This document shows, piece by piece, positions 1 to 64,000 of a stretch of DNA of 64,000 nt. The position numbers were made by a program, and so were the translations under genes. The notes below the pieces were generated by a model. The model did not search any database and had not been told where the DNA came from. It saw nothing but the letters and a program-made list of their open reading frames with translations. The stretch comes from Chromobacterium violaceum ATCC 12472 (GTDB lineage: Bacteria > Pseudomonadota > Gammaproteobacteria > Burkholderiales > Chromobacteriaceae), in NCBI RefSeq assembly GCF_000007705.1, contig NC_005085.1, positions 2,923,752-2,987,751 of the forward strand, read 5' to 3'. Numbering within the stretch: the first letter of the stretch is position 1; every line of letters begins with the position of its first letter.

Positions 1-1
1 G

Positions 2-223
2 CTATGAAATCACGACTCCGATCGCAAATAGCCCAACCGCGAGATACAGCGGCACCAATAAGCGCCCAGCTTCTTTATTTTTCTTGGCAAAATAGAAAAG
101 ATATAACGGAAAAACCAAACACAGCACAGCCTTTCCCTTTGACTCTGCAAGAGCAGAGAAAAAAAGAAGAATCTGGATGACAAAAATAGAGAAAATCCCG
201 ATCAAACATAAAACCGACGACAT
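2..223 (-). CDS. Small hydrophobic membrane protein, unknown function
   Basis: A 73-residue protein with two strongly hydrophobic stretches (about residues 2-24 and 55-72) and a third weaker one near 32-46. It is probably a small inner-membrane protein with two or three spans. The frame closes with TAG at the window edge, so the gene is complete. I do not recognise a family. It lies in an AT-richer segment than most of the window, with no recognisable partner; the next gene on the same strand is a putative lipoprotein 106 bases upstream. The start at 223 is the first ATG and has no strong ribosome-binding site, so it could be a chance frame. Confidence 0.45.
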   Translation of the reverse strand: MSSVLCLIGIFSIFVIQILLFFSALAESKGKAVLCLVFPLYLFYFAKKNKEAGRLLVPLYLAVGLFAIGVVIS

Positions 224-329
224 AGATCATTCCAGACAACAGGTCAAACCACTGCCCGCTGAAAATAAATAATATTTTGATAAAAACAGAGCAGGCCCGC
301 ACTCGGCGGACCTGCTCTAACATGAAGAA

Positions 330-1070
330 TTACTTCTCTAGCGTGGCATGAAAAATCTTCTGAGCAACGGATAAAGAGTCTGTTTTCAATGCAACATGCA
401 CTGCATCATATGATTTTTTCAACCCATCGTAAGTCATATAGGTTGGACCATCGCCCCACAAAGTTTCCTTCCCTTCGACCAAAATATCGCCATTTCCCGT
501 CTGCAATACATATTCAGTCACAACCACAGGCTTATAAGAAGAGGTCATAGACTCCGCACCATAGCCCAACGATGTTCTCAACAGAAGAGCTGCGCTGCCC
601 TCCTCTTTGGAATCGCTGGCGGCGGGCTTCCACACGAGCTTCTCGCCAAGGGGCCTATCAATTTCCACCAACTTAACCTTACGGCCAGTCGAGGCAACGA
701 ACTCAGCCAGCTTGCTAGCCTGGTCTTGGTCAATGTCGCTTTCATGGGCTCGCATCAGCTCCGAGAACTCATGGCTTCGAACATCTGCTCGATCTGAGGC
801 TGTCAGCTTACTTGCAGCATGAGCGCCAAGCGAGGCAAGCAAACCGACAACCCCAAACATCCCGCCAAGCCCTGACATGCCAGAGCCACCCAGGTCCATC
901 ACCGCATAATCTGTTTTATGGTAATAGATATCAACTGTTTTAATGGAATCTATCTTGCTTTTATTGGCGTCCTTTTGCGAAGGCACGTTAGCTGTCGCAC
1001 ATCCACTCAGCGAAGAAACAACAATCGAAAAGGACAACAAACCACATAACACTTTGGATTTAACCATCAA
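330..1070 (-). CDS. Putative lipoprotein, unknown function
   Basis: A 246-residue protein with a lipoprotein signal: hydrophobic residues 7-20, then LSGC with the lipidated Cys at about residue 24. A Gly/Met-rich hydrophobic patch (about residues 59-88) follows and could insert in a membrane. The C-terminal half is soluble-looking, with alternating polar and beta-like segments. No known domain was recognised. Two adjacent ATG codons (1070 and 1067) are possible starts. Base composition is lower in G+C than the flanking efflux operon, and the upstream 440 bases are AT-rich, so horizontal acquisition is possible. Being a lipoprotein is well supported; its role is unknown. Confidence 0.75.
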   Translation of the reverse strand: MMVKSKVLCGLLSFSIVVSSLSGCATANVPSQKDANKSKIDSIKTVDIYYHKTDYAVMDLGGSGMSGLGGMFGVVGLLASLGAHAASKLTASDRADVRSHEFSELMRAHESDIDQDQASKLAEFVASTGRKVKLVEIDRPLGEKLVWKPAASDSKEEGSAALLLRTSLGYGAESMTSSYKPVVVTEYVLQTGNGDILVEGKETLWGDGPTYMTYDGLKKSYDAVHVALKTDSLSVAQKIFHATLEK

Positions 1071-1510
1071 CGTTCAACCGCCTTCCAAGTCCTGATTCGC
1101 ATATCGCCGACGTCTCACCAGCAATTCACAATAGAAGGGTCAAATGAAGGCGCTCAATAGAAAAATACTATTAAACTAAAAAATATAGAGCAATTTGACT
1201 AACCGACTAATCGAACGCCAGGAGTAGCGTACAATATTGCTTTTTTGTTAAATGAAGCGCTCGAATTGTAAACAACTCTGTACAAATCCAAATTACGTAT
1301 AAATACTTAAATCAAGAAATGGAAACAATAAATCAACACAGCAAATTATAACAGCATTTAATTTCAAAAAAATGTGCTTATCATAAAAATTCAACCCGGC
1401 AGCTTTTGCTAATCTCACGCTCAGCAACACGTGCAAGGCCTCCACCCCTCTCTCATAAATCACTGAAACTCCAAAAGATGGCCTGATCGCTCCTCAACCC
1501 AGAGCAACTG
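1071..1510. other. AT-rich intergenic region
   Basis: This 440-base stretch between the lipoprotein gene and the efflux operon has long A/T runs, especially 1141-1380, in strong contrast to the GC-rich DNA that follows. It should contain the promoter of the lipoprotein gene on the minus strand and the 3' end of the efflux transcript. I could not fix a convincing -35/-10 pair, terminator or RNA structure. Confidence 0.6.
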
Positions 1511-2884
1511 TTACTCCCATCCCCCACCAACGCCTGCCTCGACGGCACCGCCGCCAAGCGCTTTATACAGAACCGCCAGATTTTTCAGCCGCTCCAGGCT
1601 CAACTCCAACCGTTTCCCCTCGGCCTCGCGCTTTCCACGCTCTGCATCCAGCCACGACTGCATGTCCGCCTCTCCGCCCCTATAGCGGCTCTCCGCCAGC
1701 GTGGCATTCCGTCCAGCCAGGACGACTGCCTCATCCTGCAAAGCCGCGCTTTCTCCTAGCCTGCGCCACTCATACAGGCCATCCTCCACTTCCCGATAAG
1801 CGATATAAAGCGTCTTGCGAAACTCAACCTCCGCCAGCTGATACTCTACCTCGCTGGACTTCAACTTCAGGTTCAACTGCCGCCAATTGAGAAAAGGTAG
1901 CGTCAGCGTAGCCCCAAACCCCAGTTGTTCACCGGAGACCGCTGCGCTACGGCTCAAGTCACCACCCAGATTAAAACGCGGGAAGAAATTGGCGCGTTGC
2001 TGGTCCACATCCGCCAATTTGCCGCGCAGCCGTGCCTCCGCCGCCTGCAAATCTGGCCGCCGCCGCAGTAGCTCTCCTGGTTGGCCTGCGGCAACGTTGG
2101 GCATTCCAGGACGCGCAACCAGCGGCTGAATATCCGGCAGAGCGGCGCCTGGCGGCCCATCCAACAGCAAGGCCAGCGCATTTTCTTTCTTGCGCAACTG
2201 CTCGCGCAGGCTCAATAGATTGGCGCGTTGCTCCAATGCCGCATTATCCGCCTGCGTTACATCTTGCTCAGCCAAAGCGCCCGCTTTCCATTTGGACCGA
2301 GCCAGCGCTTGCGCGCGACCTGCATCGACCAACGCTGCTTGACCCAGAATCAGTTTGGCCTTACCGGCGGCGATGTCCCAGTACAAACCGGCGGCGGTAC
2401 TGTCGGACAACAAACCCGCGCTGATCTGGTCATAGCGGCTGGCGACGAAAGCTTCCCCCGCCGCGCGGCGAGCGGCATCCACCCGCCCCCACAAATCCAC
2501 CTCATACGCCACCTTCAGGCCCTCGCTGTGGCTGCGGGACCAGCCGCCGCCATCCAGCGAACGGATGCGATTGCCCGACAGCGAGCCGCTCAGCGTCGGC
2601 CGCGCGTCGCCATCCGCCAGGCCGGCCTCCAGTTGTGCCTTGCGCAGCTTCAGCAGCGCGATTTCCAGGTCGGGATTGCGCTTGCGCGCCCGCTGCAGCA
2701 CCTCCAGCAGCGCCGGATCGCCGAAACCGCCCCACCAGGCCTCGCGGCCCATGTCCTGATCCGCTTCGCCCTGCTTCGTCCACTGCGCCGGCGTCTGCAA
2801 AGCTTGGCGCTGATACGGCGTGGCCTGGCAGCCCGCCAACAGCAGGGCCAGCGCCAGCCACGGCCATGTCTTGAGCATGTCCAT
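1511..2884 (-). CDS. Outer-membrane efflux lipoprotein (NodT/OprM type)
   Basis: This 457-residue protein is the TolC-like exit duct of a tripartite efflux pump. It starts with a lipoprotein signal (LLAGC, Cys at about residue 19) and has the two repeated helical-hairpin segments of the OEP family, including the internal motif RRPDLQAAEARL near the middle. The start at 2884 follows an AGGGAG/AGGA ribosome-binding region. It begins 3 bases after macB ends and is the third gene of the macA-macB-oep operon. That gives this MacAB pump its own outer-membrane partner rather than a shared TolC. The substrate cannot be read from sequence. Confidence 0.93.
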   Translation of the reverse strand: MDMLKTWPWLALALLLAGCQATPYQRQALQTPAQWTKQGEADQDMGREAWWGGFGDPALLEVLQRARKRNPDLEIALLKLRKAQLEAGLADGDARPTLSGSLSGNRIRSLDGGGWSRSHSEGLKVAYEVDLWGRVDAARRAAGEAFVASRYDQISAGLLSDSTAAGLYWDIAAGKAKLILGQAALVDAGRAQALARSKWKAGALAEQDVTQADNAALEQRANLLSLREQLRKKENALALLLDGPPGAALPDIQPLVARPGMPNVAAGQPGELLRRRPDLQAAEARLRGKLADVDQQRANFFPRFNLGGDLSRSAAVSGEQLGFGATLTLPFLNWRQLNLKLKSSEVEYQLAEVEFRKTLYIAYREVEDGLYEWRRLGESAALQDEAVVLAGRNATLAESRYRGGEADMQSWLDAERGKREAEGKRLELSLERLKNLAVLYKALGGGAVEAGVGGGWE

Positions 2885-2887
2885 TTC

Positions 2888-4822
2888 CTACTCCCTGGCC
2901 AGCGCGTCTATCGGGTTCAACTTGGCGGCATTGCGCGCCGGCAGGAAGCCGAACAGCACGCCGATCAGCGACGAGCAGGCCACCGCCAGCGCGATCACCG
3001 GCGGCGACAGCGACATCTTCCACTCCGTGACGAACAGCGAAAACACGAAGCTGACGCCATAGGACAACGCCACGCCGATGGCGCCGCCGACCAGGCAGAC
3101 CAGCACTGCCTCGGTCAGGAACTGCTGCAGCACGTCGCCCTGGCGCGCGCCCACCGCCATGCGGATGCCGATCTCGCGGGTGCGTTCGGTCACCGATACC
3201 AGCATGATGTTCATCACGCCGATGCCGCCCACCACCAGCGAGATCACCGCGACCAGCGCCAGCAGCAGCGACAGCGCGCGGCTGGAGCTTTCCACCGTTT
3301 TCAAAATTTCATCCATGTTGTAAGTGAAGAAATCCTTGCCGCCATGCCGCTGGGTCAGCAGCGCGCCGATGGCCTTTTCCGCCAGCTTGGTCGGTTGCCC
3401 ATCCTTTACCCGGATCACGAAGCGGTCGAAATGCTGCTGGCCGAACAAGCGGCTGGCAGCGGTGGAGTACGGCATCCACATCTGCAGCGAATTGCCGCCG
3501 AATCCCCTGTCCCGCTGGGCCACCACGCCTATCACCGTGGCCGGCACCATGCCCACCAGGATCACCCGGCCCACGGCCTCGCCATCGCCGAACAGCTTGC
3601 GGCGCGAATTCTTGTCCAGCACCACCACCTGCCGCTGAAAGTGGATATCGTCGCGGCTGAAGCTTTGGCCTTCGGCCAATTTCATGCCCTGCACGCGGAA
3701 GAAATCGCGGCCGACGCCGATGACCGAGGCGTTGACGTCCACATTGCGGTAGCGGATGCGCTGCGCCTGGGCGGTTTCCGGCGTCACGCTGTCGACATAG
3801 CCTTCGCCCTCCAGCGCGGCGACATCGCCGGGCAGGAAGGTGCGCACCCCGTCGGCCTTGTCGTCCCCCCAGTCCTTGCCGCGGAACACGGTGATGGTCT
3901 GGGTGCCCATCTCGCGGATGCCCTTGAGCACGTAGTCGCGCGATCCTTCTCCGATGGCGATGACCGACACCACCGAGGCGATGCCGATGACGATGCCCAG
4001 CATGGTCAGCGCGGTGCGCAAGCGATTGGCCGACATGGCCAGCATCGCCATCTTGAACGCTTCCGCCAGCCGCTCGCGCAGCAAGGGGCCGCCATCGGGC
4101 TGCGCTTCCGTCGCCTGCGAGGCGGCCTCCCGCGCAGGCGCGCCGCTGTCGCGCAAGATCTCGCCGTCGCGGATTTCGATCACGCGCTCGGTCTGGGCGG
4201 CGATGGCGGGATCGTGGGTGACGATGATCACGGTGTGGCCGGCGGCGTTCAGCTCCTTCAGGATGCGCATCACTTCCTCGCCGCTGTGGCTGTCCAGCGC
4301 GCCGGTCGGCTCGTCCGCCAGGATGATGCGGCCGCCGTTCATCAGCGCGCGGGCGATCGACACCCGCTGCTGCTGGCCGCCGGACAACTGTCCGGGCCGA
4401 TGGTGCTCCTTGCCCGCCAGCCCCAGCCGGGCCAGCAGCGCCCGGGCCCGCTCTCGCCGCTGATGAAGCGCCATGCCTGCGTAAACGGCCGGCATGGCGA
4501 CATTGTCCAAGGCCGACAAATGCGGCAGCAGGTGGTAGCGCTGGAAGATGAAGCCGAAATGCCCGCGCCGGAGCGCGGCCAGCTGGTCTCCGTCCAGGCA
4601 GCCCGCGTCCTGTCCCGCCACCCGGTAGCGTCCCACGGAAGGTTGGTCCAGGCACCCGAGGATGTTCATCAGCGTGGACTTGCCGGAGCCGGACGCGCCG
4701 ACGATGGCCACCATCTCGCCAGGGGCGATGCTCAGCGTCACGTTCTTCAGCACCGCCACCTCGTCCTCGCCGGACGGGAAACGCCGCCAGACGCCGTCAA
4801 GCTCGAGACCCGCCCCGCTCAT
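2888..4822 (-). CDS. macB: MacB-type ABC transporter, ATPase-permease fusion
   Basis: A 644-residue inner-membrane protein (E. coli MacB is 648). The N-terminal ABC domain (about 1-230) carries Walker A GASGSGKS, signature LSGGQQQRVSIARAL and Walker B IILADEPTGALD. A transmembrane helix near 270, a large periplasmic domain (about 300-520) and three C-terminal helices (MacB_PCD/FtsX fold) follow. The family couples cytoplasmic ATP hydrolysis to export of macrolides, peptides or lipopeptides through the outer-membrane duct. The start overlaps the macA stop in an ATGA, indicating translational coupling. The substrate is not known; the neighbourhood holds no biosynthetic cluster that would suggest one. 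Confidence 0.95.
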   Translation of the reverse strand: MSGAGLELDGVWRRFPSGEDEVAVLKNVTLSIAPGEMVAIVGASGSGKSTLMNILGCLDQPSVGRYRVAGQDAGCLDGDQLAALRRGHFGFIFQRYHLLPHLSALDNVAMPAVYAGMALHQRRERARALLARLGLAGKEHHRPGQLSGGQQQRVSIARALMNGGRIILADEPTGALDSHSGEEVMRILKELNAAGHTVIIVTHDPAIAAQTERVIEIRDGEILRDSGAPAREAASQATEAQPDGGPLLRERLAEAFKMAMLAMSANRLRTALTMLGIVIGIASVVSVIAIGEGSRDYVLKGIREMGTQTITVFRGKDWGDDKADGVRTFLPGDVAALEGEGYVDSVTPETAQAQRIRYRNVDVNASVIGVGRDFFRVQGMKLAEGQSFSRDDIHFQRQVVVLDKNSRRKLFGDGEAVGRVILVGMVPATVIGVVAQRDRGFGGNSLQMWMPYSTAASRLFGQQHFDRFVIRVKDGQPTKLAEKAIGALLTQRHGGKDFFTYNMDEILKTVESSSRALSLLLALVAVISLVVGGIGVMNIMLVSVTERTREIGIRMAVGARQGDVLQQFLTEAVLVCLVGGAIGVALSYGVSFVFSLFVTEWKMSLSPPVIALAVACSSLIGVLFGFLPARNAAKLNPIDALARE

Positions 4823-6045
4823 GCGCCGATCACCACGGCGCCGCCCTCTTCGGGCTTGTCGCCTTGCTCGCCGGTCACCACCTGCTCGCCCGCCTTCAGC
4901 CCATCCAGCACCTGGACCCGGGTGGACGTCTTCAGGCCGATGCGGACCCGACGCTCCTGCAGCCTGCCGTCCTTGCCCTTCACCTTCACCGCGTGGCGGC
5001 CGTCCTTGCCGGCCGCGCCCAAGGCGGACAAGGGAATGCTCAGCGCCTTGTCCACGCGGGAAAGCACGATGCTGACCTGGGTGGTCATGTTGACGCGCAG
5101 CTTGCCGTCAGGATTGGGCACATCGAACAAGGCCTTGTAGAACATCGCGTTGTTGATCTTCTCCGGCATCGGCAGAATCGCCCGCAGCTTGCCCCAGTAG
5201 CGCTTGTCCGGCGCGCCCAGCACGGTGAAGTACACCGGCAGGCCGGCCTGGATGCGGATCACGTCGGCCTCGGCCACGTCGGCGCGCACCGTCACCTTGC
5301 TCAGGTCCGCCAGTTTCAGGATCACCGGCGCCGTCTGGGTGGCGATCACCGTCTGTCCCTGCTGGGTGACGATTTCGAGCACTTCGCCGTCCATCGGCGC
5401 CAAGATGCGGGTATAGCCCAGCAGGGTGCGCTTGCTGTCCCGCTGCGACTCGTCCTGGCGAATCTGCGCCTGCAGCTCGGCCAGCCCTGCCTTCAGCGTC
5501 CGGTAGCTGGTGTCGGCCGCCAGCAGGTCCTTGTCCGAGGTGGAGCCCTCCGCATGCATGCGGCGCTGGCGCGCCAGTTCCTGCTCGGCCTGGCGCAGCG
5601 AAGCCTGCTTGGCCTGGCGCTGGGCGATGCGCGCGTCCAGCGAGGCCTCGGCGGCGCGCAAAGCGTTCAGGCTGTCTTCCGGATCGATCTCGGCCAGCAG
5701 CTGCCCCTGTTTCACCTTGTCGCCGGCCTCCACTTTCAGCGACTTCAGCTGGCCATTGGTCTGGGCGCCGACGTCAACCTGCCGCAGCGCCTGGATCATG
5801 CCGCTGGCCAGCACCAGATCCTCCAGCTCGCCGCGCTCCACCTTGGCGGTCAGCACCGGCGGCGGCGGATCCTCCGCCAGTCCCCGATGCGCGCCCCAAG
5901 CCGCCAATGCCAGAACCGCCAACAAAGCCATGGCGTTGCGCCACGGCCGCTTGCCGAATCCCCGACGCCGGAAGCGCCGCCACAAGGCGGCCAGTCCGCG
6001 CGCGGGAAGCAAGAAAATGCCAAACCATTGCCTTAACCGCATCAT
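4819..6045 (-). CDS. macA: MacA-type periplasmic adaptor of ABC efflux pump
   Basis: About 408 residues. A transmembrane helix (about residues 38-56) anchors a periplasmic adaptor with biotinyl-lipoyl half-motifs, a long alpha-helical hairpin (about 105-205, rich in Gln/Ala/Arg) and beta-barrel/membrane-proximal domains. It links MacB to the outer-membrane lipoprotein. The frame is open to a TTG at 6054, but adjacent ATG codons at 6045 and 6042 are more likely starts. The cytoplasmic N-terminus of roughly 35 residues, rich in Arg (WRRFRRRGFGKRPWRN), is longer than in E. coli MacA. It is the first gene of the operon and overlaps macB by 4 bases. Confidence 0.92.
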   Translation of the reverse strand: MMRLRQWFGIFLLPARGLAALWRRFRRRGFGKRPWRNAMALLAVLALAAWGAHRGLAEDPPPPVLTAKVERGELEDLVLASGMIQALRQVDVGAQTNGQLKSLKVEAGDKVKQGQLLAEIDPEDSLNALRAAEASLDARIAQRQAKQASLRQAEQELARQRRMHAEGSTSDKDLLAADTSYRTLKAGLAELQAQIRQDESQRDSKRTLLGYTRILAPMDGEVLEIVTQQGQTVIATQTAPVILKLADLSKVTVRADVAEADVIRIQAGLPVYFTVLGAPDKRYWGKLRAILPMPEKINNAMFYKALFDVPNPDGKLRVNMTTQVSIVLSRVDKALSIPLSALGAAGKDGRHAVKVKGKDGRLQERRVRIGLKTSTRVQVLDGLKAGEQVVTGEQGDKPEEGGAVVIGA

Positions 6046-6141
6046 TGCCAACAAGTTATTTACAAAAATAAGCTGTTATGGCAATGAATTTACAAAACAG
6101 TTCCACTTGCTATCTTTTTCAGAGCGATCGTAGCGACGCGC

Positions 6142-7050
6142 TCACGCCCCCAGCCGCAAGCGTTCGCGCAGCAACGCGCCTGCCCACTCGACGAACACCT
6201 GCACTCGCCGCGACAGATGGCGCCGGTGCGGATACAGCACCGACACCGGCATCGCCGGCGGCGGCCAATCGGCCAGCACCTCCACCAACGCCCCGGCCGC
6301 GACATGCGGTTCGGCGTCGTAGCGCGGCAGCTGGATCATGCCCAGTCCCGCCAGCGCGCAAGCGATATAGCTTTCCACCTGGTTGACGCTGACCAGGGAC
6401 TGCAACGCCAGCTCGCGCCGCTCGCCGTCTTGCAGATATTCCCAGGCAAACACCTTGCCGGTGGACGGCGACGCGTAGTTGACCGCGCGATGGCCGGCCA
6501 GCGCGTCCGGCGAAGCCGGCGCGCCGAAAGCGGCCAGATAATCCGGGCTGGCGTAATTGCCCTGCGGCAGCATGCCGATCCGCCGCGCCACCAGCCGCGA
6601 CTCCGCCAGCGCCCCGACCCGGATCACGCAATCGACCCCTTCCTGGATCAAGTCCACCGGCCGGTCGGTCACGCCCAGCTCCAGTTCGATGCCGGGATAC
6701 AGCCGGAAGAATTCCGGCAACGCCGGCGCCAGCACCTGCCGGCCGATTGGTCCCGGCACGTCTATGCGCAGCTTGCCGCGCGGACTGGCGCCCTGTTGGC
6801 TGAACAAGGACTCCAGCTCGTCGAAATCCGCCAGCAGCTGCTGGCAGCGCTCGTAGAAAGTGCCGCCGTCCAGGGTCAGCTGCACCCGCCGCGTGGTCCG
6901 GTGCAATAACCGCGCGCCCAGTTGCGCCTCCAACTGCTGCACCGCGCTGGACACCGTGGCGCGCGGCAACTGCAGCTGTTGCGCCGCACGGGTGAAACCG
7001 CCGCAGTCGACGACGGCGACGAACACTCGCATCGCTTGGACTCTATCCAT
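6142..7050 (-). CDS. LysR-family transcriptional regulator
   Basis: A 302-residue protein with an N-terminal winged helix-turn-helix (about residues 4-62: FTRAAQQLQLPRATVSSAVQ) and a periplasmic-binding-like effector domain (about 90-295). It resembles the large CrgA/YhcS-type LysR branch, often paired with an oxidoreductase. It is divergent from the short-chain dehydrogenase at 7183, with 132 bases between them containing an inverted repeat with T-N11-A spacing. The usual LysR arrangement would make the dehydrogenase its target; the effector is unknown. Its stop is 96 bases before macA, on the same strand, so it is probably independent of the pump. Confidence 0.9.
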   Translation of the reverse strand: MDRVQAMRVFVAVVDCGGFTRAAQQLQLPRATVSSAVQQLEAQLGARLLHRTTRRVQLTLDGGTFYERCQQLLADFDELESLFSQQGASPRGKLRIDVPGPIGRQVLAPALPEFFRLYPGIELELGVTDRPVDLIQEGVDCVIRVGALAESRLVARRIGMLPQGNYASPDYLAAFGAPASPDALAGHRAVNYASPSTGKVFAWEYLQDGERRELALQSLVSVNQVESYIACALAGLGMIQLPRYDAEPHVAAGALVEVLADWPPPAMPVSVLYPHRRHLSRRVQVFVEWAGALLRERLRLGA

Positions 7051-7100
7051 GCCCGCTCCAATTAGTCAGTTTTTCTGGATAGTGTAAACAATAAAGCGCC

Positions 7101-7117
7101 GTTTATCCGGATTAAAC
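7101..7117. promoter_or_regulatory. Candidate LysR-type operator
   Basis: The arms GTTTA (7101-7105) and TAAAC (7113-7117) form an inverted repeat with a 7-base centre. Inside it, TTA-N7-TAA gives the T-N11-A pattern typical of LysR sites. It lies between the divergent LysR gene and the dehydrogenase, 66 bases before the latter's ATG. It is a pattern match only. Confidence 0.4.
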
Positions 7118-7182
7118 CCGGCAATACACTGCAAAGCGTCAACTGCAGGCCGCGCCAGCGGCGAACCCAACGGAGAACTGAT

Positions 7183-7941
7183 ATGAGCCAAGCCAATCTT
7201 GCAGGACAAGTCGCACTGATCATCGGCGCATCGCGCAATATGGGCCGCGCCTTCGCCGCAGCGCTGGCCGCGGACGGCGCCGCCGTCGCCATCCACTACC
7301 ACAGCGCCGGCTCCCGCGCCGGGGCGGAAGAAGCCGCCGCCGCGATCCTGGCCGCCGGCGGCCAGGCCTTCGCGGTGCAGGCCGACGTCACCAAGGTGGC
7401 GGAAGTGCGCCGCCTGTTCGACGCGGTGGAGGAGCGCTTCGGCCATCTGGACATCCTGATCAACACCGCCGGCATGATGGTGAAGAAGGCGATCACCGAG
7501 GTCAGCGAGGAAGAATTCGACGCCATCTTCGCGCTGAACACCAAGGCCGCGTTCTTCGCGCTGCAGGAAGCCGGCCGCCGCATCCGCGACAACGGCCGCA
7601 TCGTCAGCGTCGGCACCTCGCTGCTGGCCGCCACCACCGGCCACTACGGCGCCTACGCCGGCAGCAAGGCGCCGCTGGAGGACTTCACCCGCGCGCTGGC
7701 CAAGGAAATCGGCCACCGCGGCGTCACCGTCAACGTGGTCGCCCCCGGCCCGATGGATACGGAATTCTTCTACGCCGCGGAAACACCGGAAGCCGTCGCC
7801 TACCTGAAGCGCGCCAGCATCAACGGCGAGCTGGGCCAGGTGGCCGACCTGGTGCCGCTGGTCAAGCATCTGGTCTCGCCGGAAAACCGCTGGACCACCG
7901 CGCAGACCCTCTTCATCAACGGCGGCTTCGTGTCCCGCTAA
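7183..7941 (+). CDS. SDR-family NAD(P)-dependent oxidoreductase
   Basis: A 252-residue classical short-chain dehydrogenase. The cofactor-binding turn is IGASRNMGRA (about 14-23), the NNAG-equivalent is NTAG (94-97), and the catalytic residues are Ser146, Tyr158 and Lys162 (YAGSK). The C-terminal INGGFV motif is typical of FabG-like SDRs. The unusual nucleotide-binding loop with Asn-Met before Gly leaves cofactor preference open. It is divergent from the LysR gene, which probably controls it, and is followed by a clear terminator. The substrate is unknown, so a FabG role should not be assumed. Confidence 0.92.
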   Translation: MSQANLAGQVALIIGASRNMGRAFAAALAADGAAVAIHYHSAGSRAGAEEAAAAILAAGGQAFAVQADVTKVAEVRRLFDAVEERFGHLDILINTAGMMVKKAITEVSEEEFDAIFALNTKAAFFALQEAGRRIRDNGRIVSVGTSLLAATTGHYGAYAGSKAPLEDFTRALAKEIGHRGVTVNVVAPGPMDTEFFYAAETPEAVAYLKRASINGELGQVADLVPLVKHLVSPENRWTTAQTLFINGGFVSR

Positions 7942-7958
7942 GCCATCGCCATACCGGC

Positions 7959-7983
7959 AAGGCCGCCCACACGGCGGCCTTTT
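7959..7983 (+). terminator. Rho-independent terminator of the SDR gene
   Basis: A 9-base perfect stem (AAGGCCGCC / GGCGGCCTT) with a CACAC loop, ending in TTTT, lies 17 bases after the SDR stop codon. Confidence 0.88.
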
Positions 7984-8122
7984 CTCGCCGCGCGAGAAGC
8001 GGCGCGCCTATCCATTTCATCTGGCATCCAAGTTTGGGCAACCTGCCGGACGCTCAATATCGCGCTTTGCTAATAATTGGGTTAGCATCAGCAATCGTCA
8101 CGCCAACCCCCAAGACCGCGCC

Positions 8123-8818
8123 ATGTCCCAGATCGACATCATCCAGCATTTGCGCCACCAACCCTTGTTCCAGCGGCTTTCGGACCCGCAGCTGGCCGCG
8201 CTGGAACCCCATGTCCGCCCCCAGCGCGGCGACAAGGGACAGCTGTTGTTCCAGCGCGGCGACGATTGCGACGGGATGTACGTGGTGGTGTACGGCAAGG
8301 TGAAGCTGGCCATCCCCTCTCCCCAAGGCGTGGAAAAGGTCGTGGAGATCATCCACCCCGGCCAGAGCTTCGCCGAAGCGGTGATGTTCCTGGGCAAACC
8401 CTACCCGGTGCTGGCCCAACTGCTGGAAGATAGCCTGCTGCTGCACATCGGCGCCGCCGGCGTGTTCCAGGCGCTGGGAGAAGATCCGGGCTTCGCGCGC
8501 AACATGCTGGCCGGCATGTCGCTGCGCCTGCATGGCATGGTGCGGGACGTGGAGCGCTACTCGGTGGAAACCGCGCTGCAGCGCGTGATCGGCTACTTGC
8601 TGCAACAAATGGACGGCGCTCCAACCGGTGGGAAAGCGGTGCTGACGCTGGAAGCGAACAAGAACCTGATCGCCTCGCGGCTGAACCTGACGCCGGAAAC
8701 CTTCTCCCGCGTGCTGCAGCAGCTGAGCAAGGCCGGCCTGGTCGAAGTGGACGGCCGCGACATCGCCCTGCTCGACCCCGCCGCGCTGGCCGACTACGGC
8801 ATGACGCCGCCCGCCTGA
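8123..8818 (+). CDS. Crp/Fnr-family regulator, Dnr-like
   Basis: A 231-residue protein with a cyclic-nucleotide-binding-like N-terminal domain (about 15-135), a long dimer helix and a C-terminal helix-turn-helix (about 170-215) with recognition segment TPETFSRVL. It lacks the N-terminal Cys cluster of oxygen-sensing Fnr; I see a single Cys (in DDCDG). That fits the Dnr/NnrR branch, which senses nitric oxide through haem in characterised members. The next genes, on the opposite strand, include nnrS and a hemerythrin-like protein with an Fnr/Dnr-type box upstream, which supports a role in the NO response. The 3' end overlaps the convergent membrane-protein gene by 25 bases. Confidence 0.87.
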   Translation: MSQIDIIQHLRHQPLFQRLSDPQLAALEPHVRPQRGDKGQLLFQRGDDCDGMYVVVYGKVKLAIPSPQGVEKVVEIIHPGQSFAEAVMFLGKPYPVLAQLLEDSLLLHIGAAGVFQALGEDPGFARNMLAGMSLRLHGMVRDVERYSVETALQRVIGYLLQQMDGAPTGGKAVLTLEANKNLIASRLNLTPETFSRVLQQLSKAGLVEVDGRDIALLDPAALADYGMTPPA

Positions 8819-10077
8819 GCAACGCGCCATCCGCGGATGCAGGCGCGGTAGCGCCATACCGCCCCGGCCGCGTCCGCCGCCGCCAGCACCGCCAGCGCGC
8901 ATACCGCGGCGCCAGCCGCGAGTGCCGGCAAGCCCCCTGGCGCCATGGCGCAGCCCAGCGCCAGGCATGCGGCGCACGCGCACAGGCAGCGTCGTTGCGC
9001 GGCCTCCGGCAGCAGGGCCAGCGTGGCCGGCGCCCGCGCGCCGGGCGGCGCCCGGCGCTGCAGATCCAGCCACAGCAGGAAGGGCAATATTTTGTAAAGC
9101 ATGCCCAGCACCGCGCAAACGCCCAGCCCGAACAGCAGCAGCCAGCCGCTCAGCACGGCCCAGCCCGCCCAGGACTGTCTCTCCGCCACCCAGGCGGCAA
9201 ACAATCCCAGCGTCAGCGCCGCCATCGCCATCTGCCAGAAACGCCGCCCGCAATCGCCGGGACGCCGGCTGCGCAGCTGCAAGCGCCAGGTCATCGCGGC
9301 GAACGCCAGCGCCGCGGCCACGGCCGGCCCCCAGGCCAGCCAGCTTCCCGTCAGCTGCCATCCCAGGCCCGAGACCAATAACGCCGACGGCCACAGCGCA
9401 GCCGCCCGGCGCATCCAGCAGGCCGGATAGGCCGGCGTGATCTGGAACATCGGCACCACCGTGGCTGCCACCGCCATGATCAGGCCCAGCAGCCATCCGC
9501 CCAGCGCCCACAAGACATGCCAGTCCAGCAAGGTTTTCCACGGCAGCGGCCAGCCGGCGCCCAAGCTGCCCGCCAGCGAGACGCCGAGCGCGGCCGCCGC
9601 CGCCAGCGCGGCCAGGGCCGACGCCATGCCGCGGGTAGTCGCGTCGCGCGCCGGGCTCTTCGCGACGCCATGCAGGCCGAAACCGGCGAACATCAGCAGC
9701 GACCAGGCAAGCAGCGCCGCGGCCGGCAGCAACAGCATAGGCAGGAAACCATAGAGAAAAGCCGCGGCCAGCAAGCCGCAGCCCAGCTGCAACGGCCAGA
9801 ACAACAGGTGCAGCAACAGGCGGGGACGGGAAAAGGCGACGCCGGCCACCACCGCCAGAATCTGCAAGGCGGCGCCGCACATCGCGTTGCCGAGCACGCC
9901 CAACGCCAGCAGATGCGCGGCGGCCAGCGCCACGGGATCGAAGCGGTCCAGCGGCCCCGGCCCCGCCTGCGCCAGGCACAGCCCGGCGATGAACAGCCAG
10001 CATGGCGACGCCAGCAGGAAAGCCAGGGGCAGGCTGAGCGGCGGCGCCCGGTCGTAGGACGGCCAGCCCGGCGTCAC
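8794..10077 (-). CDS. Polytopic membrane protein of the NO-response operon
   Basis: A 427-residue, very hydrophobic protein with roughly 12 predicted membrane helices and conserved-looking His residues inside helices (AAHLLALG near 54, DWHVLWALGG near 185). I do not assign a family with certainty. It resembles NnrS or haem-copper-oxidase-subunit-I-like proteins seen beside DUF2249 and hemerythrin genes. The start is GTG at 10077, overlapping the DUF2249 stop (GTGA), so it is translationally coupled and is the last gene of the operon. A role in NO handling or haem/metal-dependent respiration follows from context only. Its 3' end overlaps the convergent Crp/Fnr gene. Confidence 0.8.
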   Translation of the reverse strand: MTPGWPSYDRAPPLSLPLAFLLASPCWLFIAGLCLAQAGPGPLDRFDPVALAAAHLLALGVLGNAMCGAALQILAVVAGVAFSRPRLLLHLLFWPLQLGCGLLAAAFLYGFLPMLLLPAAALLAWSLLMFAGFGLHGVAKSPARDATTRGMASALAALAAAAALGVSLAGSLGAGWPLPWKTLLDWHVLWALGGWLLGLIMAVAATVVPMFQITPAYPACWMRRAAALWPSALLVSGLGWQLTGSWLAWGPAVAAALAFAAMTWRLQLRSRRPGDCGRRFWQMAMAALTLGLFAAWVAERQSWAGWAVLSGWLLLFGLGVCAVLGMLYKILPFLLWLDLQRRAPPGARAPATLALLPEAAQRRCLCACAACLALGCAMAPGGLPALAAGAAVCALAVLAAADAAGAVWRYRACIRGWRVAQAGGVMP

Positions 10078-10286
10078 GTCCGCTCCAGGATCAGCAGCAC
10101 CCCGCCGTCGCCGGACAGCTCGAAGCGGTAGGCCACGCCGGCCATGCGGTCCAGCAAGGGCAGCAGCGGAGTCGGAAAATGCGGCAGCACGAAACGGACC
10201 GACTGGCCGGCCGCCAGTTGCTCGGCCTGGTGCAACACGATGTCCATGGGCTCGGGCGGCGGCAGCGCGCGCAGGTCAAGCGGCAT
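10074..10286 (-). CDS. DUF2249 domain protein
   Basis: A 70-residue single-domain protein matching the DUF2249 pattern: LDLRALPPPEPM at the start, a helix, VRFVLPHFPTPLLP in the middle, and a terminal beta strand. The family is related to the TusA/SirA fold and commonly sits beside hemerythrin-like and denitrification genes; its biochemical role is not established. It overlaps the upstream hemerythrin gene by 11 bases and the downstream membrane-protein gene by 4, so the three are translated as a unit. Confidence 0.85.
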   Translation of the reverse strand: MPLDLRALPPPEPMDIVLHQAEQLAAGQSVRFVLPHFPTPLLPLLDRMAGVAYRFELSGDGGVLLILERT

Positions 10287-10707
10287 GTCCGGCCCCTTGC
10301 AGCAGGCGCGGCAGGTCCGGCACGCTGCGCTCGCACATCGGATACAGGATGTTCTCCTCTTTCATATTGTGCTGCTGGGTCAGGATCAGCAGCGTGTCGG
10401 CCTCGGCCAGAAAGCCGTCGCCGTCGCGCGCGGCCAGCGCCTGCGCCATGCCGTCCAGCAGCTGCCGCATCTGCGCGTGCTCGGCGCGCATCACCGCGGT
10501 CGGGCCGGCGCGCATGCCGCTGGCCTGCTCGAAGGCGGGAAACAGCCTGTCCTCCTCCAGCCGGAAATGGTCTTCCATCTCGCCGCGCATGGCCGCGAAG
10601 GCCGCCTCGGCGGCGGGCCAGTCGTGCGCGCGCGCGGCCTGCTCGGCATCGGCGAAGCGGGCGTCGCAATCGCGATGCTGGCCGATCAATATTTCGGATG
10701 CGTTCAT
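10276..10707 (-). CDS. Hemerythrin-like domain protein
   Basis: A 143-residue four-helix protein with the di-iron ligand pattern of hemerythrin-like domains: GQHRDCD at about 9-15, EDHFRLEEDRLFP at about 44-56, EHAQM near 76 and QQHNMKEENILYP near 108-120. The start at 10707 is preferred over the upstream in-frame ATG at 10746, because CTGGAG lies 8 bases before it and the longer form would overlap the nnrS end. Such proteins bind O2 or NO at a di-iron site; within an nnrS operon, NO binding or iron-centre repair is the likely role. Confidence 0.9.
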   Translation of the reverse strand: MNASEILIGQHRDCDARFADAEQAARAHDWPAAEAAFAAMRGEMEDHFRLEEDRLFPAFEQASGMRAGPTAVMRAEHAQMRQLLDGMAQALAARDGDGFLAEADTLLILTQQHNMKEENILYPMCERSVPDLPRLLQGAGHAA

Positions 10708-10738
10708 TGATGTTCTCCAGTTTGAAATTCGGGTCCGC

Positions 10739-11923
10739 TCAACCATCCTTGCCGTCGGCGCGCGGCCGCAGGTAAACAGGCAGGAAGCGGCCGCCCCACA
10801 GCGACAGGGTCAGCAGCCAGCCCAGCGCGGCCAGGCCGTACATGCCGCCGCGCCAGGCTATCGGCAGCAAGTCGGCCGCCACCCGCGCCAGCGCCAGCCA
10901 CTGCGCGGCCAGATACAGGCCCCACAGCATCCGGCCGGCTTCGAGCGCCTGCCCGGAATGGCCGAGCGACACCCGGGACACGAAGGCGATCAGCATGGTC
11001 AGAAAAAAGCCGACCGAGATCGCATGCAAGGGGGCCCAGGCCAGGCCGCCGAACGCGCCTTGCCAGGCGTACAGCGCGAAGCCGGCGGCCAGCCAGGCGA
11101 AGGACAGATGCAGCATGGCCAGCAGCCTCACCCGCAGCGAAGCCAGCAGCCGCCAGCGCCAGCTGGTGTAGCCAAACAGCGCGGCCAGGCATAGGTCCAG
11201 CCCCCAGGACGGCCAGCCGGCGATGGACAACAGGCCGTGGCCCAGCGAGCCGCCCAGCATCGCCGCCAGCAGCCACCAGGGACGCCACGGCTGGTACGGC
11301 GCCAGCGCATTGGCGGAGAAAAAAGGCAACATGCGGTGGCACACGGTCAGAAACACCGGCAGCAGAAAGCCCCACAGCGCCAGATCCCGCATCCATAGCC
11401 AGCCGCGGACATCGCCGCTCAACAGCCAATAGCCGGCGGCGGCGAGCGCCAGGACGCCGATGCCGAAAGCCGACAGCACCGCCCAAGCATGGCGCCGGTC
11501 CGGCGCGGGACTCGCCAGCAACAAGCGGGCGAAGCCGCCGGCCAGGCCGAGAAAGCCCAGGCTGTAGACCAGATGGCCGGCCAGCAGCCAGGCACCGCCG
11601 ACCGCCGCGCCGATCAGCCACGTCAACAACCCCGCAACCAGCAGCGCCGGCACCAGCAGATAAGCCCCACGGCCAGGCGGCGGCACGTTCAGCCAACGCG
11701 GCCCGGCGGTGAACAGAAAGCCGGCCATGAACAAGGGGAAGAAGCCGAACAGCATCAGGAAGCCATGAGCCAGCATGGCCGGCAGCGCCAAGGGCAAGCC
11801 AAGGCCGAACAGGCGCGCGGCCAGCTCGGCGCTCCACGCCGCCAGCAGCAGAATGGCCAGCAGCATGCCTGGCAGGAAAGCCGCCCGGTGCGGGGCGGAA
11901 AAGAAAGGATGAGCGCGCGCCAT
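10739..11923 (-). CDS. nnrS: NnrS-family haem- and copper-containing membrane protein
   Basis: A 394-residue protein with about 12 membrane helices and the NnrS-type arrangement, including AMLAHGFLMLFGFFPLFMAG (about 37-56), LTVCHRMLPFFSANAL and the late PLHAISVGFFLTMLIAFVSR segment. In characterised bacteria NnrS protects against NO. The start at 11923 is chosen over an open extension to 12112 because GGAG sits 9 bases upstream and the protein then begins directly before helix 1. It is the first gene of an operon with the hemerythrin, DUF2249 and membrane-protein genes. An Fnr/Dnr-type site lies 58 bases upstream. Confidence 0.9.
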   Translation of the reverse strand: MARAHPFFSAPHRAAFLPGMLLAILLLAAWSAELAARLFGLGLPLALPAMLAHGFLMLFGFFPLFMAGFLFTAGPRWLNVPPPGRGAYLLVPALLVAGLLTWLIGAAVGGAWLLAGHLVYSLGFLGLAGGFARLLLASPAPDRRHAWAVLSAFGIGVLALAAAGYWLLSGDVRGWLWMRDLALWGFLLPVFLTVCHRMLPFFSANALAPYQPWRPWWLLAAMLGGSLGHGLLSIAGWPSWGLDLCLAALFGYTSWRWRLLASLRVRLLAMLHLSFAWLAAGFALYAWQGAFGGLAWAPLHAISVGFFLTMLIAFVSRVSLGHSGQALEAGRMLWGLYLAAQWLALARVAADLLPIAWRGGMYGLAALGWLLTLSLWGGRFLPVYLRPRADGKDG

Positions 11924-11981
11924 GGCGAAACTCCGACGGGTGGGGGTGCCCGCAGTATCCGGCCCGGGAGGGGAAACGAGA

Positions 11982-11995
11982 ATGATTTGAATCAA
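11982..11995 (-). promoter_or_regulatory. Fnr/Dnr-type binding site upstream of nnrS
   Basis: Read on the minus strand it is TTGAT-TCAA-ATCAT, matching the Fnr/Anr/Dnr consensus TTGAT-N4-ATCAA at 9 of 10 fixed positions. It is 58 bases before the nnrS ATG, a suitable distance for activation. The nearby Dnr-like gene at 8123 is the obvious candidate regulator, though an Fnr/Anr protein elsewhere could also bind. Confidence 0.75.
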
Positions 11996-12077
11996 GCATC
12001 CGGAAAGCGCCTGCGCTTGCCATCCCGCCGGATGTTCTGCATGATGGCCCATTCGTTGTGTCAACATAGAAGCCAGC

Positions 12078-12875
12078 ATGTCCGACATTCTCAACACCAT
12101 CATCGCCACCAAGCATCAGGAAATCGCCGCCGCGCTGGCCAGCCGGCCGCTGGCCGCGGTTCGCGCCGACGCCGAGGCGCGCGGCGACCGCCGCGACTTC
12201 GTCGCCGCCCTGCGCGCCAAACACGCGCTGGGCAAGGCCGCCGTCATCGCCGAAGTCAAGAAGGCCAGCCCGAGCAAGGGCGTGATCCGCGAGGATTTCC
12301 AGCCCGCCGCCATCGCCGAGAGCTACGCGGCCCACGGCGCCGCCTGCCTGTCGGTGCTGACCGACCGCCAGTATTTCCAGGGCGATGCCCGCTACCTGGA
12401 AGACGCCCGCGCCGCCTGCCATCTGCCGGCGCTGCGCAAGGACTTCATCGTCGACGAATACCAGGTGTACGAAGCCCGCGCGATGGGGGCCGACTGCATC
12501 CTGCTGATCGCCGCCGCGCTCGAGCTGCCCAAGATGAAAGCGCTGGAAGCGCTGGCGAACGAGCTGGGCATGGCGGTGCTGGTGGAAGTCCACAACGAAG
12601 AAGAACTGGACGCCGCGCTGCAATTGAAGACCGAGCTGGTCGGCGTCAACAACCGCAACCTGCGCACGTTCGAAGTCAGCCTGGCCACCACGCTGAAGCT
12701 GCTGCCGCGCATCACCGACGGCCGCATCGCCGTCACCGAGAGCGGCATCGCCACGGTGGAGGATGTGCGGCTGATGCAGGCCAGCGGCGTGCATACCTTC
12801 CTGGTCGGCGAGGCCTTCATGCGCGAGGCCGAACCGGGCGAGGCGCTGAGCCGCCTGTTCTTCGCCCAATCCTGA
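12078..12875 (+). CDS. trpC: Indole-3-glycerol-phosphate synthase
   Basis: A 265-residue monofunctional TrpC (TIM barrel) that converts carboxyphenylaminodeoxyribulose phosphate to indole-3-glycerol phosphate in tryptophan synthesis. Diagnostic motifs are present: [11 protein letters not shown] (catalytic Lys, about 56-66), [14 protein letters not shown] (about 117-130), [12 protein letters not shown] and AVTESGIAT. The start at 12078 gives the normal family length. It stands alone here: no other trp gene is in the window, and it is divergent from nnrS with 154 bases between. It is followed by a bidirectional terminator shared with the lipase-foldase operon. Confidence 0.96.
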
Positions 12876-12894
12876 CGCGAAGCCGCCCCATGAA

Positions 12895-12921
12895 AAACAG
12901 GCGCCGCAATGGCGCCTGTTT
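12895..12921. terminator. Bidirectional terminator between trpC and lipase foldase
   Basis: An 11-base perfect stem (AAACAGGCGCC / GGCGCCTGTTT) with a GCAAT loop. A/T-rich flanks on both sides let it end trpC on the plus strand and the foldase on the minus strand. Confidence 0.88.
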
Positions 12922-12935
12922 CATTTCGGCATGGC

Positions 12936-13847
12936 TCAGTTGGACAGATAAGCCGGCAGCCGCAGCGACTCCTGTTGAGAAAACCGCTGCGCCTGCAGCC
13001 GGGCGAGCGCCTGCTGCCGCTGCTGGGCGCTCAGCCCGCCATCGGCGAGGATGGCCGTCCGCTCCCGCTTGAAGTCGTCCACCCTGTTCTGCCAGGCGGC
13101 TTGCTCCCGATCCAGCTCGCCCAGCCTGTCCGCCGCCGCCTGGCCGACCATGCCGGCCCGCAGCTGGTACAGTTGCTGCTCTCCGCCCCCGCCCTGCCGC
13201 AACCGCGCCTCGGCATCGGCCAGCGCCAGGTGCTTGACCGGCTCTTCGCGCGCGGCGCGCAAGCCGGGCGGCAGCTGTTGCTCCAGTTGCGCGACCCTGC
13301 GCCGCTTTTCATCGACGCTCAAGGCCGGATTGGCCTCGATCGCCAGCCGCCTGGCGGTGAAGTTGTCATAGCGGTCCTCGTCGCCGAACAAGCCGTCCAG
13401 TTCCGCCTGGCTGAAATACTGCCGCCTAGCGGCCTGCACCAGCTCCAGCCGATGCGACAGATCCGTGGCGGCGGCGGCCGCCTTGCCGGCCAGCGAGCGC
13501 TTGTAGCCGACGTAACGGTCGAACAGACCCATGGCTTGAGCCAACGGCCCATTTTTCAGCGACCGCTTCAATTGCCCCTGCAGCTCCGTCCGGATGACGG
13601 CCAGGTCGCGCTCCCCCAGCGTGGCCAGATAATAGTCAAACAGCTGGCGCAACTGCTGGTCGACCACCAGCTTGCCGTCCGCTTCGGCGGCGGCGCCGTC
13701 CGGACGGGTGCCGATCAGCGACGGGGCGAAACCGCCGCGCGCGGCCTGCCGGGCAGCGGCGGCTTCGGAGTGGGCGCCGTCCGGCCAGGCCCACCAGGCC
13801 AGCCAGGCGGCGCAAGCCGCCGCCAGCGTCAAGCCGAGGCCGCGCAT
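12936..13847 (-). CDS. lifO: Lipase-specific foldase (lipase chaperone, Lif)
   Basis: A 303-residue steric chaperone. It has an N-terminal membrane anchor (about 4-20), an Ala-rich variable linker and a helical periplasmic domain carrying the family motif FDYYLATLGE (about 70-79) in the RxxFDY(F/C)L(S/T)A region; the usual Arg is replaced by Gln (QLFDYYL). Later helices are rich in Gln, Arg and Glu, as in other Lif proteins. It starts 1 base after the lipase stop, forming the classical lipase-foldase operon. Known Lif proteins fold the partner lipase in the periplasm before type II secretion. The function is well supported by both motif and neighbour. Confidence 0.93.
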   Translation of the reverse strand: MRGLGLTLAAACAAWLAWWAWPDGAHSEAAAARQAARGGFAPSLIGTRPDGAAAEADGKLVVDQQLRQLFDYYLATLGERDLAVIRTELQGQLKRSLKNGPLAQAMGLFDRYVGYKRSLAGKAAAAATDLSHRLELVQAARRQYFSQAELDGLFGDEDRYDNFTARRLAIEANPALSVDEKRRRVAQLEQQLPPGLRAAREEPVKHLALADAEARLRQGGGGEQQLYQLRAGMVGQAAADRLGELDREQAAWQNRVDDFKRERTAILADGGLSAQQRQQALARLQAQRFSQQESLRLPAYLSN

Positions 13848-13848
13848 C

Positions 13849-14781
13849 TTACAGCCCCGCGTTCTTCAGCCGGTTGGCCTGCTGGCGATACAGAGAAACC
13901 GGACTGACCTCGAACAGGCTGACCAGGCCGAAGCTCTGGTTGATCTCGTTGACGTGGTTCATCTTGTAGTCGTCGCGGATCACCTGCCCCAGGTGGGCGG
14001 AGCACACGCCGACCAGGCCATCCGACGGCGTGGAGCCGAAAGCCAGGCCCAGCGCGCCCATCGGCACGGTCAACGGGTCCAGGATGTTGGTGGTGGTGGC
14101 GGCGCCGGTCCACGAGTAATAACGCACGCCGTTGGCCTCGTAATCGCCCTCGCCGCAGGCCGAAGCCGGCACGCCGCCCGGGAACTTGGCGCTGAACGCC
14201 AGCGAGCCGGCGGTGGTCAGCGAGTTGAGCGCGTCGATCGGCTGTTGCGGCAGATCGCCTGTGCCGGAGAAGAAGGCGAGCACCTTGACGAACGCGCCCG
14301 TCACGGCCGCGGCCACGGCCTCGCTGACCGATCCCGGAGGCGCAACGCCGCGGACGATGTCGGCCACGACCGAGCCCTTGTTGACGCCGCCGACGGTGGT
14401 GACCGAAGCCACCAGGTCCGGACGCACGCCCGCCACGTAGCGCGCGGTGGGCGCGCCCTGGCTGTGGCCGATCAGATTGACTTTCTGCGCACCGGTGATG
14501 GCCAGAATGCGCCGCACCTGCTGCAACAGCTGTTCGCCGCGCGTCTCGTTGCTGCCGGTGGCGGACACTTCGGCCACGAACACCTGCGCGCCGTCTTCCT
14601 TCAGGGCCGCGGGCACGCGGTAGAAGTAATCGACGCCCAGCACCTGGCCGAAGCCGAACAGGCCGTGCACCAACACGATGGGATAGCGGGTCTGGGTATA
14701 GCCGGAAGACGCGTGGGCCGCGGCGAACGGCAGCAGCAACAAGGCAAGCAGGCAGGCAGTGCGTGACAACAGCTGTTTCAT
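13849..14781 (-). CDS. lipA: Secreted triacylglycerol lipase, foldase-dependent
   Basis: A 310-residue precursor with a signal peptide (about 1-24, ending AAHAS). The mature part begins YTQTRYPIVLVHGLFGF, which contains the oxyanion region. The nucleophile is Ser107 in GHSQG; DGLVGVCSAHLG and the downstream MNHVNEIN supply the acid and His of the triad and the calcium-site region. Two Cys (in ACGEGD and GVCSAH) probably form the conserved disulfide. This is the family I.1/I.2 type (Pseudomonas/Burkholderia lipases), exported by Sec then type II secretion. The start at 14781 has GGGAGAG just upstream; the open extension to 15111 has no signal-peptide logic. Confidence 0.95.
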   Translation of the reverse strand: MKQLLSRTACLLALLLLPFAAAHASSGYTQTRYPIVLVHGLFGFGQVLGVDYFYRVPAALKEDGAQVFVAEVSATGSNETRGEQLLQQVRRILAITGAQKVNLIGHSQGAPTARYVAGVRPDLVASVTTVGGVNKGSVVADIVRGVAPPGSVSEAVAAAVTGAFVKVLAFFSGTGDLPQQPIDALNSLTTAGSLAFSAKFPGGVPASACGEGDYEANGVRYYSWTGAATTTNILDPLTVPMGALGLAFGSTPSDGLVGVCSAHLGQVIRDDYKMNHVNEINQSFGLVSLFEVSPVSLYRQQANRLKNAGL

Positions 14782-14914
14782 TATCTCTCCCGTTATGTCG
14801 TGATTTCGGACCGCCAGGCGGCGGCCCATATCGGGATAGATCATGACACTGGCAAAATCCAGACTTAATTCAAACGTTTGTCCTATTGACTGAACGAATC
14901 CATACCTAAGGACA

Positions 14915-14945
14915 GGTCGCCCGCGCGACAACCGCGCGGGCGACC
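14915..14945 (-). terminator. Strong hairpin after the patatin gene
   Basis: A 13-base perfect GC-rich stem (GGTCGCCCGCGCG / CGCGCGGGCGACC) with an ACAAC loop lies 3 bases beyond the stop of the minus-strand patatin gene. The T-run after it is poor, so termination may be imperfect and the lipase operon could receive some readthrough. Confidence 0.65.
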
Positions 14946-14948
14946 GGA

Positions 14949-17180
14949 TCAATAATCGACACCCAGGTAAATGTAGCCCGTCAGCCTGCCGCCCTGCGCG
15001 CTGCCCACGCCGACGAAGAACGGCCCGAGGATGGTGTCGGCGCTCAGGAAAACCGATCCGGCCGGGATCCAGCGATGGGTCTGCGGCAAACTGGAAAAGT
15101 CTTCGCCCCACAAGCGTCCGGCCTCCAACGAGACCCCGGCATACACGCCTGAGCCGAGCACGGCCGGCAGCGATGCCGCCCGCCAGTACACCATCAGCCG
15201 CGCCAACGCGACTTCACTGGCCAACAGCTCGCCGCTCTGGTAGCCGGTCAAGTTCAGGAACCCACCGAGCTGCTGCGGCACAAAGGTATCCGACCGGACA
15301 TCAATATTGCCTTTGGCCTTGGCCGTGAAGCGCGCGGTGAAGTCGCCATACGTGTGGGCAAGCTCGCCGGTAAAGTCGTAGAACTTCTGGTTCACCTCGC
15401 TGCCCAGGCCGGGCAAGCCCGCGCCCAGCTTGCCGTTGAAGTAATAGCCGGCGCGCGGCCAGCGCGGATTGTCGAACTGATCCACCACCAGGCGGGTTTG
15501 CACGCCGACATCGCGGAAACGGGTATTGACGCCAGGGTCCGGATCCCCTTGCGACAAGGTGAAATCGTTATCCTGCCGATAGAGGCCAAAACGCCATTCG
15601 CCGTATTTGCCCAGCGTCACGCCCGCATTCAGCTGCGTCTCGAAGATGCTGTTGTTGAAAGTGGCCAACACCGTATGGTCTTCATTGAACACCCTGAACG
15701 GCTTTTGCTGATATCCCAGCGAAGCGGCGGCAAACATCGGACTGCCGCGCCACAGCGGCTGGTACAGCTCGGTCTTGATCGCCTTGTCGTCGCCGATCGC
15801 CGCATCGTTCCGCCAGGACCCGCCGGCGGCGTTCAACGACGTCCACTCGTGCGCGGCGCGAAGCGTGAAGCTGCTGCTTCCCGGCGTGTCGCTGCTGAGG
15901 TTGAGTCCGAAGTGCAGCGTGTTCTGGCCTATGCTGCGCTCCACCGGCATCACCACCATCGCGTTGCGTCCGGAGACGCTGTCCACGCGGTAGCCGAGCT
16001 TGTCGTACTCGCCTCCGGTGAAGATCTCGGCCAAGCGTCTGCGGGCCTCGCCGACCGGTATCGGGCCGGATGGAAAGGCCAGCGATTGCTGCAACGAGGA
16101 TACCTTGGTGAAGTCGCCATCCTTTCCTTCCACCCGGACCTCATCCAACAGCGGGTAGCGCGGCCGGCCCAGCTTGTTTTTCCAGGCCTGGTATTCCGCC
16201 TCGGGGACGGAATACGACGACAACTGCTTGGCCATCTTGCGCGCCGCCTCGGCGCCGCGCTCGACAATCGCCATATGGTCGCCGAACGAGGCCGTGGTGT
16301 AGCCGTTCAGATCGGGCCGGATCACGATATCGCGCCTGTCCAGCAGCTTCATCTGCTCTTGCACATTGCGCATCACCGCCAGATTGGAACTCTGGTCCAC
16401 CACGTCGAACAGGCTATGGATCTCGTCCGCCTTCAACAAAGGCGTTCCCACATCCACCACGATCACGTGCTCGGCGCAGCGCCCTTTCACTTCCTGCACA
16501 GGAACATTGCGGGCGATGGCGCCGTCGACCAGCAGCTTGCCGTCGTCCTCCACCAGGTCGAACACTCCCGGAACCGCCATGCTGGCCCGCAGCGCGCGCG
16601 CCAGCGATCCCTTGCCGAACACCACCGCATCGCCGGTCAGCAAGTCGGCGGCCACCGCCCGGAAGGGGATGGGCAGCTTGTCGAAATTATCGATGTCGCG
16701 GTCGCGGGTCAGCTTGTGGATGTAGAGCTCGATGCCCTGGGAGTTGATCGCGCTGCGCGGCACCCGCAGCGCGCCGCCCTTGAGGCCGAAACTGACGTCC
16801 AGGTAATTCTGGTAGTCGTTGCGCTTGCGGTCATAGGGAATGTCGGCGCGCGCCGGCTTGCCGGACAGCATCTGGTCCCAGTCGGCGGCGTTGAACTCGC
16901 GCTCCATCTCGTCCAGCGGCAGTCCGTTGGCGTAAATGCCACCGATCAGCGCGCCGGCGCTGGTGCCGGCGATGCACGCGACCGGTATCCGCAGCCGCTC
17001 CAGTTCCTTCAAAACCCCCAGGTGAGCGAAGCCGCGCGCGCCGCCGCCGCCGAGAACAACGCCAACGCCTTCAGGCACTTGCGCCGCGCCATCGGCCGAC
17101 GCCGCTGTCGAAACAAACAGTCCGGCCGCGCAGAGGGTCAGAATTAGACGACGATGGGGAAAAAACTTGCTTTTTGGCAT
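14949..17180 (-). CDS. Patatin-like phospholipase fused to Omp85-type barrel (PlpD type)
   Basis: A 743-residue protein with a signal peptide (about 10-29), an N-terminal patatin domain (about 40-330) and a C-terminal POTRA plus 16-strand-barrel-like region (about 340-743, Omp85/bacterial surface antigen). The catalytic dyad is Ser74 in GTSAG and Asp219 in DGA; the oxyanion loop is GGGARG (45-50). The plan matches the type Vd autotransporter PlpD of Pseudomonas aeruginosa, a phospholipase A1 that the barrel carries across the outer membrane. The start at 17180 places the signal peptide correctly; an extension to 17285 is open but unlikely. The C-terminus ends in an aromatic-rich beta strand (YIYLGVDY), as barrels do. 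Confidence 0.93.
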   Translation of the reverse strand: MPKSKFFPHRRLILTLCAAGLFVSTAASADGAAQVPEGVGVVLGGGGARGFAHLGVLKELERLRIPVACIAGTSAGALIGGIYANGLPLDEMEREFNAADWDQMLSGKPARADIPYDRKRNDYQNYLDVSFGLKGGALRVPRSAINSQGIELYIHKLTRDRDIDNFDKLPIPFRAVAADLLTGDAVVFGKGSLARALRASMAVPGVFDLVEDDGKLLVDGAIARNVPVQEVKGRCAEHVIVVDVGTPLLKADEIHSLFDVVDQSSNLAVMRNVQEQMKLLDRRDIVIRPDLNGYTTASFGDHMAIVERGAEAARKMAKQLSSYSVPEAEYQAWKNKLGRPRYPLLDEVRVEGKDGDFTKVSSLQQSLAFPSGPIPVGEARRRLAEIFTGGEYDKLGYRVDSVSGRNAMVVMPVERSIGQNTLHFGLNLSSDTPGSSSFTLRAAHEWTSLNAAGGSWRNDAAIGDDKAIKTELYQPLWRGSPMFAAASLGYQQKPFRVFNEDHTVLATFNNSIFETQLNAGVTLGKYGEWRFGLYRQDNDFTLSQGDPDPGVNTRFRDVGVQTRLVVDQFDNPRWPRAGYYFNGKLGAGLPGLGSEVNQKFYDFTGELAHTYGDFTARFTAKAKGNIDVRSDTFVPQQLGGFLNLTGYQSGELLASEVALARLMVYWRAASLPAVLGSGVYAGVSLEAGRLWGEDFSSLPQTHRWIPAGSVFLSADTILGPFFVGVGSAQGGRLTGYIYLGVDY

Positions 17181-17284
17181 GCCTGATAAATTTGCGATTA
17201 TGGTTTCACCAGCATCAATGCGTGACGTAAGATAGAGTGACATATAAGTGAGAACATAAATCCCATATCTCGAAGCCCGGTTCA

Positions 17285-18802
17285 ATGTTTGACTTCAAAT
17301 CTCTAGTCAGCTCACTTCTCAGCAAAAACACGCCGGCCTCCGGCGTGGCGCAATCCGCAACCCTGCTGGTACGCGATCTGCCGCAGGCTGAATACTTTAC
17401 CGCCTTGGTGGAAATCATCAAGGCCGTATCCAAGATCAACGCGGATACCGAGATGTCGTTGAAGGAGCGCGTCAAGACGCTGCTCTACGTCGACGACAAG
17501 GCCGCAGGCATCCATCACCAGCTGTGCCAGGATTATCTCCATTCCAAGGGCGGCAGCAAAGGCTACCTGCCCACCATTCTCGCGTACTGGCATGAATTGG
17601 CCAGCGCCTACCAGATCTGCCTGCGGATGCATCGGGGCTCGCCCAATCAGGCGGGGGAAACGGAACTGCAACTGGTGGCCACGCGAGGGCTGCATCATCA
17701 GATGCGCTTGCTGGCCTGGAACGCGCTGCGCTACCTGAAGCCGGAAGGCAACGCCTGGCAGCAAGGCTTTCGCTTCTACACCTATGCCGAGGACGCGGGC
17801 TTCGCCCGCTCATCCATCCTGCTGTATCCGGACTCCCGCCAGGAGGTCAGCTGCGAGCACCTGCTGATCCAGGCCGGCATGCTGCATCTGGCCCAGACCG
17901 AGAACATGCTGCACAAGGAAATCGTCGCGGTGGACCAGCTGCTGATGCTGCTCTGCCAGCACATACCGCTGGACAAGCAGCCTCCGGCCGAAACGCCGAT
18001 TTTCGTCTACAACCTGTCGATGCCCGAGCCGCCGCAACCGATGCTGCGCGGCATGGCCGGCAAGTGGCATCGATACTGGTCTTCCTACGAAATCACCACT
18101 CGCCTCGCCGACCTGATGTTCGACCTCGACAACCGCATCCCCTCACAGATCGCCGCCCTGGGCTGCGAACTGGAACGCGAGGAGTGGTCGGCGCTGTGCG
18201 AGAAGCTGGCGGTGCGCTGGTCCAACGACGGCGGCAAATCGCTGCGCAAGTCGGAGCGCTCGCTGCATTCGTCCAGCGCCCAGGTATCGATAGGCTTCGA
18301 GCGGGTGGCCTTCCACATCAAGGTGCAGGATGTAGGCGGGCTGGAAAACGACCGCGCCGACGAGTGGCGGATCAACGACATCAGCAGCACCGGCATGGGG
18401 CTCACCTTTGTCGGCAAGACCATAGACCAGTTGGCGATAGGCCGGCTGATCCTGATCAAGACCGAGACCCATCCCCTGCTCCTTGGCGTGATACGGCGCA
18501 TCCTGCGGCAGAACAACGGCACCAAGGTGGGCATCGAGATACTGGGCCAGACGCCCGTCGGCGTCTCCCTGCTCGACCCTGCCCAGCCGGACAGTCCGCC
18601 CTTCTCCGCGATCTACATCACGCAACCCAACTCGCGCAAGGGCCAGCGCTGGTTCCTGATGCCCAAGACCCTGCTGGCGGGCGACAAGCAACTGGTGCTG
18701 AGCGCGCAAGGCAAATCCTACCAGATCAAACTCAAAGACCCTCAGCAAGAGTTCGAAGACTGCAGCCACAGCAACTTCGACACCCTGTCCAAGATGGACT
18801 GA
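17285..18802 (+). CDS. PilZ-domain protein with long uncharacterised N-terminus
   Basis: A 505-residue cytoplasmic protein without membrane spans. The first ~310 residues are alpha-helical and not recognised. A C-terminal PilZ-like domain (about 315-440) shows the cyclic-di-GMP signature as RKSER (RxxxR, about 320-324) and DISSTG (DxSxxG, about 365-370). The last ~60 residues form a separate beta-like tail. By family knowledge it should bind cyclic di-GMP and transmit the signal through the N-terminal region. It is divergent from the patatin phospholipase gene, with 104 bases between; no partner enzyme for cyclic di-GMP lies nearby. It is followed by a clear terminator. Confidence 0.8.
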   Translation: MFDFKSLVSSLLSKNTPASGVAQSATLLVRDLPQAEYFTALVEIIKAVSKINADTEMSLKERVKTLLYVDDKAAGIHHQLCQDYLHSKGGSKGYLPTILAYWHELASAYQICLRMHRGSPNQAGETELQLVATRGLHHQMRLLAWNALRYLKPEGNAWQQGFRFYTYAEDAGFARSSILLYPDSRQEVSCEHLLIQAGMLHLAQTENMLHKEIVAVDQLLMLLCQHIPLDKQPPAETPIFVYNLSMPEPPQPMLRGMAGKWHRYWSSYEITTRLADLMFDLDNRIPSQIAALGCELEREEWSALCEKLAVRWSNDGGKSLRKSERSLHSSSAQVSIGFERVAFHIKVQDVGGLENDRADEWRINDISSTGMGLTFVGKTIDQLAIGRLILIKTETHPLLLGVIRRILRQNNGTKVGIEILGQTPVGVSLLDPAQPDSPPFSAIYITQPNSRKGQRWFLMPKTLLAGDKQLVLSAQGKSYQIKLKDPQQEFEDCSHSNFDTLSKMD

Positions 18803-18809
18803 TCCAGAC

Positions 18810-18836
18810 GCCGGTTCCCCGCGAACCGGCGGCTTT
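18810..18836 (+). terminator. Terminator of the PilZ-protein gene
   Basis: An 8-base stem (GCCGGTTC / GAACCGGC) with a CCCGC loop followed by GGCTTTT, 7 bases after the stop codon. Confidence 0.8.
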
Positions 18837-19005
18837 TCCTCCGCGCAGCCAAACAGTCGCCGCCCTATCCCTGATACAGGGAACTGCAAATTCTTGCGCG
18901 CGGACACAATATGACAAAAAGATATTTGCGCAATAAAAATTAACACATATGATCCTCTGGCGGTCACATCCGCAAAACACAAAGGCAAAATAGAGGATCT
19001 CAATC

Positions 19006-20808
19006 ATGCACGTTCGCATCACCAGCAGCGCCGTCATGCTGGCGCTGGCCTCGCTGGCCAGCCATGCCGCCCCGTCCGCGCCGGATCGCAGCGTCCCGCT
19101 GCTGCCGGGCGACCCACTGGCCAATCAACAATGGCATCTGAAGAACACCGGCCAGACTGCCTTCTCCAAGCGCGGCGGCGTCAAGGGCGTCGATCTCAAC
19201 CTCGCGTTCACCCATCTGCGCGGCATCCGCGGACTCGGCACCACCATCGCCGTGATCGACGACGGCCTGGAGATCAAGCACCCCGATCTGGCGGCCAACA
19301 TCGTGCCCGGCTCCAAAAACCTGGTGGACGGCAGCAATGACCCGAGCCCCTCCGGTGACAATGGCCACGGCACCGCCGTGGCGGGCATCGCCGCCGCGGT
19401 GGCCTTCAACGGCATAGGCGGCCGCGGCATCGCGCCTTCCGCCGGCCTGAAAGGCTTCAACTGGCTGCTGAACCAAACGCTGGACGGCTGGTTGCTGGCC
19501 CACGGCAAGAAACCCAATGGCGGTCCGCTGGAAGCCTTCACCGACGCCCGGGTCTTCAACCAGAGTTACGGCTCCTCCACCATCACCTCGGTTCCCGCCA
19601 ATCCGGATCAGGACATCGAGCTGAAGACCGAGGAGGAAACCTACGAGGACATCAGCCGCAACAGCCACTGGGGGCGCGGCGCGGTCTTCGTCAAATCGGC
19701 CGGTAATGCCTACAACTCCTTCCGCCTGAACCAGACCGAGTCCCTGCTCGGTTATCAGGGCAATAACGGCCTGCCGATACAGGACTCCAACCTGACTTCC
19801 GACAACAACAACTACTGGAACGTGGTGGTATCGGCGCTGAACGCGGACGGCGTGCGCTCCTCGTACTCGTCGGTCGGCGCCAACGTGCTGCTCACCGCGC
19901 CAGGCGGCGAATACGGCACCGACTCCCCGGCCATGGTCACCACCGACCTGTCCGGCTGCGCCCGCGGCTACAACGTCACCGGCAACACCGCCAACGGCCT
20001 GCACGGCGGCACCGCGCTGGACCCGAACTGCGACTACAACGGCGTCATGAACGGCACCTCGTCCGCGGCGCCGTCCACCTCCGGCTCCTTCGCCGTCGTG
20101 ATGTCGGCCAACCCCGCCCTGTCCGCCCGCGACGTGCGCCACATCCTGATCACCACCGCTCGCCAGGTTGACGCGGCGAATCCGGGCGTGACGCTCGCCT
20201 TCAAGGACAAGAACGGCGGCGCGCACAGCTACCAGGCGATCCCCGGCTGGCAGAAGAATGCCGCCGGCCTGCCCTTCCACCCGTTCTACGGCTTTGGTCT
20301 GATCAATATCGACAAAGCGGTGGAAAAGGCTTTGTTCTACAACAAGCCGCTGCCGCCGCTGCAAAAGACCCGCTGGGAAACCGTATCCGCCCAGACCGCC
20401 ATTCCCGACGCCGATGAAAAAGGCGTGGAAAGCGTGTACAACCAGCCGGCAGACCTGACCGTGGAAGCCGTCCAGATCCTGGTCGATGCCGAACACGGCC
20501 GCGCCAACGATCTGGCGGTGGAACTGATCTCCCCGTCCGGCACCCGCTCGGTGCTGCTGTCTCCGCGCACCTCCCTGGTTGGCGAAACCTATGGCCTCAA
20601 CCAGCAGCGCCTGCTGTCCAATCAGTTCTACGGCGAACAGGCCAAGGGCCAGTGGCGGCTGCGCGTGATCGACACCAATGGCGGCCAGTACCAATACGTG
20701 ATCCGCAATCGCAACACCGGCGCCAACACCGTCTATTCCCTGCCTAACGCGGAAGGTAAACTGAAATCGTGGTCGATCCGCTTCTTCGGCCACCGGAGCG
20801 CAGCATGA
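19006..20808 (+). CDS. Kexin-like secreted subtilisin (S8) with P domain
   Basis: A 600-residue precursor: signal peptide (about 1-21), S8 catalytic domain (about 35-440) and a P/Homo-B domain (about 455-600). The triad is visible: Asp85 in VIDDG, His121 in GHGT, Ser352 in GTSSAAPS. The mature start (DPLANQQWHLKNTGQ) resembles kexin/furin enzymes, and there is no N-terminal I9 propeptide. That gap fits the next gene, a small secreted protein overlapping by ATGA that looks like a separate folding chaperone. The closest known arrangement is Aeromonas sobria serine protease ASP with its ORF2. It is probably a secreted virulence or nutritional protease. Confidence 0.93.
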   Translation: MHVRITSSAVMLALASLASHAAPSAPDRSVPLLPGDPLANQQWHLKNTGQTAFSKRGGVKGVDLNLAFTHLRGIRGLGTTIAVIDDGLEIKHPDLAANIVPGSKNLVDGSNDPSPSGDNGHGTAVAGIAAAVAFNGIGGRGIAPSAGLKGFNWLLNQTLDGWLLAHGKKPNGGPLEAFTDARVFNQSYGSSTITSVPANPDQDIELKTEEETYEDISRNSHWGRGAVFVKSAGNAYNSFRLNQTESLLGYQGNNGLPIQDSNLTSDNNNYWNVVVSALNADGVRSSYSSVGANVLLTAPGGEYGTDSPAMVTTDLSGCARGYNVTGNTANGLHGGTALDPNCDYNGVMNGTSSAAPSTSGSFAVVMSANPALSARDVRHILITTARQVDAANPGVTLAFKDKNGGAHSYQAIPGWQKNAAGLPFHPFYGFGLINIDKAVEKALFYNKPLPPLQKTRWETVSAQTAIPDADEKGVESVYNQPADLTVEAVQILVDAEHGRANDLAVELISPSGTRSVLLSPRTSLVGETYGLNQQRLLSNQFYGEQAKGQWRLRVIDTNGGQYQYVIRNRNTGANTVYSLPNAEGKLKSWSIRFFGHRSAA

Positions 20809-21266
20809 AAGCCATCATCCGACTCATTCCCCTCGCCCTGCTGACCCTGGCCGTCCACAGCCAGGCCGCCGAGCCCGCCTTCCTGGCCCAGCCGGCAGGA
20901 CAAGCTGTGGTAATCAACGGCAAGACCTATTACAAGCAGACGCCGCAATCCAAGTTCGGCGTATCCGCCCGCAGCGCCGGCGCCGTTGCGCCCGCGCTGA
21001 AGCGCGGCGACGTGGTGCAGGCGCCGAAGCAGCTGGTGCCGTCCGTCGTCAGCGGCACCGTGCTGGTGCAGCTGGCCTCGCCGCAGGATGAGGCCGCCGT
21101 CGCGCGCGATCACAACCTGATCGTGCGCTACCGCACCGCCAGCGTGGTGGTGTTCACCACCCCGGCTCAGGCTGACCTGCTGGCGCTGCAGCAGAAGCTG
21201 TCCGCCGACAAGCGGGTGAAGAAGGCGCAGCTGGAGCTGGCCAGCAACGACAAGCAAATCGAGTAA
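20805..21266 (+). CDS. Putative external chaperone/inhibitor of the kexin-like protease (ORF2-like)
   Basis: A 153-residue secreted protein: signal peptide (about 1-20, ending SQAA), a variable segment (about 21-75), then a compact domain (about 78-145) with the pattern GTVLVQLASPQDEAAVARDH ... VVVFTTPAQADLLALQQKL. The beta-alpha-beta-beta-alpha-beta rhythm of that domain resembles an I9-type propeptide. The start overlaps the protease stop (ATGA), so synthesis is coupled. By analogy with ORF2 of Aeromonas sobria, it would fold the protease, which lacks its own propeptide, and keep it inactive until secretion. The role is inferred from position, size and predicted fold. Confidence 0.78.
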   Translation: MKAIIRLIPLALLTLAVHSQAAEPAFLAQPAGQAVVINGKTYYKQTPQSKFGVSARSAGAVAPALKRGDVVQAPKQLVPSVVSGTVLVQLASPQDEAAVARDHNLIVRYRTASVVVFTTPAQADLLALQQKLSADKRVKKAQLELASNDKQIE

Positions 21267-21284
21267 GACCCGCTTCCGGCCAGG

Positions 21285-21315
21285 AAACGGCCCCGGCGAT
21301 GCCCGGGGCCGTTTT
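21285..21315 (+). terminator. Terminator of the protease-chaperone operon
   Basis: An 11-base stem (AAACGGCCCCG / CGGGGCCGTTT) followed by T, 18 bases after the chaperone stop. Confidence 0.88.
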
Positions 21316-21374
21316 GCTTTCCTGTACTCTCCGCTCCCGAAGATCGCCAGCGCCCGCTCGGCCGGCGCCATGAA

Positions 21375-21403
21375 AAACGCCACGGCGCGAAGCCGTGGCG
21401 TTT
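21375..21403 (-). terminator. Terminator of fadA
   Basis: A 12-base perfect stem (AAACGCCACGGC / GCCGTGGCGTTT) with a GCGAA loop. On the minus strand it is followed by a run of T (complement of 21373-21377), 28 bases after the thiolase stop. Confidence 0.86.
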
Positions 21404-21430
21404 GTTCCAAGCGATGGCGGACCAGCCGGA

Positions 21431-22633
21431 TTACAGCACCTCGATGATGCCTGCCGCGCCCATGCCGGTGCCGATGCACATCGTCACCATGCCGTGGCCC
21501 TTCAGGCCGGCGTCGCGCATGCCGTGCACCAGGGTGGCGGTGCGGATGGCGCCGGTCGCGCCCAGCGGGTGGCCCAGGGCGATGGCGCCGCCGTGCGGGT
21601 TCACCTTGGACGTGTCCAGGTTCAGATCGCGGATCACGGCCAGCGCCTGGGCGGCGAAGGCTTCGTTCAGTTCGATCCACTTCAGGTCATCCTGCTTCAG
21701 GCCGGCCTGGGCCAGCGCGGCCGGGATGGCTTCCTTGGGGCCGATGCCCATGATCTCCGGCGGCACGCCCTTGACCGAGAAGGTCACGTAGCGGGCCAGC
21801 GGCGTGAGGTTGAACTCCTTCAGCACGCGTTCGGACACCAGGATCACCGCGCCGGCGCCGTCGGACATCTGCGAAGAGTTGCCGGCGGTGACGGAGCCCT
21901 TGGCGTCGAACACGGTCTTCAGCTTGGCCAGGCCTTCCAGCGTGGTTTCGCGGCGCGGGCCTTCGTCGGTGTCCAGCACGCGCTTCTTCACCACCACTTC
22001 GCCGGTTTCCAGATTCGGCGTGCGGTAGGTCACTTCCAGCGGAGTGATCTCGTTCTTGAACTTGCCGCCGTCGATCGCGGCCAGCGCGCGGCGGTGCGAC
22101 TCCACCGCGAACGCGTCCTGATCCTCGCGCGACACGCCCCATTGCTGCGCCACTTTTTCAGCGGTCAGGCCCATGCCGTAGGCGATGCCGTAGTTCTCGT
22201 CCTTGGCGAAGATTTCCGGGTTCAGCGACACCTTGTTGCCCATCATCGGCACCAGCGACATCGATTCGGAACCGGCCGCGATCACCACGTCGGCTTCACC
22301 CAGGCGGATGCGGTCGGCCGCCATCTGCACCGCGTTGATGCCGGACGAGCAGTAGCGGTTGATGGTGATGCCGCCCACGGTATTGGGCAGGCCGGCCAGC
22401 AGCACGCCGATGCGCGCCATGTTCAGGCCCTGCTCCGCCTCCGGGAAGGCGCAACCCACCACGCAGTCGGAAATCAGCTTGGGATCCAGGCTCGGCACCT
22501 GGGCCAGCGCGCCGGTGATCACATGCGCCAGCATGTCGTCCGGGCGCACATGGCGCATCATGCCGCGCGGCGCCTTGCCCACCGGGGTGCGGGTGGCGGC
22601 GACGATGTAAGCTTCTTGTACTTGTTTGCTCAT
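21431..22633 (-). CDS. fadA: Acetyl-CoA C-acyltransferase (thiolase), beta-oxidation
   Basis: A 400-residue thiolase with the acyl-enzyme Cys95 in NRYCSSG, the conserved AGSESMS region (about 117-123), NGG-equivalent NPHGGAIALGHPLGATG (His and the final loop) and the C-terminal catalytic Cys in CIGTGMGAAG. It releases acetyl-CoA in the last step of beta-oxidation. The start at 22633 is set by AGGAGA 8 bases upstream; a longer open frame to 22789 runs through a non-coding hairpin region and is rejected. It lies downstream of fadB on the same strand, with a 194-base structured gap between them. Confidence 0.93.
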   Translation of the reverse strand: MSKQVQEAYIVAATRTPVGKAPRGMMRHVRPDDMLAHVITGALAQVPSLDPKLISDCVVGCAFPEAEQGLNMARIGVLLAGLPNTVGGITINRYCSSGINAVQMAADRIRLGEADVVIAAGSESMSLVPMMGNKVSLNPEIFAKDENYGIAYGMGLTAEKVAQQWGVSREDQDAFAVESHRRALAAIDGGKFKNEITPLEVTYRTPNLETGEVVVKKRVLDTDEGPRRETTLEGLAKLKTVFDAKGSVTAGNSSQMSDGAGAVILVSERVLKEFNLTPLARYVTFSVKGVPPEIMGIGPKEAIPAALAQAGLKQDDLKWIELNEAFAAQALAVIRDLNLDTSKVNPHGGAIALGHPLGATGAIRTATLVHGMRDAGLKGHGMVTMCIGTGMGAAGIIEVL

Positions 22634-22827
22634 TTTCGATTCTCCTGTCGGCCGCTTGATCGCCTCTACGGCGATCAAGCGGCCTGTCATCTGGCTATTG
22701 GCCGTACTTGCGGGAGGATTCGTCGCGAGCGGGCCGAGGTCGAAGCGAGAAGCGCAACCGTACATGCGGTACGGCGAGCATCGCAGCATTCGAGATCGGC
22801 GCGCGCAGCAGAATCATCCCCAAGTAC
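22634..22827 (-). repeat. Structured fadB-fadA intergenic element, possible dispersed repeat
   Basis: This 194-base spacer contains a 15-base perfect hairpin (22650-22664 with 22670-22684, loop TCTAC) directly before the fadA ribosome-binding site. A second inverted repeat, CCGTAC-N5-GTACGG, lies at 22758-22774, with a GC-rich, Arg/Cys-codon-like stretch between. It is unusually long for a fadBA gap and looks like an intergenic repeat element (REP/MITE-like). Copies elsewhere cannot be checked here. The hairpin could also stabilise or uncouple the fadA message. Confidence 0.5.
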
Positions 22828-25203
22828 TTAGTTGCGCAGCGGCTTGCCGGTGGTCAGCATGTTGGCGATGCGGTCCTGGGTCTTGGAGTTCTTCAGCAGG
22901 GTCATGAAGGCCTTGCGCTCCAGGTCCAGAATCCATTGCTCGTTGACCAGGGTGCCGGCTTCCACGTCGCCGCCGGTCATCACGTCGGCGATCTGCGAGG
23001 CGATGAAGAAGTCGTGCTGGCTGATGAAGTTGCCTTCCAGCATGTTCACCAGTTGGCCCTTGATGGACGCGGCGCCGGAGCGGCCCGCCACCGGGAAGCC
23101 CTTCACCTTCAGTGGCGGACGGTAGCCGGATTCGGCCAGCGCCAGCGCCTGCTGCTTGGCGACATACAAGAGCTCGTAGGCGTTGAACACCACGGCGTCG
23201 CCCTTCTTGAAGAAGCCCAGCTCCTGCGCTTCCACGCCGCTGGTGGCGACCTTGGCGGTGGCGATGCTCATGAAGTAGTCCTTCAACGCGGCCAGCAAGT
23301 CGCCCTTGGACTCTTGCGAGGCGCGCAGCGCGAACTCCTTGCAGCCGCCGCCGCCCGGCAGCAGGCCGACGCCGACTTCCACCAGGCCGACGTAGGATTC
23401 CAGCGCGGCCACGGTCTTGTCGCAGTGCATGGCGAACTCGCAGCCGCCGCCGAACACATAGCCCTGGGTCGCGGCGATGGTCGGGATCTGGCTGTAGCGC
23501 AGGCGCAGCGCGGTCGCCTGGAAGCGGCTCAGCGTCGCCTCGATCGCGCCCCAGTCGCCCATCATGAAGGCCGGCATCATCGCCTGCAGGTCGGCGCCGA
23601 CGGAGAACGGCTCCTCGGTCTGCCAGATCACCAGGCCCTTGAAACGGTCCTCGGCGATGTCCAACGCGGTGTTCAGGCCGTCCAGCACGGCCGGGCCGAT
23701 GGCGTGGGCCTTGGACTTGAACGACACCACCAGCACCTCGTCGCCGGTGGTGAAGGCGCGCACGCCCTCGTTCTCGAACACGGTTTCGCCCAGTTGTTCG
23801 ATCTTCTCGCCCAGCACCTTGGCCGGCGCCAGCTGGCGCTGGTACACATCCAGCGCGGAACGGCCTACCAGCTTCTTGTCGCCGGCGTTGTAGGAGCCGT
23901 CGGCGAAATGCACGCCGGCGCGGTCGCCTTCCAGCACCCAGGCTGGCAGCTCGGCCTTGGCCAGGCTCTTGCCCGCGGCGATGTCTTCCTGCAGCCACTT
24001 GGCTACCTGCTGCCAGCCGGCAGCCTGCCAGGTCTCGAACGGGCCGGCAGACCAGCCGAAGCCCCAGCGGATGGCGAAGTCCACATCGCGGGCGCAGTTG
24101 GCGATGTCGGCCAGATGGAAGGAGATGTAGTGGAACACGTCGCGGAAACATGCCCACAGGAACTGCGCTTGCGGATGCTCGCTCTCGCGCAGCTTCTGGA
24201 ATTTCTCCGCCGGATTGGCGATCTTCAGGATGTCCTTGACCGCATCGTCGCCCTTCTCGCCGGAGCCGACATATTCGCCCTTGGCAGGATCCAGCACCAG
24301 CATGCGCTTGCCGTCTTTCTTGTAGATGCCGGCCTTGGTCTTGGCGCCCAGCGCGCCATTGGCGATCAGTTGCTGCATCCAGTCCGGGGTGGCGAACAGG
24401 CTATGCCACGGGTCTTGCGGCAGCGTGTCCTGCATGGTCTTCACCACGTGGGCGAAGGTATCCAGGCCCACCACGTCGGCGGTGCGGAAGGTGGCGGACT
24501 TCGGACGACCCAGGCGCGGGCCGGTCAGGTCGTCCACCACGTCGAAGCGGATGCCGTATTTGGCGGCGTTGGCGATGGTGGCCAGCATCGAGAATACGCC
24601 GATGCGGTTGGCGACGAAGTTCGGGGTGTCCTTGGCGCGCACCACGCCCTTGCCCAGCGTGGACACCAGGAAGCGTTCCAGGTTGTCCAGGATATGGGCG
24701 TCGGAGGTCACGCAAGGGATGATTTCAACCAGGTGCATGTAGCGCGGCGGGTTGAAGAAGTGCACGCCGCAGAAGCGCGGACGCACCGCGTCCGGGCAGC
24801 CTTCGGCCAGCTTGTTGATCGACAGGCCGGAGGTGTTGGTGGCGAAGATGGTGTGCTCGCCCAGGTGCGGCGCCACCTTGTGGTACAGGTCCACTTTCCA
24901 GTCCATGCGCTCGGCGATGGCTTCGATCACCAGGTCGCAGTCTTTCAGCAGGTGCAGGTGGTCGTCGTAGTTGGCGGGCTGGATGTGGGCGACCACGTCG
25001 CTGCCGGCCAGCGGAGAGGGTTTCAGCTTCTTGAGACCGTCAATAGCCTTCAGCGCGATGCCGTTCTTGTCGCCTTCCTTGGCCGGCAGGTCGAACAGAA
25101 TGGTCGGTACCTTGGCGTTCACCAGGTGGGCGGCGATCTGCGCCCCCATCACGCCGGCACCGAGCACGGCAACCTTGCGTACATTGAATTTGGTTTGAGA
25201 CAT
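22828..25203 (-). CDS. fadB: 3-hydroxyacyl-CoA dehydrogenase / enoyl-CoA hydratase
   Basis: A 791-residue bifunctional enzyme in the order dehydrogenase then hydratase. The NAD-binding motif GAGVMGAQIA is at about 14-23; the 3HCDH catalytic region FCGVHFFNPPRYMHLVEIIP lies near 140-160, followed by the 3HCDH C-terminal domain. The crotonase-like domain (about 480-700) has VFGGGCEFAMHCD and the EVGVGLLPGGGG turn. This order matches the FadB-like/FadN type (YusL group), not E. coli FadB, where the hydratase comes first. The start at 25203 follows GAGGAA. It pairs with fadA downstream and acts in beta-oxidation. Confidence 0.93.
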   Translation of the reverse strand: MSQTKFNVRKVAVLGAGVMGAQIAAHLVNAKVPTILFDLPAKEGDKNGIALKAIDGLKKLKPSPLAGSDVVAHIQPANYDDHLHLLKDCDLVIEAIAERMDWKVDLYHKVAPHLGEHTIFATNTSGLSINKLAEGCPDAVRPRFCGVHFFNPPRYMHLVEIIPCVTSDAHILDNLERFLVSTLGKGVVRAKDTPNFVANRIGVFSMLATIANAAKYGIRFDVVDDLTGPRLGRPKSATFRTADVVGLDTFAHVVKTMQDTLPQDPWHSLFATPDWMQQLIANGALGAKTKAGIYKKDGKRMLVLDPAKGEYVGSGEKGDDAVKDILKIANPAEKFQKLRESEHPQAQFLWACFRDVFHYISFHLADIANCARDVDFAIRWGFGWSAGPFETWQAAGWQQVAKWLQEDIAAGKSLAKAELPAWVLEGDRAGVHFADGSYNAGDKKLVGRSALDVYQRQLAPAKVLGEKIEQLGETVFENEGVRAFTTGDEVLVVSFKSKAHAIGPAVLDGLNTALDIAEDRFKGLVIWQTEEPFSVGADLQAMMPAFMMGDWGAIEATLSRFQATALRLRYSQIPTIAATQGYVFGGGCEFAMHCDKTVAALESYVGLVEVGVGLLPGGGGCKEFALRASQESKGDLLAALKDYFMSIATAKVATSGVEAQELGFFKKGDAVVFNAYELLYVAKQQALALAESGYRPPLKVKGFPVAGRSGAASIKGQLVNMLEGNFISQHDFFIASQIADVMTGGDVEAGTLVNEQWILDLERKAFMTLLKNSKTQDRIANMLTTGKPLRN

Positions 25204-25624
25204 GGTTTCCTCGTTTTGTTGAAACACACATGAGACAGGCCCCTCTCAACCTGTCCTGCTTGCTTCAAGGACGGGCGTTGAAATCGTCCTTGCCCATTGC
25301 CCGCGCCGGCAGGGGCTGGCGCGGCGCTGGCGGGTACTGCTTGATAGAAACGACCGGGGATAATCTCTATTGTTCCGGCCGCAACCGCAACCGGCGTTTT
25401 GCACGCGCCGACGGCGGCCATGTCGCGGATGCAGATAAAATATCAAACACTCGCTTTTATGTCGGATTAGTCTAACCCATTTTGGGCAAAATCAAAGCAG
25501 GTTTTGCAAAAAAATCGCATGCGGCGCTGGCGCAAGCGCAACACCCTCTGCCGGCAGCCCAAAACAAACGGGGCGGACGCCTGCGCATCCGCCCCGAATC
25601 ATTTTCATGCCGGCATGCAGCCGC
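25204..25624. other. fadL-fadB intergenic region
   Basis: This 421-base gap between the fadL stop and the fadB start, both on the minus strand, contains the fadL terminator (25570-25595) and must hold a fadB promoter. In the leader is an 8-base stem (CAAGGACG 25266-25273 / CGTCCTTG 25285-25292). A weak PsrA-like half-site pair (CAAAG-N3-GTTTT, 25493-25505) is present but two bases off the consensus. No gene was seen. Confidence 0.55.
25570..25595 (-). terminator. Terminator of fadL
   Basis: An 8-base stem (GGGGCGGA / TCCGCCCC) that on the minus strand runs into GTTTGTTTT. It is 30 bases beyond the fadL stop. Confidence 0.82.
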
Positions 25625-27082
25625 TTAGAAACGGTAGTTGTATTGCACGCCGATCAGCTGCAGATAAGTCTTGTAGCTGCCCTTGACCGTGCCGCCGTTG
25701 CCGGTGCACAGAGAGCCATCAGCCTTTTGACCGGTCGGATTGCAGGAATCGGTGTAGTTGACGTTGGCGTTCTTGAAGTCGATGAAGCTGTAGGCCAGGT
25801 CGATCGAGCTCTGCTTGTTGATCTTGTAGTTGGCGCCCAACGACAGCCAGAGGCGGTCGCTGTCCGGCAGAGCCGGATGGCGCTGGTCGTCCGACTGCAC
25901 CGGCGACTGCTCCCAGGCCACGCCGCCGCGCAGCATCCAGGCATCGTTCAGCTGGTAGTTGGAGCCGAACGACAGGCGCCAGGTGTCCTTCCAGTTCTGG
26001 TGCAGTATCAGATCGCCCTGAGCCGGCGTGCTGTATTGCTTGATGTCGATCTGCTGCAGCTGCGAGTTGCGCACCCAGGTGGCGTCGGCCATCAGCGCCA
26101 CTTTCGGGTTCAACTGATGGAAGAAGTTGGCGGACACGGTTTCCGGGGTGGTCACATCAACAGAGGCAGATGCATTCGGGTGCTTTGCCTTGGCAGCGGC
26201 GGCGGCAGACAGTGGAATGCCGAATGGAACCATGCTGCCGGTCACATTGTTAAAAGTCCAAGTCGAACTACCCGTCAACTTCTGCTTGATACTGGAACGG
26301 TAAGCCAAACCAAAGCGGGTATTTTCGTCCAGTTGGAACATATAACCGACATTCCAGCCAAAGCCCCAATCATTACCCTCTACGTGCGCGAGGCCATCCC
26401 CCCTTACTCCTGCGGCCTTCAGCATGCCCATAGCAGTAGCGATGTTGCCGGGAGTAACTCCGCCAGGCAGGCCCTTTGCAACACTCAATGCCAACCCAGA
26501 CGTTGCATCCGCCATCTGCTCCAGCGTCGCATCCATATACTGGGCGGACACGCCGAAGCCGAAGGAGTGGCGCTCATCCAGCTTGAAGGAAATGGACGGG
26601 TTGATGTTCAGCGACTGCAGGTTGACGCTCTTCAGTGCGTAGCGGCCGGCCCAGTCGAAGCCGTAGTCCAGCTTGGCGCCGTAAGGCACGTACATGCCGA
26701 TGCCGGCGGTGATCTTGTCGTTGATCTTGTGCGACAGGTAGAAAGTCGGCGCGGCCACGGCCTTAGGCGCGAAGGTGCCGCCGTTGCCGCCGCCGGTGGG
26801 CTGGCCCAGCACGTTCCTGGAGCCGTTGTCGGTGTATTCGGAATGCGGCACCACCAGGGTGCCGCCGATCACGAGCTGGGTGCCGTCCAGCCGGGACAGG
26901 CCGGCCGGGTTGGTGAAGATGGTGGAAGGATCATTGGCTTCGGCGCCGTTCGCGTGCGCGGTGCCCTGGCCGGAGACGCTCTGCGAGCCGAACTGATAAC
27001 CCGAGGCCGCGGCCTGAGTCGATGCCAGACCGAGCGCGGTGCCCATGATCATCACGGACAGGCTGAGATGCTTGAGCTTCAT
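25625..27082 (-). CDS. fadL: FadL-type outer-membrane long-chain fatty acid transporter
   Basis: A 485-residue precursor with a signal peptide (about 1-26) and the FadL/OMPP1 opening: SGYQFGSQSVSGQGTAHA, then NDPSTIFTNPAGLSRL, the NPA-type motif of the hatch domain. Alternating beta strands and a terminal Phe (YNYRF) mark a barrel. An insert near residues 190-230 and another near 290-310 are less conserved and have lower G+C than the rest. It brings exogenous fatty acids across the outer membrane. The start at 27082 follows GAGGGAAG. Upstream are a PsrA-like palindrome (27202-27215) and a second long inverted repeat (27121-27147). Confidence 0.93.
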   Translation of the reverse strand: MKLKHLSLSVMIMGTALGLASTQAAASGYQFGSQSVSGQGTAHANGAEANDPSTIFTNPAGLSRLDGTQLVIGGTLVVPHSEYTDNGSRNVLGQPTGGGNGGTFAPKAVAAPTFYLSHKINDKITAGIGMYVPYGAKLDYGFDWAGRYALKSVNLQSLNINPSISFKLDERHSFGFGVSAQYMDATLEQMADATSGLALSVAKGLPGGVTPGNIATAMGMLKAAGVRGDGLAHVEGNDWGFGWNVGYMFQLDENTRFGLAYRSSIKQKLTGSSTWTFNNVTGSMVPFGIPLSAAAAAKAKHPNASASVDVTTPETVSANFFHQLNPKVALMADATWVRNSQLQQIDIKQYSTPAQGDLILHQNWKDTWRLSFGSNYQLNDAWMLRGGVAWEQSPVQSDDQRHPALPDSDRLWLSLGANYKINKQSSIDLAYSFIDFKNANVNYTDSCNPTGQKADGSLCTGNGGTVKGSYKTYLQLIGVQYNYRF

Positions 27083-27120
27083 GCTTCCCTCTCTTTTGTA
27101 GCTTGGATATTTTCATTAAC

Positions 27121-27147
27121 GATGACTCGGTCATTGACCGAATCATC
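27121..27147. promoter_or_regulatory. 27-base inverted repeat in the fadL leader
   Basis: A near-perfect palindrome: GATGA at 27121-27125 pairs with TCATC at 27143-27147, and TCGGTCA (27127-27133) with TGACCGA (27135-27141) around one central T. Only one symmetric pair (C27126/A27142) mismatches. It lies 38 bases upstream of the fadL ATG, so it could be a TetR-type operator or an RNA hairpin in the leader. Confidence 0.6.
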
Positions 27148-27201
27148 GCCGATGCTACCAGAGAATTAGAGCAATCCAACCAGATATCAGAGCTTTTGTT
27201 C

Positions 27202-27215
27202 CAAACGTTCGTTTA
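27202..27215. promoter_or_regulatory. PsrA-like operator upstream of fadL
   Basis: CAAAC-GTTC-GTTTA has the perfect AAAC-N4-GTTT core of the PsrA consensus (G/C)AAAC-N2-4-GTTT(G/C). It lies 120 bases upstream of the fadL start in the fadL-thioesterase gap. The PsrA-like TetR gene at 30279 is the likely binder. Confidence 0.65.
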
Positions 27216-27259
27216 ATGCAACATTTCCACAACAATTTGTTGCAGGCCTCACATTTGGA

Positions 27260-27637
27260 CTAGGCGTCGCCCAGCAATCTGGACTTGCCTTCGGCGTCGA
27301 CCGCGACGAAAGTCGCGATCACTTCCGTGATGCGCACGTGCGAGCCGTCCATGCGCTCGGCCTCGACGGAAATCTTCAGCGTGATCGATTTCTGGCCGAT
27401 GCGCAGGCGCTCCACGTACATGTCCACCACGTCGCCCAGCAGGATGGGCGCGGCGAACTGAAAAGCGTTGACCGCCACGGTCGTCACCGGCCCGCGGGAC
27501 AAACGCTCGGCATCCAGGCTGCCGGCCATGTCGATCTGGCTCATCAGCCAGCCCGCCTGCACCCGGCCGTAAGCGTTGGTGCTGGTGGGCAAGGCGCGCA
27601 CCCGCAATACCGGCGTCCGGTGTTCCTGCTGTTCCAT
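27260..27637 (-). CDS. Acyl-CoA thioesterase, YciA-like hot-dog fold
   Basis: A 125-residue single hot-dog domain with the YciA/acyl-CoA thioesterase pattern: TNAYGRVQAGWLMSQIDMAG (about 20-39, central helix with catalytic Asp), then VNAFQFAAPILLGDVVDMY and a beta sheet ending FVAVD. It hydrolyses acyl-CoA to free acid and CoA. It lies between fadE and fadL on the same strand, suggesting control of the acyl-CoA pool during beta-oxidation. The start at 27637 gives normal family length. The paralogue assignment (YciA or another) is uncertain. Confidence 0.88.
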   Translation of the reverse strand: MEQQEHRTPVLRVRALPTSTNAYGRVQAGWLMSQIDMAGSLDAERLSRGPVTTVAVNAFQFAAPILLGDVVDMYVERLRIGQKSITLKISVEAERMDGSHVRITEVIATFVAVDAEGKSRLLGDA

Positions 27638-27675
27638 TCCCTACCCCTTGAAAAAGCCTGGCGCTGAGAAAAACA

Positions 27676-27692
27676 GCCGCGCTGGACGCGGC
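27676..27692 (-). terminator. Terminator downstream of fadE
   Basis: The stem GCCGCG / CGCGGC with loop CTGGA is followed on the minus strand by TGTTTTTC. A second perfect 10-base hairpin (CGCCGGATGC 27705-27714 / GCATCCGGCG 27720-27729) sits just upstream of it in the transcript. Together they probably separate fadE from the thioesterase gene. Confidence 0.7.
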
Positions 27693-27750
27693 CGCTTTGC
27701 TCAACGCCGGATGCATGCGGCATCCGGCGCATGGTACCACGTTGCCCGAA

Positions 27751-30204
27751 TTAGAAAATCAGGCGCTGCAGCAATTTGTCGTCATGCTGCTCCAGCTTCT
27801 TGTCGAAGTCGTCCACCATGATCACGTCGCGCTTCAGCTTGCGGGCTCGGGTGACGGCGTCGAATTCTTCCTGGTTGATCAGGCCGGTCTGCAAGGCCTC
27901 CGCCAGGCGCTCGCGCGCGGTGATGGACTTGAACTTGCCGTCGCGCGCCAGCTTGCGCAGCTTCTGCTCCACCGGCTCGGTGGCCAGGATGGCTTGCAAG
28001 GCGTGGTCCAGCACGCCGACCGGATCCGCCTCGGACTTAGGCACGTACATGCCGCGGGTCAGGCGCTCGCGGGTGGCGCCCGGCTCCATCATGGCGCGGG
28101 CCACCTTGGTGCCGGTGCGGTCGGACGCCGGCTTCAGCGTCAGGCCCCACGGGAAGATCACGCGGCGCAGAATCCAGGCCAGGCCGCGGCTGGGCAGGTT
28201 GGCCAGGAAGCCGTCCATCGCCACCTGCACGTCGTACAGCGCGTTCTCCACCGCCCAGCTCATCACGGCGATGTCTTCCTTGGGCGCGCCGTCGCGCTCG
28301 AAGCGCTTCAGCGACGCGGTGGCGATGTACAGGCCGGACAGCATGTCGCCCAGGCGGGCGGACAGCTTCTCCCGGAACTTCAGCGAGCCGCCCAGGCTGA
28401 ACATGGCCATGTCGGACAGCAGCGCGAAGGCGCTGGACAAGCGGGTGACGCGCTTGTAGTAGGCCGCGGTGGCGCCGCCCCTGGGGCTGGACGCGAGGCA
28501 GGCGCCGGTCAGGCCCAGCCACAGCGAGCGCACGAAATTGCTGATCACGAAGTTGATGTGGCCGGTAATCGCCTTGTCGAACTCGGCGCCGTCGTTGGCC
28601 ATCGCCGACTTCATCTCGCGCAGCACGAACGGGTGGCAGCGGATCGCGCCCTGGCCGTAGATGATCATCGAACGGGTCAGGATGTTGGCGCCTTCCACGG
28701 TGATGCCGATCGGGATCGCCTGGTAGCCGCGCGCCAGGTAGTTGCGCGGACCCAGCACCACGGCCTTGCCGCCATGCACGTCCATCGCGTCGTTCAGCGT
28801 TTTGCGCATGCGCTCGGTGTTGTGGTACTTCAGGATGGCGGACAGCACCGACGGCTTCTCGCCGTTGTCCAGGCCGGTCAAGGCCAGGTCCTGCGACGCC
28901 TCCATCTGGTAGGTATAGCCGCCGATGCGGGCCATCGCCTCGTCCACGCCCTCGAACTTGCCGATAGGCAGGCCGAACTGGTCGCGGATGCGGGCGTAGG
29001 CGCCCGTGGTCCAGGTGGTCAGCTTGCCGCAGGCCACGGACATCGCCGGCAGCGAGATGCAGCGGCCGACCGACAGGCATTCCACCAGCATGCGCCAGCC
29101 TTGGCCGGCGTAGTCGCGGCCGCCGATGATCCAGTCCAGCGGAATGAACACATCCTTGCCCCAGGTGGGGCCGTTCATGAAGGCGGAGCCGCCCGGGAAG
29201 TGGCGGCGGCCGATTTCGACGCCCTCGTGCTCCGTCGGCACCAGCGCGCAGGTGATGCCGATGTCTTCCTTGTCGCCCAGCAGATGCTCAGGGTCGTACA
29301 TCTTGAACGCCAGACCCAGAATGGTGGCCACCGGAGCCAGCGTGATCCAGCGCTTCTCCCAGCTGATGCGCACGCCCAGCACGTTCTCGAAACGTTCGCC
29401 GGTGCGTGGATGGGTGTAGGAGCCGCGGCAGACCACGCCGTAGTCCGGGATGGCGCCGGCGTCGGAGCCGGCATACGGGCTGGTCAGCGCGAAGCACGGC
29501 ACTTCCACGCCCTTGGCCAGGCGCGGCAGGTAGTAGTCCTTCTGCTCCTCGGTGCCGTAATGCTGCAGCAGCTCGCCCGGTCCGAGCGAGTTGGGCACCA
29601 TCACCGACACGGCAGCCGTGCCGCCGCGGGTGGCGATCTTGGTCACCACCTTGGCGTGCGCGTAGTTGGAGAACTCCAGGCCGCCGTACTTCTTCTTGAC
29701 GATCATGCCCAGGAAGCCATGATCCTTGATGAACTGCCAAACTTCCGGCGGCAGATCCTTCAGCTCGTGGGTGATCTTCCAGTCGTCGATCATGCCGCAC
29801 AGCTGCTCGGTCGGACCGTCGATGAAGGCCTGCTCTTCCGGAGACAGCTTGGGATCCGGAAAAGACAGCAGGCGCTGGTAATCCGGCTTGCCGGAGAACA
29901 GGTCGCGGTCCCACCACACCGTGCCGGCGTTGATGGCCTCCTGCTCGGTCTGCGACATCGCAGGCGTGATTTTCTTGAACACGCCGAATACCGGGCCGGT
30001 AAATACGGCGCGGCGCAGCGGCACGATGTTGAGCACCGCGGCGACCGCGGCGAAAACCGCCCAGGCGGCGACAGGCAGCGGACAGTGGAATACGAACTGG
30101 AGCGCGGCGAGCCAGGCGGCGACACCCACGGTCCAGACCAGCACCGGCGCGGCGAAGTAAGCCAGCGCGCCGAGCAGCACGACCAGAAGAACGGCAGCAA
30201 TCAT
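27751..30204 (-). CDS. fadE: Acyl-CoA dehydrogenase, membrane-associated
   Basis: An 817-residue FadE (E. coli 814). Two N-terminal hydrophobic segments (about 3-27 and 32-62) anchor it to the membrane. The acyl-CoA dehydrogenase core (about 120-520) shows FALTSPYAGSDAG and the later VEGANILTRSMIIYGQGAIR flavin/catalytic region; a C-terminal DUF1974 part follows. It performs the first oxidation of fatty acyl-CoA. It follows the PsrA-like regulator gene by 74 bases that contain a hairpin (30233-30240 / 30271-30278), so it may be cotranscribed with, or attenuated after, that gene. Confidence 0.95.
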   Translation of the reverse strand: MIAAVLLVVLLGALAYFAAPVLVWTVGVAAWLAALQFVFHCPLPVAAWAVFAAVAAVLNIVPLRRAVFTGPVFGVFKKITPAMSQTEQEAINAGTVWWDRDLFSGKPDYQRLLSFPDPKLSPEEQAFIDGPTEQLCGMIDDWKITHELKDLPPEVWQFIKDHGFLGMIVKKKYGGLEFSNYAHAKVVTKIATRGGTAAVSVMVPNSLGPGELLQHYGTEEQKDYYLPRLAKGVEVPCFALTSPYAGSDAGAIPDYGVVCRGSYTHPRTGERFENVLGVRISWEKRWITLAPVATILGLAFKMYDPEHLLGDKEDIGITCALVPTEHEGVEIGRRHFPGGSAFMNGPTWGKDVFIPLDWIIGGRDYAGQGWRMLVECLSVGRCISLPAMSVACGKLTTWTTGAYARIRDQFGLPIGKFEGVDEAMARIGGYTYQMEASQDLALTGLDNGEKPSVLSAILKYHNTERMRKTLNDAMDVHGGKAVVLGPRNYLARGYQAIPIGITVEGANILTRSMIIYGQGAIRCHPFVLREMKSAMANDGAEFDKAITGHINFVISNFVRSLWLGLTGACLASSPRGGATAAYYKRVTRLSSAFALLSDMAMFSLGGSLKFREKLSARLGDMLSGLYIATASLKRFERDGAPKEDIAVMSWAVENALYDVQVAMDGFLANLPSRGLAWILRRVIFPWGLTLKPASDRTGTKVARAMMEPGATRERLTRGMYVPKSEADPVGVLDHALQAILATEPVEQKLRKLARDGKFKSITARERLAEALQTGLINQEEFDAVTRARKLKRDVIMVDDFDKKLEQHDDKLLQRLIF

Positions 30205-30232
30205 TGTGTTTACCCTCGTGTTGACCCCTCAG

Positions 30233-30278
30233 TTCCGCATGCGCCGCCTTGCTGTTGTAATTGGCGGGCGATGCGGAA
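30233..30278 (-). other. Inverted repeat between the TetR gene and fadE
   Basis: Arms TTCCGCAT (30233-30240) and ATGCGGAA (30271-30278), with inner CGCC/GGCG pairing, fold directly after the TetR stop codon. No T-run follows on the minus strand, so it is more likely an RNA stability or partial-termination element than a full terminator. Confidence 0.5.
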
Positions 30279-30965
30279 TCAGCTTTCGACGGGCGCGACC
30301 AGACCGGCAATCACGAAAGGCACCAGATATTTGACGATCATGTCCGGATCCCTGGCGGTAACGATCTGGCTGCGCGTGAAGATTTTCAGCACATCGTTGC
30401 CGGCGAAGGCGTTGAACATGACGCTGAAGGCGAGGTGCATGCGCCAGGCGAGCTGCTCCGACTCCAGGTGCGGCAGCGCCCGTTGGAAGGCGCTGGTATA
30501 GCGCTGCACGAACACGCTGTACTGCTGCGAGATGGTCTCGCGCAGCAGGCGGTGGTTTTCCACCAGGGTCCGCGACAGCAGGCGCACGAACATGGCGCCG
30601 CCGCGCGACGGGTCCTTGGACAGAGCCAGACAGGGCCGTATGAACGACAGCACCAGCTGCTCCAGCGGCAGGACGCCTTCCCGCGCCTCCAGCGTATCCA
30701 GTTCCGCCAGGCAATCTTCCAGCAAGGGCGCCAGCCTGCGCAGAAACACGGATTCGAACAACGCATCCTTGGAGCCGAAGTGATAGTTCACCGCGGCCAG
30801 ATTCACCTCGGCCTGCTGGGTGATCATGCGCAGAGACGTCGCCTCGAAGCCGTGCTCCACGAACAGACGCTCAGCGACGTCCAGGATGCGGGTTGCGGTA
30901 TCGGGACGGTTGCCCTCCATGATCTCCAGAGCCTTTGTTGTGTTTTGTGATTTGGTCTTGCTCAT
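30279..30965 (-). CDS. psrA: TetR-family regulator, PsrA-like, of fatty-acid genes
   Basis: A 228-residue TetR regulator. The helix-turn-helix (about 25-70) includes ATSLRMITQQAEVNLAAVNY, and the C-terminal ligand domain has the LSRTLVENHRLLRE segment typical of the PsrA group. PsrA senses long-chain acyl groups and derepresses beta-oxidation in Pseudomonas. Support here is positional: it heads a minus-strand block with fadE, thioesterase, fadL, fadB and fadA, and AAAC-N4-GTTT palindromes lie at its own promoter and before fadL. The N-terminal extension before the HTH (about 20 residues) is Lys/Thr/Asn-rich. The symbol is assigned by analogy. Confidence 0.82.
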   Translation of the reverse strand: MSKTKSQNTTKALEIMEGNRPDTATRILDVAERLFVEHGFEATSLRMITQQAEVNLAAVNYHFGSKDALFESVFLRRLAPLLEDCLAELDTLEAREGVLPLEQLVLSFIRPCLALSKDPSRGGAMFVRLLSRTLVENHRLLRETISQQYSVFVQRYTSAFQRALPHLESEQLAWRMHLAFSVMFNAFAGNDVLKIFTRSQIVTARDPDMIVKYLVPFVIAGLVAPVES

Positions 30966-30987
30966 CTCAGCTTTCGAACAAGCGTTT

Positions 30988-31018
30988 CAAACTTACGTTT
31001 TAACTTGATCGATGTCAA
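30988..31018 (-). promoter_or_regulatory. Promoter and PsrA-like operator of the TetR gene
   Basis: On the minus strand a perfect -35 TTGACA (31013-31018) is followed after 17 bases by TAAGTT (30990-30995) as a -10. The operator-like CAAAC-TTAC-GTTTT (30988-31001) covers the -10, and a second weaker copy AAC-N4-GTT lies at 30977-30986. This is the geometry of autorepression. Confidence 0.65.
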
Positions 31019-31063
31019 GGCATGTCCCTCTTGCCTCGCCATCCACCGCTCAGGGCACACGAA

Positions 31064-31094
31064 AAACGGCAGTCCGTATTTTAGACTGCCGTTT
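31064..31094. terminator. Terminator of metZ, bidirectional
   Basis: An 11-base stem (AAACGGCAGTC / GACTGCCGTTT) with a 9-base loop. On the minus strand it ends in TTTTTC after the metZ stop 24 bases upstream. Confidence 0.85.
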
Positions 31095-31118
31095 GAATGA
31101 AACACGCGTTAAAAGGGC

Positions 31119-32303
31119 TTAGTCAAGGCCCCGCAACAGATCTTGTTGAAGGTCCCGTACATTTTCCAGGCCGACGCTGACGCGCAACAGCCCCTCGACG
31201 ATGCCGGCGCGCTCGCGCGCCTCCTGCGTCACGCGGGCGTGGGTGGTGCTGGCCGGATGAGTGAGGGTGGTTTTCACATCGCCCAGATTGGCGGTGCGCG
31301 AGATCACCCTGACCGCGTCCACCACTTTCCACGCGGCCTTGCGGCCGCCCTTGACCACGAAGGACACCACCGCTCCGCCGCTCTTCTGCTGGCGCAGCGC
31401 CAGCTCGTGCTGGGGGTGGCTCTCCAGGCCCGGGTAATAGACGCGCTCCACATTGGGCTGCGCCTCCAGCCAGCGCGCCAGCTCCAGCGCGTTGGCGCTG
31501 TGCTTCTCCATCCGCAGGTGCAGCGTCTCCAAACCGGACAGCAGCGTCCAGGCATTGAACGGCGCCAGCGAGGGACCGGCGGCGCGCACGTGCAAATAGA
31601 CCTGCTCGACCAGCTTGTCGCTGCCGACCACCGCCCCGCCCATCACCCGGCCATGGCCGTCGATGAACTTGGTGGCGGAATGCATGACCAGATCGGCGCC
31701 CAGTTTCAACGGCTGCTGCAAGGCCGGCGAACAGAAGCTGTTGTCCACCACCAGCAGCGCGCCATGCGCGTGGGCGATGTCGGCGATGGCCGCGATGTCG
31801 GCCACTTCGGTCAAGGGATTGGACGGCGTCTCCAGGAACAGCAGCTTGGTGTTCGGCCGCAGCGCCTCCCGCCAGGCGGACAGGTCGCGCGCGTCGACGA
31901 AGTCGGTGGCCACGGCGAACTTGGCCAACTGGTTGGCGAACAGATTGGTGGTGGAGCCGAACAGGCTTTGCGACGACACGATGTGGTCGCCAGCCTGCAG
32001 CAAAGTCATCATGATGGCCTGGATCGCCGCCATGCCGGTGGCGGTGGCGATGGCGCGCTCCCCGCCCTCCATCTGCGCCAGCCTATGCTGGAACGCGGCG
32101 ACGGTCGGATTGGTGAAGCGGGAATAGGTGTAGCCGTCGATCTCGCCCAGGAACATCGCCGCCGCCTGCGCGGCCGATTCGTAGGTGAAGCTGGACGTCA
32201 GGAACAGGCCCTGGCTGTGCTCGTTGAACTGGCTGGTTTCCAACCCGGCCCGGATGGCCAGGGTTTCAGGGTGCAGCGGAAGATGCGGCGCGTCGGATGC
32301 CAT
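31119..32303 (-). CDS. metZ: O-succinylhomoserine sulfhydrylase
   Basis: A 394-residue PLP enzyme of the Cys/Met-metabolism family that makes homocysteine from O-succinylhomoserine and sulfide. Visible are TLAIRAGLETSQFNEHSQG (about 13-31), the substrate loop YTYSRFTNPTVAAF, and PLP-Lys in HSATKFIDGHGRVMGG. The N-terminus and the GRVMGG loop match MetZ better than MetB or MetC; a cystathionine gamma-synthase activity cannot be excluded from sequence. The start at 32303 follows a GAGAG purine run; the frame is open to 32393 but that extension crosses a leader palindrome. It is a single gene with its own terminator. Confidence 0.92.
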   Translation of the reverse strand: MASDAPHLPLHPETLAIRAGLETSQFNEHSQGLFLTSSFTYESAAQAAAMFLGEIDGYTYSRFTNPTVAAFQHRLAQMEGGERAIATATGMAAIQAIMMTLLQAGDHIVSSQSLFGSTTNLFANQLAKFAVATDFVDARDLSAWREALRPNTKLLFLETPSNPLTEVADIAAIADIAHAHGALLVVDNSFCSPALQQPLKLGADLVMHSATKFIDGHGRVMGGAVVGSDKLVEQVYLHVRAAGPSLAPFNAWTLLSGLETLHLRMEKHSANALELARWLEAQPNVERVYYPGLESHPQHELALRQQKSGGAVVSFVVKGGRKAAWKVVDAVRVISRTANLGDVKTTLTHPASTTHARVTQEARERAGIVEGLLRVSVGLENVRDLQQDLLRGLD

Positions 32304-32325
32304 GATGATTCTCTCTTTCTTTCTC

Positions 32326-32343
32326 GTCCGCCCTCGGGCGGAC
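32326..32343 (-). promoter_or_regulatory. Leader palindrome upstream of metZ
   Basis: The perfect inverted repeat GTCCGCCC-TC-GGGCGGAC is 22 bases before the metZ start. A second, AAACGC-C-GCGTTT, is at 32366-32378. Neither matches a SAM riboswitch or MetJ/MetR consensus that I recognise. Confidence 0.4.
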
Positions 32344-32466
32344 CGCATCCCGACATCTTGCCTGAAAACGCCGCGTTTACTAAATGCCGTCAAGCCATAT
32401 GCAACAACGCGCCGCGCTATTTGCCCAGGCGACCCAGCCGCGGCGCCTGGACGAGCGTCACCAAGC

Positions 32467-32910
32467 CTAGCCCAGCTCCTCCGGCAGCTGTAATTGCAGC
32501 TTGGTCTGCAGCAGCAGGTCCAGCGACAGATGGCCGCCGGCCTGCTGCAGCGCGATCAGCTCGTCGCGGTGCGCGCCGGCCAGCCGCGCCACCAGCTCCT
32601 CGCCCTTGGGCTGCAGATGCACTTCCACGCAGCGCCTGTCCTCGCGCCCCGGCTGGCGCCGCACCAGCATTTGCCCCTCGCAGCGGCTGACCAGCCCCAC
32701 CACGCTGTGATGATGGGACTGCAGCCGCTCCGCCAGTTCCGCCACCGTCGCCCAGCTGCGGCCCGGATAGCCTTTCAATTGCAGCAGCAGCAGGTACTGC
32801 AGCGGGGTGATGCCGTTATCCTGCGCCAGGTCCTCGCTGAACCGCAAAAAGCGGCGCAGCCGGTAGCGGAAATCCGCCAGCCGTTCAAAATCTTCCTTGT
32901 TCAAACTCAT
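32467..32910 (-). CDS. MarR-family transcriptional regulator
   Basis: A 147-residue winged-helix protein: N-terminal dimer helices, then the DNA-binding domain (about 50-105) with ATVAELAERLQSHHHSVVGLVSRCE and the wing DRRCVEVHLQPKG. The double His after Ser and a Cys in the recognition region are distinctive but not diagnostic of a ligand. It follows the DUF488 gene by 74 bases on the same strand. The shared promoter upstream of DUF488 contains a 17-base palindrome between the -35 and -10, so autorepression is likely. Confidence 0.9.
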   Translation of the reverse strand: MSLNKEDFERLADFRYRLRRFLRFSEDLAQDNGITPLQYLLLLQLKGYPGRSWATVAELAERLQSHHHSVVGLVSRCEGQMLVRRQPGREDRRCVEVHLQPKGEELVARLAGAHRDELIALQQAGGHLSLDLLLQTKLQLQLPEELG

Positions 32911-32984
32911 GCCATCGCTTCTATGCGGTGTATCCTGCGCCGCAGTCTAACGCATCGCCGGCCAATCGCCGACGGCCATGCCGT

Positions 32985-33368
32985 TCACGCCTCCGCGCCT
33001 TCGGCATGACGCTCGCGGTAGCGCGCCAGCAGAAAGTCGGCCAGGGCGCGCACCGGGCTGCGTTCGTCCGCCTCTCCGCTATGCAGCAGCACCAGCCCGC
33101 CCAGCTCCATCGCGTCCAGCAAGGGCTTCCAACGCGCCGGATTATTGCTCATATCCGCCCAGTAGATATCGCAGAAGGTCGACCAGCGCAAGGGCTGCAG
33201 GCGCATCCACGCCACCAGTTCCTCGGTCGGCATCACCCTAGGCAGCCAATGCCCAGCCGCAAGCGCCGAGCGCGGCAAACCGCGCGGCCACTTGCCGTCT
33301 ACCAGGAAAGCGCCTGCCGGCGGCTTTCTGCACCCCTCTACCCGTTCCAAGCGTATTTCGATTGCCAT
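32985..33368 (-). CDS. DUF488 family protein
   Basis: A 127-residue protein of the DUF488 type: IRLERVEGCRKPPAG near the N-terminus, WPRGLPRSAL (about 27-36), then LPRVMPTEELVAWM and a central helix with RWSTFCDIYWADM. The family is small, soluble and of unknown function, often linked to MarR or stress genes. Two start codons are possible; 33368 is preferred because AGGAG lies 9 bases before it, while 33374 leaves only 3. It is the first gene of a two-gene unit with the MarR regulator. Confidence 0.8.
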   Translation of the reverse strand: MAIEIRLERVEGCRKPPAGAFLVDGKWPRGLPRSALAAGHWLPRVMPTEELVAWMRLQPLRWSTFCDIYWADMSNNPARWKPLLDAMELGGLVLLHSGEADERSPVRALADFLLARYRERHAEGAEA

Positions 33369-33445
33369 GATCATTCACTCCTGTCCTGTGTTCGCACGCG
33401 CAAATCAGCCCCTCCGGCGCCTATCGCCTAATTTAGCTTTTAATT

Positions 33446-33475
33446 AAAATATCGCAGTGCGATATATGACGGCAA
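33446..33475 (-). promoter_or_regulatory. DUF488-marR promoter with 17-base operator
   Basis: On the minus strand TTGCCG (-35, 33470-33475) and TATTTT (-10, 33446-33451) are 18 bases apart. The perfect palindrome ATATCGCA-G-TGCGATAT (33449-33465) fills the spacer and overlaps the -10. This is a classic position for a repressor such as the MarR protein encoded second in the unit. Confidence 0.7.
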
Positions 33476-33489
33476 AAAAATTTATCCCT

Positions 33490-33518
33490 GCGCGGCGGAT
33501 GGGTGACATCCGCCGCGC
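33490..33518 (-). terminator. Terminator of the alcohol dehydrogenase gene
   Basis: A 12-base perfect stem (GCGCGGCGGATG / CATCCGCCGCGC) with a GGTGA loop lies 17 bases past the ADH stop. A TTTTTTT run follows about 9 bases later on the minus strand. Confidence 0.75.
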
Positions 33519-33534
33519 CGCCTTCCCGCTCCCG

Positions 33535-34668
33535 CTACATCGCGGCGCGGAAGATCGCGCAGACATCCTCATGGCTGCCCTTGCGCGGATTGGTGAAACC
33601 GCAGGCATCCTTCAGCGCGTTGTCCGCCAGCGTCGGGATATCCGCCTCCTTGACGCCCAGCTCCCTCAAGCCTGCCGGAATGCCGACATCCGCCGCCAGG
33701 CGCTTGATCGCCGCGATGGCCGCCTGGGCGCTGCGTGTCTTCTCGCCCAGCGCGATGGCCACGTCGCCCAGCCGCTCTCCGGCCGAGGCTGCGTTGAAGG
33801 CCTGCACATGCGGCAGCAGCACCGCGTTGCACACGCCGTGCGGCAGGTCGTAGAAGCCGCCCAGCTGGTGCGCCATCGCGTGCACATAGCCCAGCGAGGC
33901 GTTGTTGAAGGCCATGCCGGCCAGGAACTGGGCGTAAGCCATTTGCTCGCGCGCTTCCATGTCCTTGCCGTCCTTCACCGCGCGGCGCAGGAAGCCGGCG
34001 ATCAGTTCCACCGCCTTCAAGGCGCAGGCGTCGGTGATGGGGGTGGCGATAGTGGACACATAGGCTTCCACCGCGTGGGTCAGCGCGTCCATGCCGGTGG
34101 CGGCGGTCAGCGAGGCCGGCATGCCGGCCATGGTTTCCGGATCGTTGACCGACAGGATGGGCGTGGTGTGCTTGTCGACGATGGCCATCTTGATATGGCG
34201 CGACTCGTCGGTGATGATGCAGAAGCGGGTCATTTCGGACGCGGTGCCTGCGGTGGTGTTGATCGCCACCAGCGGCAGCTGCGGCTTGGCCGACTTGTCC
34301 ACGCCCTCGTAGTCCTGGATCTTGCCGCCGTTCACCGCCACCAGCGCGATGCCTTTGGCGCAGTCGTGCGGCGAGCCGCCGCCCAGCGACACCACCACGT
34401 CGCACTGCTTTTCCTTGAGCAGCGCCAGACCGGCGTTGACATTGGCGCAGCTGGGATTGGGATGGACGCCGTCGAAGATCACCGGTTCGATGTCGGCCTT
34501 GCCCAGCATGTCGGCCACCTTGGCGGCCAGGCCGGCCTTGACCAGGCCCTGGTCGGTGACGATCAGCGCGCGGCGGAAACCGTGGCCGCGCATCGCGTCG
34601 ACGGCCTGTTGCAGACAGCCCGCGCCCATCAGGTTCAGCGAGGGGATGAAGAAAGCGCTTGTGCTCAT
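33535..34668 (-). CDS. Iron-containing alcohol dehydrogenase
   Basis: A 377-residue group III (Fe-ADH) enzyme. The NAD-binding [11 protein letters not shown] is at about 96-106, and metal ligands fall in the helical C-terminal half: HAVEAYVS (near 198) and [20 protein letters not shown] (near 263-282, three His). The sequence resembles YqhD/AdhB-like and Thermotoga-type NAD-dependent dehydrogenases of short alcohols. The start at 34668 begins [12 protein letters not shown], normal for the family; upstream ATG codons at 34731 and 34695 add unrelated residues. It is alone, with its own terminator. The substrate is unknown. Confidence 0.92.
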
Positions 34669-34784
34669 ATCCGTCTCCAGTCGGTGGATTCCCATTGAAC
34701 ACAGTCTGCCGCCTTCTCCTCCTCCCGTCAACTTTGCCTCAAGTCAATAAATGCCGGCCAAGCGGCAAACGCATGGCATGGCGC

Positions 34785-35486
34785 TCAATGCAGCAGCCCG
34801 GCGTTGTCCCGCAGCCACTGGCTGGCCAGCTCGCCGAAGCCGTCCCACATGATCTGCACGCCCAGGCACAGCAGAATGAAGGCGGACAGCCGCAGGAACA
34901 CCACGGAGCCGGTCTGGCCCAGATAGCGCAGCAGCTTGTCGGCGTTGGCGTAGCACAGGTAGACCAGGGTGCTGCCCACCAGCACCGCCGATAGTCCGGC
35001 GATCGGGCTGATCACGAAGCGCACCAGCCCCTTGCCGCTGCCGGTCAGCGTGGCGCCGATGGTGATGGCCACCGACACCGAGCCCGGCCCCACGGTCAGC
35101 GGAAAGGTCAACGGATAGAAGGCGCGCTGCTTGAGCTCGGCCTGGCTGTCCACCCTGGCCTGCTCGGCGGACGGCTGGCTGGACTCGGCCGGCGTGTCGT
35201 TCAGCATGCGCCAGGCGGCGAAGGTGATCAGCAAGCCGCCGGACATCTGCACCACCGGCAGCGACACGCCGAAGAAGGACAGCACGTAGCCGCCGACGAA
35301 CATGCTGCCCACCAGCAGCAGCGCGCAATAGATCGCGATGCGCCGCGCCAGGTAGCGCCGCTGCTGCGGCGTGTTGCGTGCCGTCATCGAGATGAAGATG
35401 GGCACCAGGCCGGGCGGATTCATGATCGGCAACAGCGCCGCCATCACGAACAAAAACTTGGTAATGAAGGTGGACAGCAACTGCAT
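34785..35486 (-). CDS. MarC-family integral membrane protein
   Basis: A 233-residue protein with six predicted helices and the MarC/UPF0056 pattern: FLFVMAALLPIMNPPGLVPI (about 10-29), GLLITFAAWRML near 85 and FPLTVGPGSVSVAI near 128, then three further helices. A hydrophilic loop (about 98-122) carries Gln/Glu/Ser residues. Despite the name, members are not proven multiple-antibiotic-resistance proteins and their transport activity is unknown. It stands between the iron alcohol dehydrogenase and the lysine permease on the same strand, separated from the latter by a strong terminator. Confidence 0.9.
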   Translation of the reverse strand: MQLLSTFITKFLFVMAALLPIMNPPGLVPIFISMTARNTPQQRRYLARRIAIYCALLLVGSMFVGGYVLSFFGVSLPVVQMSGGLLITFAAWRMLNDTPAESSQPSAEQARVDSQAELKQRAFYPLTFPLTVGPGSVSVAITIGATLTGSGKGLVRFVISPIAGLSAVLVGSTLVYLCYANADKLLRYLGQTGSVVFLRLSAFILLCLGVQIMWDGFGELASQWLRDNAGLLH

Positions 35487-35545
35487 ACGGCACCCCGCCT
35501 GGAAGGTTTAAAATGTTGTCAGGATAGCGGATGAAACCATAAAAA

Positions 35546-35567
35546 AAGCCCGCTTGCCAGCGGGCTT
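35546..35567 (-). terminator. Terminator of the amino-acid permease gene
   Basis: The stem AAGCCCGC / GCGGGCTT with loop TTGCCA is followed on the minus strand by seven T (complement of 35541-35547). It lies 23 bases after the permease stop. Confidence 0.9.
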
Positions 35568-35590
35568 GGTCAACCATTTTTCCAGCCCGC

Positions 35591-37117
35591 TCAGGCCTGG
35601 GCGGCGGCGGGCTTGCCGCCGCGATTTTCCTCTCGCTGCATCAAGGCGTTGCGATGCGCCTCCGCCAGTTCCACCTTTTCCAAGGGCACCATGCGGGTAT
35701 TGTGCTTGACGCGGTAGCCCCACCACAGCGCCAGGAACAGCGGAATGCCCAGATAGGTGGCGATGACGCCGTTCCAATCCACCTTGGCGGCGGTGAAGGC
35801 GGTGTAGTTCTGGCCCAGCATGATCAGCAGGCACAGCGCGAAGGCGAACAGCGGGCCCAGCGGGAACCATTTGGCCTTGTACGGCAGGTCGTCCAGGCTG
35901 TAGCCCTGCTTCACGTAGGCGCGGCGGAAGCGGTAATGGCTGATCGCCACGCCCAGCCAGGCGATGAAGCCGGTCATGCCGGACGAGTTCAACAGCCACA
36001 TGTAGACAGCGTTGCTCTGGAACAACGACGTCAGGAAGCACAGGCAGGCCACCAGCGTGGTGGCGTACAGCGCGTTGCGCGGCACGCCGTTGTCGGTCAG
36101 CTTGCCGAAAACCTTGGGCGCCATGCCGTTCTTGGCCATCGCGTACAGCATGCGGGTGGACGCGTACATGCCGGAGTTGCCGGCCGACAGGATGGCGGAC
36201 AGGATCACCGCGTTCATCAGACTGGCGGCGAAAGCGAGGCCGGCGCGGTTGAACACCAGCGTGAACGGGCTGGCGCCGACATCCTTCATGTCGTTCTTCA
36301 GCAGCGACGGATCGTTGTGCGGCAGGATCAGACCGATGATCAGGATGGACAGCATGTAGAACATCAGGATGCGCCAGAAGATCTGGCGCACGGCGCGCGG
36401 AATGGTGCGGCCGGGGTTGGCCGACTCGCCCGCGGCGACGCCGATCAGCTCGGTGCCCTGGAAGGAGAAGCCCACCACCATGGCCACGCCGACGAAGGCC
36501 GCCAGGCCGCCGACGAAGGGCCCCTCGCCCTGCATCATCACTTGCAGACCCGGCGCGATGCGGCTCGGGTTCGGCTCGGTCATGATGCCCAGAATCATCA
36601 GGAAGCCGATGACGATGAAGGCGATGATGGTGGCCACCTTCAGCATCGAGCACCAGAACTCGGCCTCGCCGAAGCCCTTCACCGAGAAATAGTTGAGCGC
36701 GAAGATGATGGCCAGGAAGCCCCCGCTCCACACCACGCCCGGTATCCCGGGATACCAGTAGTTCATGATGATGGCGGCCGCGGCCAGTTCCACCGCGACG
36801 GTGATCGCCCAGTTGTACCAGTAGTTCCAGCCCTGCGCGAAGCCGAAGGCCGGATCGACGAAACGCGAGCCGTAGGCCTGGAAGGAGCCGGACACCGGCA
36901 TGAAGGCGGCCATTTCGCCCAGGCTGGTCATCAGGAAGTACACCATCAGGCCGACCAGCGCGTAGGCCAGCAGCGCGCCGCCGGCGCCCGCGCCCGAGAT
37001 GGTGGCGCCGGACGCCAGGAACAGGCCGGTGCCGATCGAGCCGCCGATGGCGATCATCGACAGGTGTCGAGCCTGCAGCGAGCGCCGCAGCTCCGGCGCG
37101 TCTTGTTTCTTGCTCAT
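35591..37117 (-). CDS. lysP: Amino-acid permease, LysP-like
   Basis: A 508-residue APC-superfamily transporter with 12 helices. It opens with RRSLQARHLSMIAIGGSIGT, continues with GLFLASGATISGAG and has the FSFQGTELIGVAAGESANP helix (about 230-248) characteristic of the AAT/LysP branch. By family it imports lysine or another amino acid by proton symport; LysP is the closest fit by motif and length (489 in E. coli), but specificity needs confirmation. The start at 37117 is preferred over the open extension to 37192. An imperfect palindrome lies 112 bases upstream. Confidence 0.85.
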   Translation of the reverse strand: MSKKQDAPELRRSLQARHLSMIAIGGSIGTGLFLASGATISGAGAGGALLAYALVGLMVYFLMTSLGEMAAFMPVSGSFQAYGSRFVDPAFGFAQGWNYWYNWAITVAVELAAAAIIMNYWYPGIPGVVWSGGFLAIIFALNYFSVKGFGEAEFWCSMLKVATIIAFIVIGFLMILGIMTEPNPSRIAPGLQVMMQGEGPFVGGLAAFVGVAMVVGFSFQGTELIGVAAGESANPGRTIPRAVRQIFWRILMFYMLSILIIGLILPHNDPSLLKNDMKDVGASPFTLVFNRAGLAFAASLMNAVILSAILSAGNSGMYASTRMLYAMAKNGMAPKVFGKLTDNGVPRNALYATTLVACLCFLTSLFQSNAVYMWLLNSSGMTGFIAWLGVAISHYRFRRAYVKQGYSLDDLPYKAKWFPLGPLFAFALCLLIMLGQNYTAFTAAKVDWNGVIATYLGIPLFLALWWGYRVKHNTRMVPLEKVELAEAHRNALMQREENRGGKPAAAQA

Positions 37118-37228
37118 ATCCAACTCACTCTGTTGTTCTGCCGCGCGGGCCTGAGCCGGCGCCGCCCGGGCGGTTCGCCGGGCTCGGGACAATCAAAGCG
37201 GCAAAGAATGACATCGATCGCCGGCATT

Positions 37229-37246
37229 GCCTAGTCCGGATTAGGC
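37229..37246. promoter_or_regulatory. Imperfect palindrome upstream of the permease gene
   Basis: GCCTAGTCCGGATTAGGC is symmetric except for one pair. It is 112 bases before the LysP-like start, in a 248-base gap that otherwise shows no gene. It could be an operator; no known regulator is inferred. Confidence 0.3.
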
Positions 37247-37365
37247 GATTTGCGCAAAAAACGAAGATGTCATGTTCGGAAATGAAAGTAAAAGCCAGCA
37301 CAGGCAAGGCGAAGCCGCCGCAGCGGCCTCCCGCGCCTGATCGGCAATGTCATGAGGCCGACACG

Positions 37366-39288
37366 CTACAGTTCGATGCGCGCGCCCAGCTCCACCACCC
37401 GGTTGGGCGGCAGGCCGAAATACAGCGTCGCGCTGCGCTCGTTCTGCCTGAGAAAGGCGAAGACGCCCACCAGCCAGCGCTTCAAGCCGCCGCTGCCCGG
37501 CGCGGCCACCAGCGTCTGCCGCCCCAGATAGTAGCTGGTGCTCAACGGCTCCAGCGGCGGCAAACCCAGCGCCTCCGCCGCCCGCGCCATCGCCTCCGGC
37601 ACGTCCGGCTCTTCCATATAGCCGTAGCGCGCCGTCACCCTGGCCATGCCTTGCCCCAGCCACTGCGCCGACACCCGCTCGCCCGCCGCGCGCGGCACGT
37701 CCAGCATCTGCAGCGTCAGCAGGATCGCGGTTTCGTGCAGTGCCTGGTTGTGCTTCAGGTGGTGCAGCAGCACCAGCGGCGTGCCGTCCGCGCGCTCGGA
37801 CAGGAACACGCCGACGCCTGGAATCCGCGCCACCGGATTCATGCCCAGGCTGGAGAGCAGCGCCTCCAGCGGCAGCTGGCGGCCGCGGCTTTCCCTCATC
37901 TGCAAGCGCCGTCCGCCGAACCAGCATCCCATCACGCAGAATACCGCCAGGCCCAGCAGCAGCGGCAGCCAGCCGCCGTCGAGAAACTTGAGCGCATTGG
38001 CCAGCCAGAACGCCAGGTCGATCGCGAACAAGCTGCCCGCCACCAGCGCCACCGCCCACCACGGCCAATGCCAACGGCGGCGCGCCAGCACCGCGAACAG
38101 CACAGTGGTGATGGCCATGGTGGTGGAGACCGCCAGGCCGAAAGCGGCTGCCAGCTTGCCCGACTCGCGAAAGCCCAGCACCACCGCGATCGTGGCCAGC
38201 ATCAGCGTCCAGTTCAGCAGCGGCAGGTAGATCTGCCCCTTGTGGCTGCCCGAGGTATGCAGCACCTTGACCCGGGGAAAGAAACCCAGCTGCGCCGACT
38301 GGTGGGTCAGCGAGAACACCGCCGTGATCAATGCCTGCGAGGCGACGATAGTGGCCAGCGTGGACAGCGCCACCATCGGTAACAGCCCCCACTCCGGCAC
38401 CATCGAATAGAAAGGCCTGCCGGACAGCTGCGGATGCGCGAGCAGCAAGGCGCCCTGCCCCAGATAGCTCAGAATCAGCGCCGGCAGCGCCAGGCCGTAC
38501 CAGGCCAGCCGTATCGGCCGCGCGCCGAAGTGGCCCATGTCGGCGTACAGCGCCTCCGCGCCGGTCAGGCACAGCACCACCGCGCCCAGCGAGACAAAGC
38601 CGGCGAAACCGTTGCGCTGGAAATAGGCGATGCCGTGCCAGGGGTTGACCGCCTGCAGGATGGCCGGGTTCCGCCACAGCTGGGCCAGTCCCAGCGCGGC
38701 GATCGCCACGAACCACGCCGCCAGTATCGGGCCGAAGGCCGCGCCGACCCGGCCGGAACCGAAAGGCTGGATCATGAACAGCATGGCCAGAATGACGACG
38801 GTGGCGGGCACCACGTAGGCCGCCAAAGCCGGGGTCGCCACCTGCAGCCCCTCCATCGCGCTCAACACCGATACCGCCGGCGTGATCACGCCGTCGCCGT
38901 ACAGCATCGCCGCGCCGGCCAGGCCCAGCAGCACCCAGCCGACGGCGACGCGGCGGCCATCCCCGCTTCGCCCGCCGGTGATCTGGGCCAACAACGCCAG
39001 GATGCCGCCCTCGCCCTTGTTGTCGGCCCGCATCAGCACCATCACGTATTTGACGCTGACCATCAGGATCAGCGACCACAGGAACAGCGACACCACCCCG
39101 ACCACATTGTCCGGCGTCGGCCTCACGCCGTGATCGCCGTTGAAGGCCTCCTGCAGCGCGTACAGCGGGCTGGTGCCCAGGTCGCCGTACACCACGCCCA
39201 GCGCGGCCAGGACCAGCATCGCCATCGATTGCTGCCCGCGTTCTCGATCCGACGCCGATATCGCCATGCTTCTGTATCCCGCAGACAT
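37366..39288 (-). CDS. kup: Low-affinity potassium transporter Kup
   Basis: A 640-residue KUP/HAK/KT protein with about 12 helices in the first ~450 residues and a cytoplasmic C-terminal domain. The signature GVVYGDLGTSPLYALQEAF is at about 32-50; GDGVITPAVSVLSAMEGLQ near 135 and later conserved loops agree. It brings in K+ with H+. The start at 39288 follows AAGGAGCAGGG. It is convergent with nothing and divergent from the RND operon at 39694, across an AT-rich gap. Functional assignment is firm. Confidence 0.95.
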   Translation of the reverse strand: MSAGYRSMAISASDRERGQQSMAMLVLAALGVVYGDLGTSPLYALQEAFNGDHGVRPTPDNVVGVVSLFLWSLILMVSVKYVMVLMRADNKGEGGILALLAQITGGRSGDGRRVAVGWVLLGLAGAAMLYGDGVITPAVSVLSAMEGLQVATPALAAYVVPATVVILAMLFMIQPFGSGRVGAAFGPILAAWFVAIAALGLAQLWRNPAILQAVNPWHGIAYFQRNGFAGFVSLGAVVLCLTGAEALYADMGHFGARPIRLAWYGLALPALILSYLGQGALLLAHPQLSGRPFYSMVPEWGLLPMVALSTLATIVASQALITAVFSLTHQSAQLGFFPRVKVLHTSGSHKGQIYLPLLNWTLMLATIAVVLGFRESGKLAAAFGLAVSTTMAITTVLFAVLARRRWHWPWWAVALVAGSLFAIDLAFWLANALKFLDGGWLPLLLGLAVFCVMGCWFGGRRLQMRESRGRQLPLEALLSSLGMNPVARIPGVGVFLSERADGTPLVLLHHLKHNQALHETAILLTLQMLDVPRAAGERVSAQWLGQGMARVTARYGYMEEPDVPEAMARAAEALGLPPLEPLSTSYYLGRQTLVAAPGSGGLKRWLVGVFAFLRQNERSATLYFGLPPNRVVELGARIEL

Positions 39289-39693
39289 CCCTGCTCCTTA
39301 TGGTTTCTCGTCCAAATAATTGACGCTTCGCCAGGCATGCTAGGTGCTGGGAAATAAAATGCGGATAGAGATCCGGCCGGCCTTGTGTAAATAAATGGTA
39401 AAAACGCCGCCTCCCACGCGCGAGTGCCGGCGCCACAGGAAAGCCATCCGCGCCAAAGCCTTACGGCATCGGCTTTCCGCTCCTTTTTAACATAAAAATC
39501 AAACACTCTTTTTTCATTAACATTTCACAACACAAAGCCATTTCCCGCTCAAACCAAGCTAATACAATGCGTTCACTCTTAAGCATGCGTAGTCAGCACT
39601 AAATCGCTGTTTTTCCGCATCGCCGCAGCACAAAGCATGTAAAAATGTCATGCTTTGCCACACAACAACAACCAGCAGCCCGGAGCTCTCCGC
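39289..39693. other. Divergent intergenic region, kup / mdtABC
   Basis: A 405-base AT-richer gap that must hold the kup promoter (minus) and the RND-operon promoter (plus). AT tracts cluster at 39481-39620, where a possible -10-like TACAAT is at 39563-39568, but no acceptable -35 precedes it. No gene, repeat or regulatory palindrome was convincing. Confidence 0.55.
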
Positions 39694-40932
39694 ATGTCGA
39701 CCGCCGCGCCAGTCAAATCCAAACGCCTGCCCTTGATACTCATCCTGCTTGCCGCGCTGGGCGGCGGCTGGTGGTGGCACCAGCATAGCCAGAGTGCCAA
39801 GGAAGCCGCGGCCAGGAACAAGGGCGCCGCGCCGATGGCGGTGGGCGTGGCGGCCGTGCAGGCCATGGACGCGCCGCTGCAGCTGAACGCGCTGGGCACC
39901 GTCACCTCCGCCTATACCGTGACCGTGCGCAGCCGCGTCGACGGACAATTGGAAAAGGTTCATTTCACCGAAGGCCAACAGGTCAAGCAAGGCCAGTTGC
40001 TGGCTGAGCTGGACGCCCGCTCCTACCAGGCCGCGCTGACTCAGGCCGAAGGCCAGCTGCTGCGCGACCAGGCGCTGCTGGAGAACGCCAGGCTGGACCT
40101 GGCCCGCTACCAGCAGCTGGCCAGCCAGAACTCCATCGCCAAGCAACAGGTCGACACCCAGCAGGCGCTGGTGCGCCAGTACCAGGGCACGGTCAAGGTC
40201 GACCAGGGCGCCGTCGCAGCCGCCCGCGTCAACGTCGACTACACCCGCGTCACGGCGCCGATCTCCGGCCGCGTCGGCCTGCGCCAGGTGGACCCGGGCA
40301 ACATCGTCCATGCCAGCGACGCCAACGGCCTGGTCACCATCACCCAGACGCAGCCGATCAACGTCACCTTCGCGATCCCCGAGGTCAGCCTGAGCCCGGT
40401 GCTGCAGGCCGCGCGCGACAACAAGACGCTCAAGGTGGAAGCCTGGGACCGCGACAACCGCCACAAACTGGCCGACGGCAAGCTGCTGGCGCTGGACAAC
40501 CAGTTGAACACCAGCACCGGCACCATCAATATCAAGGCGACATTCGCCAATGAGCAGCAGCAGCTGTTCCCCAACCAGTTCGTCAACGTCAACCTGCAGC
40601 TGGGCGTGCGCAAGGACGCGGTGGTAGTCCCCACCGCCGCGGTGCAGCTGGGCAAGATGGGCAACTACGTCTACACCGTCGGCGCAGATTCCATGGTCAG
40701 CATCGCCAAGGTCAAGACCGGCCCGGTGTCCGGCGGCAACACCATCATCGAGGAAGGCTTGCGACCGGGCCAGCAGGTGGTGATAGACGGCGTGGACAAG
40801 CTGCGCGACGGCGCCAAGGTCAAAGTGATAGACCGCGCCGCCCAGGCGCGCGAAGCCGCCTCGGCCGCCGCAGGCGAAGCCAAGGGGCACAAGCCGCGCG
40901 GCGGCAAGCAGCACGCCTCGGCGGCCCATTAA
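39694..40932 (+). CDS. mdtA: RND efflux periplasmic adaptor, MdtA-like
   Basis: A 412-residue membrane-fusion protein. An N-terminal helix (about 10-25) is followed by the lipoyl half-motif GQLEKVHFTEGQQVKQGQLL (about 85-104), a coiled-coil hairpin (about 110-175) and the second lipoyl half with YTRVTAPISGRVG; the beta-barrel and C-terminal parts complete the fold. The C-terminus is Lys/His/Gly-rich. The start at 39694 has CGGAG about 10 bases upstream; an in-frame ATG at 39655 is the alternative. It is the first gene of a four-gene pump operon with two different RND subunits, as in E. coli MdtABC. Confidence 0.93.
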   Translation: MSTAAPVKSKRLPLILILLAALGGGWWWHQHSQSAKEAAARNKGAAPMAVGVAAVQAMDAPLQLNALGTVTSAYTVTVRSRVDGQLEKVHFTEGQQVKQGQLLAELDARSYQAALTQAEGQLLRDQALLENARLDLARYQQLASQNSIAKQQVDTQQALVRQYQGTVKVDQGAVAAARVNVDYTRVTAPISGRVGLRQVDPGNIVHASDANGLVTITQTQPINVTFAIPEVSLSPVLQAARDNKTLKVEAWDRDNRHKLADGKLLALDNQLNTSTGTINIKATFANEQQQLFPNQFVNVNLQLGVRKDAVVVPTAAVQLGKMGNYVYTVGADSMVSIAKVKTGPVSGGNTIIEEGLRPGQQVVIDGVDKLRDGAKVKVIDRAAQAREAASAAAGEAKGHKPRGGKQHASAAH

Positions 40933-40947
40933 GCGGAAGGACACAGC

Positions 40948-43900
40948 ATGAATCCCTCCCGTCCGTTCATTATGCGGCCGGTGGCCACCACCTTGCTGAT
41001 GGTGGCCATCCTGCTGACCGGCCTGGTGGCCTGGCGGATGCTGCCGGTATCGGCGCTGCCGGAAGTCGATTACCCGACCATCCAGGTGGTGACGCTCTAC
41101 CCCGGCGCCAGTCCCGACGTGATGACCTCGTCGGTCACCGCCCCGCTGGAGCGCCAGTTCGGCCAGATGCCGGGCCTGTCGCAGATGTCGTCGTCCAGCT
41201 CCGGCGGCGCCTCGGTGATCACGCTGCAGTTCAGCCTGGACCTGACGCTGGACGTCGCTGAGCAGGAAGTGCAGGCGGCGATCAACGCCGCCGGCAACCT
41301 GCTGCCGTCCGACCTGCCCAGCCCGCCGGTCTACAACAAGGTCAACCCGGCCGATACGCCCATCCTGACCATCGCCGTCAGTTCGCCCACCATGCCGCTG
41401 ACCAAGCTTGAGGACATGGTGGACACCCGTCTGGCGCAAAAGCTGTCGCAGGTGCAGGGTGTCGGCCTAGTCAGCATCAGCGGCGGCCAGCGCCCGGCCG
41501 TGCGCATCCAGAGCAATCCCAAGGCGCTGGCCTCGCGCGGGCTGACGCTGGAGGACATCCGCACCGCCATCGCCAGCGCCAACGTCAACCAGGCCAAGGG
41601 CAGCTTCGACGGCCCGAGCCAGGCCTCCACCGTGGACGGCAACGACCAGCTGCAGTCCGCGGACGAGTACAAGAACGTCATCATCGCCTACCAGAACGGC
41701 GCGCCGGTCTACCTCAGGGACGTGGCCAAGGTGGTGGAATCGGCCGAGAACACCCGGCTGGCCGCCTGGTCCGGCACCACGCCGTCCATCATACTCAACG
41801 TTCAGCGTCAGCCCGGCGCCAACGTGATCCAGGTGACCAACCGCATCAAGTCGCTGCTGCCGCAGTTGCAGGGCACGCTGCCCGGCTCGGTGGACGTGCA
41901 CGTGCTGAGCGACCGCACCGTGACCATCCGCGCCTCGGTGGAGGACGTGGAGTTCGAGCTGATGCTGGCCATCGCGCTGGTGGTGATGGTGATCTTCGTC
42001 TTCCTGCGCAACGTGCCGGCCACCATCATTCCGGCGGTGGCGGTGCCGCTGTCGCTGGTGGGCACCTTCGGCGTGATGTACCTGACCGGCTTTTCCATCA
42101 ACAACCTGACGTTGATGGCGCTGACCATCGCCACCGGCTTCGTCGTCGACGACGCCATCGTGATGATAGAGAACATCGCCCGCTACATCGAGGAAGGCGA
42201 CAAGCCGCTGGAGGCGGCGCTGAAGGGCTCCAAACAGATCGGCTTCACCATCATCTCGCTGACCATCTCGCTGATCGCGGTGCTGATCCCGCTGCTGTTC
42301 ATGGGCGACGTGGTGGGCCGGCTGTTCCGCGAATTCGCCATCACGCTGGCGGTGTCCATCCTGATCTCCGCCTTCATCTCGCTGACGCTGACGCCGATGA
42401 TGTGCGCGCGGTTGCTCAAGCACGTGCCAGAGGAAAAGCAGGGCCGCTTCTACCACGCCAGCGGCAAGTTCTTCGACGACATCATCGCCGGCTACGGCAA
42501 GATGCTGGCCTGGGTGCTGGACAGGCAGAAGACCACCCTGCTGGTGGCGGTCGGCACCGTGGCGCTGACCGCGGCGCTGTATGTCTGGGTGCCCAAGGGC
42601 TTCTTCCCGCTGCAGGACACCGGCGCGATACAAGGCATCAGCGAGGCGTCGCAGTCCATCTCCTTCAGCGCGATGGCCGACCGTCAGGAAAAATTGGCCG
42701 AGGCGCTGCTGAAAGACCCGGCGGTGGACAGCCTGTCTTCCTTCATCGGCGTCGACGGCACCAACGCCACGCTGAACAGCGGCCGCCTGCTGATCAACCT
42801 CAAGCCCAAGGGAGAGCGCGACGACATCCGCACCGTGCTCGCGCGGCTGCAGCAGCGCGCCGGCGACGTGCCGGGCATGTCGCTGTACCTGCAGGCGGTG
42901 CAGGACCTGACCATCGACGCCCGCGTCAGCCGCACCCAATACCAGTTCACGCTGCAGGCCACCAGCCAGGACGATCTGTCGACCTGGGTGCCCAAGCTGG
43001 TGCGCCGGCTGCAGCAAGAGCCAGCGCTGGCCGACGTCGCCAGCGACCTGCAGGACAAGGGCCTGCAAGCCTACGTCAACATCAACCGCGACGTCGCCTC
43101 CCGCCTGGGCGTCACCACCGCCGCGATCGACAACGCGCTGTACGACGCCTTCGGCCAGCGGCTGATCTCCACCATCTTCACCCAGACCAACCAGTACCGC
43201 GTGGTGCTGGAGGTGGACAAGGACCACCAGCGCGATCCGCTGTCGCTGAAGGGCATCTACGTGCCCACCGCCAGCGGCGGACCGGTGCCGCTGAACGCGG
43301 TGGCCAGCATAGAGGAGCGTCCGACCTCGCTGGCGATCAACCACCTGGGCCAATTCCCCACCGCCACCATTTCCTTCAACCTGAAAGCTGGCGCGTCGCT
43401 GGGCGAGGCGGTGGACGCCATCCGCCAGGCCGAAGCCGAGCTGGGCCTGCCGGCCAGCATGGACACCAAGTTCCAGGGCGCGGCCATGGCCTTCCAGGCG
43501 TCGCTGTCCAACACGCTGTGGCTGATCCTGGCCGCCATCGTCACCATGTACATCGTGCTGGGCGTGCTGTACGAGAGCTATATCCATCCGATCACGATTC
43601 TCTCCACCCTGCCCTCGGCCGGCATCGGCGCGCTGCTGGCGCTGATGGTGTCCGGCACCGACCTGTCGGTGATCGCCATCATCGGCATCATCCTCCTGAT
43701 CGGCATCGTGAAGAAGAACGCCATCATGATGATAGACTTCGCGCTGGAGGCCGAGCGCGAACAGGGCATGGCGCCGCGCGAAGCCATCTACCAGGCCTGT
43801 CTGCTGCGCTTCCGCCCCATCCTGATGACCACGATGGCGGCGCTCTTGGGCGCGCTGCCGCTGATGATGGGCGGCGGCATGGGCTCGGAGCTGCGCCAGC

Positions 43901-44049
43901 CGCTGGGCATCACCATGGTGGGCGGCCTGATGGTCAGCCAGGTGCTGACGCTGTTCACCACCCCGGTGATCTACCTGGCCTTCGACCGGCTGGCGCGGCG
44001 CTTCGGCCGCAAGGACAAGCCCGAGCTTGCGGAAGAGGTGGACGCATGA
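40948..44049 (+). CDS. mdtB: RND efflux pump subunit, MdtB-like
   Basis: A 1033-residue inner-membrane RND transporter with two halves of six helices and large periplasmic loops. The opening is [19 protein letters not shown], and the proton-relay region in helix 4 ([14 protein letters not shown], about 395-408) has the paired Asp residues. Heteromeric MdtB2C pumps export bile salts, novobiocin and metal-linked compounds in E. coli. The pair with the next gene, which overlaps in ATGA, supports a heterotrimeric pump. The start at 40948 is 15 bases after the adaptor stop, with GGAAGGA upstream. Confidence 0.95.
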
Positions 44050-47000
44050 TTCCGTCCGCCCCCTTCATCCGCCGCCCGGTGGCCACCACGCTGCTGACGC
44101 TGGCCATCCTGCTGGCCGGCGCCATCGCCTTCAAGCTGCTGCCGGTGTCGCCGCTGCCGCAGGTGGACTTCCCCACCATCTCGGTGTCGGCCAAGCTGCC
44201 CGGCGCCAGCCCGGAAACGATGGCGGCCACGGTGGCCACGCCGCTGGAGCGCGCGCTGGGCCGCATCGCCGGCGTCACCGAGATGACGTCGACCAGCTCG
44301 CTGGGCTCCACCAACGTCACGCTGCAGTTCGACCTGGACCGCGACATCAACGGCGCCGCGCGCGACGTGCAGGCCGCCATCAACGCCGCCCGCTCGCTGC
44401 TGCCCACCGGCATGCCGTCCAACCCGACCTACCGCAAGGTGAACCCGGCCGACGCGCCCATCATGATCCTGGCGCTGACCTCGGACACCCTGAGCCGCGG
44501 CCAGATGTACGACGCGGCCGACTCCATCCTGGGGCAGAAACTGTCGCAGGTGGACGGCATCGGCAACGTGATCATCGGCGGCGGCGCGCAGCCGGCGGTG
44601 CGGGTGGAAATGAACCCGACGCAGCTGAACCATTACGGCATCGGCATGGAGACGGTGCGCGCCGCCATCACCAGCACCAACGCCAACCGGCCCAAGGGTT
44701 TCCTGGAAAACGACGAGCGCCACTGGCAGGTGCAGGCCAACGACCAGGCCGGCAAGGCCAGCGACTACCTGCCGCTGATCGTCAGCTACAAGAACGGCAG
44801 CGCGGTGCGCATCTCGGACGTGGCCGAGGTCAAGGATTCGGTGGTGGACCTGCGCAACGCCGGCATGCTGGGCAAGCAGCCGGCGGTGATGCTGATCCTG
44901 TTCCGCCAGCCCGGCGCCAACATCATCGAAACCGTCGATCGGGTGAAGGCGATGCTGCCGCAGTTGCAGGCGTCGATCCCGCCGTCGATCAAGATCAACC
45001 AGGTGATGGACCGCACGCCCACCATCCGCGCCTCGCTGTCCGAAGTAGAGCGCTCGCTGGCGATCTCGATCGCGCTGGTGATCCTGGTGGTGTTCCTGTT
45101 CCTGCGCAACGGCCGCGCCACCGCCATCCCGGCCATCACCGTGCCGGTGTCGCTGGTGGGCACCTTCGCCATCATGTACCTGGCCGGCTTTTCGCTGAAC
45201 AACCTCAGCCTGATGGCGCTGACCATCGCCACCGGCTTCGTCGTGGACGACACCATCGTGGTGCTGGAGAACATCTCCCGCCATATCGAGAATGGCATGC
45301 AGCCGTTCCAGGCGGCGCTGCGCGGCGCGCGCGAGGTCGGCTTCACCGTGCTGTCGATGAGCATCTCGCTGATCGCGGTGTTCATTCCCATCCTGCTGAT
45401 GGGCGGCATCATCGGCCGGCTGTTCCGCGAATTCGCGGTCACGCTGTCGGTGGCCATCATGGTGTCGCTGCTGGTGTCGCTGACCACCACGCCCATGCTG
45501 TGCGCGCGCTGGCTGAAGACGCACGACGCGCACAAGGCTCCGGGCAAGCTGTTCCAATGGAGCGAGCGCGCCTTCGACGCGATGCTGAACGGCTACCGCC
45601 GCTCGCTGTCCTGGGCGCTGCGCCACGGCCGGCTGATGATGGCCGTGCTCGGCGCCACCATCGCGCTGAACGTGTTCCTGTACACGGTGATTGCCAAGGG
45701 TTTCTTCCCGCAACAGGACACCGGCCGCCTGACCGGCATGATCAAGGCCGACCAGAGCATCTCCTTCCAGGCGATGCAGGGCAAGCTGCAGCGCTTCATC
45801 AACGTGGTCGGCGCCGATCCGGCGGTGGACAAGGTGGTGGGCTTCACCGGCGGCGGCCAGCGCAACAGCGCCAATATGTTCGTCAGCCTGAAGCCGCTGG
45901 CCGAACGCAAGGAAAACGCAGATCAGGTGATCGCCCGGCTGCGCAAGAAACTGTCCGGCGAGCCCGGCGCCCAGCTGTTCCTGCAATCGGTGCAGGACAT
46001 CCGCATCGGCAGCCGCTCCAGCAACGCGCAATACCAGTACACGCTGCAGGGCGACGACCTGAACGAGCTGCGCGAATGGACGCCCAAGGTGCAGCTGGCG
46101 ATGAGCAAGATTCCCTTCCTGGCCGACCTCAACAACGACCAGGAGGTGAAGGGCCTGCAAACCACGCTCGCCTTCGACCGCGCGGCGATGGCGCGGCTGG
46201 GGCTGACCCAGGCCCAGGTGGACTCGGTGCTGAACGACGCTTTCGGCCAGCGCCAGGTCTCCACCATCTACAATCCGCTCAACCAGTACCACGTGGTGCT
46301 GGAAGTGGCGCCGCAGTACTGGCAGGGCCCTGAAGGCCTGCGCGACATCTATCTGCAGACGCCGGGCGGCCAGCCGACGCCGCTGTCGGCCTTCGCCAGC
46401 TGGCAACCGACCCATGCCGCGCTGTCGGTCAACCACCAGAGCCAGTTCGCGGCCACCACCATCTCCTTCAACCTGCCGCCCGGCTACTCGCTGTCCGACG
46501 CCACCCAGGCGATAGACGCGGCCATCGCCGACATCGGCCTGCCCAGCGGCATCCACGCCAGCTTCCAGGGCACAGCCAAGTCGTTCCAGGCTTCGCTGGA
46601 CAGCCAGCCGGTGCTGATCCTGGCGGCCCTGGTGGCGGTGTACATCGTGCTGGGCATGCTGTACGAGAGCGTGGTGCACCCGATCACCATCCTCTCCACC
46701 CTGCCCTCCGCCGGCGTCGGCGCGCTGTTGGCGCTGATGGCCACCGGCGGCGAGTTCAACATCATCGCGCTGATCGGCATCCTGCTCTTGATCGGCATCG
46801 TCAAGAAAAACGCCATCATGATGATAGATTTCGCGCTCACGGCGGAGCGCGAGCAGGGTCTGCCGCCGCAGGAAGCCATCCTGCAGGCCTGCCTGCTGCG
46901 CTTCCGCCCCATCATGATGACCACGATGGCCGCCCTGTTCGGCGCGTTGCCGCTGGCGCTGGGCCGCGGAGACGGCGCCGAGATGCGTACCCCGCTGGGC

Positions 47001-47150
47001 ATCTCCATCGTCGGCGGCCTGCTGCTCAGCCAGCTGCTGACGCTGTACACCACCCCCATCGTCTACCTGTACCTGGACCGCTTCCGCCTGTGGTGCCTGA
47101 AGTGGCGCGGCGGCCGCGGCCCGGCCTTGGCCGCCGGCAAAGAGGAATGA
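44046..47150 (+). CDS. mdtC: RND efflux pump subunit, MdtC-like
   Basis: A 1034-residue RND protein, paralogous to the preceding one. It opens [20 protein letters not shown] and has the helix-4 proton relay [19 protein letters not shown] (about 397-415). The start ATG overlaps the MdtB-like stop. The reading frame stays open far upstream (to 42402) inside mdtB, which is a high-GC artefact; the RND start motif fixes the true start here. It forms the second subunit type of the pump. Confidence 0.95.
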
Positions 47151-47155
47151 TTGCC

Positions 47156-48541
47156 ATGAATAGAACAACAACGCCGCAGAAACTATGCGCCGCGCTGGCG
47201 GCGCTGGCGCTGGCCGGCTGCGCGATCGGCCCGGACTACGCCAGGCCCAAGCTCGACATTCCCGCCCAATTCAAGGAGGACGGCCGCTGGAAGAGCGCCG
47301 AGCCGCAGGACGCGATGCCGCGCGGCGACTGGTGGACGGTGTTCCAGGACCCGACGCTGAACCGCCTGATGGACACGCTGAACCAGCAGAGCCCCACCAT
47401 CTCCCAGGCCGAGGCGCAGTACCGCGCGGCCCAGGCCCAGCTGCGCCAGGCACAAGCCGGCCTGTTCCCGTCGCTGTCGGCCAACGCGTCCCGGAGCCAT
47501 GGCGTGAGCGCGCCGGGCGACGGCGCGGCCACCAGTTACAACCTGGGCCTGTCCGCCAGCTGGGAAGTGGATCTGTGGGGCGCGGTGCGGCGCGAAGTGG
47601 AGGCCGGCAAGGCCAAGCAGCAGGCCTCCGAGGCCCAGCTGGCCGCCATTCGATTGAGCAGCCAGGCCCAGCTCGCCACGGCCTACCTGCAACTGGTGGT
47701 GGCCGACAGGCAACTGGCCAATCTGCGCGACAGCGAGAAAGCGCTGGGCGAGGCGCTGAAGCTGACCCGCAACCAGTTCGCCGCCGGCATCGTCGGCGAC
47801 GAGGCTGTGGCCTCGGCGGAAAGCCAGTGGCACGCCGCGCAGGCCTCGGTGGTGGACAAGCAGCTGACCCGCGCCCAGCTGGAGCACGCGATCGCCGCCC
47901 AGCTCGGCCAGGCGCCGGCCAGCTTCTCGCTGCCGCCGGCCGCCGAGACGCCGCACCTGCCGCAGATTCCGGCCGGCATCCCCTCGGCGCTGCTGGAGCG
48001 CCGGCCGGACGTGGCCGCGGCGGAACGGAATATGGCGGTCGCCAATGCCCAGATCGGCATCGCCAAAGCCGCCTTCTTCCCCACGCTGACGCTGGGCGCC
48101 AGCGGCGGCTACCGCGGCTCCACCTTCGCCGACTGGGTGACGCTGCCCAACCGCATCTGGTCGGTCGGCCCGTCGCTGGCGCTGACGCTGTTCGACGCCG
48201 GCCTGCGCCGCGCCCAGACCGAGCAGGCGATCGCCAACTACGACGCCAGCGTGGCCAGCTACCGCCAGACCGTGCTGGCGGCGCTGCAAGGCGTCGAAGA
48301 CAATCTGTCCGCGCAAAGCCTGCTGAAGGAGGAGTCCGGCATGCAGACGGCGGCGCTGGCGGCGGCCAAACGGGCGGAAACCATCGCGATGAACCAATAC
48401 CAGGCTGGAACCGTCGCCTACCTGAACGTGCTGTCGGCGCAGAATGCCCGCATCGCCGCCGAGAACAATCTGTGGAACGTGGTGAACCGCCAGTACGCCG
48501 GCAGCGTGGCGCTGATCGCCGCGCTCGGCGGCCGCTGGTAA
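47156..48541 (+). CDS. Outer-membrane efflux lipoprotein of the RND operon
   Basis: A 461-residue NodT/OprM-type duct with a lipoprotein signal (LALAGC, Cys at about residue 22), then GPDYARPKLDIPAQFKE, the usual mature start. Two OEP repeats follow, each with a long coiled coil; RRPDVAAAERNMAVANAQIG marks the second half. The start at 47156 has GAGG 11 bases upstream; an ATG at 47147 overlapping the mdtC stop is the alternative. It completes a self-contained tripartite pump. Unlike E. coli mdtABCD, no MFS gene or BaeSR-type regulator follows. Confidence 0.93.
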   Translation: MNRTTTPQKLCAALAALALAGCAIGPDYARPKLDIPAQFKEDGRWKSAEPQDAMPRGDWWTVFQDPTLNRLMDTLNQQSPTISQAEAQYRAAQAQLRQAQAGLFPSLSANASRSHGVSAPGDGAATSYNLGLSASWEVDLWGAVRREVEAGKAKQQASEAQLAAIRLSSQAQLATAYLQLVVADRQLANLRDSEKALGEALKLTRNQFAAGIVGDEAVASAESQWHAAQASVVDKQLTRAQLEHAIAAQLGQAPASFSLPPAAETPHLPQIPAGIPSALLERRPDVAAAERNMAVANAQIGIAKAAFFPTLTLGASGGYRGSTFADWVTLPNRIWSVGPSLALTLFDAGLRRAQTEQAIANYDASVASYRQTVLAALQGVEDNLSAQSLLKEESGMQTAALAAAKRAETIAMNQYQAGTVAYLNVLSAQNARIAAENNLWNVVNRQYAGSVALIAALGGRW

Positions 48542-48561
48542 ACCGCAAACCCGCCAAGACA

Positions 48562-48587
48562 AAACCGGGCCTGCGCCCGGTTTTTTT
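48562..48587. terminator. Strong terminator of the RND operon
   Basis: The stem AAACCGGGC / GCCCGGTTT with loop CTGC is followed by seven T. A on the other flank lets it also serve the minus-strand GH18 gene, whose stop is 16 bases away. Confidence 0.92.
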
Positions 48588-48602
48588 ATCGCCGGAAGCC
48601 GG

Positions 48603-49619
48603 CTAGCGCTGCGCCAGGCCCTGTTTCACCGCCGCCCAGAACGCGTCATCCTCCATCCCCAGCGCGTACAAGGATGTGCCGCCCAGGCCGTAGGCGTTCA
48701 CCAGGCTGGCCTTCAGCGCCACGCTGCGCGCGTTTTCGGTCCACACCGTGTGGCGGCTGCCATCGGCCGCGCCGTAGTTGAAAGTCAGGGAATGGGTGCC
48801 GGCGTCGTAGCGCGGCTGCGCGCCGTAGCGGGCGATCAAGGCCTGCGTATCCTTCCAGTACAGCATGCCGCCGTCGCCAGGCCGCTTCCAATCGTAGCCG
48901 TAGGCTGGAATGCCGTTCAGTATCTTGGCCGCCGGCACCCGCTCCACCGCATAGTCCAGGTCATCCTCCATCCAGTCCGAGCCGGCCACCGGCCCCGGAT
49001 CCCAGGCCGGAATCGCCTCGTCGTAGCTCATGATCTGCAGGTAGTCGGCCGCCGCGCCCAAGGCGCGCAGATCGTAGCCGTAATTGGCCGGATGGTTTTC
49101 GTCTTTGGCGGAAAAGGCCGGCACGCTGACGATCAGCTTCAGGCCCTTGGCGTGCAATGCCCGGCCCAGAACCTGGATGAAGTGGCTGAAGTTGTTGCGG
49201 TCGCCCTGCGCCACCGCCTCGAAATCCACGTTGATGCCGGAGAAGCGCTTGTCCTGGGCGAACTTCACCAGGTTGGCCACCGCCTGGCTCTGCGCCGAGG
49301 TCGATACCGCGTGGGCGATGTCGGCGCTCCAATTGCCGTTGCCGTCGACATTCGACACGCAGCCGTAGGCGGGAATCTTCCTGCCGAGCAGGAAAGAGAT
49401 GGCGTCGTTCGGCGCCGGATCGCCGTTGCCCGTCACCGCGCCCTGGGCGGTGATGTTGTAAAAGTCGACAGCGACGGCATTGAAGCTGGCGGCGTACCGG
49501 GTCAGCGCGGCGTAATTGCCGGCATAGCCGGAATAATAAGCCAGAACCATGGGCCCGGCCTGCGCCTGGCTTGCCGCCAGCGCCAGGCCGGCCAGCAGGA
49601 TGGATATCGTTTTTTTCAT
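48603..49619 (-). CDS. Secreted glycoside hydrolase family 18 protein
   Basis: A 338-residue precursor with a signal peptide (about 1-21). The TIM-barrel starts PMVLAYYSGYAGNYAAL, and the active-site strand reads FSGINVDFE with the catalytic Glu at about 134. Relative to the canonical DxxDxDxE of chitinases the first Asp is Ser and the second Asn, a pattern closer to the SleL/YaaH peptidoglycan-acting branch. LQIMSYDE (near 185) and the terminal GTSLYALGMEDDAFW agree with GH18. It may cleave chitin, peptidoglycan or another GlcNAc polymer. The start at 49619 fits the signal peptide; 49640 is open upstream. Confidence 0.88.
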   Translation of the reverse strand: MKKTISILLAGLALAASQAQAGPMVLAYYSGYAGNYAALTRYAASFNAVAVDFYNITAQGAVTGNGDPAPNDAISFLLGRKIPAYGCVSNVDGNGNWSADIAHAVSTSAQSQAVANLVKFAQDKRFSGINVDFEAVAQGDRNNFSHFIQVLGRALHAKGLKLIVSVPAFSAKDENHPANYGYDLRALGAAADYLQIMSYDEAIPAWDPGPVAGSDWMEDDLDYAVERVPAAKILNGIPAYGYDWKRPGDGGMLYWKDTQALIARYGAQPRYDAGTHSLTFNYGAADGSRHTVWTENARSVALKASLVNAYGLGGTSLYALGMEDDAFWAAVKQGLAQR

Positions 49620-49963
49620 CGGATGCTCTCTATTCGTCAAAATGCCGCAGCCAAATTTCGCCAGGGCATATGACCGCCGTTATAACCGGGAGCGCAGCCG
49701 CCATCCATACCTCCCTGCTGCGTATCAAAACAATGCGGAATAAAAAATCGACAGACTTGCCCAAACAAATCAGCAAACGCGCAATTTATTCCCCTGTACA
49801 CACCTATTTTGCAATTCCTCGCCCAATATTCAAATACATTGAAAAACTCCATCTCGGAATACAAGAAGACCGCCCACCGATTTGGCACTATTGCCAATAT
49901 TACAATTGTTAACAATCCATCCCCTTCTCTATAATCTCCCGATCCACACTTCACGCCAACATC
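49620..49963. other. Divergent AT-rich gap before the MoxR operon
   Basis: A 344-base region between the GH18 and MoxR genes, AT-rich from 49741 to 49940. It contains the GH18 upstream region on one side and the candidate MoxR promoter on the other. No gene was supported; short frames here lack ribosome-binding sites and family features. Confidence 0.55.
49906..49935 (+). promoter_or_regulatory. Candidate sigma-70 promoter of the MoxR-bpX operon
   Basis: TTGTTA (49906-49911) and a perfect TATAAT (49930-49935) are 18 bases apart. The predicted start would leave a leader of about 20 bases, and no clear Shine-Dalgarno sequence precedes the ATG at 49964. Confidence 0.6.
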
Positions 49964-51079
49964 ATGAATTCGCAGCTGCAGCACGCATCCGCTCAAGTCC
50001 GCTCCGCCATCCGCTCCGCTACCCAAGGGCTGGTCGGCAGGGAGCAACTCGCAGAATTGATCATCCTCGCCGCCGTGGCCCAGGAGCACCTGCTGGTAAT
50101 AGGCCCGCCCGGCACAGCCAAAAGCGCCGTCGTGCGCCGGGTCGCCCAAGCGATGGGCGGCCGTTACTTCGAATACCTGCTTGGCCGCTACACCGAACCT
50201 TCCGAGCTGTTCGGCGCGGTAGACCTGCGCAAGCTGCGCGAAGGCACAGTGGAAACCGATACCACCGGCATGCTGCCGGAGGCTGAAGTCGCCTTCCTAG
50301 ACGAGGTTTTCCTCGGCTCCACCGCCATCCTCAACACCCTGCTGGGCATTCTGAACGAGCGCCGCTTCCGCCGCGGCCACACCCAGCTGCATTGCCCGCT
50401 GCGCGTTTGCATAGGCGCGGCCAACGGTTTGCCCGACGATGCCTCGCTGGCGGCCTTTGGCGACCGCTTCCTGCTGCACGCCTTCATCGAAGCCACGGCT
50501 GATCATCAGCTGGAAGCGATGCTGGAGGGCGGCTGGCAAGCCGAACAGGCCCCGGCGGCAAGCGAGATCAGCCTGGCGGACATCGATCTGCTGTGCCAGG
50601 CGGCGCGCGAAGTGGACATGCGCGCGGTCCGCCCCATGCTGGCGCAGGCTATCCGCCAATTGCGCGGCGCCGGCATCAGCTTGTCCGACCGGCGCATCGT
50701 CAAATCCCAGCGCCTGGTCGCCGCCGCCGCCGCGCTCGCCGGACGCATGCGCGCCGACGCCTCCGACCTGTGGCCGCTGCTGTACGCGCTGCCAACCCAG
50801 GAAGCCCAGCAGCACGCCCGCGAAATATTGCGCGAGCAGTTGGCGGCTTGCGCCAATGGCGTGCTGGCCAGCGCGGTGGAAACCGCGGCCGTGCAGCCGC
50901 TGTCCCGCGTCCAGCGCCTGCTGGAAAACGCGCAATGCGCGCTGGACGCGGAGACAGACCTATCGTCCATCGAAGCCCTGCTGCGCGAGATCGACGCCAA
51001 CTTCAGCGCCGATGGCATGCCGGACGAGCTGGCCGCTTCGCGCGAAAAACTGGCTGCGCGCCTGGCGGAGCCCGCATGA
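49964..51079 (+). CDS. MoxR-family AAA+ ATPase
   Basis: A 371-residue MoxR/RavA-type ATPase. Walker A is GPPGTAKS (47-54), Walker B VAFLDE (109-114) with EVFLGST, sensor 1 is in GAANGLP, and the Arg finger is in DRFLLHAF. The lid domain is near 235-290 and a Gln/Ala/Glu-rich C-terminal helical tail follows. MoxR ATPases act as chaperones that remodel protein complexes with vWA partners. It is the first gene of a four-gene coupled operon whose third product has a vWA-like domain and propeller, so it is assigned to a MoxR-vWA-beta-propeller ternary system. Confidence 0.92.
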   Translation: MNSQLQHASAQVRSAIRSATQGLVGREQLAELIILAAVAQEHLLVIGPPGTAKSAVVRRVAQAMGGRYFEYLLGRYTEPSELFGAVDLRKLREGTVETDTTGMLPEAEVAFLDEVFLGSTAILNTLLGILNERRFRRGHTQLHCPLRVCIGAANGLPDDASLAAFGDRFLLHAFIEATADHQLEAMLEGGWQAEQAPAASEISLADIDLLCQAAREVDMRAVRPMLAQAIRQLRGAGISLSDRRIVKSQRLVAAAAALAGRMRADASDLWPLLYALPTQEAQQHAREILREQLAACANGVLASAVETAAVQPLSRVQRLLENAQCALDAETDLSSIEALLREIDANFSADGMPDELAASREKLAARLAEPA

Positions 51080-51525
51080 GCGGCTCCGCCATCGCTTGGC
51101 ATTGGCAGCCCGTTCCGGAAAGCGACATTGCCGCCCCGCAGGCGGCGGTCGCCTTCGGCGATGCCGCGGAGCGCCTGCTGAAACGGCTGGAAACCATGCC
51201 TGCCGAACGACGCAGCGCGCTGATGCTGAGCGCAGGCGAAGGCCTGCTGGTGGCGCTGGGTCCGGAACACGCGCTGCCCTGGGTCGAGAGCGTCGAATAC
51301 GCCCGTCCCGATGACTCGGTCCGACAGCTGTGGCTGCCGACCAAGTGGCAGCCGGACGTTTCCACCGACGCGCTGGCCACTGCGCTGAACATCCGCTCCC
51401 CGGTCTGGCCGATGCTGCTCTGGCGCCAACCCGCGCTCATCATTCCCTTGAACCGGCAATGGCCGGCCGGCGACGACTTGCTGGCCGACATCCGCCGCCG
51501 CTGGAGCGGCGCATACCGCTCCTGA
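51076..51525 (+). CDS. Small protein of the MoxR ternary operon (bpX0-like)
   Basis: A 149-residue soluble protein overlapping the ATPase stop by ATGA. It starts SGSAIAWHWQPVPESDI and contains a conserved-looking core EGLLVALGPEHALPWVESVEYA (about 56-77, shown in two parts: EGLLVALGPEHALP and WVESVEYA) and PVWPMLLWRQPALIIPLN, ending in a basic helix. I recognise no catalytic motif. Position and size match the small non-propeller component of bpX ternary systems. It probably bridges the ATPase and the propeller proteins. The exact bpX subfamily is not certain. Confidence 0.75.
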   Translation: MSGSAIAWHWQPVPESDIAAPQAAVAFGDAAERLLKRLETMPAERRSALMLSAGEGLLVALGPEHALPWVESVEYARPDDSVRQLWLPTKWQPDVSTDALATALNIRSPVWPMLLWRQPALIIPLNRQWPAGDDLLADIRRRWSGAYRS

Positions 51526-51544
51526 ACTCCGGCTGACCATACTT

Positions 51545-53338
51545 ATGCGATTACCCGAAGCGCTCATGCCATGGCATGACTGCCTGAACGGCTTTTCCGC
51601 CGAGCTCGCCACCGAGCTGGGCGAGCTACTGCGACGCCTCGCCCCGGCGCTGGGCGTCCACCATGACGCCAGCCGCGGCGACGAGCTGGCCGCGCAAGGC
51701 CTGGACGACTTGCGCCGCCGCGGCTCCTACCAACGCCTGCTGGCGTCGGAATGGCTGCTGGCCGACGAAGTCCCCGACGAATTCCTGCGCCGCGCCGCCA
51801 GCGGCGAACATCTATTCCTGTCGCCCGCCCCGCGCGAACGCCAGGCCGACCGGCGCATCGTCGCGCTGTTCCATGCCGGCAGCTGGCAGCTGGGCGCGCC
51901 CAGGCTGGCCCATCTGGCGCTGTGCATCCTGCTCGATCACCGCGCCAGGGCCGCCGGCGGCGAATTCCATTGGGGCAGCCTGCAGGCGCCGGGCGAATGG
52001 CGGCAAGGTGCCGCGCCCGATGCGCTGAAACAGCTGCTGCGTGCCCGCGCCTACCGCAATTTCAACGCCCAGCTGTACCAGGCGTGGCTCGACGATCTGT
52101 CTACGCGGCCCGCCGCCGACGAGTGCTGGCTGGTAGGCTACCCCCTGGACCAGCAAGGCCTGCTGGCGCCGCAGTTCACCCACCAGGCCGACATCGCGCC
52201 CACGCTGCGCGGCGACGCGTTGCGCGTCGCCATCCGCGATCGCCGCGGCGAGCGCGCGCTAAAGCTGCCGCTGCCGTCCGGCGATGCCGGCCTCGCGCTG
52301 CTGCAGGGGCGCTTCCAAGCCGGCCAGGCTACCGTGCGGACAGAGACGCGGCGCTTTTCCCTGCGTCACGCGCCGCTGCTGTCTCCCAATGGCCGCCATG
52401 TCGCCGTCTCGCTTCAGGGCGGCTACGCGGCACTGATGCTGCCGGTGGACAAACCGGGACAAACATCGAAACAGAAGGCGCGCCAGCTGCAATGGCACAG
52501 GGCCAGCACCCTGCTGGCGCGGGCATTCACGGCCAAGACCCTGGGCGCCGTGGTTCAGCGCGGCGCCCAGCTGAGCTGCCTGCAGTTCCCGCGCATAGGC
52601 AAGGTGCCGCTGCCGCAGCAGGCCGAATTCCATGCTTCCCCGGGATCCTCCACCTTGCTGGATGCCGCCTGGCTGCCCGGCAAATCCGGCGGCAGGCTGT
52701 ATTTGCGCGACTTGAACGGCAATCTTGTCTATTGGGAAAGCGGGGGCGCTGCCGGAACCGCCCCCATGCGCCAACAATGCGGCGGCGTGCAGGCCCTCTG
52801 CCAGATAGACGGCGCCTCCCTGCTATACGCCCGCCAGCAGAACGGCCAGCTCCGTCTAGGCTGGCTGGGCGCCGATCACGACCAGAAGGCGGTGGAAGTC
52901 GCCCCCGGCATCGCGGCCGACACCTATAGTCGAGTGTTGCTGCACGGGCTGCCGCAAGACCGGCGCTTCGCCTGCGCGGTCCTGCTGCGCGGCGGCGAGC
53001 GGGAAAGCTGGCGGCTACACGCCGGCAGCGGCGGCGGCGCGCCGGATGGCCGGGAATGCCTGCTTCCCGCAGGCTGGCGCGCGATAGGCGTGCAATTGAC
53101 CGACAAGCCGCGCTTGCTGCTGGTCCACGACAAGCAGAATCAGATCGCCCTGCTGGACGAAGACAAGATCCTGCCGTTGTACGGGACTGCGTCGCCGATC
53201 GCCCGGCTCAGCTATACGCCCTCCTGCGCCGGCATCGCGCTGCTGACCGAACAAAGAGAGTTGATCGTGTACTCCCTGGCCGCCCGCGCCGTGGTTCTCC
53301 ATCTGCAAAACCAGGCCGCAGGCAAAGCACATGACTGA
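51545..53338 (+). CDS. Degenerate vWA domain plus beta-propeller protein
   Basis: A 597-residue protein. An N-terminal helical region (SEWLLADEVPDEFLRRA, about 61-77) leads to a Rossmann/vWA-like domain (about 98-215). There the metal-binding DxSxS is replaced by HAGSW (VALFHAGSWQLGAPRL), so metal binding is probably lost. A seven-blade propeller follows (about 260-590), seen as repeats such as RHVAVSLQGGYAALML, GRLYLRDLNGNLVYWE and PRLLLVHDKQNQIALLDE. It starts 19 bases after the small gene and overlaps the next by 8. It fits the vWA-propeller component of MoxR ternary systems. Confidence 0.82.
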   Translation: MRLPEALMPWHDCLNGFSAELATELGELLRRLAPALGVHHDASRGDELAAQGLDDLRRRGSYQRLLASEWLLADEVPDEFLRRAASGEHLFLSPAPRERQADRRIVALFHAGSWQLGAPRLAHLALCILLDHRARAAGGEFHWGSLQAPGEWRQGAAPDALKQLLRARAYRNFNAQLYQAWLDDLSTRPAADECWLVGYPLDQQGLLAPQFTHQADIAPTLRGDALRVAIRDRRGERALKLPLPSGDAGLALLQGRFQAGQATVRTETRRFSLRHAPLLSPNGRHVAVSLQGGYAALMLPVDKPGQTSKQKARQLQWHRASTLLARAFTAKTLGAVVQRGAQLSCLQFPRIGKVPLPQQAEFHASPGSSTLLDAAWLPGKSGGRLYLRDLNGNLVYWESGGAAGTAPMRQQCGGVQALCQIDGASLLYARQQNGQLRLGWLGADHDQKAVEVAPGIAADTYSRVLLHGLPQDRRFACAVLLRGGERESWRLHAGSGGGAPDGRECLLPAGWRAIGVQLTDKPRLLLVHDKQNQIALLDEDKILPLYGTASPIARLSYTPSCAGIALLTEQRELIVYSLAARAVVLHLQNQAAGKAHD

Positions 53339-56240
53339 AAACCTCTCCTTAGGCTCCGAAATACGCCAGCCGGTGCTGAGCGGCCGCGCATGGCTGTCCG
53401 GCCTCTGGTTGCCCGCCGACCGGTACGGCGAGTCCGAACGCCGGCTTCGCATCCTGGCCAACTGGCACGCGGGCGCCGCCGCCTACCGCTTTCCGGAAGG
53501 CGATCTGCTGCGCTACGCCGCGCCCATGGAGCAGGATTGCGAACGCCTGCCCGGCTGGCCATTGCAAAAGCTGGGCCGCACCCTGTGCTCGGCGCGGATA
53601 GCGGCCGACGAATATGAAAAACTGCCCGCGGCCGACCTGTGGCTGGTCCGGGGCGGCAAGGTGCAGGCACTGAGGCTGGCGGACGCCGAGGTTCTCAAGC
53701 CTGGCGAATGGCTGGACGTGTCCGCGCCCGCCATCCACGCGATGTACGATTGCCACATCGCCGAAGCCGCGCAGGAACAACCGTTGGCCCCCACCACGCA
53801 GGGCATACGACAGCTGTTGGGCGAGCGGATCCCCGCCGCCAGCCACGAGCAAAAGCAGTTTCTCAGCGCCCTGCAAGCAGGGCGCGCTACGCCGTCGGCC
53901 GCCACGGCCAAGGCGCCCGCCTGGCGCAAACCGCTGATCGCGCTTGCCGTGCTCGGCGCCTGCCTGGCGCTGGGCGCCTTCATCGCCTCCTCCGGCGGCG
54001 ATGGCGGACCCTCGTCCACAGGATCCGGCCCATCTTCCGGCGGCGCCCACTTTTTCCCCTGGCTGATGCTGATCGCGCTGGCCGTCCGCTCATGGCAAAA
54101 CAGACAGGAATCCGCCCCGCGGAAGACATCCGTTCCATCCCAGCCATCCAGCCCGAAGCAGGCTGGCGGAACCCGGAAAACAAGCAAGCCGGGCGCCATC
54201 GCCCAGGCGCTGATTCCCGCGCGGCGAAGCGTGGAGCGCGTGCTGCCCCAGGCCTGGCGCGACTGGCTGGCCCGCGCGGCGATGACCAGCCATCTGTCCG
54301 GCATCCTGGGCCGTCGCCAGGCCGCCTATATGCGGCAGATGCTGGAGATGTTCGAAAACGGCCGCCTGCAGGATGCCTTGCGCCACGCCATTCCGCTGGG
54401 AGGCGAAGGCGGCAGCGCCGGCCAGGCCTTCGGCCTGCCCCATGCCCGCCGTGACTTGAAGCTGGGGATGAGAAACGACGCCGCCGGACCCTCGATCGAT
54501 CTGGGCGAAGACCTCAACCGCCACCTGCGCCAGCTGTACCGCAAGACCTTCGAAAAGCTGGACCGGGAAGGCAATGTCGAGCAGGCGATATTCGTGCTGG
54601 CCGAGCTGCTGCAATCCCACGCCGAGGCGATCCATTACCTGGAGAAGCATGAGCGCTACAGCCAGGCCGCGGAGTTGGCCCTGCTCTGGGACATGGAAGC
54701 CTCTTTGATCGTGCGCCTGATGTGCCAGGCCGGCGATCTGCCGCGGGCGATGGCGGTGGCGAGACGCGACGGCACCTTCGCCGAGGCCATCGCCTTGCTG
54801 GAATCCCGCTGGCCGGTGGCGGCGCGCCAATTGCGCGAAGAATGGGCGCAGGCCCTGGTCGACCAGGGCCGCTGGCTGGACGCGGCGCAGGCGATCTGGC
54901 CGATAGCGTCGATGCGCGAACGCGCGACCGAATGGCTGCTGCGCGCGGAAGAGGCCGGCGGCAGCCTGGCCGCAGAGGCCGTGGTCAAGCGCGCCCGGCT
55001 GTTGCCGGACTCGCTGGACAGCCAGGAGGCGCGCATCCTGGCGATACGCGACGACGACGCCCGCGGGACGGAGCGCGCGGCGATCGCCCACGCCTTGCTG
55101 GCGCTGGACAGCCATAACGATGAAACCCGCCTGCTGGCGCGCGCCTTGTTCAACGCCTGGCTGGTCGACCAGGACAAAGGCATGGGCCGGCTCGGCACTC
55201 AGCAGCTGCAAGGCCTGCTGGACATCGCCCAGGATCCCCTGCTGCGCGCGGATCTGCCCGGCAAGCTGCCATCGCCCAAACCCAACCCCTTCGCCGACAA
55301 AAAGGAGGTGTCCTGGATATCCGTCCCCGCCGCCGGCGGCCAGGCGGTAAGCGACATCGCCTTGCTGCCCGACCTGCGCCTGCTGGTCGCGCAAGGCGAG
55401 GCCGGCGTCACCCTGCGCGACGACAGAGGCAAGGTTCTGCATCGTTTCTCCGCGCCGGCGGATAATATCGTACTGGCCGACAGCGGCCAGGTCGCCCTTG
55501 CCGCGATCCACCGCGGCGAGATGCTGTGCGTGCAGCGGCTGGACCTGGTGACGCGCGAACAGCGCGACCTGGGCGCCATCGCCGTCGATTGCTACGCCGC
55601 CAGCTTCGACGGCGTCGGCTGGACGGTCGGCCAGGGCGACGCGATCCGGATACTGGACACCGGCCACGGACTCGGCCGCGTGCTGTGGCAGATAGACAAG
55701 CTGCCGGGACGCGCGGTCCGCATTCTGCGCAGCCCGTCTTGCGAGCAGTACGAGCTGGTCGATCCCGACAATAAAATGCTGTTGTGGCAATACAGCCTGC
55801 CCGGCCGGCGGCTGGCGTCACGCGGCCATGTGCCGGCGCTGGAAAAGAATACCGAAGTATCGGTCATTCCTTCGCGCTGGGGCGGCTACCGCTACTTCTG
55901 GATGGCGTGGGACGAGAAGGACAGCCCCTGGCTGGTCAGCCAGCGCCCCGGCAAGGAAAAGGAGCATGGCCTGGCGCTGCCGCCCCAGATGTCCGGAGCC
56001 GCGATCAACGTCACCCTGGGCCGAGCGGGGCTGGCGGTATCGCTGCGACAGGAGAGCGATAGCTGCGTGGTACTGGCCCGCGACGGCGAATCGTATCCGG
56101 ACATCGCTTTCTCCTGGCCGGCCGGCGTCTTCGTCTGGACCAAAATGTACGGCGACTGCTGGCTGATGTTCGACCGCTTCGGCCGGGTCGCGATCATGGA
56201 CATGGAACGCTGCTACGCCAGCATGCTCACCATAGCCTGA
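53331..56240 (+). CDS. Membrane-anchored helical-solenoid and propeller protein (bpX6-like)
   Basis: A 969-residue protein with three parts. The first is an N-terminal globular domain (about 1-195). Two membrane helices follow (about 203-221, LIALAVLGACLALGAFIA, and 241-254, FFPWLMLIALAVRSW), flanking a Gly/Ser linker, so the termini face the same side. Then comes a helical solenoid (about 330-640; repeated AAELALLW, AMAVARRDGTFAEAIALLES, ARILAIRDDDARG) and a C-terminal propeller (about 665-965). It overlaps the previous gene by 8 bases. The plan matches the large propeller member of MoxR-vWA-bpX systems. It may tether the complex to the membrane; no enzyme motif was seen. Confidence 0.8.
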   Translation: MTENLSLGSEIRQPVLSGRAWLSGLWLPADRYGESERRLRILANWHAGAAAYRFPEGDLLRYAAPMEQDCERLPGWPLQKLGRTLCSARIAADEYEKLPAADLWLVRGGKVQALRLADAEVLKPGEWLDVSAPAIHAMYDCHIAEAAQEQPLAPTTQGIRQLLGERIPAASHEQKQFLSALQAGRATPSAATAKAPAWRKPLIALAVLGACLALGAFIASSGGDGGPSSTGSGPSSGGAHFFPWLMLIALAVRSWQNRQESAPRKTSVPSQPSSPKQAGGTRKTSKPGAIAQALIPARRSVERVLPQAWRDWLARAAMTSHLSGILGRRQAAYMRQMLEMFENGRLQDALRHAIPLGGEGGSAGQAFGLPHARRDLKLGMRNDAAGPSIDLGEDLNRHLRQLYRKTFEKLDREGNVEQAIFVLAELLQSHAEAIHYLEKHERYSQAAELALLWDMEASLIVRLMCQAGDLPRAMAVARRDGTFAEAIALLESRWPVAARQLREEWAQALVDQGRWLDAAQAIWPIASMRERATEWLLRAEEAGGSLAAEAVVKRARLLPDSLDSQEARILAIRDDDARGTERAAIAHALLALDSHNDETRLLARALFNAWLVDQDKGMGRLGTQQLQGLLDIAQDPLLRADLPGKLPSPKPNPFADKKEVSWISVPAAGGQAVSDIALLPDLRLLVAQGEAGVTLRDDRGKVLHRFSAPADNIVLADSGQVALAAIHRGEMLCVQRLDLVTREQRDLGAIAVDCYAASFDGVGWTVGQGDAIRILDTGHGLGRVLWQIDKLPGRAVRILRSPSCEQYELVDPDNKMLLWQYSLPGRRLASRGHVPALEKNTEVSVIPSRWGGYRYFWMAWDEKDSPWLVSQRPGKEKEHGLALPPQMSGAAINVTLGRAGLAVSLRQESDSCVVLARDGESYPDIAFSWPAGVFVWTKMYGDCWLMFDRFGRVAIMDMERCYASMLTIA

Positions 56241-56275
56241 TGGCTCTGCCTCATAACGATGACAAGGAATATTTG

Positions 56276-56692
56276 ATGATGAACGCAAGCATCCCCCTGC
56301 TCTGCCTGGCGCTGGCCGCCCCGATCGCCTCGGCGGCCGGCGCGCCGCAGGCCATGCTGGAAAACTATCTGGCCAAGGACGCCGCCGGCATGCGGCTGCA
56401 GGAATACCCGGCCGCCCGCTACTTCGCCAACTACCAGGACGAGCCGGGCTGGGACATGGTGACGCTGATCACCGGCTACGGCGTGCAGCCGCAGCAATGC
56501 GGCCCGCGCCGCTGCGAATTCGTGGTCCGCTATCAGCTGGATCCGACCCGCCCGTCCGACGAGCAGGCCAAGCCCCATCCCAAGGGCGGCGAGGAAAAGG
56601 CCCGCTACGTGGTGGTCAAGCAGGGCGGCGGCTGGAAGATAGACAGCGGCAGCATGCGCGAGCCGCACGTGAAGCGCGGCGCGTTGCGCTGA
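56276..56692 (+). CDS. Small periplasmic protein, unknown function
   Basis: A 138-residue protein with a signal peptide (about 1-20, ending IASAAG). The mature part is mixed polar, with QQCGPRRCEFVVRYQLDP (two Cys about 5 apart, possibly disulfide-bonded) and a Lys/Gly-rich turn, ending in WKIDSGSMREPHVKRG. I do not recognise the family. ATG codons at 56276 and 56279 are both possible; AGGAA about 9 bases upstream favours 56276. It follows the bpX6-like gene by 35 bases on the same strand and could be cotranscribed, but its secreted nature argues it is independent of the ATPase system. Confidence 0.72.
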   Translation: MMNASIPLLCLALAAPIASAAGAPQAMLENYLAKDAAGMRLQEYPAARYFANYQDEPGWDMVTLITGYGVQPQQCGPRRCEFVVRYQLDPTRPSDEQAKPHPKGGEEKARYVVVKQGGGWKIDSGSMREPHVKRGALR

Positions 56693-56731
56693 AGTCGCGG
56701 AAGGCGGGGCCGGGCGCCCGCCCCGTCGGCC

Positions 56732-57346
56732 TCACTTCGGATAAGACAGCGTGACCACCTTCGAGCTGACGCTGGTTTTGATCCGATGCTCGTCGGGCCC
56801 AGCGTAGCGGACGGTGGTCACCGCCAGCCGGGGCTGATCGCCAGGCCCCGCCAGCGGGTTCAGAAACACCTGGCTGCCCTCGCAGGCCTTTCCCCCTTCC
56901 CCGCAGTCGCCGAAGTTGTCCCCCTCTTCCGCCTTGAACAGCACCCTGGCGCGCCAGCCATCGAACAACACCACGCTGTACACCGCGCTGGAGCTGCCCT
57001 GGCCGGAGCCCGAACTGCCCAGAATCACCATATAACCCCTGCGGCTATCGTGAGACAGCACCGTCACATCGCTGCTTTGCCCGCCGAAGTCCTTGAGCAC
57101 GACGGCTTTGCCGAGCGCGGGACGCGCCAGGACATAGCCTTGCATGAAGTTGCGTCCCTGATCCGGAAAACCCGCCGATGCCAGGTAGGCCTTCTCGCCG
57201 CCTTTCAGCGCCAGCGAATAGACATCGCCCAGCTCCACCTTGCCGACCTCGCCCAGCCAGCGGACGATCTGGGCTTTGGATGGCTCCGCCGCCTGCGCGG
57301 CGGCGCAGCAGAATGCGGCCAGCGCCGCGAAATATCCGAATTTCAT
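56732..57346 (-). CDS. Secreted protein, unknown function
   Basis: A 204-residue protein with a signal peptide (about 1-19, ending AQA). The mature part is beta-rich and Gly/Ser-rich in the middle (GSSGSGQGSSSAVYSVVLF), with a probable disulfide pair in DCGEGGKACEGS. No family was recognised. The start at 57346 is set by AAGGAG 7 bases upstream; a GTG two codons earlier is the alternative. It converges on the small periplasmic-protein gene and lies 26 bases downstream of the GST start, on the same strand. Confidence 0.75.
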   Translation of the reverse strand: MKFGYFAALAAFCCAAAQAAEPSKAQIVRWLGEVGKVELGDVYSLALKGGEKAYLASAGFPDQGRNFMQGYVLARPALGKAVVLKDFGGQSSDVTVLSHDSRRGYMVILGSSGSGQGSSSAVYSVVLFDGWRARVLFKAEEGDNFGDCGEGGKACEGSQVFLNPLAGPGDQPRLAVTTVRYAGPDEHRIKTSVSSKVVTLSYPK

Positions 57347-57372
57347 CGCCACTCCTTGCTCGCTCTCCGGCC

Positions 57373-58077
57373 TCAGTCCCGCGCCGGTATCGCCAGGCCG
57401 CGCGCCACCGCCGGCCGCTCGGCAAAGGCCTGCACAACGCGCTGGATGTTGGGAAAGTCATCGAAGCCCACCAGTTCTCCGGCGCCGTAGAAACCGACCA
57501 GGTTGCGTACCCACGGCCAGATGGCGATGTCGGCGATGGTGTACTCGTCGCCCATGATCCAGGCGCGGCCGGCCATCCGTCCCTCCAGCACCTGCAGCAA
57601 GCGGCGCGATTCTGCGACATAACGGTCGCGCGGGCGCTTGTCCTCGTAGTCCTTGCCGGCGAACTTATGGAAGAAGCCAAGCTGGCCGAACATCGGCCCC
57701 ACGCCGCCCATCTGGAACATCAGCCACTGGATGGCCTCGTAGCGCGCGGCCGGGCTCTTGGGCAGCAACTGGCCGGTCTTGTCGGCCAGGTAGATCAGGA
57801 TGGCGCCGGACTCGAACAGCGCCAGCGGCTTGCCGTCCGGGCCGTTCGGATCGAGGATGGCCGGGATTTTATTGTTCGGGTTCAGCGACAGGAATGCCGG
57901 CGACAGCTGGTCGTTGCTCTCGAAACTGACCAAGTGCGCCTCGTAGGGCAAGCCGGTTTCCTCCAGCATGATGGAAACCTTGACGCCATTGGGCGTCGGC
58001 AGCGAGTAAAGCTGCAGGCGGTCGGGGTGTTGGGCCGGCCACTTGCCGGTAATGGGAAAGGCGGACAGGTCTGCCAT
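57373..58077 (-). CDS. Glutathione S-transferase, Nu-class-like
   Basis: A 234-residue GST with the YghU/YfcG-type N-terminal domain: LYSLPTPNGVKVSIMLEETG (about 22-41), then NPNNKIPAILDPNGPDG and FESGAILIYLADKTG, the glutathione-binding ESGAI motif. The C-terminal helices contain QMGGVGPMFGQLGFFHKFA and DEYTIADIAIWPW. The Nu class reduces glutathione-linked disulfides rather than acting as a classic transferase, but this enzyme's substrate is not known. The start at 58077 is chosen over 58128 because it gives the normal N-terminus. Confidence 0.92.
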   Translation of the reverse strand: MADLSAFPITGKWPAQHPDRLQLYSLPTPNGVKVSIMLEETGLPYEAHLVSFESNDQLSPAFLSLNPNNKIPAILDPNGPDGKPLALFESGAILIYLADKTGQLLPKSPAARYEAIQWLMFQMGGVGPMFGQLGFFHKFAGKDYEDKRPRDRYVAESRRLLQVLEGRMAGRAWIMGDEYTIADIAIWPWVRNLVGFYGAGELVGFDDFPNIQRVVQAFAERPAVARGLAIPARD

Positions 58078-58189
58078 GGCGTGATCTTTCTGGTGAGCGG
58101 CAAAACGCCCACTATACCCGCCCGGCATTTCGCCGTCTCTCGCGGCGCAAACCCGGCCATGCTAGGATCCCGCCCTTGATCATCCTTAG

Positions 58190-59497
<1,308 letters not shown>

Positions 59498-59548
59498 GCC
59501 CGGCGGCCATGCGCCTCGCCGCGGCGGACCAGTCCGCCCGGCGCGGGT

Positions 59549-61843
59549 TCAAGCGCTCAGGCTGTTGAACAGCTCGTCCTCCTGGGCGAAATGCAGTCTG
59601 AGCACCGCCTCCAGGCCGTAAAGCGCCTGCTGGATGTCCTGGATGCCCGGCTCCGACGGCGCGTCCCTGTGCTGGGCGAACAAACGCGCCAGCCTGTGGA
59701 TGCCGCGGAAGATTTCTTGGTGGCTGCGGCTCAGCGCGGCCAAGGGGTCATCGCCGCCCAGTAGCGGCGAGACTGCGGGATACAGCGCGCGCTCATCGGC
59801 CTCTTCATGCGGCAACAGTTCCAGCCGCAGCCAAGCGTCCAACTCATCCATCGCGCCCAGCCTGGATTCGGCCGCCATGGACGGCAGCGATCTGGCCAGA
59901 TCCGACAGCTTGGCCAACAAGGGCTCGAGCAGCCTGTGTTCTTCGCGCAAGGCGCTCAGCTTCGCCTCCGGCAAAGTCTTGCCCTGCCCCCGCAAGGGGC
60001 GGACGCCCAGCGCGCGCAAGGCGTTCGCGATGGCCGCCACGTCTATCGCCTCCTGCAGCAAGGCCCCCTCCAGCGGCGGCAAATAACCGGCCGCCGCGCA
60101 CAGCATGGCCAGCAGAGACAGGCCCATGCCCAAGGCGGCACTTTGCGCGGCCAGCCGCAGCGCGGCGACGGCCACCATCTTCGCCTCCGCCAATTTGTCC
60201 AGTCGATCCGCCAACAGCACGATGTCGGCGCTTTCCGCCGCGGCGGCCGAACCGCGGGCGCCCATCGCCACGCCGACTCCGGCGGCGGCCAAGGCCGGCG
60301 CATCGTTGACGCCGTCTCCCACCATCACGCTGCGCTGCCGCTCGCGGGACGCCTGGACGACGCGTTCCAGCTTGTCGGCCGGCGACAGCTCCGCATGCAC
60401 TTCGTCCACGCCTATGCCGCCGCCTATGGACTCGGCCACCTCGCGCCGGTCCCCGGTCAGCATCACCATCCGCCTCACGCCGGCGCGGCGCAACAGCCTC
60501 AAAGCCCGCGGCGTTTCCAGCCGCAGCTGGTCGGACAGTTCCAGCACGCCCTCCAGCCGTCCATCCACGGCGACGAAGACCGCGGAAGCGCCCTCCGTGG
60601 CCATCCGCCTTTCCTCCTCGAGCAGCCACGGCTCCGCCGCCGCGTGGAGCAAGACATATTGCGCCGTGCCGATCGCCACGCGCCGCCCCTCCACCACGCC
60701 GCGGATCCCGGCGCCGGGCTGCTCCTCGACCTGTTGCGGCAAGGGCAGCGGACCGCTGCCGCGCTCATGCGCCGCTCTCAAAATGGCCGCGGCCAAGACA
60801 TGGCAGGACATCTGGTCCAGCGCGGCGGCAAAGCGCAGCAAGGCGCCGGCTTCGCGCGCGCCATAGGCGCGGACGTCGGTCAGCGCCGCCTGGCCGCCGG
60901 TCAGCGTGCCGGTCTTGTCGAAGAACAGCACATCCGCCGCGGCCAGCGCCTCCAGCGCATGGCCGCCTTTGACCAGCACGCCGCGCCCTGCGCAATTGGA
61001 AATGCCCGACATCAAGGCGACCGGCACCGCCAGCAGCAAGGGGCAAGGCGTGGCCACCACCAGCACCGCCAGGCCGCGCGTCGGATCGCCGCTCGCCCAC
61101 CAGGCCAGCGCCGCGAGCGCCAAGGCCGCGGGAGTGAATCCCAAGGCGTAACGGTCGGCCAGGCGCGACGCCGGCGCCTTGCTGGAGGCGGCTTGCCCCA
61201 CCAGCTTGACGATGCCGTTGAAAGTGCTGTCCTCAGCCCGGCGGGCCGCGATCATGCGCAGCGTCTCGCCGGCGTTGATGGCGCCGCTGCGCAGCCATCC
61301 GCCGGCCACCATCCTCACCGGCAGGGACTCGCCGGTCAACGGCGATTCGTCCAGCGCCGCCTCGCCGCTGTCCAGCGGCCCGTCGACCGGCACCATCTCC
61401 CCCTGCATGACCAGCAGCGCGTCTCCGGGGCGGATGTCCTCTATCGCCACCGTGCTCAGCGCCTCGCCGTCCAGCCGGTGGGCCAGGCGCGGCGCGCGCT
61501 GCAGCAAGGCCGCCATTTCCCGCGCCGCCTTGCCCGCCGCGAAAGCGTCAAGCAAACGCCCTGTCGCGGCCATCGCGGCGATGACGGCCGCGGTCGCCTG
61601 CTCGTCCAGCGCGATGGCCACCGCGATGGACAGCACGGCCAGCACATCCACGCCGATCTGCCGCCGCCTCAAGGCCCGAGCGGCGTCGAGCAGCAGCACG
61701 CCCAGCATGGGCAGCGAGGATAACAACAGCAACAGCGACGCGCCTTCCCCGCCGCCCCATGTCTGGCGGATCAGCGCAAACAGCAGGGCCGCGGCGGGCA
61801 TGGCCAACAGCGCCACATTCCACGGCAAATCCCGACGTGACAT
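59549..61843 (-). CDS. P1B-5-type metal-transport ATPase with C-terminal hemerythrin domain
   Basis: A 764-residue P-type ATPase without an N-terminal metal-binding domain. The helix-6 metal site is TPCPL (Cys267), the phosphorylated Asp309 is in DKTGT, and the last helix pair carries QEAIDVAAIANALR (about 597-610), the second P1B-5 signature. The final ~135 residues are a hemerythrin-like domain with HEEADERALYP, SHQEIFRGIHR and HFAQEDELF. P1B-5 ATPases such as Sinorhizobium Nia export Ni or Fe, and the Acidothermus member has the same di-iron tail. The start at 61843 follows GGGGGG; 61858 is an alternative. The cargo here is inferred, not shown. Confidence 0.9.
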   Translation of the reverse strand: MSRRDLPWNVALLAMPAAALLFALIRQTWGGGEGASLLLLLSSLPMLGVLLLDAARALRRRQIGVDVLAVLSIAVAIALDEQATAAVIAAMAATGRLLDAFAAGKAAREMAALLQRAPRLAHRLDGEALSTVAIEDIRPGDALLVMQGEMVPVDGPLDSGEAALDESPLTGESLPVRMVAGGWLRSGAINAGETLRMIAARRAEDSTFNGIVKLVGQAASSKAPASRLADRYALGFTPAALALAALAWWASGDPTRGLAVLVVATPCPLLLAVPVALMSGISNCAGRGVLVKGGHALEALAAADVLFFDKTGTLTGGQAALTDVRAYGAREAGALLRFAAALDQMSCHVLAAAILRAAHERGSGPLPLPQQVEEQPGAGIRGVVEGRRVAIGTAQYVLLHAAAEPWLLEEERRMATEGASAVFVAVDGRLEGVLELSDQLRLETPRALRLLRRAGVRRMVMLTGDRREVAESIGGGIGVDEVHAELSPADKLERVVQASRERQRSVMVGDGVNDAPALAAAGVGVAMGARGSAAAAESADIVLLADRLDKLAEAKMVAVAALRLAAQSAALGMGLSLLAMLCAAAGYLPPLEGALLQEAIDVAAIANALRALGVRPLRGQGKTLPEAKLSALREEHRLLEPLLAKLSDLARSLPSMAAESRLGAMDELDAWLRLELLPHEEADERALYPAVSPLLGGDDPLAALSRSHQEIFRGIHRLARLFAQHRDAPSEPGIQDIQQALYGLEAVLRLHFAQEDELFNSLSA

Positions 61844-62007
61844 CGCAACGCCCCCCATGCCAATCCGGCTCCCTGTTCGGAATGTACACCACCGCGAGCG
61901 TTCTGCTGGCGGCGCGGCAGCCCTCTGCCGGAAACAGGAGCGGCTCCGCCAACGCGAGCGAAACCATCGCCGGCCCGGCTCCGGAGTACCGAGAACCGCG
62001 CCAAGCA

Positions 62008-62778
62008 TTAACGCCGGACGCAGCGGTATGCTTCGGTCCGATAGGGGAAGGCCACCACGTCCCGGCCGCGCAAATCGGGATGGGTGGCGATCAGGCGGCG
62101 CAGGGCTTCGGCGAAACGCCGTTTTTCATCGTCCGGCAGCGCGGCGATGAAGCTGACGGATAGAAAACGGTCGATGATCACCCGCTCCGGCGGGCCGACA
62201 TGGCGGTGCGGCAGCGCCGTCAACGCCGGCGCGGCGAAATAGCCGGCGGTTTCGAACGGCCTGCGCCATTCTCCGGAGTGGAAGCGCGGCGTATACCCCT
62301 CATACGGCGCCAGCAGCGCGCTGATCTGCGCCACCCAGCCGCAGGACTCGTCGCGCACATTCCATACCAAGCCCAGTCGGCCGCCCGGCTTCAGCACCCG
62401 GTGGATCTCGCTCAGCGCGCGCTCGTTGGCGAACCAGTGGAAGGCCTGCGCGCAGGTCACGGCGTCCACCGACGCATCCGGCAGCGGAATCGCTTCCGCC
62501 GTTCCCGGCAGCGCCCGCAAGCTCGGCAGGCGGGCCTGCAACTGGGCGCGCATCGCTTCCACCGGCTCCACCGCCAACGTTTCGCCTGCCACCGTCGCCA
62601 GCAGGCGGCTGAACTTGCCGGTGCCCGCGCCCAGATCCAGCGCGATCGCCCTGTCGTTCAATCCCAGTTGGCGCCTCAGCCAGTCCGCCAACTCCGGCGC
62701 GTACTCCGGCCGGCCGCGCTCATAGGCCTGCGCCTCCCGGGAAAATCCGTCCCGCGCCTTGCCATGCAATGCATCCAT
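62008..62778 (-). CDS. Class I SAM-dependent methyltransferase
   Basis: A 256-residue methyltransferase. The SAM-binding motif I is LDLGAGTGKFSRLL (about 47-60), with the acidic end of motif II at LAVEP, then DAVTCAQAFHWF (motif IV-like) and LKPGGRLGLVWN. The Q-A-F-H-W-F segment is typical of the UbiE/Coq5-like and trans-aconitate-type group. The start at 62778 is normal. It is upstream of the metal ATPase gene on the same strand, 164 bases from its start, and may not be linked. The substrate is unknown. Confidence 0.88.
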   Translation of the reverse strand: MDALHGKARDGFSREAQAYERGRPEYAPELADWLRRQLGLNDRAIALDLGAGTGKFSRLLATVAGETLAVEPVEAMRAQLQARLPSLRALPGTAEAIPLPDASVDAVTCAQAFHWFANERALSEIHRVLKPGGRLGLVWNVRDESCGWVAQISALLAPYEGYTPRFHSGEWRRPFETAGYFAAPALTALPHRHVGPPERVIIDRFLSVSFIAALPDDEKRRFAEALRRLIATHPDLRGRDVVAFPYRTEAYRCVRR

Positions 62779-62992
62779 ATTTCCCTCGTCGCCTTGCAGC
62801 AGCGCGTGAAATTATTTCAACAAATACAGTATTGGTACGTATTTTTAATGCGCTTCGCGATATCTAATATGGACCAGGGCGGCACCCTACCCTGCCGGCC
62901 GTACCGCCTGGCTCGCCCCCATCGCCTATTCGGCGATTTCGAAGACTGACCCTCGCCGCCCATCATCTTCCCAAATACTTCCGGAGGGCAAT

Positions 62993-63340
62993 ATGTCCAC
63001 TGCCACCGAAACCGAGGCCGCCATCGCGGAAGCGACGGCCACCAAGAGCTACGCCTGGACGCTGACCGCGTTCCAGCAACACGGCAATCTCTGGCTCAGA
63101 TGGAGCAGCACCGCTCCGTTCCGCGCCCAGCAGGGCCAGATCCACGTCTACGACGGCACCCACTTCCCGTCCAATCCGCAGGATCAGACCAAGAAATGGA
63201 CCTGGGACGACGCGCCCAACACGCCATGGGACACCGGCCTGCCCTGGGGCTCCAACTGGTATTGCGCCTATATCGCGCAACGCCCGCCGAACGGGCCCTA
63301 TGCCTATGTGGTCCAGGTCATCACGCCGCAGGAAAAATGA
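62993..63340 (+). CDS. Trp-rich small protein, unknown function
   Basis: A 115-residue protein with no signal peptide and eight Trp residues (about 7%). The core (from about residue 18) reads like a beta sandwich: SYAWTLTAFQQHGNLWLRW, IHVYDGTHFP, KWTWDD, then GLPWGSNWYCAYIAQRPP. One Cys is present. A strong GGAGGG ribosome-binding site lies 6 bases before the ATG. Family unknown to me; the Trp-rich beta pattern could suit carbohydrate or membrane binding, but this is not demonstrated. It is preceded by an AT-rich gap and followed by a bidirectional terminator. Confidence 0.78.
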   Translation: MSTATETEAAIAEATATKSYAWTLTAFQQHGNLWLRWSSTAPFRAQQGQIHVYDGTHFPSNPQDQTKKWTWDDAPNTPWDTGLPWGSNWYCAYIAQRPPNGPYAYVVQVITPQEK

Positions 63341-63353
63341 CCCGCCGCAAAGC

Positions 63354-63381
63354 AAAAGCGGAAGCCCAGGCTTCCGCTTTT
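63354..63381. terminator. Bidirectional terminator
   Basis: A 12-base stem (AAAAGCGGAAGC / GCTTCCGCTTTT) with a 4-base loop ends the Trp-rich gene on the plus strand and touches the stop codon of the exonuclease gene on the minus strand. Confidence 0.88.
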
Positions 63382-64000
63382 TCATGCCGCGGTTGCGGCC
63401 TGCAACTCGCGCAAATAGGGTTTGACCTTGGCTGCCGTCACCTTCTGCAGCTTGCACAGCAAGGCGTGGTCGATGTCCGCCAGATGGAACTGCCGGCTCA
63501 GCGTATCGCCAAGCAACAGCATCAGTTGGGCCGCCATTTCAGCGTCGGCCATCGCGCGGTGGGCGCGCCCGGTGTCGGGCAGGCCGGCCCAGCGCGCCAG
63601 CGTGCCCAGCTTGTGGTCCGGCGCCTGCGGCAGCAGGCGGCGCGACAGCAGCAGCGTGCAGGCGAAATCCTGTCGGCGCGACAGGCCAAGCAAGCCCAGT
63701 TCGTAGTCCCAGAACTTGCGGTCGAAGCCGGCGTTGTGCGCGGCCAGCGGGGCGTCGCCGACGAAATGGGCAGCGTCCCGCATCACCCGCTCCGCCGGCG
63801 GCGCGTCTTTCAGCATCGCGTTGCTGATGCCGGTCAGCCGCTCTATCATCGGCGGCACCCAGACGCCGGCGTTCATCAGGCTGTGGAAACGGTCGACCAC
63901 GCGTCCGTCCTCCACCATCGCCACGCCGATCTCGGTGGCGCGGCAGTCGCCGCCCGGCGTCGCGCCGTTGGTTTCGAAGTCGATGACGGCGACGCGCTGT
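63382..64000 (-). CDS. 3'-5' exonuclease, DEDDh type (partial)
   Basis: The gene runs off the right edge, so the N-terminus is missing; the visible part is 205 residues plus one base. Reading into the last 76 bases gives VAVIDFETNGATPGGD, containing the first catalytic Asp-Glu. HNAGFDRKF (second Asp) and HRAMADAEM (His and last Asp) complete DEDDh. It resembles the DNA polymerase III epsilon-like exonucleases of the DnaQ/RNase T group, probably acting in DNA repair or RNA trimming. The C-terminal end has a Lys-rich tail. The starting codon cannot be seen here. Confidence 0.88.
   Translation of the reverse strand, partial: QRVAVIDFETNGATPGGDCRATEIGVAMVEDGRVVDRFHSLMNAGVWVPPMIERLTGISNAMLKDAPPAERVMRDAAHFVGDAPLAAHNAGFDRKFWDYELGLLGLSRRQDFACTLLLSRRLLPQAPDHKLGTLARWAGLPDTGRAHRAMADAEMAAQLMLLLGDTLSRQFHLADIDHALLCKLQKVTAAKVKPYLRELQAATAA

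What the first reader, a model, noticed from the sequence alone, without database searches (positions are those of the whole stretch)
49964..56240. Four-gene MoxR-vWA-beta-propeller (bpX) ternary system
Seen: four tightly coupled genes (overlaps of 4 and 8 bases, gap of 19) for a MoxR AAA+ ATPase, a 149-residue protein, a degenerate vWA plus propeller protein and a two-helix membrane protein with solenoid and propeller. Known: MoxR ATPases remodel complexes with vWA partners, and MoxR-vWA-propeller ternary systems have been predicted from comparative genomics as regulated conflict or stress systems. Inferred: this is such a system, here with a membrane tether. No effector nuclease or protease was seen among the four, so the executing step is unknown.
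Basis: partly seen in the sequence, partly recalled or inferred. Interest (0 to 1): 0.8.

Follow-up and report, generated by a model that had tools for sequence, protein, structure and literature searches.

The report
Four-gene MoxR ATPase–propeller cassette
Four tightly packed genes encode what looks like an ATP-driven protein-remodelling machine of a kind already predicted from genome comparisons; the locus is a genuine unit, and its fast-changing part hints at where it may recognise its target.

Summary
The genes and couplings are as described. A is a bpMoxR AAA+ ATPase, B bpX5, and D carries bpX6, all far above Pfam cut-offs; C has no Pfam match. AlphaFold2 models C confidently as helical head, alpha/beta layer and many-stranded propeller-like part. 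Its 'vWA' label rests on fold order and one degenerate motif; profile comparison gave nothing. The block fits the 'beta-propeller MoxR-vWA ternary system' of Kaur et al. 2020: a new member of a known kind. Added here: all four genes are found in order in 83 of 86 loci read (three cut by contig ends), chosen among the closest relatives; their gene trees largely agree; one congener lacks just these four genes. The block is patchy (4 of 19 in the genus, 19 of 298 in a Pseudomonas-branch genus), one copy each; tblastn of D found no phage record and one plasmid record. By our measure 17 of 66 D proteins lack a hydrophobic segment. C's propeller is its most variable part, lies in a 1.2-kb tract exchanged with another species, and C is multiplied in two Massilia loci. 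Most likely an ATP-driven remodelling complex, here membrane-tethered, with C as recognition part; an anti-invader role is unproven.

The parts
49906..49935 (+). sigma-70-like promoter TTGTTA-18-TATAAT ahead of gene A; the first hexamer lies in a perfect inverted repeat TTGTTAACAA
   Evidence: 10 of 12 matches; 1 found, 1.0 expected in shuffles, so by itself not significant; kept in congener G006, gapped in G007 and G010 (alignment)
49964..51079 (+). gene A: bpMoxR AAA+ ATPase, 371 aa; P-loop GPPGTAKS (residues 47-54), FLDE (111-114)
   Evidence: PF20030 E 1.7e-88; both motifs invariant in 6 of 6 aligned sequences
51076..51525 (+). gene B: bpX5 domain protein, 149 aa
   Evidence: PF19921 E 1.7e-48; L67 P68 W69, W86 and P119 invariant in 65 sequences
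51545..53338 (+). gene C: 597 aa, helical head, alpha/beta (possibly degenerate vWA) layer, propeller
   Evidence: AlphaFold2, mean pLDDT 87.5, pTM 0.72; no Pfam match, scattered weak ones among 70 relatives
51842..52294 (+). C residues 100-250, alpha/beta layer with motif FHAGSWQLGAPRL in place of FDxGPxQLGxxRL
   Evidence: Asp in 66 of 70 sequences, His in the three Chromobacterium rows, Glu in one
52334..53311 (+). C residues 264-589, 27 strands, beta-propeller
   Evidence: strands; Foldseek, viral library: best hit a WD-repeat protein, E 4.3e-09; TM-scores by query 0.12-0.34 in the 50 rows shown; aligned ranges not given
52281..53470 (.). recombination tract: 10 mismatches in 1,190 bases against congener G006; covers the C propeller (from residue ~246) and the first ~47 codons of D
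   Evidence: control (558 overlapping windows of 300 bases over 57 kb, mean 85.8%, sd 6.6; no window outside the tract reaches 98%)
53331..56240 (+). gene D: 969 aa, bpX6 domain, membrane segment, conserved middle (306-660), C-terminal region (661-969) that may be a propeller
   Evidence: middle and C-terminal folds not modelled here; weak profile signal for a propeller
53361..53870 (+). bpX6 domain (D residues 11-180)
   Evidence: PF19922 E 3.4e-57
53934..53990 (+). predicted transmembrane helix of D (residues 202-220)
   Evidence: hydropathy 2.46 over 19 residues
54051..54086 (+). short second hydrophobic stretch of D (about residues 241-252); second helix not certain
   Evidence: read from the sequence; below the 1.4 threshold
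49632..56277 (.). unit present here and absent from congener G009, where about 310 bases without detectable similarity stand instead
   Evidence: homology ends at 49631 and resumes at 56278

Best explanation
The block is a bpX5/bpX6-type member of the MoxR-vWA-beta-propeller ternary systems. Shown: a four-gene, co-inherited cassette; an AAA+ ATPase with intact P-loop and Walker B motifs; C with a modelled propeller; D with bpX6 and, here, a membrane segment. Inferred: A forms a hexamer that docks on C's head and degenerate vWA-like layer. C's propeller captures a client or an invader product. D is the scaffold, here membrane-anchored, that meets C through its own propeller; B is a small adaptor. 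ATP hydrolysis by A rearranges the C-D complex, switching it on or releasing the client. The most variable and exchanged element, C's propeller, is the likely recognition surface. Whether the trigger is a phage, another invader or an internal stress is open.
For: Pfam matches of A, B, D. P-loop GPPGTAKS, the GXXXTAKS form noted for these systems. All four genes in order in 83 of 86 loci; gaps between -60 and 100 bases in 85 of 85 (A-B), 81 of 84 (B-C) and 79 of 83 (C-D). Gene trees from 76 loci: 30-45 supported splits shared and 0-4 conflicting supported pairs per comparison, against at most 2 shared splits with shuffled labels in the two comparisons controlled. A congener lacks exactly this unit. 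C model. Column identity in C falls from head 0.535 to alpha/beta 0.388 to propeller 0.291 and 0.22. Recombination tract over the C propeller with a 57-kb control. C in tandem copies in two Massilia loci. Purifying selection on all four genes.
Against: The vWA assignment of C fails the profile tests, and the Chromobacterium rows have lost the one MIDAS-like Asp. D's solenoid and propeller were not modelled. Foldseek TM-scores for C are low. 17 of 66 D proteins lack a hydrophobic segment, so membrane action may not be essential to the whole family. No contact between partners has been shown. The recombination tract is one event and extends into D.
Confidence: 0.6

Rival explanations
1. Anti-invader (abortive-infection type) system, as Kaur et al. 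predict: infection is sensed by a variable part, and D's N-terminal region and membrane segment act as the effector.
For: Patchy presence; fast-evolving and exchanged part; tandem C copies; published inference for the class. In P. syringae clade 2b-a the same four gene types lie in one region of genome plasticity.
Against: Among 107 nearest neighbours scanned, the commonest Pfam families are regulators and transporters; PADLOC matches were few: IetA and TRIP13-type ATPases in two members each, RtcR, SoFic, PDC-S24 and Csa3 in one each. tblastn of D: 0 of 50,697 phage and 1 of 72,556 plasmid records. PADLOC on the four proteins: only weak ATPase hits to A. The tree mostly keeps genera together (by eye). 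17 of 66 D proteins lack a hydrophobic segment.
Confidence: 0.3
2. A chaperone-like system comparable to RavA-ViaA or NorQ-NorD in action: it matures or repairs a membrane or envelope complex under stress, without an invader.
For: One copy in each carrier; largely genus-wise tree (by eye); a hydrophobic segment in 49 of 66 D proteins; the general MoxR-vWA mechanism described in PMC7159879 section 8.
Against: Present in few species of the genera sampled; no neighbour family is shared by more than 13 loci, so no constant client gene beside it; variable recognition part. A scores 152.9 bits against RavA's cut-off of 681.
Confidence: 0.3
3. C is not a vWA protein: its alpha/beta layer is a separate fold and the ATPase works through B or the helical head of C.
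For: No profile similarity to vWA; after the first alpha/beta half the model turns into a three-strand meander (213-242); the head is more conserved than the alpha/beta layer.
Against: The order strand-helix-strand-helices-strand and the Asp-x-Gly turn after strand 1 resemble the start of a vWA domain (my reading); Kaur et al. report vWA domains without one or both Asp in this class.
Confidence: 0.2

Closest known systems
MoxR-vWA subsystem 4, beta-propeller-containing ternary systems (Kaur et al. 2020, PMC7159879; Pfam bpMoxR, bpX5, bpX6)
   Same: bpMoxR ATPase with GXXXTAKS P-loop, propeller in the second component, third component with N-terminal globular domain and membrane segment, extra small conserved gene, no conventional effector found; Pseudomonas and Xanthomonas among the carriers
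   Different: C matches no Pfam family; part of the D proteins lack a hydrophobic segment; C in tandem copies in two Massilia loci; one actinobacterial copy
[quoted passage not shown] RGP_32; PMC9677677 Table 2)
   Same: same four gene types in the same order in the table
   Different: listed as accessory genes; no system is discussed in the section and passages read
RavA
   Same: MoxR AAA+ ATPase (NCBIfam RavA E 1.5e-44)
   Different: 152.9 bits against a cut-off of 681; partners here are bpX5, C and bpX6

Membership tests
beta-propeller MoxR-vWA ternary system | bpMoxR ATPase, often with GXXXTAKS P-loop | tested here: met
   PF20030 E 1.7e-88; GPPGTAKS in 6 of 6
beta-propeller MoxR-vWA ternary system | vWA component | tested here: inconclusive
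   no profile match; alpha/beta order and one degenerate motif only
[quoted passage not shown]
   AlphaFold2 model with 27 strands from 264 to 589; Foldseek matches to WD-repeat and BTB/WD proteins, TM-scores low; weak profile signal
beta-propeller MoxR-vWA ternary system | third component with variable N-terminal globular domain and membrane segment | tested here: met
   bpX6; hydrophobic helix 202-220
beta-propeller MoxR-vWA ternary system | TPR and propeller regions at the C-terminus of the third component | tested here: inconclusive
   D 661-969 against BamB: P 0.0036 but hhalign probability only 9.2% (21 comparisons in all); no model
beta-propeller MoxR-vWA ternary system | no conventional effector; in a subset an additional conserved linked gene | tested here: met
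   no enzyme domain other than the ATPase in Pfam and NCBIfam scans; B = bpX5
RavA (NCBIfam equivalog) | score above the curated cut-off | tested here: not met
   152.9 against 681 bits
known anti-phage systems (PADLOC-DB 2.0.0) | clear match to a system protein | tested here: not met
   four weak hits to A (best E 0.00067), none for B, C, D

The most novel reading that the evidence does not exclude
The C propeller is an exchangeable recognition cartridge of a constant ATP-driven machine: species swap it by homologous recombination and some Massilia keep several C paralogs in tandem, so one MoxR-bpX5-bpX6 core could serve several targets, much as other conflict systems vary their sensor.
Probability: 0.2. 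Interest if true: 0.62.

Novelty: new member of a known kind. Interest (0 to 1): 0.42.

Why it matters
No experimental study of a bpX5/bpX6 system appeared in the rows listed by our searches of the held library (searches matched more papers than they listed). The minimal unit is now well bounded: four genes that are present or absent together in related Chromobacterium. That makes the open question, whether these ternary systems fight invaders or tend membrane complexes, testable with a clean deletion and a swap of the C propeller.

Tried and rejected
Rejected or not supported: (1) vWA in C by Pfam (no vWA family among the 14 that any of 70 members matched) and by hhalign against a profile of up to 20 vWA domains, many of them near-identical (the run used some wrong-strand sequences and was discarded). 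(2) An amphipathic helix replacing the membrane segment where that is missing: 3 of 18 D proteins tested clearly exceeded shuffles. (3) A fifth gene at 56240-56692: it overlaps D's stop by one base, but most of it persists in G009 without the block and it is missing in G007, which has the block. (4) Relics of the block in G009's 310-base spacer: no significant match. (5) Carriage by viruses: viral-contig scans with D and with the A alignment gave no relative, tblastn of D in phages none. (6) bpX4 in 200 genomes: nothing rang, uninformative. (7) Solved structures with profiles of C, D, B: no E below 0.5; the best for C were WD-repeat proteins at E 0.59 and 0.7.

Limits: the 80 genome-contig loci are the best 80 of 239 relatives of A, so the set's conservation is shown for the closest A relatives only. 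Three loci repeat genomes already held (L017=L011, L018=L009, L075=L013), leaving 80 of 83 distinct loci with all four genes; in L062, L066, L081 and L090 C or D is incomplete or split. The neighbour scan took 107 of the 138 nearest genes listed (31 left out by hand, mostly short ones, near-duplicates and some very long ones), and 25 of 88 Pfam families were shown. The tree is midpoint-rooted and was read by eye without support values. D and the complexes were not modelled, and the C model could not be searched against solved structures.
Full report
What is there. A matches bpMoxR (PF20030, E 1.7e-88), B bpX5 (PF19921, 1.7e-48), D bpX6 (PF19922, 3.4e-57, residues 11-180); C matches no Pfam model. 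NCBIfam RavA is hit at 152.9 bits against a cut-off of 681, and PADLOC gives only four weak hits to A. The P-loop GPPGTAKS and FLDE are invariant in 6 of 6 aligned A sequences.

Which organism. The window lies at 2,923,752-2,987,751 of a single 4,751,080-base contig.

One unit. Starting from bpX6 hits and from relatives of A, 86 loci were read. All four genes are detected in the order A-B-C-D on one strand in 83 of 86; the other three are cut by contig ends. Median gaps are -4, -1 and -8 bases. In four of the 83 (L062, L066, L081, L090) C or D is incomplete or split. Trees of the four proteins from 76 loci agree well: 0 to 4 conflicting pairs of supported splits per comparison (an approximate count) and 30 to 45 supported splits shared; with shuffled labels, tested for A-D and C-D, the mean shared was 0.04 and 0.2. 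In congener G009 the homology stops at window base 49631 and resumes at 56278 with about 310 bases between; G004 and G008 lack a longer stretch. So these four genes come and go together. On the left flank G009 is closer to the window (88%) than the carriers G006, G007 and G010 are (83, 81, 78%); on the right it is 86% against 80, 86 (part) and 83%. Loss in G009 is therefore a simple reading, not a proven one.

Distribution. bpX6 occurs in 4 of 61 genomes among relatives, all in the genus (4 of 19; 0 of 42 outside), in 3 of 398 across the phylum including the window's own, and in 19 of 298 of the genus of G248, whose locus sits in the Pseudomonas branch of the tree. Each carrier in these three searches has one match. 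The closest A relatives come from Pseudomonas, Xanthomonas, Lysobacter, Variovorax, Massilia, Duganella, Janthinobacterium, Proteus, Gilliamella and Frischella among others. The tree mostly keeps genera together; P. alcaligenes and P. otitidis stand outside the main Pseudomonas branch, next to a branch of betaproteobacteria and Lysobacter relatives, which suggests a transfer (no support values shown). tblastn of D found none of 50,697 phage records and one of 72,556 plasmid records. That one, a 5.7-Mb Embleya replicon, has A, C and D by tblastn; B (an LPW motif between A and C) and a two-segment membrane region in D were recognised by eye. Of 107 nearest neighbours the commonest Pfam families are LysR regulators (8), MFS transporters (4), lipid A acyltransferases (3) and ABC permeases (3). 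PADLOC matched IetA and TRIP13-type ATPases in two members each, and RtcR, SoFic, PDC-S24 and Csa3 models in one each. That does not look like a defence island, though only nearest genes were seen and 63 of 88 Pfam families were not listed.

Protein C. AlphaFold2 with 70 sequences gives mean pLDDT 87.5 and pTM 0.72: helices to residue 85, an alpha/beta layer (strands 104-109, 140-145, 193-197 with helices 119-136, 158-166, 175-187), a three-strand meander at 213-242, and 27 strands from 264 to 589, which would make about seven blades (my estimate). Foldseek against viral predictions puts a WD-repeat protein first (E 4.3e-09); WD-repeat and BTB/WD proteins are common among the 50 rows shown, beside phage proteins of other names; TM-scores by query are at most 0.34 and the aligned ranges are not given. 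The vWA label is weaker. The turn after strand 1 reads FDxGPxQLGxxRL; the Asp is kept in 66 of 70, is Glu in one and His in the three Chromobacterium rows. Profile comparison with up to 20 vWA domains found nothing. Against a BamB propeller profile, D 661-969 and C 251-597 were the best two of seven regions (P 0.0036 and 0.014, but hhalign probabilities of only 9.2 and 3.2%; 21 comparisons in all).

Protein D. One strong hydrophobic helix (202-220) and a short second stretch lie between bpX6 and the conserved middle. Across 66 D proteins this region has two or more hydrophobic peaks in 32, one in 17 and none in 17; of the last, 14 come from Lysobacter, Xanthomonas, Stenotrophomonas, Tahibacter and other members of that order, and one each from Pseudomonas, Proteus and Massilia. 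It is also the least conserved region of D (0.183), while residues 306-480 are the most conserved (0.54). A membrane segment is therefore common but, by this measure, not universal.

Where it changes. Column identity in C falls from head to propeller: 0.535, 0.388, 0.291, 0.22. Against congener G006, bases 52281-53470 carry 10 mismatches in 1,190, while 558 overlapping windows of 300 bases over 57 kb average 85.8% (sd 6.6); two windows elsewhere reach 97%, none 98%. The tract covers the C propeller and the first 47 or so codons of D. dS against G006 is 0.11 for C but 0.63, 0.30 and 0.47 for A, B and D, as expected from such an exchange. Two Massilia loci carry tandem C copies: two in L088 (37-39% identical) and at least four in L090 (29-77%). 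All this fits C's propeller as the recognition part, but it is one exchange event and two loci of one genus.

What was known. PMC7159879 (outline, passages, sections 8 and 22 and part 1 of 2 of section 35) predicts these beta-propeller ternary systems, notes the lack of conventional effectors, the membrane segment and the GXXXTAKS P-loop, and proposes conflict with invaders. PMC9677677 (section 9 and passages) lists the same four gene types as unique to P. syringae clade 2b-a in one region of genome plasticity. Other papers were seen only in search listings. No experimental work on bpX5 or bpX6 appeared in the rows listed.

Verdict. The genes are real and the interpretation right in kind. It is a new member of a published class for which we found no experiment, with added facts on its unit, spread and variable part. 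The mechanism offered, ATP-driven rearrangement of a C-D complex by A, follows from the MoxR-vWA literature and remains inference.

Noticed in passing
L090:11469-19750 and L088:11379-14971: Tandem C paralogs between B and D in two Massilia loci (at least four and two copies, 29-77% identical); an alpha-2-macroglobulin-type gene lies upstream (Pfam in L088; same cluster in L090, L091, L094).
   Followed up: partly
L122:5580-12022: An A-B-C-D set on a 5.7-Mb Embleya (actinobacterial) replicon; A, C, D by tblastn, B and the membrane region by eye.
   Followed up: partly
L066:11557-13476; L081:11229-16317: C (L066) and C and D (L081) are each split over two reading frames, in a Proteus and a Pseudomonas genome: decayed copies or sequencing errors.
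   Followed up: no
window:1-2000: GC drops to 0.478 against 0.60-0.72 in the other 31 bins of 2 kb; it holds a 246-aa ORF with a lipoprotein-like start (330-1070, minus strand) and no Pfam match at E 0.001.
   Followed up: no
window:56732-57352: 206-aa ORF without a Pfam match next to the block; the stretch is missing in G004 and G008 (no block) and in G007 (has the block).
   Followed up: no
L088:20225-21112 (minus), L091:19339-20352 (minus): A second, more distant MoxR-type frame matches the A profile (213 and 242 bits) a few kilobases from the block in two Massilia loci.
   Followed up: no
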